Source: Candidatus Aminicenantota bacterium
GTDB lineage: Bacteria > Acidobacteriota > Aminicenantia > Aminicenantales > Saccharicenantaceae
NCBI GenBank assembly: GCA_002877915.1
Contig: PNJE01000031.1
Span: 1 to 33,875, forward strand
Direction of reading: 5' to 3'
Length of the DNA stretch: 33,875 nt
Shown here: in pieces, positions 1 through 33,875 of the stretch
How the letters are laid out: every line of letters begins with the position of its first letter
Position numbering within the stretch: position 1 is the stretch's first letter
Program-made: the position numbers and the translations under genes
Notes under the pieces: model-generated
Database searches by the model: none
Told to the model about the DNA's origin: nothing
The model's input: the letters and a program-made list of their open reading frames with translations, nothing else

Positions 1-37
1 GGTCGGTGCCGGCACCGTTACCGAAATCTTAGAGTAA
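1..37 (+). CDS. tuf: Elongation factor Tu, C-terminal end only (partial)
   Basis: Reading from base 2, the last eleven codons give VGAGTVTEILE and a TAA stop. This matches the conserved end of EF-Tu (GRTVGAG.VT.I.E), the GTPase that delivers aminoacyl-tRNA to the ribosome. The rest of the gene lies before the window. A tuf gene directly before rpsJ is the classical junction of the str and S10 operons, which supports the call despite the short fragment. Confidence 0.85.
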   Translation, partial: VGAGTVTEILE

Positions 38-82
38 AGTTGAGGTTTTAAATGGAGAACGAGGAACAAAAGAGGAACTAAA

Positions 83-400
83 ATGGAAAAGATAAGAATT
101 AGACTCCAATCATTCGATCATAGACTTCTGGACCAGTCGGTTAGGGATATTGTCATTAAGGCCAAGAGGACGGGAGCTAAGGTTTCTGGTCCTATTCCTC
201 TTCCTACTAAAATCCAGAGATTTTGTGTTCTTCGTTCCCCACATGTTGATAAGAGATCGAGAGAACATTTCGAGATGAGAATTCATAAGAGGCTAATTGA
301 CATCAGCGAATATAGCAATGAAACCATAGAAGAACTTCAGAAGCTGGATTTGCCAGCTGGAATCGATGTAGAGATCAAAGCCTTTGGAGCAGGAGAATAA
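83..400 (+). CDS. rpsJ: 30S ribosomal protein S10
   Basis: S10 sits in the head of the small subunit and, in other bacteria, also joins the NusB-NusG antitermination machinery. The 105-residue length is normal. The family signature is clear: [13 protein letters not shown] at residues 30-42 and [13 protein letters not shown] at 52-64, the loop that reaches into the 30S head. A GAGG Shine-Dalgarno core lies about 7 nt before the ATG. Only 45 nt separate it from the tuf stop, so there is no room for a long S10-type attenuator leader like that of E. coli, and L4-mediated leader control is unlikely here. It is the first gene of the S10 set, 3 nt before rplC. Confidence 0.97.
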
Positions 401-403
401 TCC

Positions 404-1048
404 ATGGTTGAAGGGATAATCGGAAAAAAGATAGGTATGACTCAGGTTTTTGATGAAGAGGGGAATGTTATTCCCGTAACAGTAATAAAAGCTGGTCCCT
501 GCACAGTTATTCAGAAGAAAACAAAAGAAAAAGATGGTTATGAGGCTCTGCAGCTCGGGTTGGTTGAGGAAAAACCCAAAAAGCATCCGAATAAACCTGA
601 GACTGGACATTTCAAAAAATCAGGCAGCCCGGTGTTAAAAATATTAAGAGAAGTGAAGTACCAAGGTCCAATTGAAATTAAAGAAGGTGACCAGATTTTA
701 GTTGATATTTTTGAACCAGGCGAGAAGGTTCACATTACTGGAATTAGCAAAGGCAAAGGCTTTCAGGGAGTGGTTAGAAGGCATGGTTTTGCCGGAGGAG
801 ATGCTGCCCATGGTTCTATGTTCCATCGAGCTCCCGGTTCAATCGGAGCTTCTTCTTTCCCTTCCAGGGTCATAAAAGGGATGCGAATGGGCGGCCGGAT
901 GGGCGGTGATACGGTAACTATCAGACATCTTAAGATTGTCCAGATTGATAAGGAAAATAATTTGCTGCTGGTAAAAGGTGCTATCCCCGGGGCCAATGGC
1001 GGAGTGGTTTTTATCAGAAAAGGCTCGTTTAAAGCCAAAATCTCTTGA
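404..1048 (+). CDS. rplC: 50S ribosomal protein L3
   Basis: L3 is an early-assembly 23S rRNA-binding protein whose long loop reaches toward the peptidyl-transferase centre. The start MVEGIIGKKIGMTQVF is typical. The SKGKGFQGV signature is at residues 115-123, and the loop at 127-168 is rich in Gly, Arg and His (HRAPGSIGASSFPSRV). The 214-residue length is normal. AGGAGA lies 7 nt before the ATG. Its TGA stop is followed by only 14 nt before the preferred rplD start, so the two are co-transcribed. Confidence 0.97.
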   Translation: MVEGIIGKKIGMTQVFDEEGNVIPVTVIKAGPCTVIQKKTKEKDGYEALQLGLVEEKPKKHPNKPETGHFKKSGSPVLKILREVKYQGPIEIKEGDQILVDIFEPGEKVHITGISKGKGFQGVVRRHGFAGGDAAHGSMFHRAPGSIGASSFPSRVIKGMRMGGRMGGDTVTIRHLKIVQIDKENNLLLVKGAIPGANGGVVFIRKGSFKAKIS

Positions 1049-1062
1049 GTAAAGAGTGTGCC

Positions 1063-1683
1063 ATGAAAGTACTACAAGTATTAGATCAAAGCGGAAAGCC
1101 AGTTCAGGAACTTAAGGTGCCGGAAGAAGTTTTCTCTTATCCAGTTAAGGATCATTTGATTTATGAGGCAGTAATTAACTATCTGGCTAATCAAAGGCAG
1201 GGAACGGCGGCTACCAAAACCAGAGCTGAAGTTAGCGGTGGTGGGCGAAAGCCCTGGAGACAAAAAGGAACGGGAAGAGCCCGGGCCGGAAGTGTCAGGT
1301 CTCCTCTCTGGAGGCATGGCGGAACGATATTCGGTCCGCAGCCCAGGGATTACCGATATGCTATCCCGAAAAAGGCTAAAAAGAATGCTTTGAAATCTGC
1401 TCTGGCGGCCAAGCTTTCGGAAAATCTTTTATTAATTGTCGATCAAATTAACATTTCCCAGCCGAAGACGAAGGAAGCCCTTAGTTGGTTAAAAAATTTA
1501 AACTTGGATTCAGCCCTGATTGTTGATGATTTTAAAAATGAAAATCTGTTCCGCTCGGTCAGAAATATTCCTGAAGTTAAAGCGGTGGATAATAGAAAAC
1601 TGAATATTTATGATGTTCTAAGATACAGGTGGTTGGTTTTCAGCCAGCAGGCCTTCAATTCATTAGTGGAGAGGTTGAAATGA
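1063..1683 (+). CDS. rplD: 50S ribosomal protein L4
   Basis: L4 binds domain I of 23S rRNA and lines the peptide exit tunnel; in some bacteria it also represses its own operon. The Arg/Gly-rich tunnel loop is at residues 50-95 (GGGRKPWRQKGTGRARAGS), followed by the RSPLWRHGG block. I use the ATG at 1063 (MKVLQVLDQSG), giving 206 residues, which agrees with family N-termini. An in-frame TTG at 1045 overlapping the rplC stop would add six residues with no family support. The stop overlaps the rplW start as ATGA, indicating translational coupling. Confidence 0.95.
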   Translation: MKVLQVLDQSGKPVQELKVPEEVFSYPVKDHLIYEAVINYLANQRQGTAATKTRAEVSGGGRKPWRQKGTGRARAGSVRSPLWRHGGTIFGPQPRDYRYAIPKKAKKNALKSALAAKLSENLLLIVDQINISQPKTKEALSWLKNLNLDSALIVDDFKNENLFRSVRNIPEVKAVDNRKLNIYDVLRYRWLVFSQQAFNSLVERLK

Positions 1684-1976
1684 TAAGGGATCCAAGGAAT
1701 ATAATTCTTCGTCCGTTGATTACCGAAAAAAGTACCAGGCTAAAAGATGCCCAGAGGCAAGTGTGTTTTGAAATAGCTCCTGAAGCCAATAAATTAGAAG
1801 TAAAAAAGGCAGTAGAAGAGCTTTTTAAAACTAAAGTGGATGCGGTAACCATTGTTAAACTAAAGGGTAAAGTCAAAAGACTCGGCCGCAGCCTCGGGCG
1901 GACCAAGGATCGGAAAAAAGCCTATGTTAAGCTGAGAAAAGGCGAAAAAATGATTGAATATTTTGAGGCAGTATAA
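1680..1976 (+). CDS. rplW: 50S ribosomal protein L23
   Basis: L23 lies at the mouth of the peptide exit tunnel and is the docking site for trigger factor and the signal recognition particle. Residues 7-22 ([16 protein letters not shown]) are the conserved N-terminal block, and a basic C-terminal arm ([20 protein letters not shown]) contacts 23S rRNA. The ATG at 1680 has GGAGAGG just upstream and overlaps the rplD stop. It gives 98 residues, the usual size. A farther in-frame start at 1629 inside rplD would add an unconserved 17-residue leader and is rejected. Confidence 0.95.
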
Positions 1977-1978
1977 CC

Positions 1979-2806
1979 ATGGGTATTAAAGTTTACAAAC
2001 CGGCTACTCCAGGCCTGCGTCATCGCACTGGTCTGACCTATGAAGAACTAACTACCGTTCAGCCTTATAAGCCATTGTTGGTTCCTTTGACTAAGAGCGG
2101 TGGCCGCAATAACCGTGGGCATTTATCGGTTAGGCATCGTGGCGGCGGACATAAGAGGATGTATCGTCTGATTGATTTTAAAAGGGATAAAATTGATGTT
2201 CCCGGAGTGGTAGAGACCATTGAGTATGATCCGAATCGCTCGGCTTTTATTTCTCTTATTAAGTATGCTGACGGAGAACGTCGTTATATTCTTACTCCCT
2301 TAAATCTCAAGGTAGGTGATACCATCATTTCTTCAAACAGCCAGGTAGATATCTTACCCGGTAATTCAATGCCTTTAAAATATATACCTGTCGGAACCGT
2401 TGTTCATAATGTTGAATTGAAGCTGGGCAAAGGCGGACAGTTAGGACGGGCGGCGGGAGCAGGAGTCCAGATCCTGGGAAAAGAAGGCGACTATGCTCAG
2501 TTGAGGTTGCCCTCTTCTGAGATTCGTAAAGTTCATCTTGAATGCCGGGCGACAGTTGGCCAACTGGCCAACCTTGATCATCAAAACATTAGCATTGGAA
2601 AAGCTGGAAGAAGCCGCTGGCTGGGAATCAGGCCCCATGTTCGAGGGACAGCGATGAATCCAATCGATCATCCACACGGAGGAGGTGAGGGCCGCACGAA
2701 AGGTGGCCGGCATCCGGTCAGCCCTGAAGGTATCCCAACGAAAGGCTATAAGACCAGGAGAAACAAAAGGACGCAAGCCTTTATTATCCGTAGAAGGAGT
2801 AAATAA
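1979..2806 (+). CDS. rplB: 50S ribosomal protein L2
   Basis: L2 is the most conserved large-subunit protein, needed for subunit association and close to the peptidyl-transferase centre. The hallmark motif [18 protein letters not shown] is intact at residues 226-243, with the key histidines at 231 and 233. The N-terminal [20 protein letters not shown] block (41-60) is also standard, as is the 275-residue length. It begins 2 nt after rplW ends and has only a weak GAGG-like site within the rplW 3' end, so translation is probably coupled. Confidence 0.98.
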
Positions 2807-2808
2807 CT

Positions 2809-3099
2809 ATGGGCAGGTCAATACGTAAAGGTCCTTATATTGATCCGAAGCTATTGGAGAAGGTCCAGGCCGCTCAATCGATGAAAGAGAAGCGGCAAGT
2901 TATAAAAACCTGGTCTAGAAGGTCTACCATAATTCCAGAAATGGTTGGTCTAACTTTTGGCGTCTATAATGGGCGGAAATTTATACCAGTTTTTGTGACC
3001 GAGCAGATGGTTGGACACAAGTTAGGAGAATTTTCTCCGACCAGAACCTTTAAGGGGCATACCTCCAAGACTGCCCGACAGCTTAAAGTGGGTAAGTAA
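2809..3099 (+). CDS. rpsS: 30S ribosomal protein S19
   Basis: S19 pairs with S13 in the 30S head near the A-site tRNA. The start [18 protein letters not shown] and the central block [20 protein letters not shown], followed by [13 protein letters not shown], are diagnostic. The 96-residue length is normal. AGAAGGAG of the rplB end lies about 8 nt before the ATG, and the gene starts 2 nt after the rplB stop. It keeps the canonical place between L2 and L22. Confidence 0.97.
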
Positions 3100-3101
3100 C
3101 C

Positions 3102-3464
3102 ATGGAAAAAGAAAAATTTCTTTCAAAGGCTTCAGCTCGTTATGTTCGAATGAGCCCGCAAAAAAGTCGACTGGTAGCGGATTTGATTCGTAACCGATTA
3201 GTTGGAGAAGCACTAACGATTCTAAAGTTTAATGAAAAAAAGAAAATCAGCGCCATTCTCGAGAAAGTTTTGCGTTCAGCCATTGCCAACGCTCAACAGA
3301 AATCTCCAAATGTTGATGTCGATAACCTGTATATTGCTAAGATTCAGATAGATCAGGGGCCGGCCATGAAAAGAATTCGGCCAGCACCGATGGGCAGAGC
3401 CTATCGGGTTTTGAAAAGGATGAGCCACGTGAAAATTTACTTAGATGAAAAGAAAGGGAGATAA
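3102..3464 (+). CDS. rplV: 50S ribosomal protein L22
   Basis: L22 has a long beta-hairpin lining the peptide exit tunnel opposite L4. The family pattern is clear: ARYVRMSPQKSRLVADLIR near residues 12-30, then ALTILKFNEKKK, then the hairpin end AMKRIRPAPMGRAYRVLKR with its basic tip. At 120 residues it is slightly longer than the 110-residue enterobacterial form, as in many other phyla. It lies 2 nt after rpsS and 3 nt before rpsC in the S10 set. Confidence 0.97.
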   Translation: MEKEKFLSKASARYVRMSPQKSRLVADLIRNRLVGEALTILKFNEKKKISAILEKVLRSAIANAQQKSPNVDVDNLYIAKIQIDQGPAMKRIRPAPMGRAYRVLKRMSHVKIYLDEKKGR

Positions 3465-3467
3465 ACG

Positions 3468-4136
3468 GTGGGACAGAAGACACATCCAATTGGTTTTCGC
3501 TTAGGCTTTAATCGGCAATGGACTTCTCGCTGGTTTGCCAGAGGAAGAAATTATTCTCGGCTGCTTCATGAAGATCTGGAAATGAAAAAGGCGGTTAGAG
3601 AAAAATATTCTCATGCTGGTATCGCCAGTGTAGATGTAGAAAGGGTCGGACCTAAGATCAGGGTTATTATTTATACTGCCCGCCCAGGTATTATTATCGG
3701 ACGGGGAGGCAAGGAAATTGAGCATCTTAAGAATATGTTAGAAGGATTGGCCCGAAGAGAAGTTTACGTGGATATCAGAGAAGTTGATAAACCGGAGTTA
3801 AATGCATTTCTGGTAGCCGAAGGTATTGCTACCCAGTTAGAGAAAAGAATTGCTTATCGGCGAGCAATGAGAAGAGCCGTCGATATGGCTTTAAAAATGG
3901 GAGCTAAGGGAATTAAAGTTATGTGTGCCGGACGCTTGGGCGGAGTGGAAATAGCCAGAACTGAATGGTATCTTAAGGGTCAGTTGCCTCTTCAGACTCT
4001 TAGAGCTGATATCGACTATGCTTTTACCGAAGCTTTTACCACTTATGGTCAGATTGGAATTAAGGTTTGGATTTATAGAGGTGATGTAGAAAAACCTAAA
4101 TTCTCTTCCCAAATTGTAGAGGCCGAGGAGATCTAA
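3468..4136 (+). CDS. rpsC: 30S ribosomal protein S3
   Basis: S3 lies at the mRNA entry channel and, with S4 and S5, contributes to mRNA unwinding. The start [18 protein letters not shown] is typical. A KH RNA-binding domain follows, with its GxxG loop as GRGG at 78-81 inside [14 protein letters not shown], then the C-terminal S3 domain ending [15 protein letters not shown]. The length of 222 residues is normal. The start codon is GTG with GGGAG upstream; no nearby in-frame ATG fits better. Confidence 0.97.
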
Positions 4137-4138
4137 CC

Positions 4139-4561
4139 ATGTTAATGCCGAAAAAAGTTAAGTACAGGAAACAACAGCGAGGCCGGATGAGAGGCCGGGC
4201 GGAGCGCGGATCGCAGTTAGCCTTTGGCGAGTATGGCTTGCAAGCGCTCGAACCTTGCTGGCTGACGGCCAGGCAGATTGAAGCTGGTCGGGTTACCATT
4301 ACCAGGTTCCTGAAAAAGCGAGGGAAAATGTGGATTAGGGTCTTTCCCTGGAAACCGGTCACCAAGAAGCCTACGGAAACCAGAATGGGGCGAGGGAAAG
4401 GTGATCCTGAATTCTGGGTAGACGTGATCAAGCCTGGGCGCATCATTTTCGAAGTAGAAGGTGTAGATTTTGAGGTGGCTCATGAGGCCATGAGATTGGC
4501 TGCCCATAAACTTCCAATAAAGACCAGATTTATTTCAAGAGAAAATAGGGAACTAAGATGA
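4139..4561 (+). CDS. rplP: 50S ribosomal protein L16
   Basis: L16 sits near the A-site tRNA elbow on the large subunit. The start [17 protein letters not shown] is the usual family N-terminus, so the first ATG is kept although a second lies two codons on. Conserved blocks follow: [20 protein letters not shown], the positively charged [10 protein letters not shown]-like stretch (here [15 protein letters not shown]), and [13 protein letters not shown]. The length of 140 residues is normal. Its last codons overlap the rpmC start by 4 nt (ATGA), implying coupled translation. Confidence 0.97.
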
Positions 4562-4758
4562 AGATCAGAGAATTAAGAGAATTATCGGCGGACGAACTCA
4601 AGCAAAAAGAGCTGGAATTAAAGGATCAGCTATTTAAAGTTCGTTTCCAGAAAACCTTAGGGCAGATGGATAACCCGATGAAAATGAGAAATATCCGCAG
4701 AGATATTGCCAGAATTAAGACTATTTTAAAAGAACTTCAAAGAAAAGGAACGGAATAA
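4558..4758 (+). CDS. rpmC: 50S ribosomal protein L29
   Basis: L29 is a small helical-hairpin protein next to L23 at the tunnel exit. The 66 residues show the two-helix pattern: [20 protein letters not shown], a central [20 protein letters not shown] turn, and a second helix ending KTILKELQ. The family signature around NP.....R.IARI.T is present. The start overlaps the rplP stop as ATGA, and rpsQ follows 3 nt after the stop. Confidence 0.95.
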
Positions 4759-4761
4759 CCG

Positions 4762-5061
4762 ATGGAAGCTAAACAAGAAAAAAGAATAACTACCAAGGTA
4801 GGCCGGGTAGTGGCGAAAAATTCTGCCAAGACGGTCAAGGTGCTGGTGGAACGCTTAGAAAGACATCCTTTGTACAAAAAGACGATTCGGCGCAAGAAAA
4901 TATTTATCGCTCACGATGAACAAGAAAAGTGCAAAGTTGGTGATGTCGTCCGAATTATTGAATCTAAACCAATCAGCAAATTAAAAAGATGGAGAGTAGT
5001 AGGAATACTTAGTTTAGCTTCCAAAGAAATAGAGACTGGAAATGAGGGTGAACTATCATGA
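4762..5061 (+). CDS. rpsQ: 30S ribosomal protein S17
   Basis: S17 is an OB-fold primary 16S rRNA binder. Conserved elements are [38 protein letters not shown] and the [21 protein letters not shown] signature near residues 53-74. At 99 residues it carries a short C-terminal tail ([12 protein letters not shown]) beyond the minimal 84-residue form, which is common outside gammaproteobacteria. The stop overlaps the rplN start by 4 nt. Confidence 0.96.
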
Positions 5062-5426
5062 TCCAGATGCGAACTATGCTCAAGGTGGCAGACAACTCCG
5101 GTGCCAGGAGGATAATGGCCATTACTCCTCTGGGCGGAAGTATTGGCCGGGTAGCTACTATCGGCGATGTTATCTCGGCCTCGGTCAAAGAAGCGGATCC
5201 AGAAAGCAAGATTGAAAAGGGCAAAGTGGTGAGAGCAGTCATAGTCCGGACCAGAAAAGAAATCAGGCGAAAAGATGGCTCGTACATTCGGTTTGACGAT
5301 AATGCAGCGGTAATCATTGATAAATCAGGAGAGCCACTGGGGACGCGCGTTTTCGGCCCGGTTGGGAGAGAGCTCAGGGAGAAAAAGTTTATGAAAATTA
5401 TCTCCTTAGCTCCGGAGGTGTTATGA
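5058..5426 (+). CDS. rplN: 50S ribosomal protein L14
   Basis: L14 lies at the subunit interface, contacting 16S helix 14, and binds silencing factor RsfS in other bacteria. The start [20 protein letters not shown] and the block [20 protein letters not shown] are diagnostic, as are the conserved [10 protein letters not shown] and [13 protein letters not shown] motifs. The length of 122 residues is standard. It overlaps both neighbours by 4 nt, so rpsQ, rplN and rplX form a translationally coupled trio. Confidence 0.97.
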
Positions 5427-5755
5427 TGGCTAAGTTTCCTTTTAAAAAGAATGATGTGGTCATCATCCGCAGCGGGAAAAACCGCGGCCAGACAGGTCGG
5501 GTGTTGAAGGTCATCCCTGAAGAAAATAAGGTGGTGGTGGAAAAAGTGAACTTTGTCAAAGTTTTTGTCAGGCCTGACCGGAGTCAGAATGTCCAGGGTG
5601 GCATTATGGAAAAGGAAGCTCCCCTGCCTGTTTCCAGAGTGATGCTCTATTGTGAAGACTGCGGGCGGGGAGTCCGAGTCAAGCATAAAGTTCTGGAAGA
5701 TGGGACCAAAATCAGGATTTGTGCCAGATGCCAGACTAATCTGGAAAGGTCGTGA
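5423..5755 (+). CDS. rplX: 50S ribosomal protein L24, zinc-ribbon variant
   Basis: L24 initiates 50S assembly and carries a KOW domain, visible here as [23 protein letters not shown] (shown in part) near residues 8-30. A second conserved block is [22 protein letters not shown] (here [18 protein letters not shown]). The C-terminus has four cysteines, C77, C80, C100 and C103 (YCEDCGRG and ICARCQ), spaced like a zinc ribbon; enterobacterial L24 lacks this set. Two adjacent ATGs are possible starts. GGAGG lies a few nt upstream, and the rplN stop is overlapped. The length of 110 residues is normal. Confidence 0.96.
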
Positions 5756-5766
5756 GAGGTTAGAAG

Positions 5767-6309
5767 ATGAGCAGGCTGTTAGAACGTTATAAAAAAGAAA
5801 TCATTAAAGAACTCCAGCAGGAGTTGGGAATTGATAATCCCAATGCTGTTCCCCGCCTGGAAAAAATTATCGTCAACATGGGGGTAGGAGATGCCATCCA
5901 GAATATTAAGCTGCTGGATACTGCTAAAGTGGAATTGAGCTTGATTACCGGTCAATATCCGGCTGTTGGACGAGCTAAAAAATCCATTTCTGCTTTTAAG
6001 CTAAGAAAAGGACAGCCGATTGCCTGCTATGTTACCTTGAGGCGAAAAAGGATGTATGAATTTTTCGACCGGCTGGTCAACATTGTTCTGCCCCGAGTTA
6101 GAGATTTCCGGGGAGTATCGCCTCAATCGTTTGATGGTCGGGGTAATTATACTCTTGGAATAAAAGATCAGCTGGTTTTTCCGGAAATAGATTATACCAA
6201 GGTTGAACGGCCGAGAGGTCTCAACATAACAATTGTTACTACTGCCAGAAATGACCGGGAAGCCTATGCCCTGCTTAAAAAATTAGGCATGCCTTTCCGT
6301 GAGTCATAA
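5767..6309 (+). CDS. rplE: 50S ribosomal protein L5
   Basis: L5 binds 5S rRNA in the central protuberance and contacts the P-site tRNA. Recognisable blocks are [15 protein letters not shown] near residues 29-43, the [21 protein letters not shown] stretch around 60-79, and [24 protein letters not shown] (partly quoted) that forms the tRNA-contacting loop region. The length of 180 residues is normal. GAGAGG precedes the ATG. The last bases overlap a rejected longer rpsN start, not the preferred one. Confidence 0.97.
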
Positions 6310-6325
6310 TGAAAGGGAGATTAAA

Positions 6326-6511
6326 GTGGCTACTACAGCAAAAATAGTTAAGGATCAAAGAAAACCCAAATTCAGCATCCGTCATCGTAATCGATGCCGG
6401 ATTTGCGGTCGACCGAGAGGCTATTACCGCCAGTTTGATTTATGCCGTCTTTGTTTAAGAGAATTAGCCTTGAAGGGAGAAATACCAGGAATAACTAAAG
6501 CTTCCTGGTAA
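6326..6511 (+). CDS. rpsN: 30S ribosomal protein S14, type Z (zinc-binding)
   Basis: This is the short, zinc-containing form of S14, which packs in the 30S head. The GTG at 6326 gives exactly 61 residues, the standard type-Z length, and has GGGAGA 6 nt upstream. A longer in-frame GTG at 6299, within rplE, would add nine unconserved residues. The zinc ligands are C24, C27, C40 and C43 (CRICGRP and CRLC), and the C-terminus [11 protein letters not shown] is typical. It retains the usual position between L5 and S8. Confidence 0.94.
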
Positions 6512-6532
6512 TTTCTTCGAAAGGATGGAATC

Positions 6533-6931
6533 ATGAGTTTGACCGACCCAATTGCCGACATGCTAACAAGAATGAGAAATGCTATCAAGGCAAAAAAGAA
6601 GGAAGTTAATATTCCTTCTTCTAAATTAAAAATAGAGATTGCCCGTATCCTCAAAGATGAAGGATACATCACTGGCTTTAAGGTGATTGAAGACAATAAA
6701 CAGAATATTTTGAATATTACGTTAAAGTATACTGATAACAACCAGAGCGCCATCACTGGGCTTCGCCGGGTTAGCAAACCGGGCTGCCGGATTTACTGCA
6801 CTAAAGATTCAGTTCCTAAGGTCTTCGATGGTTTAGGAATAGCTATTATTTCAACTTCTCATGGGATTATGACCGGCCAGCAGTGCGAAGTGCAGGGTCT
6901 GGGCGGCGAAGTTCTCTGTGAGGTCTGGTAA
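6533..6931 (+). CDS. rpsH: 30S ribosomal protein S8
   Basis: S8 binds the central domain of 16S rRNA; in E. coli it also represses the spc operon by binding near the L5 gene. The start SLTDPIADMLTRMRNAI is diagnostic. The C-terminal signature is ISTSHGIMTGQQ followed by LGGEVLCEVW, with the STSHGIM core at residues 107-113. The length of 132 residues is normal. AAAGGATGG lies upstream of the ATG. I did not find an obvious mimic of the S8 rRNA target near rplE by eye. Confidence 0.97.
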   Translation: MSLTDPIADMLTRMRNAIKAKKKEVNIPSSKLKIEIARILKDEGYITGFKVIEDNKQNILNITLKYTDNNQSAITGLRRVSKPGCRIYCTKDSVPKVFDGLGIAIISTSHGIMTGQQCEVQGLGGEVLCEVW

Positions 6932-6952
6932 TCAGAAGTGTGAGGTAAGAAG

Positions 6953-7498
6953 ATGTCCAGAGTTGGTAAGAAGCCGATTGAAATACCCAAGGGGGTAAAG
7001 GTCACTATTCTTCCTGATAGGATTGAAGTTGAAGGCAAACTGGGAAAATTAACTTCTCCTCTTTATCCCGGTATTAAAGCCTCTATCGAGGGCCAGCAAT
7101 TGATTCTCACGCGGGAGAATGAAGAGAAACAAACCAGGCAATTTCATGGGCTTTGCCGGGCTTTAGCCAATAATTGCCTTATAGGTGTTACCCAGGGTTT
7201 CAGCAAGCAATTGGAAATTACCGGTGTCGGCTATAGGGCCAAAGTAGAAAAAAATAAATTGGAACTTAATGTTGGTTATTCCCGTCCAATCATATACGAG
7301 ATTCCTGAGGGAATAGAAATAATTGCTGAAAAGCCGACTTTGCTGACCATAAAGGGAATTGATAAGCAGAAAGTTGGGCAGGTAGCTGATACCATCAAAA
7401 GATTTCGCCGACCGGATCCCTACAAGCAGAAAGGCATTCGTCTGGTTGGCGAGGTTCTAATTAAGAAAGAAAGAAAAGCGGGGGTGGCCGGTGCTTAA
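6953..7498 (+). CDS. rplF: 50S ribosomal protein L6
   Basis: L6 sits near the factor-binding site of the large subunit and consists of two similar alpha/beta domains. The start SRVGKKPIEIPKGVKVTI and the domain-2 signature RRPDPYKQKGIRLVGE near residues 150-165 identify it, as does TGVGYRAKVEKNKLELNVGYS at the inter-domain start. The length of 181 residues is normal. Its last codons overlap the GTG start of rplR by 8 nt. Confidence 0.97.
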   Translation: MSRVGKKPIEIPKGVKVTILPDRIEVEGKLGKLTSPLYPGIKASIEGQQLILTRENEEKQTRQFHGLCRALANNCLIGVTQGFSKQLEITGVGYRAKVEKNKLELNVGYSRPIIYEIPEGIEIIAEKPTLLTIKGIDKQKVGQVADTIKRFRRPDPYKQKGIRLVGEVLIKKERKAGVAGA

Positions 7499-7865
7499 GT
7501 CAAAAGCAGAAATTAAAACCATTAGAAAACAAAGAATCAGAAAAAGAATAAGAAAAAAATTAAAAGGAACGCCAGAAAAGCCCAGGGTGTTGGTGGTTAA
7601 ATCTAACCGTTATGTTTATGCCCAGGTTATTGACGACCTCTCTGGAAAAGTTTTGGCTTCTGCTTCTACCTTAGAAAAAGAACTGAAGGAAAAAACGAAG
7701 AATCTAAAAAACAAAGAAGCCTGCTCAATTCTGGGGGCGGTGCTGGCCAAAAGGCTTAAAGAAAAAAATATTAATAATATCGTTTTTGACCGTGGAATTT
7801 ATCCTTACCACGGCCGGATCAAGGTGCTGGCTGAAGCCCTCAGGGCTGAAGGTATTGCCTTTTAA
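7491..7865 (+). CDS. rplR: 50S ribosomal protein L18
   Basis: L18 binds 5S rRNA together with L5. The basic N-terminal arm is typical (RKQRIRKRIRKKLKGTPEKP around residues 12-31), followed by RVLVVKSNRYVYAQVIDD and the C-terminal FDRGIYPYHGRIKVLAEALR block. The length of 124 residues is normal. The start is GTG, preceded by GGGGG and overlapping the rplF stop by 8 nt, so ribosomes probably reinitiate from rplF. Confidence 0.95.
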   Translation: MLKSKAEIKTIRKQRIRKRIRKKLKGTPEKPRVLVVKSNRYVYAQVIDDLSGKVLASASTLEKELKEKTKNLKNKEACSILGAVLAKRLKEKNINNIVFDRGIYPYHGRIKVLAEALRAEGIAF

Positions 7866-7885
7866 TTGGATTAGGAGGAATGAGC

Positions 7886-8410
7886 GTGGAACAAGAAGAT
7901 TTCGAAAAGCTGGACGAGATTAGCAGCTCGGAAATAGAACTAAAGGATCAGGTAATTTCCATTAGAAGAGTGACCAAGGTAGTCAAGGGAGGCAAAAACC
8001 TCAGTTTTTCAGCGCTGGTGGCAGTGGGTAACGGACAAGGAAAAGTCGGTATAGGATTGGGAAAGGCCAGAGAAGTTCCTCAAGCCATTGCCAAGGCGGT
8101 GGAAGATGCCAAAAAGAACCTGATAGACGTTCCCCTGGCTGGAACTACTATTCCCCACCGGGTTACCGGAGATTTAGATGCGGGCATTGTAGTACTGAGG
8201 CCAGCTTCCCGAGGAACAGGAGTGATTGCCGGCGGTGCCGTCAGGGTTATTCTGCAGTTGGCCGGAGTAAAAGATATTCTTACTAAGTCCATAAGAAGCA
8301 ATAACCCAATTACCGTAGCCCATGCTACCATTGAGGCCCTAAAAAAGCTGAAAAGCCCGGAGGAGGTCCAAAAGGTTAGAAGCAAAAATACTGAGCCGAC
8401 GATACCATAG
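7886..8410 (+). CDS. rpsE: 30S ribosomal protein S5
   Basis: S5 lies at the mRNA entry tunnel and affects decoding accuracy. The N-terminal dsRBD-like S5 domain is visible as [19 protein letters not shown] with the following [17 protein letters not shown], and the C-terminal domain as [20 protein letters not shown]. Two starts compete: ATG at 7880 and GTG at 7886 (two codons later). AGGAGG at 7873-7878 is only 1 nt from the ATG but an ideal 7 nt from the GTG, so I prefer the GTG (174 residues). The ATG form has 176. Confidence 0.94.
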
Positions 8411-8422
8411 AGTGAGGCTAAA

Positions 8423-8620
8423 ATGAGCAAAGAAAAATACTTAAAAATAAAGCTTATCCGCAGCCTGATCGGTCATCCCCAGAAGCATCGTTTAGTAGCT
8501 TATGGCTTAGGGCTGAGAAAGATGAATTCAGAAGTTATCAGGAAAGATTGCCCTGAAATAAGAGGGATGGTCCGGAAAATCTCGCATTTGCTCAAGGTGG
8601 AGGAGATTGAAAAGCCATGA
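8423..8620 (+). CDS. rpmD: 50S ribosomal protein L30
   Basis: L30 is a small large-subunit protein, absent from some bacteria. The 65 residues contain the family pattern: KIKLIRSLIGHPQKHRLVAY near residues 8-27, then GLRKMNSEVIRKDCPEIRGM, a typical H.TV..-like middle region, and a C-terminal HLLKVEEI. A GAGG site precedes the ATG. Its stop overlaps the rplO start by 4 nt. Position between S5 and L15 is canonical. Confidence 0.95.
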   Translation: MSKEKYLKIKLIRSLIGHPQKHRLVAYGLGLRKMNSEVIRKDCPEIRGMVRKISHLLKVEEIEKP

Positions 8621-9063
8621 ACTTAAGCAAATTAAAACCAGCACCAGGAGCTAAAAAAACTGATAAGAGAAGGGGACGGGGGCCAGGTTCTGGCCTGGGT
8701 AAAACTTCTGGTCGGGGGCACAAAGGGCAGCTGGCCGGGGCCGGCTACAAAAGAAAATGGGGATTTGAAGGCGGCCAGATGCCTCTGCATAGAAGGTTAC
8801 CCAAGAGAGGTTTTACCAATAAATTCCGGACTGAATATGTAGAAGTTAACTTGGATCGTCTTGATAAACTGCCGGTCAATGAAATTGGGGTTAAAGAAAT
8901 GATGGAATATCGTCTAATCCATCAAGAAACAGAACTGGTTAAGGTTCTGGGAAAAGGGACGCTTACTTCTCCCAAAACTATTCAAGCTCATGCTTTTTCT
9001 CAATCCGCCAGAAAGAAGATTGAGGAAAGTGGGGGCCAAGCAATACTCATCGGGAAAGAATAA
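8617..9063 (+). CDS. rplO: 50S ribosomal protein L15
   Basis: L15 is a late-assembly 23S rRNA-binding protein. The N-terminal Gly/Arg/Lys-rich extension is typical (KRRGRGPGSGLGKTSGRGHK near residues 18-37), followed by the GGQMPLHRRLPKRGF signature at about 53-67. The C-terminal half carries AHAFSQSARKKIEESGG, also usual. The length of 148 residues is normal. It overlaps rpmD by 4 nt, and its TAA overlaps the secY start by one base (TAATG). Confidence 0.97.
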   Translation: MNLSKLKPAPGAKKTDKRRGRGPGSGLGKTSGRGHKGQLAGAGYKRKWGFEGGQMPLHRRLPKRGFTNKFRTEYVEVNLDRLDKLPVNEIGVKEMMEYRLIHQETELVKVLGKGTLTSPKTIQAHAFSQSARKKIEESGGQAILIGKE

Positions 9064-10445
9064 TGTTAGAAAGTATCCGCAACATTTTTAGTATTCCTGA
9101 TCTGAGGAAAAGGGTTATCTTTACCCTTCTTCTTTTGGCCGTTTACCGGATTGGGGCTCAGATACCAAATCCAGGAGTGAGTGCTTCTGCCCTGGCCGAG
9201 TTCTGGCAGACACAGCGGGGTTCACTTCTGGGCTTTTATGACCTATTTTCAGGTAGAGCTATGTCCAGAATGACTATCTTTGCCCTGGGCATTATGCCAT
9301 ATATTAGCGCTTCGATTATCCTGCAGCTGCTAACTGTTGTCTGGCCCTATCTTGATCGTCTGTCCAAGGAAGGAGAGCTCGGCAGGAAGAAAATTACCCA
9401 GTATACCAGGTACGGCACTCTGGCCATCTGCATTATTCAATCGTTTGGAATTTCAATTTTCCTGGAAGGGCTTACCAGTCCGACCGGAGCTAAAATTGTT
9501 CCAAGCCCCGGCTGGGGGTTTAGGTTATTAACTATGTTGACCTTAACCACCGGAACCACCTTTATAATGTGGTTAGGCGAGCAGATATCAGAAAGAGGCA
9601 TCGGAAATGGTATTTCCTTAATTATTTTTGCCGGCATCGTAGTGGGCTTGCCAAGAGGGGTAAATAGCCTCATTAACGGCTTGAAAACTGGAAGCCTTGA
9701 TCCCCTGCGTATAATCTTCTTGATTATTTTGATGCTGGCAGTTATCGCTTTTATCATCTTTGTAGAAAGGGGACAGAGAAGGATACCGGTGTCTTATGCT
9801 AAAAGAGTTATCGGGAGAAAGGTTTATGGCGGTCAGAGCACTCATTTACCATTGAGGGTTAATACCGGAGGAGTTATACCGATAATTTTTGCCGCTTCCA
9901 TTATTACCATTCCGGCCACCATAGCCAATCTTTCGAAAGCCCCTATCGTTCAAGATATAGCCAGGCAGTTTGGCATGGGGATGCCTCTATATAACCTTTT
10001 GTATGTAGTGGCCATAATCTTTTTCACTTATTTTTATGTTTCTATCATTTTCAATCCAAATGATGTGGCTGATAACCTCAGAAAGTATGGTGGCTTTATT
10101 CCTGGTATCAGGCCTGGTAAGAACACGGCTGATTATATTGATGAGGTTTTAAGCCGCATAACGCTGGCCGGAGCCATTTACTTGGCGGCTATTGCCATCC
10201 TGCCTGAATTTTTAATGACGGGGTTTAAGGTAGCTGCCTTGCCCTGGGTAGGAGATTTCCTGGAAGCCAACCTTCCCAAATGGTTTACCCAAGGATTAAA
10301 TGTAGATTTTTATTTCGGGGGCACCTCAATACTAATCGTCGTGGGTGTAGCTATGGATACCTTGCAGCAAATCGAGGCCCAGTTAGTAATGCGGCATTAT
10401 GATGGCTTTATGAGGGCCGGCCGATTAAGGGGAAGAAGGGGATGA
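9063..10445 (+). CDS. secY: Protein translocase subunit SecY
   Basis: SecY is the inner-membrane channel of the Sec translocon, working with SecE, SecG and SecA. The 460-residue protein shows about ten hydrophobic helices. The first follows the start LRKRVIFTLLLLAVYRIGAQ. Family blocks include GIMPYISASIILQLLTVVWP (residues 78-97), the GISLIIFAGI stretch, VERGQRRIPVSYAKR, the cytoplasmic loop contacting the ribosome and SecA, and a C-terminal RRG. It is fused tightly to rplO (1-nt overlap) and to adk (4-nt overlap), the usual spc-end arrangement. It is needed for the exported proteins seen later in the window. Confidence 0.97.
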   Translation: MLESIRNIFSIPDLRKRVIFTLLLLAVYRIGAQIPNPGVSASALAEFWQTQRGSLLGFYDLFSGRAMSRMTIFALGIMPYISASIILQLLTVVWPYLDRLSKEGELGRKKITQYTRYGTLAICIIQSFGISIFLEGLTSPTGAKIVPSPGWGFRLLTMLTLTTGTTFIMWLGEQISERGIGNGISLIIFAGIVVGLPRGVNSLINGLKTGSLDPLRIIFLIILMLAVIAFIIFVERGQRRIPVSYAKRVIGRKVYGGQSTHLPLRVNTGGVIPIIFAASIITIPATIANLSKAPIVQDIARQFGMGMPLYNLLYVVAIIFFTYFYVSIIFNPNDVADNLRKYGGFIPGIRPGKNTADYIDEVLSRITLAGAIYLAAIAILPEFLMTGFKVAALPWVGDFLEANLPKWFTQGLNVDFYFGGTSILIVVGVAMDTLQQIEAQLVMRHYDGFMRAGRLRGRRG

Positions 10446-11113
10446 GGATAATTTTGTTGGGGCCGGCGGGCAGTGGCAAGGGAACCCAGGCAGACCAGAT
10501 TCAGAAGGTTTATGGCTACCCTAAGATTTCCACTGGAGACCTTTTAAGGAAGGCGGTCCAGGACGGAACAGAGCTGGGCCATAAAGTTAAGTCGATAATG
10601 GAACAGGGTAAATTAGTGGATGATGAAATTGTTCTGGAACTGGTAAGGGAAAAGATTCACCGCCCGGAGTGCCAGGCAGGATATGTCCTGGATGGCTTCC
10701 CGCGAAATCTTAATCAGGGACTGGGGCTGGAGAAAATTGATTCTACCAGGCCAGAGACGGTTTTTGAAATATTGGTGACGGAAGAAGAAATTCTCCGGCG
10801 ACTTTCAGGCCGAAGGGTTTGCCTTCAATGTGGAGCTGTGTATAATATAAATAACAACCAGCCGAAAGTGGATGGCGTCTGCGACCTGTGCGGTTCACGG
10901 TTAATAATTCGAGAAGATGATAAACCGGAAGTTATAAAAGAAAGATTCAAAATATACCTGGAAAGCATAAAGCCTCTGGTTGAGTATTACCAGCGAAGAA
11001 AGGTTTTATTTCAGATTGATGGAGAAAATACGGTCGAAAATATCTTTAGAAGTATTAAATCTATTATTGACAAGAGAATATCTGAAGGACGTCAATCGGT
11101 TAATTCGAAATGA
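10442..11113 (+). CDS. adk: Adenylate kinase, zinc-LID form
   Basis: This enzyme converts ATP and AMP to two ADP in the cytoplasm. The P-loop is GPAGSGKGT at residues 7-15; the AMP-binding STGDLLR and GFPRN motifs follow. The long LID domain has C127, C130, C147 and C150 (CLQC and CDLC), the structural zinc site known from Gram-positive and thermophilic enzymes but replaced in E. coli. The length of 223 residues fits the long form. It overlaps secY and map by 4 nt each. Confidence 0.97.
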   Translation: MRIILLGPAGSGKGTQADQIQKVYGYPKISTGDLLRKAVQDGTELGHKVKSIMEQGKLVDDEIVLELVREKIHRPECQAGYVLDGFPRNLNQGLGLEKIDSTRPETVFEILVTEEEILRRLSGRRVCLQCGAVYNINNNQPKVDGVCDLCGSRLIIREDDKPEVIKERFKIYLESIKPLVEYYQRRKVLFQIDGENTVENIFRSIKSIIDKRISEGRQSVNSK

Positions 11114-11901
11114 TTATTTATAAATCAGAAAAAGAGATCGAGCTGATGAAAAAAAGCTCTCAAATTGTAGCCAGAATTTTGTCTGAATTAAGAGAGCTGG
11201 TTAAGCCGGGGATTGAAACCAGAGAGCTGGACTTCTATGCCGAGAAAAGAACAATAGAATTAGGAGCCAGACCGGCTTTTAAGGGTTATAACGGCTATCC
11301 GGCTTCGCTCTGTGTCTCAGTCAATGAAGAAATTGTTCATGGTATTCCTTCTGATAGGAAGCTTAAGGAAGGAGATATCGTCAGCCTCGACTTTGGAGTT
11401 ATTTATGATGGTTATTATGGAGATGCGGCTATAACCGTTCCGGTGGGACAGGTGTCCGACCTGGCCAGGAAGTTAATAGCGGTGGCGGAAAGCTCCTTTT
11501 ATCGCGGGATGGAGCAGATGAAAGAAGGAAATAGATTATCTGATATCTCGGCCGCTGTTCAAGCAGAAGTGGAGAGGGCTGGCTTTTCAGTAATTCGGGC
11601 ATTTGTCGGGCACGGGATCGGCCAGAAGCTCCACGAGGAGCCGCAGGTGCCAAATTTTGGGCTGCCAGGTCACGGGCCAAAATTAAGAAGGGGTTTGGTC
11701 CTGGCTATAGAACCAATGATTGCAGCTGGCAAATGGGAAGTGGAAATATTGGATGATGGCTGGACGGCAGTGACTAAGGATCGGAGCTTAGCGGCTCATT
11801 TTGAGCATACCGTGGCTTTAACTGGCGAAGGTCCGGTGATCTTATCCGTTGATAATCAGCCGACCGGGATACCAGAATCCGGAGGGCCAGCCAATGCCTA
11901 A
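11110..11901 (+). CDS. map: Methionine aminopeptidase, type I
   Basis: Map removes the initiator methionine from nascent proteins. The five dinuclear metal ligands are all present: D94 (SLDFG), D105 (YYGDAA), H168 (VGHGIG), E201 (AIEPM) and E232 (FEHTV). No zinc-finger extension is present at the N-terminus. The C-terminus runs about 15 residues beyond the core ([13 protein letters not shown]), a tail that overlaps the infA ribosome-binding site and first codons. It overlaps adk by 4 nt, as in many adk-map-infA clusters. Confidence 0.97.
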
Positions 11902-12112
11902 GCAGGATGTTTTTGAGATAGAGGGCGTCGTGCTGGAAACATTGCCCAATGCCATGTTTAAAGTGGAGCTAACTAACAAGCATGTTATTTTAGCCCATAT
12001 CTCTGGCCGAATGAGAAAGAATTTCATCCGCATTCTTCCTGGAGATCGGGTGTTAGTAGAAATATCACCTTATGATTTGACTAAAGGGCGCATTACTTAT
12101 CGGTTTAAGTGA
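11894..12112 (+). CDS. infA: Translation initiation factor IF-1
   Basis: IF-1 binds the 30S A site during initiation. The 72-residue protein is a single S1-type OB fold with the conserved blocks [39 protein letters not shown] and [15 protein letters not shown]. The ATG at 11894 is chosen because GGAGGG lies 8 nt upstream and all IF-1 proteins begin close to this point. An upstream in-frame start at 11849 inside map would add a 15-residue unconserved leader. It overlaps the map stop by 8 nt. Confidence 0.96.
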
Positions 12113-12121
12113 GGTGAAACA

Positions 12122-12235
12122 ATGAAGGTTAGAGCATCGGTAAAGAAAATTTGCCGGAACTGCAAAATAGTCCGGAGAAAAGGGGTCGTTAGAGTAATTT
12201 GCTCCAACCCCAAACATAAACAAAGACAAGGATAA
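12122..12235 (+). CDS. rpmJ: 50S ribosomal protein L36, zinc form
   Basis: This short gene encodes 37 residues starting [20 protein letters not shown] and ending NPKHKQRQG. The zinc-ribbon ligands C11, C14, C27 and H32 are all present, defining the ancestral C+ form of L36. GAGG lies 7 nt before the ATG. The gap to infA is 9 nt and to rpsM 11 nt. Its place between infA and rpsM is the canonical alpha-operon start. Confidence 0.96.
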
Positions 12236-12246
12236 AAGAGGAGACC

Positions 12247-12627
12247 ATGGCAAGAATAGCAGGTATTACCTTACCGCCAGAAAAAAGAATTGAAATCGGA
12301 TTGACCTACATCTATGGTATTGGTCGTTCCAAAGCTAACCAGATCCTGGAAGAAGCAAAGATTGACAAGAATAAGAAGGTCAAAGAACTGAGTGAGGATG
12401 AAATCAACAAGATCCGTCAGATAATCGAAAAAAGAGAGAAAATCGAAGGTGAGCTGCGGAAGGAAGTTTCTATGAATATCAAGCGGCTGATTGATATCGG
12501 CTGCTACCGGGGAATGAGACATAAAAGGAATCTTCCTGTTCGTGGACAAAGAACCAGAACCAATGCCAGAACCAGAAAAGGCCCGCGCGGTCATACCATT
12601 AAAAAACTGAAGGAAAAGAAAGCTTAG
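12247..12627 (+). CDS. rpsM: 30S ribosomal protein S13
   Basis: S13 contacts tRNA and forms bridges between the 30S head and the 50S subunit. The start [20 protein letters not shown] and the helix-two-turn-helix block [13 protein letters not shown] are typical. The basic C-terminal arm holds [20 protein letters not shown] followed by ARTRKGPRG. The length of 126 residues is normal. AGAGGAG precedes the ATG by about 5 nt. Confidence 0.97.
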
Positions 12628-12644
12628 GATTAGGGAGAAAAGCA

Positions 12645-13031
12645 ATGCCCAAAGCCAAAAATAAAAAGAAAAAAACTAAAAGGGAAGTTACCTTTGGGGT
12701 AGCTCATATTCAATCTACATTTAACAATACGATTATTACCATTACTGACCAGCAGGGAAATACCATTTGCTGGGCCAGTTCCGGGACTTCTGGGTTTAAA
12801 GGAGCCAGAAAAGGAACTCCTTTTGCCGCCCAGTTAGCCGCTAAGGAAGTGGCTGGTAAAGCTAAGGATTATGGGGTCCGTTACGTTGATGTTCGGGTAA
12901 AAGGTCCGGGGGCCGGCCGCGAATCATCAATTAGAGCTCTTCAAGCAGCCGGGCTGGAAATTAAGTCGATTCGAGATGTGACTCCGATCCCTCACAATGG
13001 CTGCCGGGTCCGAAGAAGAAGAAGAGTTTAA
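12645..13031 (+). CDS. rpsK: 30S ribosomal protein S11
   Basis: S11 sits on the 30S platform near the E site and Shine-Dalgarno helix. After a lysine-rich N-terminal tail come the family blocks [38 protein letters not shown], and the C-terminal signature [19 protein letters not shown]. In many bacteria the Asn of HNG is where beta-linked isoaspartate forms. The length of 128 residues is standard, and GGGAG lies upstream of the ATG. Confidence 0.97.
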
Positions 13032-13055
13032 GATGGAGATAAAAGGAGATTAGCT

Positions 13056-13682
13056 ATGGCCAGATATCAAAAGCCAGATTGCCGACTTTGCCGGATAGAA
13101 AGGACCAAGCTTTTTCTTAAAGGCAACAAATGCCTGACAGATAAATGCCCCTTAGAAAAACGTCCTTTTGCTCCTGGGCAGCATGGCCGTTTGAGAAAAA
13201 GAGTTCTTGGCTATGCCCTGCAATTAAGGGAAAAGCAAAAACTCAAAAGATATTATTGCATGTCTGAAAAACAATTCCGGCTTTTCTTTCGCCGGGCCGA
13301 AAAGGAAAAGGGAGTTACCGGAGAAAATTTGTTGGTGATGTTAGAGAAGCGTTTGGACAATGTTGTTTATACCCTGGGCTTTGCCCTTTCCCGAAGCCAG
13401 GCTCGCCAGATGATCACCCATGGTCAAGTAAGAGTTAACGATAGAAAGGTTACCGTTCCCTCTTATCAAGTTAAGGAAGGTGATCTTATTAGCCTAAAAG
13501 AAAAATTGGCTCAGAGCGAAAAATTCAAGGAAATAGTTGAAACCAACAAGACAAAAACAATCCCTAACTGGCTTCAGGTAGATTGGGACAATTTACAGGG
13601 AAAGGTTGTTTCTCTGCCGACCAGACAGGATATTACCATACCGGTAGAAGAACATCTGATAGTCGAGTTTTATTCAAAATAA
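13056..13682 (+). CDS. rpsD: 30S ribosomal protein S4, four-cysteine zinc form
   Basis: S4 is a primary 16S binder that nucleates body assembly and, in some bacteria, represses its own mRNA. The N-terminal zinc site is complete (C9, C12, C26, C31). The S4 RNA-binding domain covers roughly residues 98-160 and includes [20 protein letters not shown] and [14 protein letters not shown]. The length of 208 residues is standard. AAAGGAG precedes the ATG. A hairpin occupies the 48-nt gap to rpoA and may separate S4 expression from that of RNA polymerase alpha. Confidence 0.97.
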
Positions 13683-13687
13683 AAAGA

Positions 13688-13717
13688 AGGGAAGGTATCT
13701 GAAGAATAACCTTCCTT
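13688..13717 (+). promoter_or_regulatory. Hairpin between rpsD and rpoA
   Basis: GGAAGGT at 13690-13696 pairs with ACCTTCC at 13709-13715. The stem extends outward by one G-U and one A-U pair, giving about nine base pairs around a 12-nt loop. The AAGGAGG ribosome-binding site of rpoA begins three bases after the stem. No U-run follows, so a plain intrinsic terminator is unlikely. It could be an RNA-processing site, a partial attenuator or a translation-control element. The structure is visible; its role is inference. Confidence 0.55.
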
Positions 13718-13730
13718 ATAAGGAGGAACC

Positions 13731-14762
13731 ATGATAGAGCTTGGTTTCCAAAGGCCAAGATATTTAGAATGCGATTATGAAACGTTAACCGATACCTACG
13801 GCCGGTTTCAGGCCCAGCCATTTGAAAGAGGTTACGGAATAACCATAGGCAATTCCCTTCGGAGGATCTTGCTTTCCTCCATCACCGGGGCAGCTATTAC
13901 TGCCGTCAAGATTTCTGGAGTTTTGCACGAATTCTCTACTATTCCTGGGGTGGTGGAGGATGTTACCCACATCATTTTGAATTTGAAGGGAATACCAATT
14001 AAATTAAAATCTAATCAACCGAAAAGGATGACCCTGAAGATGGTCGGGCCGGCTGAGGTTAAATCAGGCCATATTGTTCATGATTCCGACCTTGAAATTC
14101 TAAATCCGGATATCCATATTGCCTCGCTGGATACTGATGGCAAACTGGAAATGGAGATGGTAGTCAAGAATAACCGGGGTTACATAACCGCTGATCAGAA
14201 TTTTGATAATGACCTGAGCATTGATTTTATTCCCCTCGATTCTTCTCATTCGCCTGTGCTTAAAGTTAATTATAAGGTGGAGCCAGCCCGGGTGGGGAAA
14301 AGAATAGATTATGAAAGTTTAACTATGGAAATTTGGACCAATGGAGCTATAAAGCCTACGGAGGCTCTTTCTCAGGCGGCTAAGATTATGAGAGATCATC
14401 TCAGCATCTTTCTGAATATTGTTGATGAGCCATTGGAAAGAGAAGCTCTGATTCCCAAGAAGGAGATTCCTTATCTTGATAAGGTTGATGTTTTAGCCAA
14501 TACCATTGATCATCTGGAGCTTTCCGTCAGAGCCAATAATTGCTTAAGAGCCGCTGGAATCAGCTATGTTTATGAGCTGGTTCAAAAGACCGAAGAAGAG
14601 TTGCTTGAAACTAAGAATTTTGGCCGCAAATCCCTGGCTGAAATTAAAGATACTCTCAATAACCTCGGATTGGGATTAAATTTGGAACTTCATCCGAAAT
14701 TGCTTGAGCAGATTCAAGCGATTATAAAGCAGAGCAAGAAAGAGAAGGAGCTGGAAGCATGA
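13731..14762 (+). CDS. rpoA: DNA-directed RNA polymerase subunit alpha
   Basis: The alpha dimer scaffolds RNA polymerase assembly, and its C-terminal domain contacts UP elements and activators. The N-terminal assembly domain (about residues 1-235) has FERGYGITIGNSLRRILLSS and HEFSTIPGVVEDVTHIILNL. A linker leads to the C-terminal domain at about 255-320, with VRANNCLRAAGISYVYEL. R267 corresponds by alignment to the DNA-contacting Arg265 of E. coli. The length is 343 residues, and a strong AAGGAGG lies 5 nt before the ATG. The stop overlaps rplQ by 4 nt. Confidence 0.98.
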   Translation: MIELGFQRPRYLECDYETLTDTYGRFQAQPFERGYGITIGNSLRRILLSSITGAAITAVKISGVLHEFSTIPGVVEDVTHIILNLKGIPIKLKSNQPKRMTLKMVGPAEVKSGHIVHDSDLEILNPDIHIASLDTDGKLEMEMVVKNNRGYITADQNFDNDLSIDFIPLDSSHSPVLKVNYKVEPARVGKRIDYESLTMEIWTNGAIKPTEALSQAAKIMRDHLSIFLNIVDEPLEREALIPKKEIPYLDKVDVLANTIDHLELSVRANNCLRAAGISYVYELVQKTEEELLETKNFGRKSLAEIKDTLNNLGLGLNLELHPKLLEQIQAIIKQSKKEKELEA

Positions 14763-15166
14763 GGCATCAAGTCAAACGATATCAATTGCGGAGAAATACG
14801 GGCCATCGCCGGGCCTTACTTAGAAACCTGGTTACTTCTCTACTGGAGAAGGAAAGAATTCGAACTACTCTCGCTAAGGCCAAAGCCGCCAGGCCGGTGG
14901 CAGAAAAAATGATAACCCTGGCGAAAGAAGATTCTCTGGCTGCCAGGAGGCGGGCGTTAGCTTATATTATTAAAAAAACAGTTGTTCAAAAATTATTTCA
15001 AGAGCTTGGACCAAGATTTAAAGAGAGACCGGGAGGTTATACCCGGATTGTCAAACTCGGTCTCCGGAGCGGTGATGGAGCTCAAATGGCCATGCTGGAG
15101 CTTTTAGGGGCCGAGTATAAAAAGAAGGCCAAGAAAAAAGAAAAGTCGGCCAAAGAGAGCAAGTAA
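14759..15166 (+). CDS. rplQ: 50S ribosomal protein L17
   Basis: L17 is a large-subunit protein near the tunnel exit. The start MRHQVKRYQLRRNTGHRRAL and the following RNLVTSLLEKERIRTTLAKA are diagnostic, with LGPRFKERPGGYTRIVKLGL later. The length is 135 residues, with a lysine-rich tail (YKKKAKKKEKSAKESK). It overlaps rpoA by 4 nt and is the last gene of the super-operon; a weak terminator-like hairpin follows about 35 nt downstream. Confidence 0.97.
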   Translation: MRHQVKRYQLRRNTGHRRALLRNLVTSLLEKERIRTTLAKAKAARPVAEKMITLAKEDSLAARRRALAYIIKKTVVQKLFQELGPRFKERPGGYTRIVKLGLRSGDGAQMAMLELLGAEYKKKAKKKEKSAKESK

Positions 15167-15200
15167 TACTTTCCATTTAAATAAAGTCTATTAGCCAAAA

Positions 15201-15241
15201 ACCAGAGGAATCAAACAATCTTAAATCTGGTAGTGTTTTTT
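15201..15241 (+). terminator. Possible terminator after rplQ
   Basis: ACCAGA at 15201-15206 can pair with TCTGGT at 15226-15231 around a 19-nt loop, and a run of six T follows at 15236-15241. The stem is short, the loop is long, and four bases separate stem from T-run, so this is a weak example. Its position just after the last ribosomal-protein gene makes termination here plausible. Confidence 0.4.
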
Positions 15242-15251
15242 AAATTATCTG

Positions 15252-15273
15252 ACTTTAAATATTCATTTAAAGT
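15252..15273. repeat. Perfect 9-bp AT-rich inverted repeat
   Basis: ACTTTAAAT and ATTTAAAGT form a perfect inverted repeat with a 4-base centre (ATTC), in the gap between convergent rplQ and the NlpC/P60 gene. It could be part of a termination region read from either side, but no adjacent T-run supports that strongly. A protein-binding site is also possible. Confidence 0.5.
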
Positions 15274-15340
15274 TTGCCGTGGAAATAAGAAAAGGGAACC
15301 TTAGGTTAAGAAAGAAACCTATGGGCTATAGTTATTATTG

Positions 15341-15392
15341 TTAAATTCTTTTAAATTCTTTAACCGAAGAAGCTAATAAGTCTGGATCCAGA
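15341..15392. repeat. Tandem decamer and nearby 12-bp palindrome
   Basis: The decamer TTAAATTCTT occurs twice back to back at 15341-15360. Twenty bases later, TCTGGATCCAGA at 15381-15392 is a perfect palindrome. Both lie in the 270-base gene-free stretch 15167-15436 between convergent genes. I see no open reading frame, tRNA or clear promoter in this stretch. The function, if any, is unknown. Confidence 0.4.
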
Positions 15393-15436
15393 TTAAACAT
15401 ATTCTAAGATTTGTGGTCAATTCCTGGAAGAGACTT

Positions 15437-16336
15437 TTATTTTGGCCGCCGACATCCCTGGTAAATTTTTTGCCAGTATTCATCGTATAAATTGCCTATC
15501 TGGACTATGGGCTTTTCATGGGTCGTGGCATTAATAAATTCTCTTTCATTGATCATCATACCAACATGGCTAATGCCCTTTTGACCAAAGAAAACTAAAT
15601 CGCCAGCTCTTTCCTGTCCCTTGGGGACTTCCAGGAGTCCGGATTGGGTGAATTGAATATCGGCATCTCGCAATATTTCCAGGCCGCTCAGCCGGTAAAT
15701 TAATTGGACATAGCCAGAGCAGTCCAGGCCGAGAGGACTTGTTCCGCCCCAAAAATAGGGAAGTCCGAGGAAACGTTTAGCCAGGGCCACCATTTCCTCC
15801 GGGCTCAAGCGAGGCCTTTTAAAAGGAGCTTGCTTAATCTGACCATCGCCGACCTGAATATAGCCTTTCTGCCCGCTTGGCAGAGTTACTTCGCCCCAGC
15901 GCCCTTCATATTTTCCAATTTCCAGTACTGTGCTTATTGGAGCCATCGTCAGGGGTTTTTGCTTGGTCACGTCAGGCGAAGCATATATATAAGCCATCAG
16001 GCTGGTTATTTCTATTACCTGTCCTTCAGAAGCATAGGATTTCTCTCCCGGTTTATAAAGCCGAATTGCCCGGCCTTCTATCCAGCCATGGTAGGTATCT
16101 GGAGTTTCAATATAATACCAGGTAGCGCCGGCCTTATCATTTTGGGTCTTCAATATCTTGATGGTTGTTCCGATAAGAGCTTGGCTAACTACATCCACTT
16201 CTGAACTCGGATGGGAATACATATTCTCGACTGAATTAAGAACCACTCCCGACGGCAGATTTTCTTGGGTCAAGCCCGGGTTGAATAGCAAGAAAATAAA
16301 ACTTGAGAGAAACAAAAATGAGCCCATTTTTTTCAT
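15437..16336 (-). CDS. Secreted NlpC/P60 peptidoglycan endopeptidase with SH3-like domains
   Basis: The family cleaves peptidoglycan stem peptides, commonly between D-Glu and the diamino acid. Residues 1-23 are a signal peptide with no lipobox. Two SH3-like wall-binding regions follow (about 30-95 and 104-165), then the NlpC/P60 domain (about 179-297). The catalytic Cys206 is in LDCSGY and His257 in ISHVGM; the third polar residue is probably Asn269 in FINA, where His is more usual. The start at 16336 is supported by GGAGGTG just upstream; an in-frame ATG at 16405 lies upstream of the inferred promoter. The layout recalls Bacillus YkfC, and the neighbour is a dipeptide epimerase, as in ykf operons. 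Confidence 0.88.
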   Translation of the reverse strand: MKKMGSFLFLSSFIFLLFNPGLTQENLPSGVVLNSVENMYSHPSSEVDVVSQALIGTTIKILKTQNDKAGATWYYIETPDTYHGWIEGRAIRLYKPGEKSYASEGQVIEITSLMAYIYASPDVTKQKPLTMAPISTVLEIGKYEGRWGEVTLPSGQKGYIQVGDGQIKQAPFKRPRLSPEEMVALAKRFLGLPYFWGGTSPLGLDCSGYVQLIYRLSGLEILRDADIQFTQSGLLEVPKGQERAGDLVFFGQKGISHVGMMINEREFINATTHEKPIVQIGNLYDEYWQKIYQGCRRPK

Positions 16337-16354
16337 CAGCACCTCCAGGCCTAA

Positions 16355-16360
16355 ATTATA
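16355..16360 (-). promoter_or_regulatory. Perfect -10 box for the NlpC/P60 gene
   Basis: On the minus strand the sequence is TATAAT, placing the transcript start near 16348 and the gene's ribosome-binding site (16340-16346) right at the start of the message. No good -35 is seen at 16-18 bases. The box is flanked by GGCCT and AAGGCC arms (16348-16352 and 16368-16373), an imperfect inverted repeat that might be an operator. Confidence 0.45.
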
Positions 16361-16391
16361 ATAAAATAAGGCCGAGGATAAAACTTTTTTG

Positions 16392-16421
16392 TTGAAAATT
16401 ATCAAGACCCTTAGTTATACT
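16392..16421 (+). promoter_or_regulatory. Sigma-70-type promoter of the dipeptide epimerase gene
   Basis: TTGAAA at 16392-16397 and TATACT at 16416-16421 each match five of six consensus bases and are 18 bases apart. Transcription would start near 16428, leaving a leader of about 17 nt that contains AGGAGGTGG before the ATG at 16445. It is divergent from, and close to, the -10 box of the NlpC/P60 gene, so the two genes could be co-regulated from the shared 108-base region. Confidence 0.6.
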
Positions 16422-16444
16422 GAAACTCTTCAGGAGGTGGCTTA

Positions 16445-17584
16445 ATGAATCGGAAAGAGTTTTTTAAAACCTCGGGCTGGCTGCTGGCTTCGTCTTGGCT
16501 TTTCGGCCGAAAGCCAGAACTAAGGTTAAAGAAAGAAGAAACATCCAAAAAAGGTAAGGTCAAAGTCACTACCAGAATTTATGAGCTCCATCTGCGCCAG
16601 GCCTGGACTCTCTCTCGAGGTACCTGGACCACCAGGCGAAATGTTCTGGTTCGATTAGAAAAAGATGGAATTGTTGGCTACGGCGAGGCAGCTCCTATTC
16701 CACGTTATAATGAAAGTGCCGAAAGCAATCAGGCTTTTATCGCCAAGGCCCTGCCAATTCTGGAAAAAGACCTCTGGGAATATGAAGAGCGGGGGAAGGA
16801 ACTTGAGCAGTTGTTGCCAGGAGAAAATGCCGCTAAAGCCGCCCTGGACATGGCCATTCTGGACTGGATTGGTAAAAGTCTAAAAATCCCTCTTTACAGG
16901 TTTTTTGGCTTAGATAAGAGTAAAACTCTTTCAACCACTTTTTCTATCGGGATTGATGAAGTTCCCGTTATGCAGAAGACTGCCTTGGCGGCTAAAGACT
17001 TCCGGGTGTTAAAAATTAAAGTGGGGACTAAAGATGATAAGAAAATTATTGAAGGAATAAGAGAAGTTACTGACCGCCCGATCCGGGTTGATGCTAATGA
17101 AGGCTGGAAAACTAAGGAAGAAGCTTTAGAAATGATTAATTGGCTGGCTGATAAGGGAGTTGAATTTGTGGAACAGCCGCTTCCGGCCGCTAATCTGGAT
17201 GATTACCGCTGGCTAAAAGAAAGGGTAAAAATTCCAATTTTCGCCGATGAAAGTGTCCATAAGAGCCACGACATTCCAGCCCTGGCCTCCGCTTTTGATG
17301 GGATTAATGTCAAGCTGATGAAATGCGGAGGGTTGCAGGAAGCCATGAGGATGGTAGCGGTCGCCCGAGCCTTTGATTTGAAGTTAATGATTGGCTGTAT
17401 GATTGAAAGCTCCCTATCTATTTCGGCGGCTGCAGCGATAACCCCACTCTTTGATTATGCCGATCTTGATGGTAATCTCTTGATTGATAATGATCCTTTT
17501 AGAGGGGAACCAATAAAAGGCGACCGACTGCAGCTTTCTGATCGCCCAGGCTTGGGAGCGGAGCCTCTAATCCCGGATTGGTGA
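16445..17584 (+). CDS. Dipeptide epimerase (L-Ala-D/L-Glu type), enolase superfamily, with Tat-like leader
   Basis: Family members racemise the second residue of dipeptides, classically L-Ala-D-Glu from murein. The barrel carries the KxK acid/base motif at K190/K192, metal ligands D216 (VDANEG), E243 (VEQP) and D268 (FADES), the opposite-face K290 (INVKLMK), and the epimerase-type DLDG motif at 340-343. The first 35 residues precede the conserved core: MNRKEFFKTSGWLLASSWLF resembles a twin-arginine signal with RK in place of RR, followed by a short hydrophobic stretch. The strong AGGAGGTGG places the start here, so the leader is real. Substrate choice among dipeptides cannot be read from sequence alone. 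Confidence 0.85.
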   Translation: MNRKEFFKTSGWLLASSWLFGRKPELRLKKEETSKKGKVKVTTRIYELHLRQAWTLSRGTWTTRRNVLVRLEKDGIVGYGEAAPIPRYNESAESNQAFIAKALPILEKDLWEYEERGKELEQLLPGENAAKAALDMAILDWIGKSLKIPLYRFFGLDKSKTLSTTFSIGIDEVPVMQKTALAAKDFRVLKIKVGTKDDKKIIEGIREVTDRPIRVDANEGWKTKEEALEMINWLADKGVEFVEQPLPAANLDDYRWLKERVKIPIFADESVHKSHDIPALASAFDGINVKLMKCGGLQEAMRMVAVARAFDLKLMIGCMIESSLSISAAAAITPLFDYADLDGNLLIDNDPFRGEPIKGDRLQLSDRPGLGAEPLIPDW

Positions 17585-17609
17585 AAGATTATATCCAATT
17601 TTTATTTTT
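17577..17609 (+). terminator. Probable terminator at the end of the dipeptide epimerase gene
   Basis: ATTGG at 17577-17581, in the last codons, pairs with CCAAT at 17595-17599 around a 13-nt loop. It is followed by TTTTT, A, TTTTT. The stem is short but the T-tract is strong. The element overlaps the 3' end of the convergent serine hydrolase gene. Confidence 0.45.
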
Positions 17610-18522
17610 CTGAAACAATCCGGCCGTATTCACTGGATCTTTCCAGCCGATCAAAATAATGGAAAGCTAAAGCGCCTATCTTTTTAATAATTTCATTGCC
17701 ATCTACTTGAGGAGAAAGATAGGTGGTCATAATCCCTATAACATATGGATGCTTTTTGAGAAAGACCAGACCTGAATCACAACGAACCGCTTCCAGCTCG
17801 CCCGGTTTATCAGCTACGACTACACCTTCTGGAACAACTTTTTGCAAGGGGCTGTCTTTGGGCAGGGCCAGGAGATTGAAAAATTCCTGACGGAGTTCAG
17901 GGGAAAGAACCTGGCCTTTCCAGATTTTTTCCATAAGGGAAAGCATTTCTCTGGGGGTGGATATATTTTCCCGACCTTCTTCAGCCGCCTTAAGATCCAT
18001 CATCTTGCGCTGGAGCTTAGTCTGAGTTAAACCGAGAGACCGCAGTCGCTTATTTACTGCCTCCATTCCAACCCGCTCAATTAATAGGTTGGTGGCAGTA
18101 TTATCGGACAAGACTACCATCAGAACACAAAGATCTCTGATTGAAATCCGCAGGGAAGGATTTCCCAGAAAAACTAAAATCGGGCCGCCCCCCACCTTGT
18201 CCTGTGGTTTCAGGTCCAGAAATTCGTCGAGCTTTAATTTCCCCTCTTCAACTTGTTTCAGAACTTCAAGCCAAATGGCTATTTTGATGGAGCTAGCCTG
18301 AGGAAAAACTTCATTTTCATTCAAATAAAAGGCATAACCGCTGGATAAATCTTTAATCGCAATTCCTACGACTCCATCAACTGAATCTACCACCGATTTA
18401 ATTTCGGTAGCCAACTGTTTTTGCAGGAGGATGATTTTACCATCGGCCCTGGCTGACTCAGCCGAAAGTGAGCTAATAAGGGATAAAATAAATAGCCAGA
18501 TTAAAAGCTTCGATAGACGCAT
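17602..18522 (-). CDS. Exported serine hydrolase of the class A beta-lactamase superfamily
   Basis: Residues 1-26 form a signal peptide. The penicillin-recognising fold is marked by S77-S-I-K80 (SxxK nucleophile and lysine) and S139-D-N141. K239-P-G241 stands where true class A enzymes have K-T/S-G. The region RKMMDLKAAEEGREN (172-186) occupies the omega-loop position that holds the deacylating Glu, with candidates E181, E182 and E185. The length of 306 residues is normal. GGAGGG lies about 10 nt before the ATG. It may be a D-Ala-peptide hydrolase or a beta-lactamase-like protein; antibiotic resistance should not be assumed. It is read after the transglycosylase, 45 nt apart. Confidence 0.8.
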   Translation of the reverse strand: MRLSKLLIWLFILSLISSLSAESARADGKIILLQKQLATEIKSVVDSVDGVVGIAIKDLSSGYAFYLNENEVFPQASSIKIAIWLEVLKQVEEGKLKLDEFLDLKPQDKVGGGPILVFLGNPSLRISIRDLCVLMVVLSDNTATNLLIERVGMEAVNKRLRSLGLTQTKLQRKMMDLKAAEEGRENISTPREMLSLMEKIWKGQVLSPELRQEFFNLLALPKDSPLQKVVPEGVVVADKPGELEAVRCDSGLVFLKKHPYVIGIMTTYLSPQVDGNEIIKKIGALAFHYFDRLERSSEYGRIVSEK

Positions 18523-18567
18523 TTTTATTTTACCCTCCTTATTCCAGTTTGAGTTATATACCTATGG

Positions 18568-20241
18568 TCAATCAAGCTTAATGATTAGCTTCTGGCCAAT
18601 AGCCAAAATATCATTAGATAGCTGATTGTCCTTTTTTATTTTTTCTATGCTGACACCATAATTTTTGGCAATCTGAAAAAGAGTATCTCCAGCTTTGACC
18701 ACATAAGTGATGACCTTATTCTGATTCGATTGGCTTCCACTGGAACTGGCAGTTGGTGGATTTCCCTCATCATTAGCAGCCAGGAGACCTTGATTTTGCC
18801 CAGGGATTTTCAATTTTTGCCCAGGGTAAATTAAAGTAGCACTCCGCAAATTATTCAGCCTGACAATAGCCTGAACTGAAGTATGATAGCGGTGAGCAAT
18901 CAAGCCGAGAGTGTCTCCTTTTTTTACTATATGCCAGCCAAAAACCACATCCGGGGGAATCCAGTTAGGCAGTTCATTCAAGCAGGCCAAAACTTTATCG
19001 CCATAGCCAGCTGGCACCCGCAGTTCGTATTCATAATTAGGCGTTGAATCATGTCGCAGCTCGGGATTAAGGGAAATTAAAATTTCAGAACTTAAACCGA
19101 GTTTGGAGCTGAGAACTGATAGTTTAGTGGGCTTGCTCAGCTTAACCGTCTCATAGGTTATGGCTGGGTCGGGTGCCGGGAGATTAAATCCATATTTCTC
19201 CGGATTTTCTATTATTAAGAGAGTAGCAATGAACCGAGGAACATACCTGGCGGTTTCATAGGGGAGGTTGGCGAATAAGTCCCAGAAGTTATCCAGATAA
19301 TCAATTCGCTGAGCCCGAATCTCATTCTGGACGCGAATTTCCCCGCAGTTATAAGCGGCAATAGCAGTGGTCCAGTCGCCAAAAAAATCATGTAATTCAG
19401 TAAGGTATTTTATGGCTGCTTGGGTCGATTTTAATGGGTCCATTCTTTCATCTATAAATTTGTCTCGCTTAAGACCATAACGATAGCCAGTTGAGGCTAT
19501 GAACTGCCATAGTCCGAGAGCTCTCGCCCGGGAAAGAGCCCGTGGATAGAAGCCGCTTTCAATTAAAGGGAGCCAGGACAGTTCTTCTGGCAATCCCATT
19601 TTTTTCATCTGTTCGGCAATCATTCCCCGATAAAGTCCTGACCTTCTATAAGCTTCTTCAAAAAATTTTCTTTCAACAGTCTGAAAAGATTTTATTTCCG
19701 CCAGAACCCAGCTATTTTCAGTTAGAGGAATAGTCTTATGATTATTGCCGGGTGGTGGCAGACGGAAGGCATAAACTTGTTGAATTTTTTGAACTATCAG
19801 GATTCTCAGATCATGTTTTTCCTGATATAAGGGTGATTCTGGCGAAGCCTGAATTTTCAACAGGGCGGCATAAGCCTCATCCAGGAGGTTTAGGGCTTCA
19901 TCCAGGTCGCCTTTTTCCAGGGCATTCTGAGCTTCCTGATAAAGAGCATAAACCTCTTCTGCTGGGGAGCCGACCTCTTGGGCTTCAGGCTCGGTATTTT
20001 TATTTACTGATTCTGGTAGCCCAGAAGAGACCGAAGCCGGGTTTAAAGGCCGGGAGTTACTTTTACTTTCGCCGGCAGAGGAAGCTTTCTTCTCCGGGGT
20101 TTGAGTGGGCGCCGGCTTTGGCGCTTGATTGACTGATTCTTTTTCCCCGGTCGAAGCGCAACTTGCTAAGAAGAAAGCCAGGCAAGATGAAAGCCCGAAG
20201 TTTAAAAATAAAAAATAAATGCTTTTCTTTTTCATATTCAT
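18568..20241 (-). CDS. MltD-like lytic transglycosylase lipoprotein with LysM repeats
   Basis: Such enzymes cut the glycan strand of peptidoglycan to 1,6-anhydromuramyl ends. The signal ends in a lipobox LASC (Cys28), so the protein is probably lipid-anchored. A Ser/Pro/Lys-rich linker and a short helical, TPR-like stretch (about 95-155) follow. The SLT domain (about 190-345) has the catalytic Glu228 in LIESGFYP, the ALGLWQF motif and AIAAYNCG. Two clear LysM domains lie at about 437-480 and 512-556; a degenerate third may cover 362-412. Two ATGs (20241 and 20235) are possible starts, neither with a strong ribosome-binding site. It lies 65 nt after galE. Confidence 0.92.
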   Translation of the reverse strand: MNMKKKSIYFLFLNFGLSSCLAFFLASCASTGEKESVNQAPKPAPTQTPEKKASSAGESKSNSRPLNPASVSSGLPESVNKNTEPEAQEVGSPAEEVYALYQEAQNALEKGDLDEALNLLDEAYAALLKIQASPESPLYQEKHDLRILIVQKIQQVYAFRLPPPGNNHKTIPLTENSWVLAEIKSFQTVERKFFEEAYRRSGLYRGMIAEQMKKMGLPEELSWLPLIESGFYPRALSRARALGLWQFIASTGYRYGLKRDKFIDERMDPLKSTQAAIKYLTELHDFFGDWTTAIAAYNCGEIRVQNEIRAQRIDYLDNFWDLFANLPYETARYVPRFIATLLIIENPEKYGFNLPAPDPAITYETVKLSKPTKLSVLSSKLGLSSEILISLNPELRHDSTPNYEYELRVPAGYGDKVLACLNELPNWIPPDVVFGWHIVKKGDTLGLIAHRYHTSVQAIVRLNNLRSATLIYPGQKLKIPGQNQGLLAANDEGNPPTASSSGSQSNQNKVITYVVKAGDTLFQIAKNYGVSIEKIKKDNQLSNDILAIGQKLIIKLD

Positions 20242-20288
20242 AACCAGAGTTTTATAACATCAATTGTCTTTTTAATCAATCACCAAAG

Positions 20289-20314
20289 GCCACAGAACTA
20301 AAATTTTTAGTGGC
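20289..20314. repeat. Nested inverted repeat across the galE stop codon
   Basis: GCCAC (20289-20293) and GTGGC (20310-20314) are complementary arms. Inside and overlapping the second arm, ACTAAAA and TTTTAGT (20297-20303 and 20305-20311) form a near-continuous palindrome covering the galE stop codon on the minus strand. No T-run follows in the reading direction, so it may be a weak terminator or an RNA-stabilising structure. Confidence 0.35.
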
Positions 20315-21275
20315 TAAGATGCCATTTATAAGCCGTACTGATAATAAATTCCAGGTCAGAAAGTTCCGGTTTCCAGCCCAACTCTCTTTGAGCTTTTTCT
20401 CTTGAAGCTAAAAGAACAGGGACGTCACCGGGTCTTCTCGGACCAAATTTCACTTTGATTTTTTCCCCGATGACTTTTTCTACGGTTTTAATTACTTCTA
20501 AAACAGAATAGCCCCGGCTGGAACCAAGATTTAGGCTCTGGCTTTCTCCTCCTGAAAATAACTTTTCCAGGGCTAAAAGGTGAGCCCTGGCCAGATCAGT
20601 TACATGAATATAATCTCTGATGGCGGTGCCATCAGGGGTGGGGAAATCGTTTCCAAAGACCTGAAAATCGGATTTCTTACCCAGCCAATAAAGAAGGAGG
20701 CAGGGAATAAGATGAGTTTCAGGCTCGTGCATTTCTCCTAACTGCCCATCGGGGTCTGCCCCGGCGGCATTAAAGTAGCGAAGAGAGATATACCTGAGAT
20801 TATAAGCCCGACCATAATCTTCCAAGATTCTTTCAACCATGAATTTGGTTGCCCCGTAAGGATTTATCGGCGTTAGCGGGTGATTTTCATCGATTGGAAG
20901 ATACTGGGGTTCTCCATAGACGGCCGCGCTCGAAGAAAAAACAAAATATTTGACCCCGGCCTCCAGCATAGCTTCTAATAAATTCAGAGTCGTTAGAAGA
21001 TTGTGGCGATAATATTTTTGCGGGTCCAAAAAAGATTCTCCCACCTGCATCAGGGCAGCAAAATGCAATACCGCCTGGATGGAATGAGAACGGAAAAGAG
21101 CTTTAATCGATTCTCTCGACTGCAAATCTCCTTCTATTAATTGGCCGCCCTTGACCAGTTCTTTTCTTCCAGTGCTAAGGTTATCAAAAATGATTATTTC
21201 ATATCCCTTTTTTATTAGTTCTTTAACCGTGTGCGAGCCAATATAACCAGCTCCTCCTGTTACCAGAACTTTCAA
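20307..21275 (-). CDS. galE: UDP-glucose 4-epimerase
   Basis: GalE interconverts UDP-glucose and UDP-galactose, supplying sugars for surface polysaccharides. This short-chain dehydrogenase-type enzyme has the NAD-binding GGAGYIGSH at residues 7-15, the DNLSTG stretch, the catalytic serine in FSSSAAVYGEP (115-116), and Y140-xxx-K144 in PYGATK. The C-terminal half has RYFNAAGADPDG and HLIP. The length of 322 residues is normal. The start overlaps the upstream nucleotidyltransferase gene by 4 nt, so they are co-transcribed. Confidence 0.93.
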   Translation of the reverse strand: MKVLVTGGAGYIGSHTVKELIKKGYEIIIFDNLSTGRKELVKGGQLIEGDLQSRESIKALFRSHSIQAVLHFAALMQVGESFLDPQKYYRHNLLTTLNLLEAMLEAGVKYFVFSSSAAVYGEPQYLPIDENHPLTPINPYGATKFMVERILEDYGRAYNLRYISLRYFNAAGADPDGQLGEMHEPETHLIPCLLLYWLGKKSDFQVFGNDFPTPDGTAIRDYIHVTDLARAHLLALEKLFSGGESQSLNLGSSRGYSVLEVIKTVEKVIGEKIKVKFGPRRPGDVPVLLASREKAQRELGWKPELSDLEFIISTAYKWHLSH

Positions 21276-22723
21276 CTTTCTCTCTCCTTTTTTTCCTGAA
21301 CCATCTTTCTGGCTAATTTTAGACCTTCAGCCCTGGTTTCAAAGTAATTATCCAGTTGGAGTCGATAAATTTTTTTTAACAGCTTACCCATCTCCGGGCC
21401 CGGTTGTACTCCCAAAGGAATAAGATCTCGTCCCATGATCAAGGGTTTGATGGTGTCTTTATTTATTTTCAATTCTTCAAATTTCCTTAACATCCAGACC
21501 GCCTGGCGGTCGAGAGTAGAAATCAATTTTTTTCGCCGGCCGGCCCGGTCAGCCGCATCCAGATAAATCAACAACTCTATTTCGCCTTTAACCGCAGCGG
21601 CCAGCCGATTATAGGCTTTTTTAGTCACCGTTTTCCGGTTCAGATAAATTTCGGAAGCTCGATGGTGATGCCTGATTAACAGGGGAACGATATTCCTCAG
21701 GTTATATCCATTCCAGGAAAAAATTTTCTGCCGGGTTAAAGCTTTTTTAACTATTTTTTCGCTGATTAAATCGTGGCCGTTATTGGTGATAACCAGCCGA
21801 TCTTTTTTATACTCCCAGTTAGCGGTAGCCGGTTTGCCGGTGTCATGATAAAGAGCAGCTAAAAGTAGAGTCAGCTTTTTGGTTGGTTCCAGCCCGGCCA
21901 GTTCGGCTATTACTTTGGCTTGATCAACAGACAGGAGGGTGTGTATCCAGACCGTATGATGGCCAAATTCGTCCTTTTCCGGATGGAAAATTGAATCCTG
22001 GATTGATAAACTGCAGCGGTAAAGTTCTGGAAAAAGTTGTTTTAACACATTCAGCTTAAGCATTTCCTGAAGACCGCGGGAAGGACGGGGAGATAAAAGG
22101 AGGATTTTTATTAATTCTTCGTTTACCCGCTCGACGCTTAAACCTTCCAGGTTCACTTTTTTGGCGGCCAGATAAATCTCCGGGTCAATGGAATACTCGA
22201 GCACTGAAGCAAACCGGGCAGCCCGCAAAACTCTAAGAGGATCATCAGGAAAAGCTTGGGGATTAGTGAGCCGAATTATTTTATTTTTAATATCTTCGCT
22301 TCCCTGAAAAGGGTCAATAACGGTCCCATCCGATAATCTTAGGGCTAAACTGTTACAGCGGAAATCACGTCTTTCCAGATCTTTTTCCAGAGGTAAATAA
22401 GGATCAGCCTGAATATTAAAATCTTTATGACCTCGCTGGCGGCTATCTATCGCTGGCCGCAACTCGTCTTTTCTCGGCAAGGCGACATCATAAGTTAGTC
22501 CTTCAATGGTAAATTTTATTACCCCGAAACTTTTTCCCACCAGGTCTATTTTGCCGTAATGCTTCAACTTTTCGATAATCTCATCTAATGGATGTCCCTG
22601 AATAAGAAGATCAACTTCTGAAGAGGGTTTCTGGCGAAGCCAGTCGCGAACCGCATAGACATCCGGTCCGAAAAGCTGGACAAAAAGCCTCCGATGGCGA
22701 AAATCAGCCTTAATTTTTTTCAT
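21272..22723 (-). CDS. CCA-adding enzyme / poly(A) polymerase family nucleotidyltransferase with HD domain
   Basis: Class II members add CCA (or part of it) to tRNA 3' ends or A-tails to RNA. The core is plain: GKSFGVIKF (63-71), RRDFRCNSLAL (118-128), DGTVIDPFQGSEDI (132-145), and DDPLRVLRAARFA (160-172). An HD-type domain with HTLLSVD and H293-D294 follows. The active-site entry is unusual: GPDVYAVRD (19-27) replaces the usual GG..RD, and E36-V-D38 stands where DxD is normal. The length is 483 residues. It starts 14 nt after the S9 peptidase ends. Which of CCA, A-only or poly(A) addition it performs cannot be decided here. Confidence 0.82.
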   Translation of the reverse strand: MKKIKADFRHRRLFVQLFGPDVYAVRDWLRQKPSSEVDLLIQGHPLDEIIEKLKHYGKIDLVGKSFGVIKFTIEGLTYDVALPRKDELRPAIDSRQRGHKDFNIQADPYLPLEKDLERRDFRCNSLALRLSDGTVIDPFQGSEDIKNKIIRLTNPQAFPDDPLRVLRAARFASVLEYSIDPEIYLAAKKVNLEGLSVERVNEELIKILLLSPRPSRGLQEMLKLNVLKQLFPELYRCSLSIQDSIFHPEKDEFGHHTVWIHTLLSVDQAKVIAELAGLEPTKKLTLLLAALYHDTGKPATANWEYKKDRLVITNNGHDLISEKIVKKALTRQKIFSWNGYNLRNIVPLLIRHHHRASEIYLNRKTVTKKAYNRLAAAVKGEIELLIYLDAADRAGRRKKLISTLDRQAVWMLRKFEELKINKDTIKPLIMGRDLIPLGVQPGPEMGKLLKKIYRLQLDNYFETRAEGLKLARKMVQEKKERES

Positions 22724-22737
22724 CTGAATTATTTTAC

Positions 22738-25467
22738 CTAATTTTTCGGTTGTTTAAAGACCCGCAGTCCGGTATAGGCCAGCGGGGGAGGTGTATATTC
22801 TTCTCTGGATTTAGCCCGACTGATAGCGCTTAATCCCATAACTCGCCCCTGGCCCTGGCCATCCACTGACCATTCAGCTACATTTCCGCCCAGCCCAAAG
22901 ATTAAACTTTCGGTCGCCGGCGAAAATCTGTCCACGGGCAGAAGAAGAGGAGCCGACCCCGGAAGACTGGAGATGGCGGTCCAAAGCAATTGGCTATCAT
23001 CCAAATTCACCGGATAGCCAGCCCAGTAATCCAGAGTATTATCTTCCCCGCTGGCCTGAGCCAGAAGCTTCTGGGCTTCTTCCACGGTGGGTAACCGGTA
23101 GTTTTCGCCAGTTAGCTCCTTTAACCATTGAACATATTTTTGGGCTTCTTCGAAGCTAATCCCATTAACTGGATAATTGGCTGTCCCTGGTTCAAATTGA
23201 TAATTTGGATCAAAGGCTTTCCATTGAGCTCTGGTAACTTCGAAACGACCGACTTCTAAATCCTGCCATTTAACCGTCTCGGGAATGAGTTTCCCTTTAA
23301 CTATCAGGCCATAATTTTCTCCTGACCGGGCAAATTTCTGGGCTTTAAGAGCCAGGTCCAGAGGGGAACCTTCTTTCAGAGCTTCATTAGCCGGAGTCAG
23401 GGTATGGAAAAAATAGCGATCAAACCAAGCCAGTTCTTCTTCCATCTTGCGGCGTTGATGGCTGAGTTTTCTCAGGCCATGGGGTTCGCCGGGGAAGATT
23501 ATCAAGCGAACGGGGGCTTGACCCAGTTGTTGCCTCACCCGATAGTGCTCCATGCCTTGACCGAAGGGAACATTAGTATCCTCAGTTCCATGGAAAATAA
23601 TTGTTGGCACCTTTGATTCTTTAAAATAAAAGAGGGGGGATATTTTAAGATAATAGTCTGGTCTATCCCAGGGCGCACCGAGAAAATAATAATTATCAAA
23701 GCTTACCCCGAAGGCGCAGGTACCATAATCGCTGAACCAGTCAACATCGGCGGCTCCAATTCCTGCTACTTTAAAGCGCTTGGTCCAGACACTCAAGGCG
23801 ATGCTCAGAATTCCTCCATTGGACCAGCCCATAGTTCCGAGTCTTTCTGGATCAACCAGCCCCTTGGCCACCAAATAATCAATGCCTTTTTGAATATCTT
23901 CCAGGTCATAGTCATAATAATGACCCTTAATCGATTCAGAGAACTTCTGTCCGTAGCCAATTGAACCGTGGTAATTGGGCATTAAAACAAAGCAGCCTTT
24001 TTGGGCTAAAAGGTTAGGATAATAGGCATAGGACTCGTTAAAAGAATCCAGGTCAATTCCGGTTGGCCCACCATGAATATTCAAGAAAAGAGGATATTTT
24101 TTGCCTGGTTGATAATCCTGAGGATAATAAAGCAGGCCCTCGATTTCATCGTTTAAAGCTCCTTTCCACCTGATTACCTCGGTCCTGGCGAATTTCTTAT
24201 TCTTCCAGGGGGGATTTAATTCGGTAAATTGTTTTTCCGTTATAATTTTGTTTTTTTCTAAGCGGCCATAATACCACTGCCTCGGGATAGAAGCCGTGGT
24301 ATAAGAATAAACCAAGCGGTTCCCTTTTTCTGGCATTTCCAGGTTAAAGATGTGGGGATAGGGGTCGCCTTGAAGTTCTTCAAAGGTGAAGTCGTTCCCC
24401 TGTTTATAATATCTTCTCCACTTAGGAATTGCCCCATTGGCCAGCGAAACGATAAAGCCATCCTCTCGAACGACAAAACCGAATTCCATCAAACCGGCTT
24501 CCCATTTAAGGTTTATTTCTCGATATTGATTGGAACCAAGGTCGTAATAATATAAAAATTCAGCTCCGGCTGTTTCGTTGACCGGGTCGATAGTTTTCAT
24601 TACGGCGAAATAAAAGCCGCGGCTATTCAAATCCCAATGGATTCTGGTAGGTTTAAAATAGGGATCAGGGAAAATTTCCCGACTGGATTTGTCCTCCAGT
24701 TTTATCAAGAAAAATTTTGGCTTAATCTTTTTATCTACTTCGTACCTGACACTCTGGTTATTTCTGGTGATAACCAGTTTTTTATCAGGGGAAAGGAAAA
24801 AATTGGTAATCTGATCCTTATTTTCAGTGAGCCGGCGATATTTCTTTTCCTTCCAGGAATACAAAAACAGTCTTTGGGGTATCAGGTGGTCCTGGTCTTC
24901 AAAAACTATAGAGTCGTCTTTTTTCTCTTTGGCCAGGATTTCTCTCAGGCTTTTCCCTTCTCTGGCCAGTATTAGGAAATGCTCCTCATCTATCCAGTCG
25001 TAGTCTATTATCCCTGTTTCCAGGTCGGTAACTTTTACCGGTTCTCCGCCTTTTAAATCAATCAACCAGAGCTGGAGCCCTCCCACCTCTTCCCGCTCGC
25101 TTTGGCCAGATTCCTTTCGGCTGCTTAAAAAGGCAATCATATTTCCAGCGGGAGACCATTTAGGGCGGCTTTCTGAATTTTCGCCCCGGGTCAGCTGAAC
25201 AGTCTGACCATTCTGATCTAAATAGCTGAGGAAAAGGTGTGATATCCTCCCGTCTTTTTCTTTATCGGCGATGTTCTTGGTCCAGACTACTCTGCTTCCG
25301 TCGGGCGAGATGGTGAAATCAATGGCTCTTTCTTCGTTAATGATATCATCAATCGTCCAAGCAGTCGTCAGAGTCTTTTCTTTCTGGGCTAATAAGAATC
25401 CAGTCAATAAGCCAAAAGCCATTATGACCAGAATAAAGGTGGTTCTCAGCCATTTAAACTTTTTCAT
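22738..25467 (-). CDS. Exported S9 prolyl-oligopeptidase-family peptidase fused to a degenerate FGE/SUMF1-like domain
   Basis: S9 enzymes cleave peptides with a serine protease triad behind a beta-propeller. Residues 1-27 are a signal peptide. A WD40/TolB-like propeller (about 35-415) with SPDG repeats leads to the alpha/beta-hydrolase domain: oxyanion region NIHGGP (463-468), nucleophile S549 in GWSNGG, D630 in HGTEDTNVP and H663 in EPHG. Residues about 725-905 match the FGE-sulfatase fold by FEVTRAQWKAF, YPVNGISFEEAQKYVQWLK, RLPTVEEAQ, GGNVAEW and TGLRVFK. This part has no cysteine, so it cannot be a copper-Cys formylglycine-generating enzyme. GGAGG supports the start. Confidence 0.88.
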   Translation of the reverse strand: MKKFKWLRTTFILVIMAFGLLTGFLLAQKEKTLTTAWTIDDIINEERAIDFTISPDGSRVVWTKNIADKEKDGRISHLFLSYLDQNGQTVQLTRGENSESRPKWSPAGNMIAFLSSRKESGQSEREEVGGLQLWLIDLKGGEPVKVTDLETGIIDYDWIDEEHFLILAREGKSLREILAKEKKDDSIVFEDQDHLIPQRLFLYSWKEKKYRRLTENKDQITNFFLSPDKKLVITRNNQSVRYEVDKKIKPKFFLIKLEDKSSREIFPDPYFKPTRIHWDLNSRGFYFAVMKTIDPVNETAGAEFLYYYDLGSNQYREINLKWEAGLMEFGFVVREDGFIVSLANGAIPKWRRYYKQGNDFTFEELQGDPYPHIFNLEMPEKGNRLVYSYTTASIPRQWYYGRLEKNKIITEKQFTELNPPWKNKKFARTEVIRWKGALNDEIEGLLYYPQDYQPGKKYPLFLNIHGGPTGIDLDSFNESYAYYPNLLAQKGCFVLMPNYHGSIGYGQKFSESIKGHYYDYDLEDIQKGIDYLVAKGLVDPERLGTMGWSNGGILSIALSVWTKRFKVAGIGAADVDWFSDYGTCAFGVSFDNYYFLGAPWDRPDYYLKISPLFYFKESKVPTIIFHGTEDTNVPFGQGMEHYRVRQQLGQAPVRLIIFPGEPHGLRKLSHQRRKMEEELAWFDRYFFHTLTPANEALKEGSPLDLALKAQKFARSGENYGLIVKGKLIPETVKWQDLEVGRFEVTRAQWKAFDPNYQFEPGTANYPVNGISFEEAQKYVQWLKELTGENYRLPTVEEAQKLLAQASGEDNTLDYWAGYPVNLDDSQLLWTAISSLPGSAPLLLPVDRFSPATESLIFGLGGNVAEWSVDGQGQGRVMGLSAISRAKSREEYTPPPLAYTGLRVFKQPKN

Positions 25468-25495
25468 CTTTCCTCCAATTAATTCATTTTTACTT

Positions 25496-25524
25496 ATCTT
25501 AATTGATATTGGATTTCAGGTAAA
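25496..25524 (-). promoter_or_regulatory. Possible promoter of the S9 peptidase gene
   Basis: On the minus strand TTTACC (25519-25524) and TAAGAT (25496-25501) are 17 bases apart, each matching four of six sigma-70 consensus positions. It would serve the peptidase and perhaps the downstream nucleotidyltransferase and galE. This is a moderate match only. Confidence 0.35.
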
Positions 25525-25547
25525 GACCAGAATTATTTTTGACTATC

Positions 25548-25576
25548 TTGTAATCTAATAAGAATTAAGGTATTTT
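25548..25576 (+). promoter_or_regulatory. Possible promoter of the LEA2-like gene
   Basis: TTGTAA (25548-25553) and TATTTT (25571-25576) are 17 bases apart, each with four of six consensus matches. It lies in AT-rich divergent DNA where chance matches are common. The gene's GGAAGG ribosome-binding site follows at a short distance. Confidence 0.3.
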
Positions 25577-25604
25577 AATTTACCAAAAAAGGAAGGTCTT
25601 TAAA

Positions 25605-26504
25605 ATGAAAAATAAAAAAGGCTGGTTTTTGTCGCTGGTCGGTTTATTTCTAATAACTTCTATCCAGTTGATGGGAATCTCGGCCTTAAATTCCCGGGAA
25701 GATTTAAAAATTAATCTGGTGGAAAAAAAAATTTCAGCTCTAACCCCATCTGGGGAAATTCTTTCCTTTTATCTTAAAATTGAAAACCATGGGACCAAGA
25801 ATTTCTTTTTAGTTTCTTATCGTTATCAGGTGTTGATAAATCAGAAGGAATATTTGCGAAAGGAAATTGTTCTTGATAATCCTCTGGCCGCCTATGCTGA
25901 TCAGCCCTTGTTGATTAATTTTCCGGTAAAAATTGATTATCAATATGTTTCTCCTTACTTAAGCGGAAGTAAAAAACAGGCCAGTTGCCTGGTTATTGGA
26001 GAAATGAATTTTCAAGACGAAAGGAAAAAAACTGAGGAAATTCCTTTCAACTGGCAGATGGATTTCCCGATTTTTAATTTTCCAACTTTGAAATTTCTTC
26101 CGCTTCTGGTGAAAGATTTAACCCTGGGCGGAGCCGAGTTTGATTTTAGATTTGAGCTCAAAAATGAAAATTCCTATGATTTGCTCATCAAAAAAATTCA
26201 AGCCGAGTTGCAACTTGAAGGGAAAACCATATATCGGGGAGAGCTGCCGGGGGATAAAACTCTTTCGGCTGGGGAAGGGAAGAGGTTTTCCCTGCCTTTG
26301 ATGCTTGATTTTTTTGAGCAGGGCCGGGCCTTTCGAGATAGCCTGGAGAAAGAGACTTCCGATTTTATTCTGAAGCTTCAGATAGAAGCCGATTCAGCTT
26401 GGGGCGAGCTTTCTTTTTCTTTGGAAAAACGAGAACAGGTTAAAAAAGAATACCAAGGTGAGAGGCCAGAGGAAAATGGTCTCAACTATAATCGTTACTT
26501 ATAA
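25605..26504 (+). CDS. Exported protein with two LEA2/WHy-like domains
   Basis: Residues 1-28 look like a signal peptide (KGWFLSLVGLFLITSIQLMG core). Two similar beta-rich modules follow, at about 33-150 and 165-280. Each begins with a strand of the form F-x-L/K-I/L-x-N, namely LSFYLKIENHGTKNFFLV and FDFRFELKNENSYDLLIK, and continues with a Leu-rich strand and a basic or acidic closing segment. This resembles the WHy/LEA14 immunoglobulin-like fold seen in bacterial desiccation- and envelope-related proteins. No catalytic residues are visible. The exact role is unknown; the call rests on pattern only. Its end overlaps the glycosyltransferase start by 29 nt. Confidence 0.5.
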   Translation: MKNKKGWFLSLVGLFLITSIQLMGISALNSREDLKINLVEKKISALTPSGEILSFYLKIENHGTKNFFLVSYRYQVLINQKEYLRKEIVLDNPLAAYADQPLLINFPVKIDYQYVSPYLSGSKKQASCLVIGEMNFQDERKKTEEIPFNWQMDFPIFNFPTLKFLPLLVKDLTLGGAEFDFRFELKNENSYDLLIKKIQAELQLEGKTIYRGELPGDKTLSAGEGKRFSLPLMLDFFEQGRAFRDSLEKETSDFILKLQIEADSAWGELSFSLEKREQVKKEYQGERPEENGLNYNRYL

Positions 26505-27318
26505 CCGGGACCGATTTTTAAAAGAAGCCATTGATTCAGTTCTCCAACAAACCTATTTCCAAAAATTTCCTTTTGATTGGGAACTGATAATAGTGGATGA
26601 TGGTTCGACTGACGACACCAGAAATCTGGTGGACAAATACCGGAAAAATCAGGGCAACATTCGTTATTATTTTATTGATCATGGCGGGGTAAGCCGGGCC
26701 AGGAATTTCGGTCTCAGCCAAGCTGGCGGGGAATTTATCGCCTTCTTGGATTCAGACGACCTCTGGTTAAAAGACAAAATCCAGATTCAACTTAGCTATC
26801 TTAAGGCTTTCCCTGAGGCTCAATTTTGCCTGACGGAAGAAATTTGGATTAGAAATGGGCGACGGGTAAACCAGGCTCGGAAGCATCAGAAATATTCTGG
26901 CTGGGTCCTAAACAAGGTTTTACCGCTTTGCCTCTTGAGTTTATCTTCGGCCGTTTTCCGGAGAAGCCTTTTTGAAGAAGTTGGTTGGTTTGATGAAAAT
27001 CTTCCAGTCTGTGAGGATTATGACCTCGGTTTAAGAATTGCCGTCCGCTATCCGTATCATTTTATCTCCTCTCCCCAGATTATAAAGCGTGGCGGTCAAG
27101 CTGATCAGCTCTCCCGAAAATATTGGGGGATGGATAAATGGCGAATTCAGGCTTTGGAAAAGCTCTTGAAAGAGCCTTTGGCTCCAGAGCAGCAAGAATT
27201 AGTCAAAATAGAAATCCAGAAAAAATGCGAGATCCTTATTTCCGGCTTTTTAAAAAGAGGGAAAGAAGAAGAAGCCCAATATTATCAAAAAATCAAGGAT
27301 AAATATAAACTGGATTAA
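26476..27318 (+). CDS. Family 2 glycosyltransferase
   Basis: GT2 enzymes transfer a sugar from a nucleotide-sugar donor. The GT-A core is clear: VSTIIVTYNRDRFLKEAIDS at the N-terminus, the VDDGSTDDT nucleotide-binding motif with D41/D42, the acceptor-region HGGVSRARNFGL, and the metal-binding LDSDD (D92, D94). A conserved CEDYDLGLR-like acid motif lies near residue 180. There is no transmembrane segment, so it is probably cytoplasmic. I choose the ATG at 26476 (280 residues), with AGAGG just upstream, over a GTG at 26458. Acceptor and donor are unknown; the overlapped upstream gene suggests coupling. Confidence 0.9.
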   Translation: MVSTIIVTYNRDRFLKEAIDSVLQQTYFQKFPFDWELIIVDDGSTDDTRNLVDKYRKNQGNIRYYFIDHGGVSRARNFGLSQAGGEFIAFLDSDDLWLKDKIQIQLSYLKAFPEAQFCLTEEIWIRNGRRVNQARKHQKYSGWVLNKVLPLCLLSLSSAVFRRSLFEEVGWFDENLPVCEDYDLGLRIAVRYPYHFISSPQIIKRGGQADQLSRKYWGMDKWRIQALEKLLKEPLAPEQQELVKIEIQKKCEILISGFLKRGKEEEAQYYQKIKDKYKLD

Positions 27319-27379
27319 AATCCGATGGGAGAAGATACTCAGCCTGAATTATTTTTCTTTAGTCCAGTTTTTAAGTTGG

Positions 27380-27418
27380 ACAAAACAAAAAGGGCCAGAG
27401 ATTCTCGCTCTGGCCCTT
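27380..27418 (-). terminator. Strong intrinsic terminator of the beta-barrel gene
   Basis: An 11-bp perfect stem (AAGGGCCAGAG at 27390-27400 with CTCTGGCCCTT at 27408-27418) surrounds a 7-base loop. On the minus strand it is followed by TTTTTGTTTTG, giving a classical terminator about 25 bases after the beta-barrel gene's stop. On the plus strand no T-run follows, though the stem may still help end glycosyltransferase transcripts. Confidence 0.85.
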
Positions 27419-27441
27419 ACAAAATTTCCTGAGATTTATGA

Positions 27442-28209
27442 TTAAAACCAATAATTTAAACCAAGGCTCAAGCAATACCCGCTGAGGTCGAACTTTTCAA
27501 AACCCTGGAAAGCATCGCGAAAATTAACCTTTAAGAATTGATAGCGGCCGCCGACATCCAAGGTCATTCTATTGCCCAGGGGAATCATTACTCCGGCGAA
27601 GGCACTGTATCCAATGGAAATCCGATTTGATTCGTCACTCATTACATAGTTCACCGGGTAAACGGTAACATTACCCAGATCTGGGTCACTATAAGTATAG
27701 GGGTCAGAAAAATCTACCATATCCCCGTGCATCCTGACTGACCAGATGAAAATCCCGGTCCCCCCGCCGAAGTAAGGTACAAACCTGACTCTTCGACCGA
27801 GTGGAGTAAATTTCAAGGAAATCTGGATAGGAGTTTGAGAAACTTCAAATGAGTGGATGATCATATTTCCACCGGTATAATATTGAGCTGGGAAAGCGAA
27901 GTTCTGAGAGTTGACACTGTATAACGTCCAGTCACGGTAAAAGCCGGCTTTATCCCGGCTATAAAAGTCTACCGAAAATACTAGGCTGAGTTTGGAGTTT
28001 AAAAAATATTCATAGGCCAGTCCGATCATTCCGCTCTGATAATCAGACTTGGTAAGACTCATATTTTCAAATTCAATGTTCCAGAGAGAATTGGGGCCTC
28101 CACCAAATCGAGGAACAAAATAACCGTACCTGAAAGTAAAGATACTGGCTGAACCAAACACCGGCAAAAATAATAAACCTATGATTACCAGGACGATGAC
28201 TTTTTTCAT
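27442..28209 (-). CDS. Outer-membrane beta-barrel protein
   Basis: A signal peptide (MKKVIVLVIIGLLFLPVFGS) leads to a mature chain of alternating hydrophobic/polar strands rich in Tyr, Phe and Gly, ending with LGLNYWF. The C-terminal aromatic residue and alternating pattern are typical of small outer-membrane barrels. Residues about 138-160 and 200-255 give several barrel strands, such as VRFVPYFGGGTGIFIW and MTLDVGGRYQFLKVNF. The ATG at 28209 is preferred over the one at 28215 because AGGAGG then lies 8 nt upstream instead of 2. No specific function can be assigned. It implies an outer membrane. Confidence 0.75.
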   Translation of the reverse strand: MKKVIVLVIIGLLFLPVFGSASIFTFRYGYFVPRFGGGPNSLWNIEFENMSLTKSDYQSGMIGLAYEYFLNSKLSLVFSVDFYSRDKAGFYRDWTLYSVNSQNFAFPAQYYTGGNMIIHSFEVSQTPIQISLKFTPLGRRVRFVPYFGGGTGIFIWSVRMHGDMVDFSDPYTYSDPDLGNVTVYPVNYVMSDESNRISIGYSAFAGVMIPLGNRMTLDVGGRYQFLKVNFRDAFQGFEKFDLSGYCLSLGLNYWF

Positions 28210-28230
28210 CTTCATAACCTCCTGCTGCTT

Positions 28231-28239
28231 ATTATAGCA
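28231..28239 (-). promoter_or_regulatory. Extended -10 promoter of the beta-barrel gene
   Basis: On the minus strand the sequence is TGCTATAAT: a perfect -10 box with the TGn extension that compensates for a poor -35 (ATCAAA at 17 bases). Transcription would start near 28224, leaving a leader of about 15 nt that contains the AGGAGG site. Confidence 0.65.
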
Positions 28240-28325
28240 AATTCTGTGCCAGGTTTGATATCAGAATTACGGGGAAAGGATTAATTCTCCCTGTTTCCTT
28301 TTAGTGACACCTGTCCTTTTACCTC

Positions 28326-28354
28326 TTGAAAGGAAAAAACGGGTGAGCTATTCT
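28326..28354 (+). promoter_or_regulatory. Promoter of the YrdC-domain gene
   Basis: TTGAAA (28326-28331, five of six) and TATTCT (28349-28354, four of six) are separated by 17 bases. A start near 28361 would leave a short leader with AAAGGAGG at 28365-28372 before the TTG start codon. Confidence 0.5.
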
Positions 28355-28377
28355 CTGGTAATGCAAAGGAGGCTATC

Positions 28378-29022
28378 TTGACGCTTATTATTAATCTTCA
28401 AAAAGGCAGCCTGGAGGGCAAAGAAATAGATTTGGTGGTAAATAGGTTGCTGGCTGGAGAACTCCTCGTTTATCCTACTGAGACTTTTTATGGCCTGGGT
28501 GGAGTGGCTAACTCGAGGCTGGTGGCTGAAAAAATATTCGCCCTAAAGGGCCGGGAAAGCGGCAAGCCTCTGCCATTTGTTGCTTCTGATCTGGAATTGG
28601 TTTTAAGGGTGACAGAAAATCTACCAGCGGTTTTTTTCTCTTTATCCGATTATTTCTGGCCTGGTCCTTTAACCCTGGTTCTTAAAGCCAGGGCTGGAGC
28701 TCTGCCAGAAGAGCTGCTTGGCCCTGAAGGAACGATAGCCGTTAGAATCCCTCCTCTTGATTGGCTGAGAGAAATAATCAGGGGCACAGGAAGCCTGTTA
28801 ATCTCAACCAGTGCCAACCTCAGCGGTCGGAATCCGCTCTCTTCGTTTGATGAGGTCCTGAGTATTTTTAAAGATAAGGTGGATCTGATGATTGATGGCG
28901 GCCAAACCCCCGGAGGACAGCCCTCAACTATTGTGGATTTGACTTCCCCCCAACCGGTCTGCTTGCGAGAAGGGAAAATTCCTTTTTCCAAAATCCAGCG
29001 TTTGTTGGAAGAGATGGAGTAG
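28378..29022 (+). CDS. Threonylcarbamoyl-AMP synthase, YrdC/TsaC type
   Basis: The enzyme makes threonylcarbamoyl-AMP from threonine, bicarbonate and ATP, the first step of t6A modification at position 37 of ANN-decoding tRNAs. Recognisable motifs are VYPTETFYGLGG (31-42), KGRESGKPLPF (57-67, the KR-type substrate-binding motif), FWPGPLTLVLKA (93-104) and the STSANLSG signature (143-150). At 214 residues it has the YrdC domain without the extra C-terminal Sua5 domain. The start is TTG, supported by AAAGGAGG and the absence of a nearby ATG. It is convergent with metG. Confidence 0.92.
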   Translation: MTLIINLQKGSLEGKEIDLVVNRLLAGELLVYPTETFYGLGGVANSRLVAEKIFALKGRESGKPLPFVASDLELVLRVTENLPAVFFSLSDYFWPGPLTLVLKARAGALPEELLGPEGTIAVRIPPLDWLREIIRGTGSLLISTSANLSGRNPLSSFDEVLSIFKDKVDLMIDGGQTPGGQPSTIVDLTSPQPVCLREGKIPFSKIQRLLEEME

Positions 29023-29039
29023 CTTTTTGCTCTTGTCTT

Positions 29040-30986
29040 TTATTTGACCTTAGTGCCTGGCGGAATTTCCCGGTCAAAAAATGGAATGATCGCTTTGCCT
29101 TCTACTTCGGCGGCCAGAAGCATGCCTTGAGATTCAATACCTCTAATGACCGCCGGCTGTAGATTGGCGATAATTATAAATTCTTTTCCCACCAGTTCTT
29201 CTGGAGAATAAGATTCAGCCACTCCAGCAATAATCTGACGTTGTTCACTTCCGAGGTCAATCTGAAGCTTGAGAAGCTTGTTGGTGTTCGGGACACGCTC
29301 AGCAGCTAAAACCTTGGCCACCCGCAAATCCATTTTTTTAAATTCATCGAAAGAAATATATTCCATTTTTTCCTCCCTTCTGATAGGCTGGTTGATTTCT
29401 CCTTCTGGTTTTTTAGTATCTTTAATGAATTCCTGAAGATTTATTCGAGGGAAAAGAGCTTCGGGCCGGCGAATGGAAAATGATTCGGGCCGTTCATAGA
29501 AATTCAGGTCAGCGGCACAGATTTCTGCCGGTTTTTTGGATTGCCCCAGCAACTTCCAAATTTTTTCTGTCGTTTGGGGCATTACTGGATAAATTAAATA
29601 GCTGGCTGCTCGGAGGGCACAAGCTGCCTGGTATAATATTCGGGCCAGACGGGGATGGGTCTCAGATTTCCCAGCTATTTTCCAGGGTTGGCATTCAGCC
29701 AAGTATTTGTTGGTGTAGTTCAGGTAGCCCCAGATTTCTTCTAAGGCTCTATTCAAGTTATAATCATCATAGAAGGCATAAACCCGATTTTTTGTTTCTT
29801 CAAAGGACTGCGCTAATTTTTTATCAATCTCTTCTTCCGGACCAAGTTTTTCTAAGGAACCATTAAAATAATTAACCGCCATCGTCAGGGTTCTCTGGAC
29901 CAAATTTCCTAAATCATTGGCCAGGTCAGAATTTACCCGGTGGACAAAGGCTTCGTGAGAAAAGTTGCCATCCTGGCCAATCGGAATTTCCCTTAGAAGA
30001 AAATAACGAAGAGGGTCCGCCCCGACGCTTTCTAAAATAATATTGGGATCAAGAACATTTCCCTTGGATTTAGACATTTTAGCTTCATCTTTTAGCCACC
30101 AACCATGACCAAGAATTGTCCGGGGCAAGGGCAATTCGGAGGCCAGTAAAAAAGCCGGCCAGAAAATAGCGTGGAATCTCAAGATATCCTTTCCAATCAA
30201 CTGGACATCAGCTGGCCAAAAAGTCTGGAAAAGCTCCGGATTCCAATCATAGCCAATGCCAGTAAGATAATTGTGCAAAGCATCAAACCAGACGTAAATC
30301 GTGTGCTTTGGGTCTCCAGGAACTGGAATACCCCATTTTACTGTAGTGCGGGTAATGCTGAGGTCTTTTAGCCCTTGGCGGACAAAAGATACAACCTCGT
30401 TCATTCTGGTCTGGGGTCTAACAAATTGAGGGTTGGCTTCGTAGAATTCGAGCAAAGGCTTCTGGTAGGCTGAAAGTCTGAAAAAATAACTTTCTTCTTC
30501 AATCATAGTGGCCCGACGACCGCAATCGGGGCAGATTTTGTAGCCATCCGCCTCCAGGGGCACATCTTCCGACAAAAAATTTTCTTCAGAAATGCAGTAC
30601 CATCCCTGGTAAATGCCTTTGTAGATATCTCCTTTTTCCAGAAGTTTTTTAAATATTTTCTGGACGCCCTCTTCATGAAATTTTTCTGTAGTCCGGATAA
30701 AATAATCATAGGAAATATTTAGCTTCTGCCATAATTCTTTAAATCTTACGACCACCCGGTCAGCTAACTGTTGAGGATTCAGCTCTTTCTCTATGGCTGT
30801 CTTTTCTATTTTCTGCCCGTGTTCATCGGTTCCGGTTAAGAAAAATACCTTTTTGCCTTTTAATCTCTGGTAGCGGGCTAAAGCATCAGCAATTATAGTA
30901 GTGTAGGCATGGCCGATATGAGGAACATCATTAACATAATATATCGGTGTGGTCACGTAAAAAGTATTCTTAGATCTCTCTTCCAC
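29040..30986 (-). CDS. metG: Methionyl-tRNA synthetase with C-terminal tRNA-binding domain
   Basis: MetG charges tRNA-Met and initiator tRNA. The class I signature is complete: HIGH at 23-26 (PHIGHAYTT) and KMSKS at 303-307 ([10 protein letters not shown]). The connective peptide carries three cysteines of a zinc knuckle, C131, C152 and C155. An anticodon-binding helical domain follows, and residues about 540-648 form the EMAPII/Trbp111-type tRNA-binding domain ([17 protein letters not shown], then IAGVAE and [12 protein letters not shown]). The length of 648 residues fits the fused form. The start overlaps folE by 17 nt, an unusually long coupling. Confidence 0.97.
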
Positions 30987-31581
30987 CGGGATAACCTCCT
31001 TTAATCAACATCATGGCTTCGGTTCTGGTAGCCGGATTATTGCGGAACGAACCGCGGACGACTGTAACGGCCTTGGGTTTCTTGATGCCGCGCATCGACA
31101 TGCACAGGTGTTCGGCTTCAATCACCACCATTACCCCTAAAGGGTTAAGGGTGGCGTTGAGCGTATCGGCAATCTGTTTGGTCAACCTTTCCTGAAGCTG
31201 AAGTCTTCGGGCGAGGGTGTCAACCAGGCGGGCAATTTTGCTCAAGCCGATGATCCGCCCCTCCTTGGGAATATAAGCCACATGAGCGACTCCGGCAAAA
31301 GGCAGAAGATGATGTTCGCAAACCGAATAAAGAGGAATGTTTCTGATGAGAACCATTTCATCATGTCGCTCATCATGAAAGACTTGCAAATCTTCGACCG
31401 GGTCCAGGTGAGTTCCGCCAAGAATATCTTCCATCATCCTGGCTACCCGGCCGGGTGTTCCTTTAAGACCGGACCTCTCTGGGTCCTCACCGATCCCTTC
31501 GAGCAACAGCCTGATAGCTTGCTCAATCTTTTTTTGATCCATCTTTCTTGAAATTTTCGCTTTATTTTTTCCTTTTTCCAT
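30970..31581 (-). CDS. folE: GTP cyclohydrolase I
   Basis: FolE converts GTP to dihydroneopterin triphosphate, the first step of folate and pterin synthesis. The zinc site is present: C88 and H91 in [10 protein letters not shown] and C160 in [11 protein letters not shown]. The substrate block [14 protein letters not shown] (109-121 region) and the C-terminal [11 protein letters not shown] are typical. The length is 203 residues, with a basic 14-residue N-terminal extension. It lies 10 nt after larC and overlaps metG, so the three minus-strand genes form one unit. Confidence 0.96.
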
Positions 31582-31591
31582 TTTTTTGCCT

Positions 31592-32749
31592 TTAATTTAA
31601 TTTTTTGAGAGCCAGGGTCATAACTTTTTTTACTGGAAGCCCGGTTTTCCCGGCGGCCTGCTGGCAATCATCAAATTCTGGTTGATAATTAACGACGTCC
31701 TGACCTAAATAGGCCACTTTGACCCTTATTTTCTGGCCGGCTACCTGAACCTCCTTTATTTCCCGCCGGAGAATTCGTCTTTCGACTGGAAAGATTCTTA
31801 CTCCGATTGAGGTGGTTTCAAGAAACACCGCTTCAACTATCCGGTCTATTTTATCAGCCTCAGCAATCAGGGTCAATTTTGAACCCGGCCGATTTTTCTT
31901 CATAATCACTGGCGTCAGATAAGCTTCCAGGGCACCCTTTTTTAGGGCTTCATTTATGAAATTCCCTAAAATCTGGGGAGAACAATCATCCAGGTTGGTT
32001 TCAATAACCATTATCTGCTCGGTTGACCGGAAATCTTCTTTTCGGCCATAAAAGGCCCGGAGCAAGTTGGGATGGTATTTGAGTTCTTTATGGCCAAGGC
32101 CATAGCCTATTTTTTCATAAACCAGCTGGGGAAGAGTGGAAAGGCCCTGACCCAGGGTCGTCAGAATAGCTGCCCCAGTTGGAGTTAATAGTTCTGTCGG
32201 TTCTTCGCTGCTAAAGACTGGAAGTCCAGCCATCAGTTCTGCTACCGCGGGAGGGGGAACGGGCAACCGGCCATGCTCGCTTTGAACAAAGCCACGGCCG
32301 AGATTTACCGGAGAAAAATAAATTGACTCCACCTGCAATTTTTCCAGCAGCCAGCAGCTGCCAATAATATCTACCAGAGCATCATCAGCTCCAGCTTCGT
32401 GTAAATGAGTTTTCCGGAAGCTTGTTCCATGAACCCGACTTTCTGCCTGAAAAAGGCGCTTAAAAACGGCGAGAGAGTTTTTCTTGACCCGGGGGCTCAG
32501 ATTGGCTCGGTTAATAATCCTTTCTATTTCGGGGTAATTTCTCTCTTCTGAAGGCCGGCTGATATTTACCTCAACTCTTAGACCGGAAAAACCCGAGCTT
32601 TTGCCTGGGTAAATATTAAGGTCACACTTAATCTTGAGGCTCTTAATAAAATTTTTGAATTCTTCAGTCGGGACCCCGAGCGAAAGCAAGGAAGCTAGAA
32701 TCATATCCCCGCTCGCCCCAGACGAACAATCAAAATAAATGTACTTCAT
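31592..32749 (-). CDS. larC: Nickel-pincer cofactor cyclometallase LarC
   Basis: LarC inserts nickel, using CTP, into the pyridinium-bisthiocarboxylate mononucleotide that becomes the nickel-pincer cofactor of lactate racemase and relatives. The family start [20 protein letters not shown] is diagnostic, and the block [17 protein letters not shown] with [20 protein letters not shown] is conserved, as is LTPTGAAIL. At 385 residues it is full length in a single reading frame, whereas the Lactobacillus gene is split into larC1 and larC2 joined by frameshifting. LarB, LarE and the cofactor-using enzyme are not in the window. It is first in the larC-folE-metG unit. Confidence 0.92.
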
Positions 32750-32779
32750 TCTTGACCTCTAATTTATTATTTTATTAAA

Positions 32780-32808
32780 AGCATAGTCGTTTGCCTCATA
32801 AAAATCAA
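32780..32808 (-). promoter_or_regulatory. Possible promoter of the larC-folE-metG unit
   Basis: On the minus strand TTGATT (32803-32808) and TATGCT (32780-32785) are 17 bases apart, each with four of six consensus matches. It faces away from the MTA phosphorylase promoter, about 20 bases apart in the same intergenic region. Confidence 0.4.
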
Positions 32809-32830
32809 AGGTGAAAAAGTGGTTTTAAAC

Positions 32831-32860
32831 TTGACGGAAACGGGAAATAAATTGTATATG
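32831..32860 (+). promoter_or_regulatory. Promoter of the MTA phosphorylase gene
   Basis: TTGACG (32831-32836, five of six) and TATATG (32855-32860, four of six) are 18 bases apart. Transcription would start near 32867, leaving a short leader with AAAGGAG (32871-32877) before the ATG at 32883. Confidence 0.5.
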
Positions 32861-32882
32861 AATAACTTCGAAAGGAGTAATC

Positions 32883-33764
32883 ATGGAAAATAAGGAGTTT
32901 CCAAAAGCTACCATTGGAATTCTTGGTGGTACCGGACTTTATGAAATTGATGGCCTTCGAAATTTAATCGCGGTTGATCTCGACACTCCTTTTGGCCGGC
33001 CTTCAGACAGTTTTCTGATTGGAGAACTGGAAGGACAACCGGTGGCTTTTTTGAGCCGGCATGGTCGAGGCCATCGCTTGCTTCCGTCGGAAGTAAATTA
33101 TCGGGCCAATATCTATGGCTTTAAGCGCCTGGGGGTGAAGAAGCTGATTTCAATCAATTCAGTTGGGTCGCTAAAAGAAGAAATAAAACCAAGGGATATT
33201 GTCCTGGCTGACCAATTCTTTGACCGCACTCACCGCCCCTGTACCTTTTTCGGCCAGGGATTAGTAGCTCACATTAGCTTGGCTCAACCTGTTTGCCCTG
33301 TTCTCTCGCAGCATGTTTATCAGGTGGCTAAGGAAATGGAATTGCCGGTTCATCTTGGGGGAACTTACGTTTGTATTGAAGGGCCAGCCTTTTCCACGAA
33401 AGCGGAATCAAATATTTATCGGCAGTTGGGAGCAGACGTCATCGGGATGACTGCTGCTACTGAAGCCAAACTTTCCCGGGAAGCTGAAATATGTTATGTC
33501 ACTTTAAATTTAGTGACTGACTATGATGTCTGGAGAAGCGAGGAAGAATCAGTCAGTGTCGATTTAATTCTGGAAAACCTCAGGCTTAATATTTCTCGGG
33601 CAAAAGAAATTATTAAAAAAACAGTTTCTTCTATTAACAAAATCGAAGGTAAAAGTTGCCCCTGTCAAGAAGCTTTAAGGAACACCATCGTCACCAGTCC
33701 AGAAGCCCAGAATCCTGAAACCCGAGAAAAATTGTCACTTCTTCTGGGTAAATATCTTAAATAG
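32883..33764 (+). CDS. mtnP: S-methyl-5'-thioadenosine phosphorylase
   Basis: This enzyme of the PNP/MTAP family phosphorolyses methylthioadenosine to adenine and methylthioribose-1-phosphate in methionine salvage and polyamine metabolism. Family motifs are GILGGTGLY (12-20), the phosphate-site SRHGRGHRLLPSEVNYRANI, INSVGSL, and the base-binding IEGPAFSTKAESNIYRQLGA with GMTAATEAKLSREAEICY and TDYDVW. The length of 293 residues is normal. A close relative that prefers other purine nucleosides cannot be excluded. The following kinase gene lies 9 nt on, so they form an operon. Confidence 0.9.
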   Translation: MENKEFPKATIGILGGTGLYEIDGLRNLIAVDLDTPFGRPSDSFLIGELEGQPVAFLSRHGRGHRLLPSEVNYRANIYGFKRLGVKKLISINSVGSLKEEIKPRDIVLADQFFDRTHRPCTFFGQGLVAHISLAQPVCPVLSQHVYQVAKEMELPVHLGGTYVCIEGPAFSTKAESNIYRQLGADVIGMTAATEAKLSREAEICYVTLNLVTDYDVWRSEEESVSVDLILENLRLNISRAKEIIKKTVSSINKIEGKSCPCQEALRNTIVTSPEAQNPETREKLSLLLGKYLK

Positions 33765-33773
33765 GAGAGCCTA

Positions 33774-33875
33774 TTGAGCCTGGTTATTATTGGTTCGGTA
33801 GCTTTTGATACTATTGAAACACCTTATGGCCGCCGGGAAAAAATTGTGGGAGGCTCTGGGACCTATTCGGCAGTG
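33774..33875 (+). CDS. PfkB-family carbohydrate/nucleoside kinase, N-terminal fragment
   Basis: The frame from the TTG at 33774 stays open to the window end and gives 34 residues: LVIIGSVAFDTIETPYGRRE and then KIVGGSGTYSAV. The GS.A.D pattern followed by GGSGTYSA is the start of ribokinase-like (PfkB) kinases, whose GG motif closes over the substrate. AGGAGAG precedes the TTG, and no ATG is available. Its pairing with MTA phosphorylase suggests a purine-nucleoside or methylthioribose-related substrate, but the fragment is too short to tell. Confidence 0.75.
   Translation, partial: MSLVIIGSVAFDTIETPYGRREKIVGGSGTYSAV

Follow-up and report, generated by a model that had tools for sequence, protein, structure and literature searches.

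The S9 peptidases closest to the protein described here are S9C-like carboxypeptidases and acylaminoacyl peptidases (8wt1, 7ep9, 5yzn and PhAAP, 4hxg), which likewise combine a propeller with an alpha/beta-hydrolase carrying a Ser-Asp-His triad. Their structures stop at the hydrolase, whereas our protein continues for about 220 residues more, and these residues hold a domain of the formylglycine-generating enzyme (FGE) superfamily. In the active enzyme of that superfamily, the catalytic cysteine pair sits in the loop that follows the GGS motif; PvdO and EgtB, two other members, are linked to chemistry different from that of FGE, and C-type-lectin-like FGE folds bind ligands in the proteins of diversity-generating retroelements. 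The fold is shared by SUMF2 (the human FGE paralogue, 1y4j), PvdO, CalU17, ToxD and Treponema TvpA, all of which are free-standing chains in their structures, none joined to an S9 peptidase. Another relative is PorK of the type IX secretion system, whose FGE-like fold is devoid of the cysteines and of FGE activity and serves as a docking hub; this "repurposed FGE fold" was described in 2025, and PorK, GldK and GldJ are the documented Cys-less cases (PMC12421860). PorK and GldK have the Cys-less fold in common with our protein, but PorK, a ring lipoprotein, has insertions and lacks a peptidase, whereas here a trimmed version of the fold is fused to S9.

The same pair of domains has been listed before. 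Kaushik and Sowdhamini (2014) included a formylglycine-generating-sulfatase (FGS) domain among the prokaryotic prolyl-oligopeptidase architectures (PMC4522959, legend of Figure 3), so that the combination itself had already been seen. This entry gives no species, catalytic-residue analysis or clade, and the architecture is likely that of the lineage studied here. We found no description of the S9-FGE lineage, of its single origin or of the loss of its catalytic site in the open-access literature; queries that combined prolyl oligopeptidase or Peptidase_S9 with FGE, SUMF1 or DUF323 returned nothing relevant, and the fusion goes unmentioned in a 2008 survey of serine proteases.

The gene lies in a stretch of 33,875 nucleotides from a Candidatus Aminicenantota genome (contig PNJE01000031.1), hereafter the window. 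An earlier note, made from the sequence alone, had described one uninterrupted frame at 22738-25467 joining an S9 peptidase to an FGE-like domain. The ORF and Pfam matches confirmed this: the frame spans exactly these positions, on the minus strand (which the note had left unstated), and encodes 909 amino acids, with a signal-like N-terminus, a beta-propeller, Peptidase_S9 and an FGE-sulfatase-like domain in this order. Its features are as follows.

22738..25467, minus strand: whole gene, with signal-like N-terminus, beta-propeller, S9 hydrolase and FGE-like C-terminal domain (ORF, Pfam)
25471..25476, minus strand: GGAGGA ribosome-binding site, 5' of the start ATG at 25467 (sequence)
25387..25467, minus strand: hydrophobic signal-like helix, residues 1-27 (sequence; helix 4-27 in the model)
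24193..25353, minus strand: beta-propeller with PD40 repeats, residues ~39-425 (Pfam; all-beta region of the model; Foldseek matches to S9 structures)
23407..24180, minus strand: alpha/beta-hydrolase domain Peptidase_S9, residues ~430-687 (Pfam; sequence and Foldseek matches)
23821..23823, minus strand: catalytic Ser549 within GWSNGG (invariant in the family)
23578..23580, minus strand: catalytic Asp630 (invariant in the family)
23479..23481, minus strand: catalytic His663 (invariant in the family)
23308..23400, minus strand: conserved linker, residues 690-720, containing NEALK..SPL, with S701 and G720 invariant (alignment)
22753..23307, minus strand: trimmed Cys-less FGE/SUMF1-like domain, residues 721-905 (Pfam; AlphaFold2; Foldseek; profile against PDB)
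22870..22890, minus strand: GGNVAEW, FGE-family signature, residues 860-866 (sequence; profile against PDB; alignment)

The three Pfam domains for which the note had suggested a search were all matched: Peptidase_S9 at residues 483-686 (1.1e-45; 156 bits, cut-off 22.6), PD40 in two stretches (1.8e-7) and FGE-sulfatase (PF03781) at residues 739-869 (3.1e-8; 34 bits, cut-off 23.3). Residues 1-27 contain no cysteine and therefore no lipobox; judged from this signal-like N-terminus, the peptidase would be secreted, probably to the periplasm.

The hydrolase belongs to the S9 (prolyl oligopeptidase) family and is nearest in fold to S9C-type carboxypeptidases and acylaminoacyl peptidases. Besides scoring above the Pfam cut-off, it has the GxSxGG nucleophile motif, the Ser/Asp/His triad and the N-terminal beta-propeller. 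The closest full-length Foldseek matches were the S9 carboxypeptidases 8wt1 and 7ep9 (Geobacillus, Fusobacterium) and a Deinococcus S9 enzyme, TM-scores to S9 structures reaching 0.84 by target length, and 8wt1 was also the best sequence match (1.8e-47). S549, D630 and H663, the residues to which the earlier note had drawn attention, are invariant across the fusion family, and each is kept in at least eight of ten S9-only paralogues. This invariance and the fold predict that the enzyme hydrolyses short peptides through S549-D630-H663. The surroundings of the active site differ from those of S9C-like enzymes, GWSNG[GSA] and NYHGS being specific to the family, and other lineage-specific residues (Y499, N550, V575, D580, F586 and F590) lie close in sequence to the active-site motifs. 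In NCBIfam, all matches were below threshold, and the score for DPP5 (NF053518) was 143.6 bits, far under its equivalog cut-off of 900.

In one scan, the GTDB representative genomes yielded 28 loci with the fusion, at 39-79% identity, nearly all with a match that starts near the N-terminus and runs to residue 902-908 (L021 ends at a contig edge). Their titles name Candidatus Saccharicenans/Aminicenantes, KSB1, Latescibacterota, Krumholzibacteriota, Bacteroidetes, including isolate strains of Neolewinella, and MAGs labelled Bacillota and Deferribacteres, the last belonging to the phylum group of KSB1 in the collection used. A profile built from the C-terminal domain gave strong matches in 28 of 297 sampled genomes of the window's phylum, in 13 of 296 of Bacteroidota and in 10 of 82 of the KSB1 phylum, counts in which the S9 part was confirmed directly in the fetched loci only. 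Five weaker matches among the 297 genomes, which by score resemble ordinary FGE-family proteins, were excluded. These counts indicate a wide yet patchy distribution. The fusion is present in one copy per genome, in ORFs of about 880-1010 amino acids, except for three of 137 (G303), 467 (G273) and 724 amino acids (G156, where the S9 parts are split over two frames). An assembly artefact, which the note had considered, is ruled out by the identical joint in isolate Neolewinella genomes and in one complete genome. A 1546-aa FGE ORF from the same phylum (L062) reads as a kinase/WD40-type fusion outside the family. Short, high-identity peptidase fragments, with no full copy listed, occur at G026:C34:92200-92754 and G004:C18:22809-23072 and may be genes in decay or breaks in the assembly.

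A maximum-likelihood tree built on the S9 part grouped 35 fusions in one clade with 100/100 support; ten paralogues with S9 only, taken from the same phylum, fell outside it, separated by a long branch. Thus, the FGE-fold domain was gained once in our sample, in an ancestor shared by the whole lineage; the S9-only paralogues were a sample, and a sister without the FGE domain could exist beyond it. Repeated independent fusions find no support in this topology. The unusual architecture suggested in the note stands as a fusion recurring in one clade, its novelty being reduced by the 2014 survey (PMC4522959). As for tail swapping between lineages, the FGE-part tree disagrees with the S9 tree in one strongly supported case only, within the Saprospirales-type group. 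A divergent fusion of 891 amino acids (L070, G139:C327) groups with the Bacillota-labelled MAG L020 on a long branch. This anciently fused lineage is now likely annotated as just "S9 family peptidase" or "SUMF1 family".

RLPTVEEA (791-798), GGNVAEW (860-866) and GLRVF (900-904) were found where the note had placed them, and FGE-signature residues are invariant in the 25 members aligned end to end. AlphaFold2, run on the tail domain with 25 sequences, gave a confident FGE fold (pLDDT 90.6, pTM 0.88) and not the unrelated fold against which the note had warned. Foldseek matched this model with probability 1.00 to PvdO, PorK, CalU17, ToxD, SUMF2 and FGE; the significant matches, which also comprise TvpA (Treponema) and EgtB/OvoA, all belong to the FGE superfamily, and PorK was the best PDB profile match (5.9e-14). 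A chance domain match is ruled out by the curated cut-off, the invariant signature residues, the confident model and the Foldseek results. TM-scores were moderate (about 0.4-0.5), as expected because the domain is trimmed: the Pfam match covers positions 39-191 of a 255-position profile, and the C-terminal third of the profile is missing.

The catalytic site has also been lost. In an alignment with two other FGE-domain proteins, the GNVAEW motif is followed by a gap of about 15-20 residues relative to L062, and the stretch from the GGS-equivalent (GLSA) to the final GLR motif, which would hold the catalytic cysteines, is shortened. Residues 690-909 of the window's protein contain no cysteine, and in none of the 35 members does the loop behind the GGS-equivalent carry a pair of cysteines. 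The note had called the domain cysteine-free, which holds for the window and the majority of its nearest relatives, but in some KSB1-type members cysteines occur at columns 779 and 867, away from the catalytic-loop positions. Both columns are occupied in L009, L010, L014, L015, L018 and L020 (a KSB1-type subset and L020), where a structural disulfide is possible. With the cysteine site lost and the loop shortened, the tail is incapable of making formylglycine, and an FGE match in an S9 fusion should not be annotated as evidence for sulfatase maturation.

An enzymatic role akin to that of FGE, EgtB or PvdO, whether oxidation or sulfatase maturation, could still be argued from the non-FGE chemistry of the latter two and from eight sulfatase-family matches in the window's genome. 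We consider it improbable. The loop is shortened, in no member does it hold the catalytic cysteine pair, the two hallmarks of an active FGE (that pair and a full-length domain) are both absent, most of the invariant residues are scaffold signature positions of the family, together with a family-specific ENTLDYWAGY stretch, and no DinB-type metal domain accompanied the tail in the Pfam scan. In this genome, the one further FGE-domain protein found, a 710-aa ORF (L029, G000:C160:1504-2196), keeps a GGSYYC motif with no second cysteine nearby and, from its sequence, also looks unlike classical FGE.

The retired fold is nevertheless under constraint. Between the window and its nearest relative, dN was 0.143 for the S9 part and 0.142 for the FGE part, a comparison made on dN because dS is saturated, and 31 columns are conserved in at least 33 of the 35 members. 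The equal dN and the near agreement of the two trees indicate that the tail has descended along with the peptidase under equal constraint. That it is shorter than FGE might suggest a neutral or decaying appendage hitchhiking on an active peptidase, but we regard this as very improbable, considering these conserved columns, a constraint as strong as that on the S9 part and the presence of the tail in every full-length member found.

Family-specific conservation is also seen in the last S9 helix (R673, K674, E677, E678 and F687), immediately before the conserved linker, and together with the invariant linker residues it fits a fixed contact between S9 and the tail. The full-length model (pTM 0.70) has low confidence in the hydrolase part, about 50-65 at residues 580-660, and so does not set the relative placement of the domains. 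We think it fairly probable that the protein is a secreted peptidase of S9C-like type, an oligo- or exopeptidase, with a degenerate, non-catalytic FGE-fold tail, acquired once, which would be seated on the hydrolase as a fixed module and most likely provide a docking or oligomerisation surface, also shaping access to the active site. Docking and assembly are proposed by analogy with PorK, in which the FGE fold is used for docking (PMC12421860). The note had read the domain as a recruited structural or ligand-binding module, perhaps one for steering substrates or assembling the peptidase on the cell surface, two roles that are conjectural. The Cys-less FGE folds already documented in PorK, GldK and GldJ (PMC12421860) make the architecture less new than the note had suggested; the S9-FGE fusion adds a further clear case, from a protease, of this fold reused after losing its chemistry. 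A bolder version, in which the retired oxidase fold controls active-site access as a regulatory lid or assembly clamp built into the protein and defines a distinct cross-phylum S9 subfamily, seems to us rather unlikely.

The main rival to a docking surface is a tail that binds a ligand (a glycan, cell-wall fragment or peptide) and thereby targets the peptidase to its substrate. It fits nearly as well, and we hold it to be a possible, though less likely, explanation. Treponema variable protein 1 is among the Foldseek and profile matches of the tail, and genes for an NlpC/P60 enzyme with SH3, an enolase-superfamily protein (MR_MLE), a class-A beta-lactamase-like protein and an SLT-LysM transglycosylase, at 15437-20241 of the window, are kept near the peptidase within the genus and suggest turnover of cell-wall peptides. 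This neighbourhood is not kept beyond the genus, however, and, unlike diversified binding domains, the tail does not vary more than the peptidase does.

Docking on a product of a neighbouring gene gains nothing specific from synteny, in which no partner gene is conserved beside the fusion outside the genus and the genes conserved within it include housekeeping ones. A CCA-adding-type nucleotidyltransferase/HD gene begins 14 bases 3' of the peptidase gene on the same strand. On the other side, the adjoining plus-strand ORF at 25605-26504 has an LEA_2 match barely over the cut-off.
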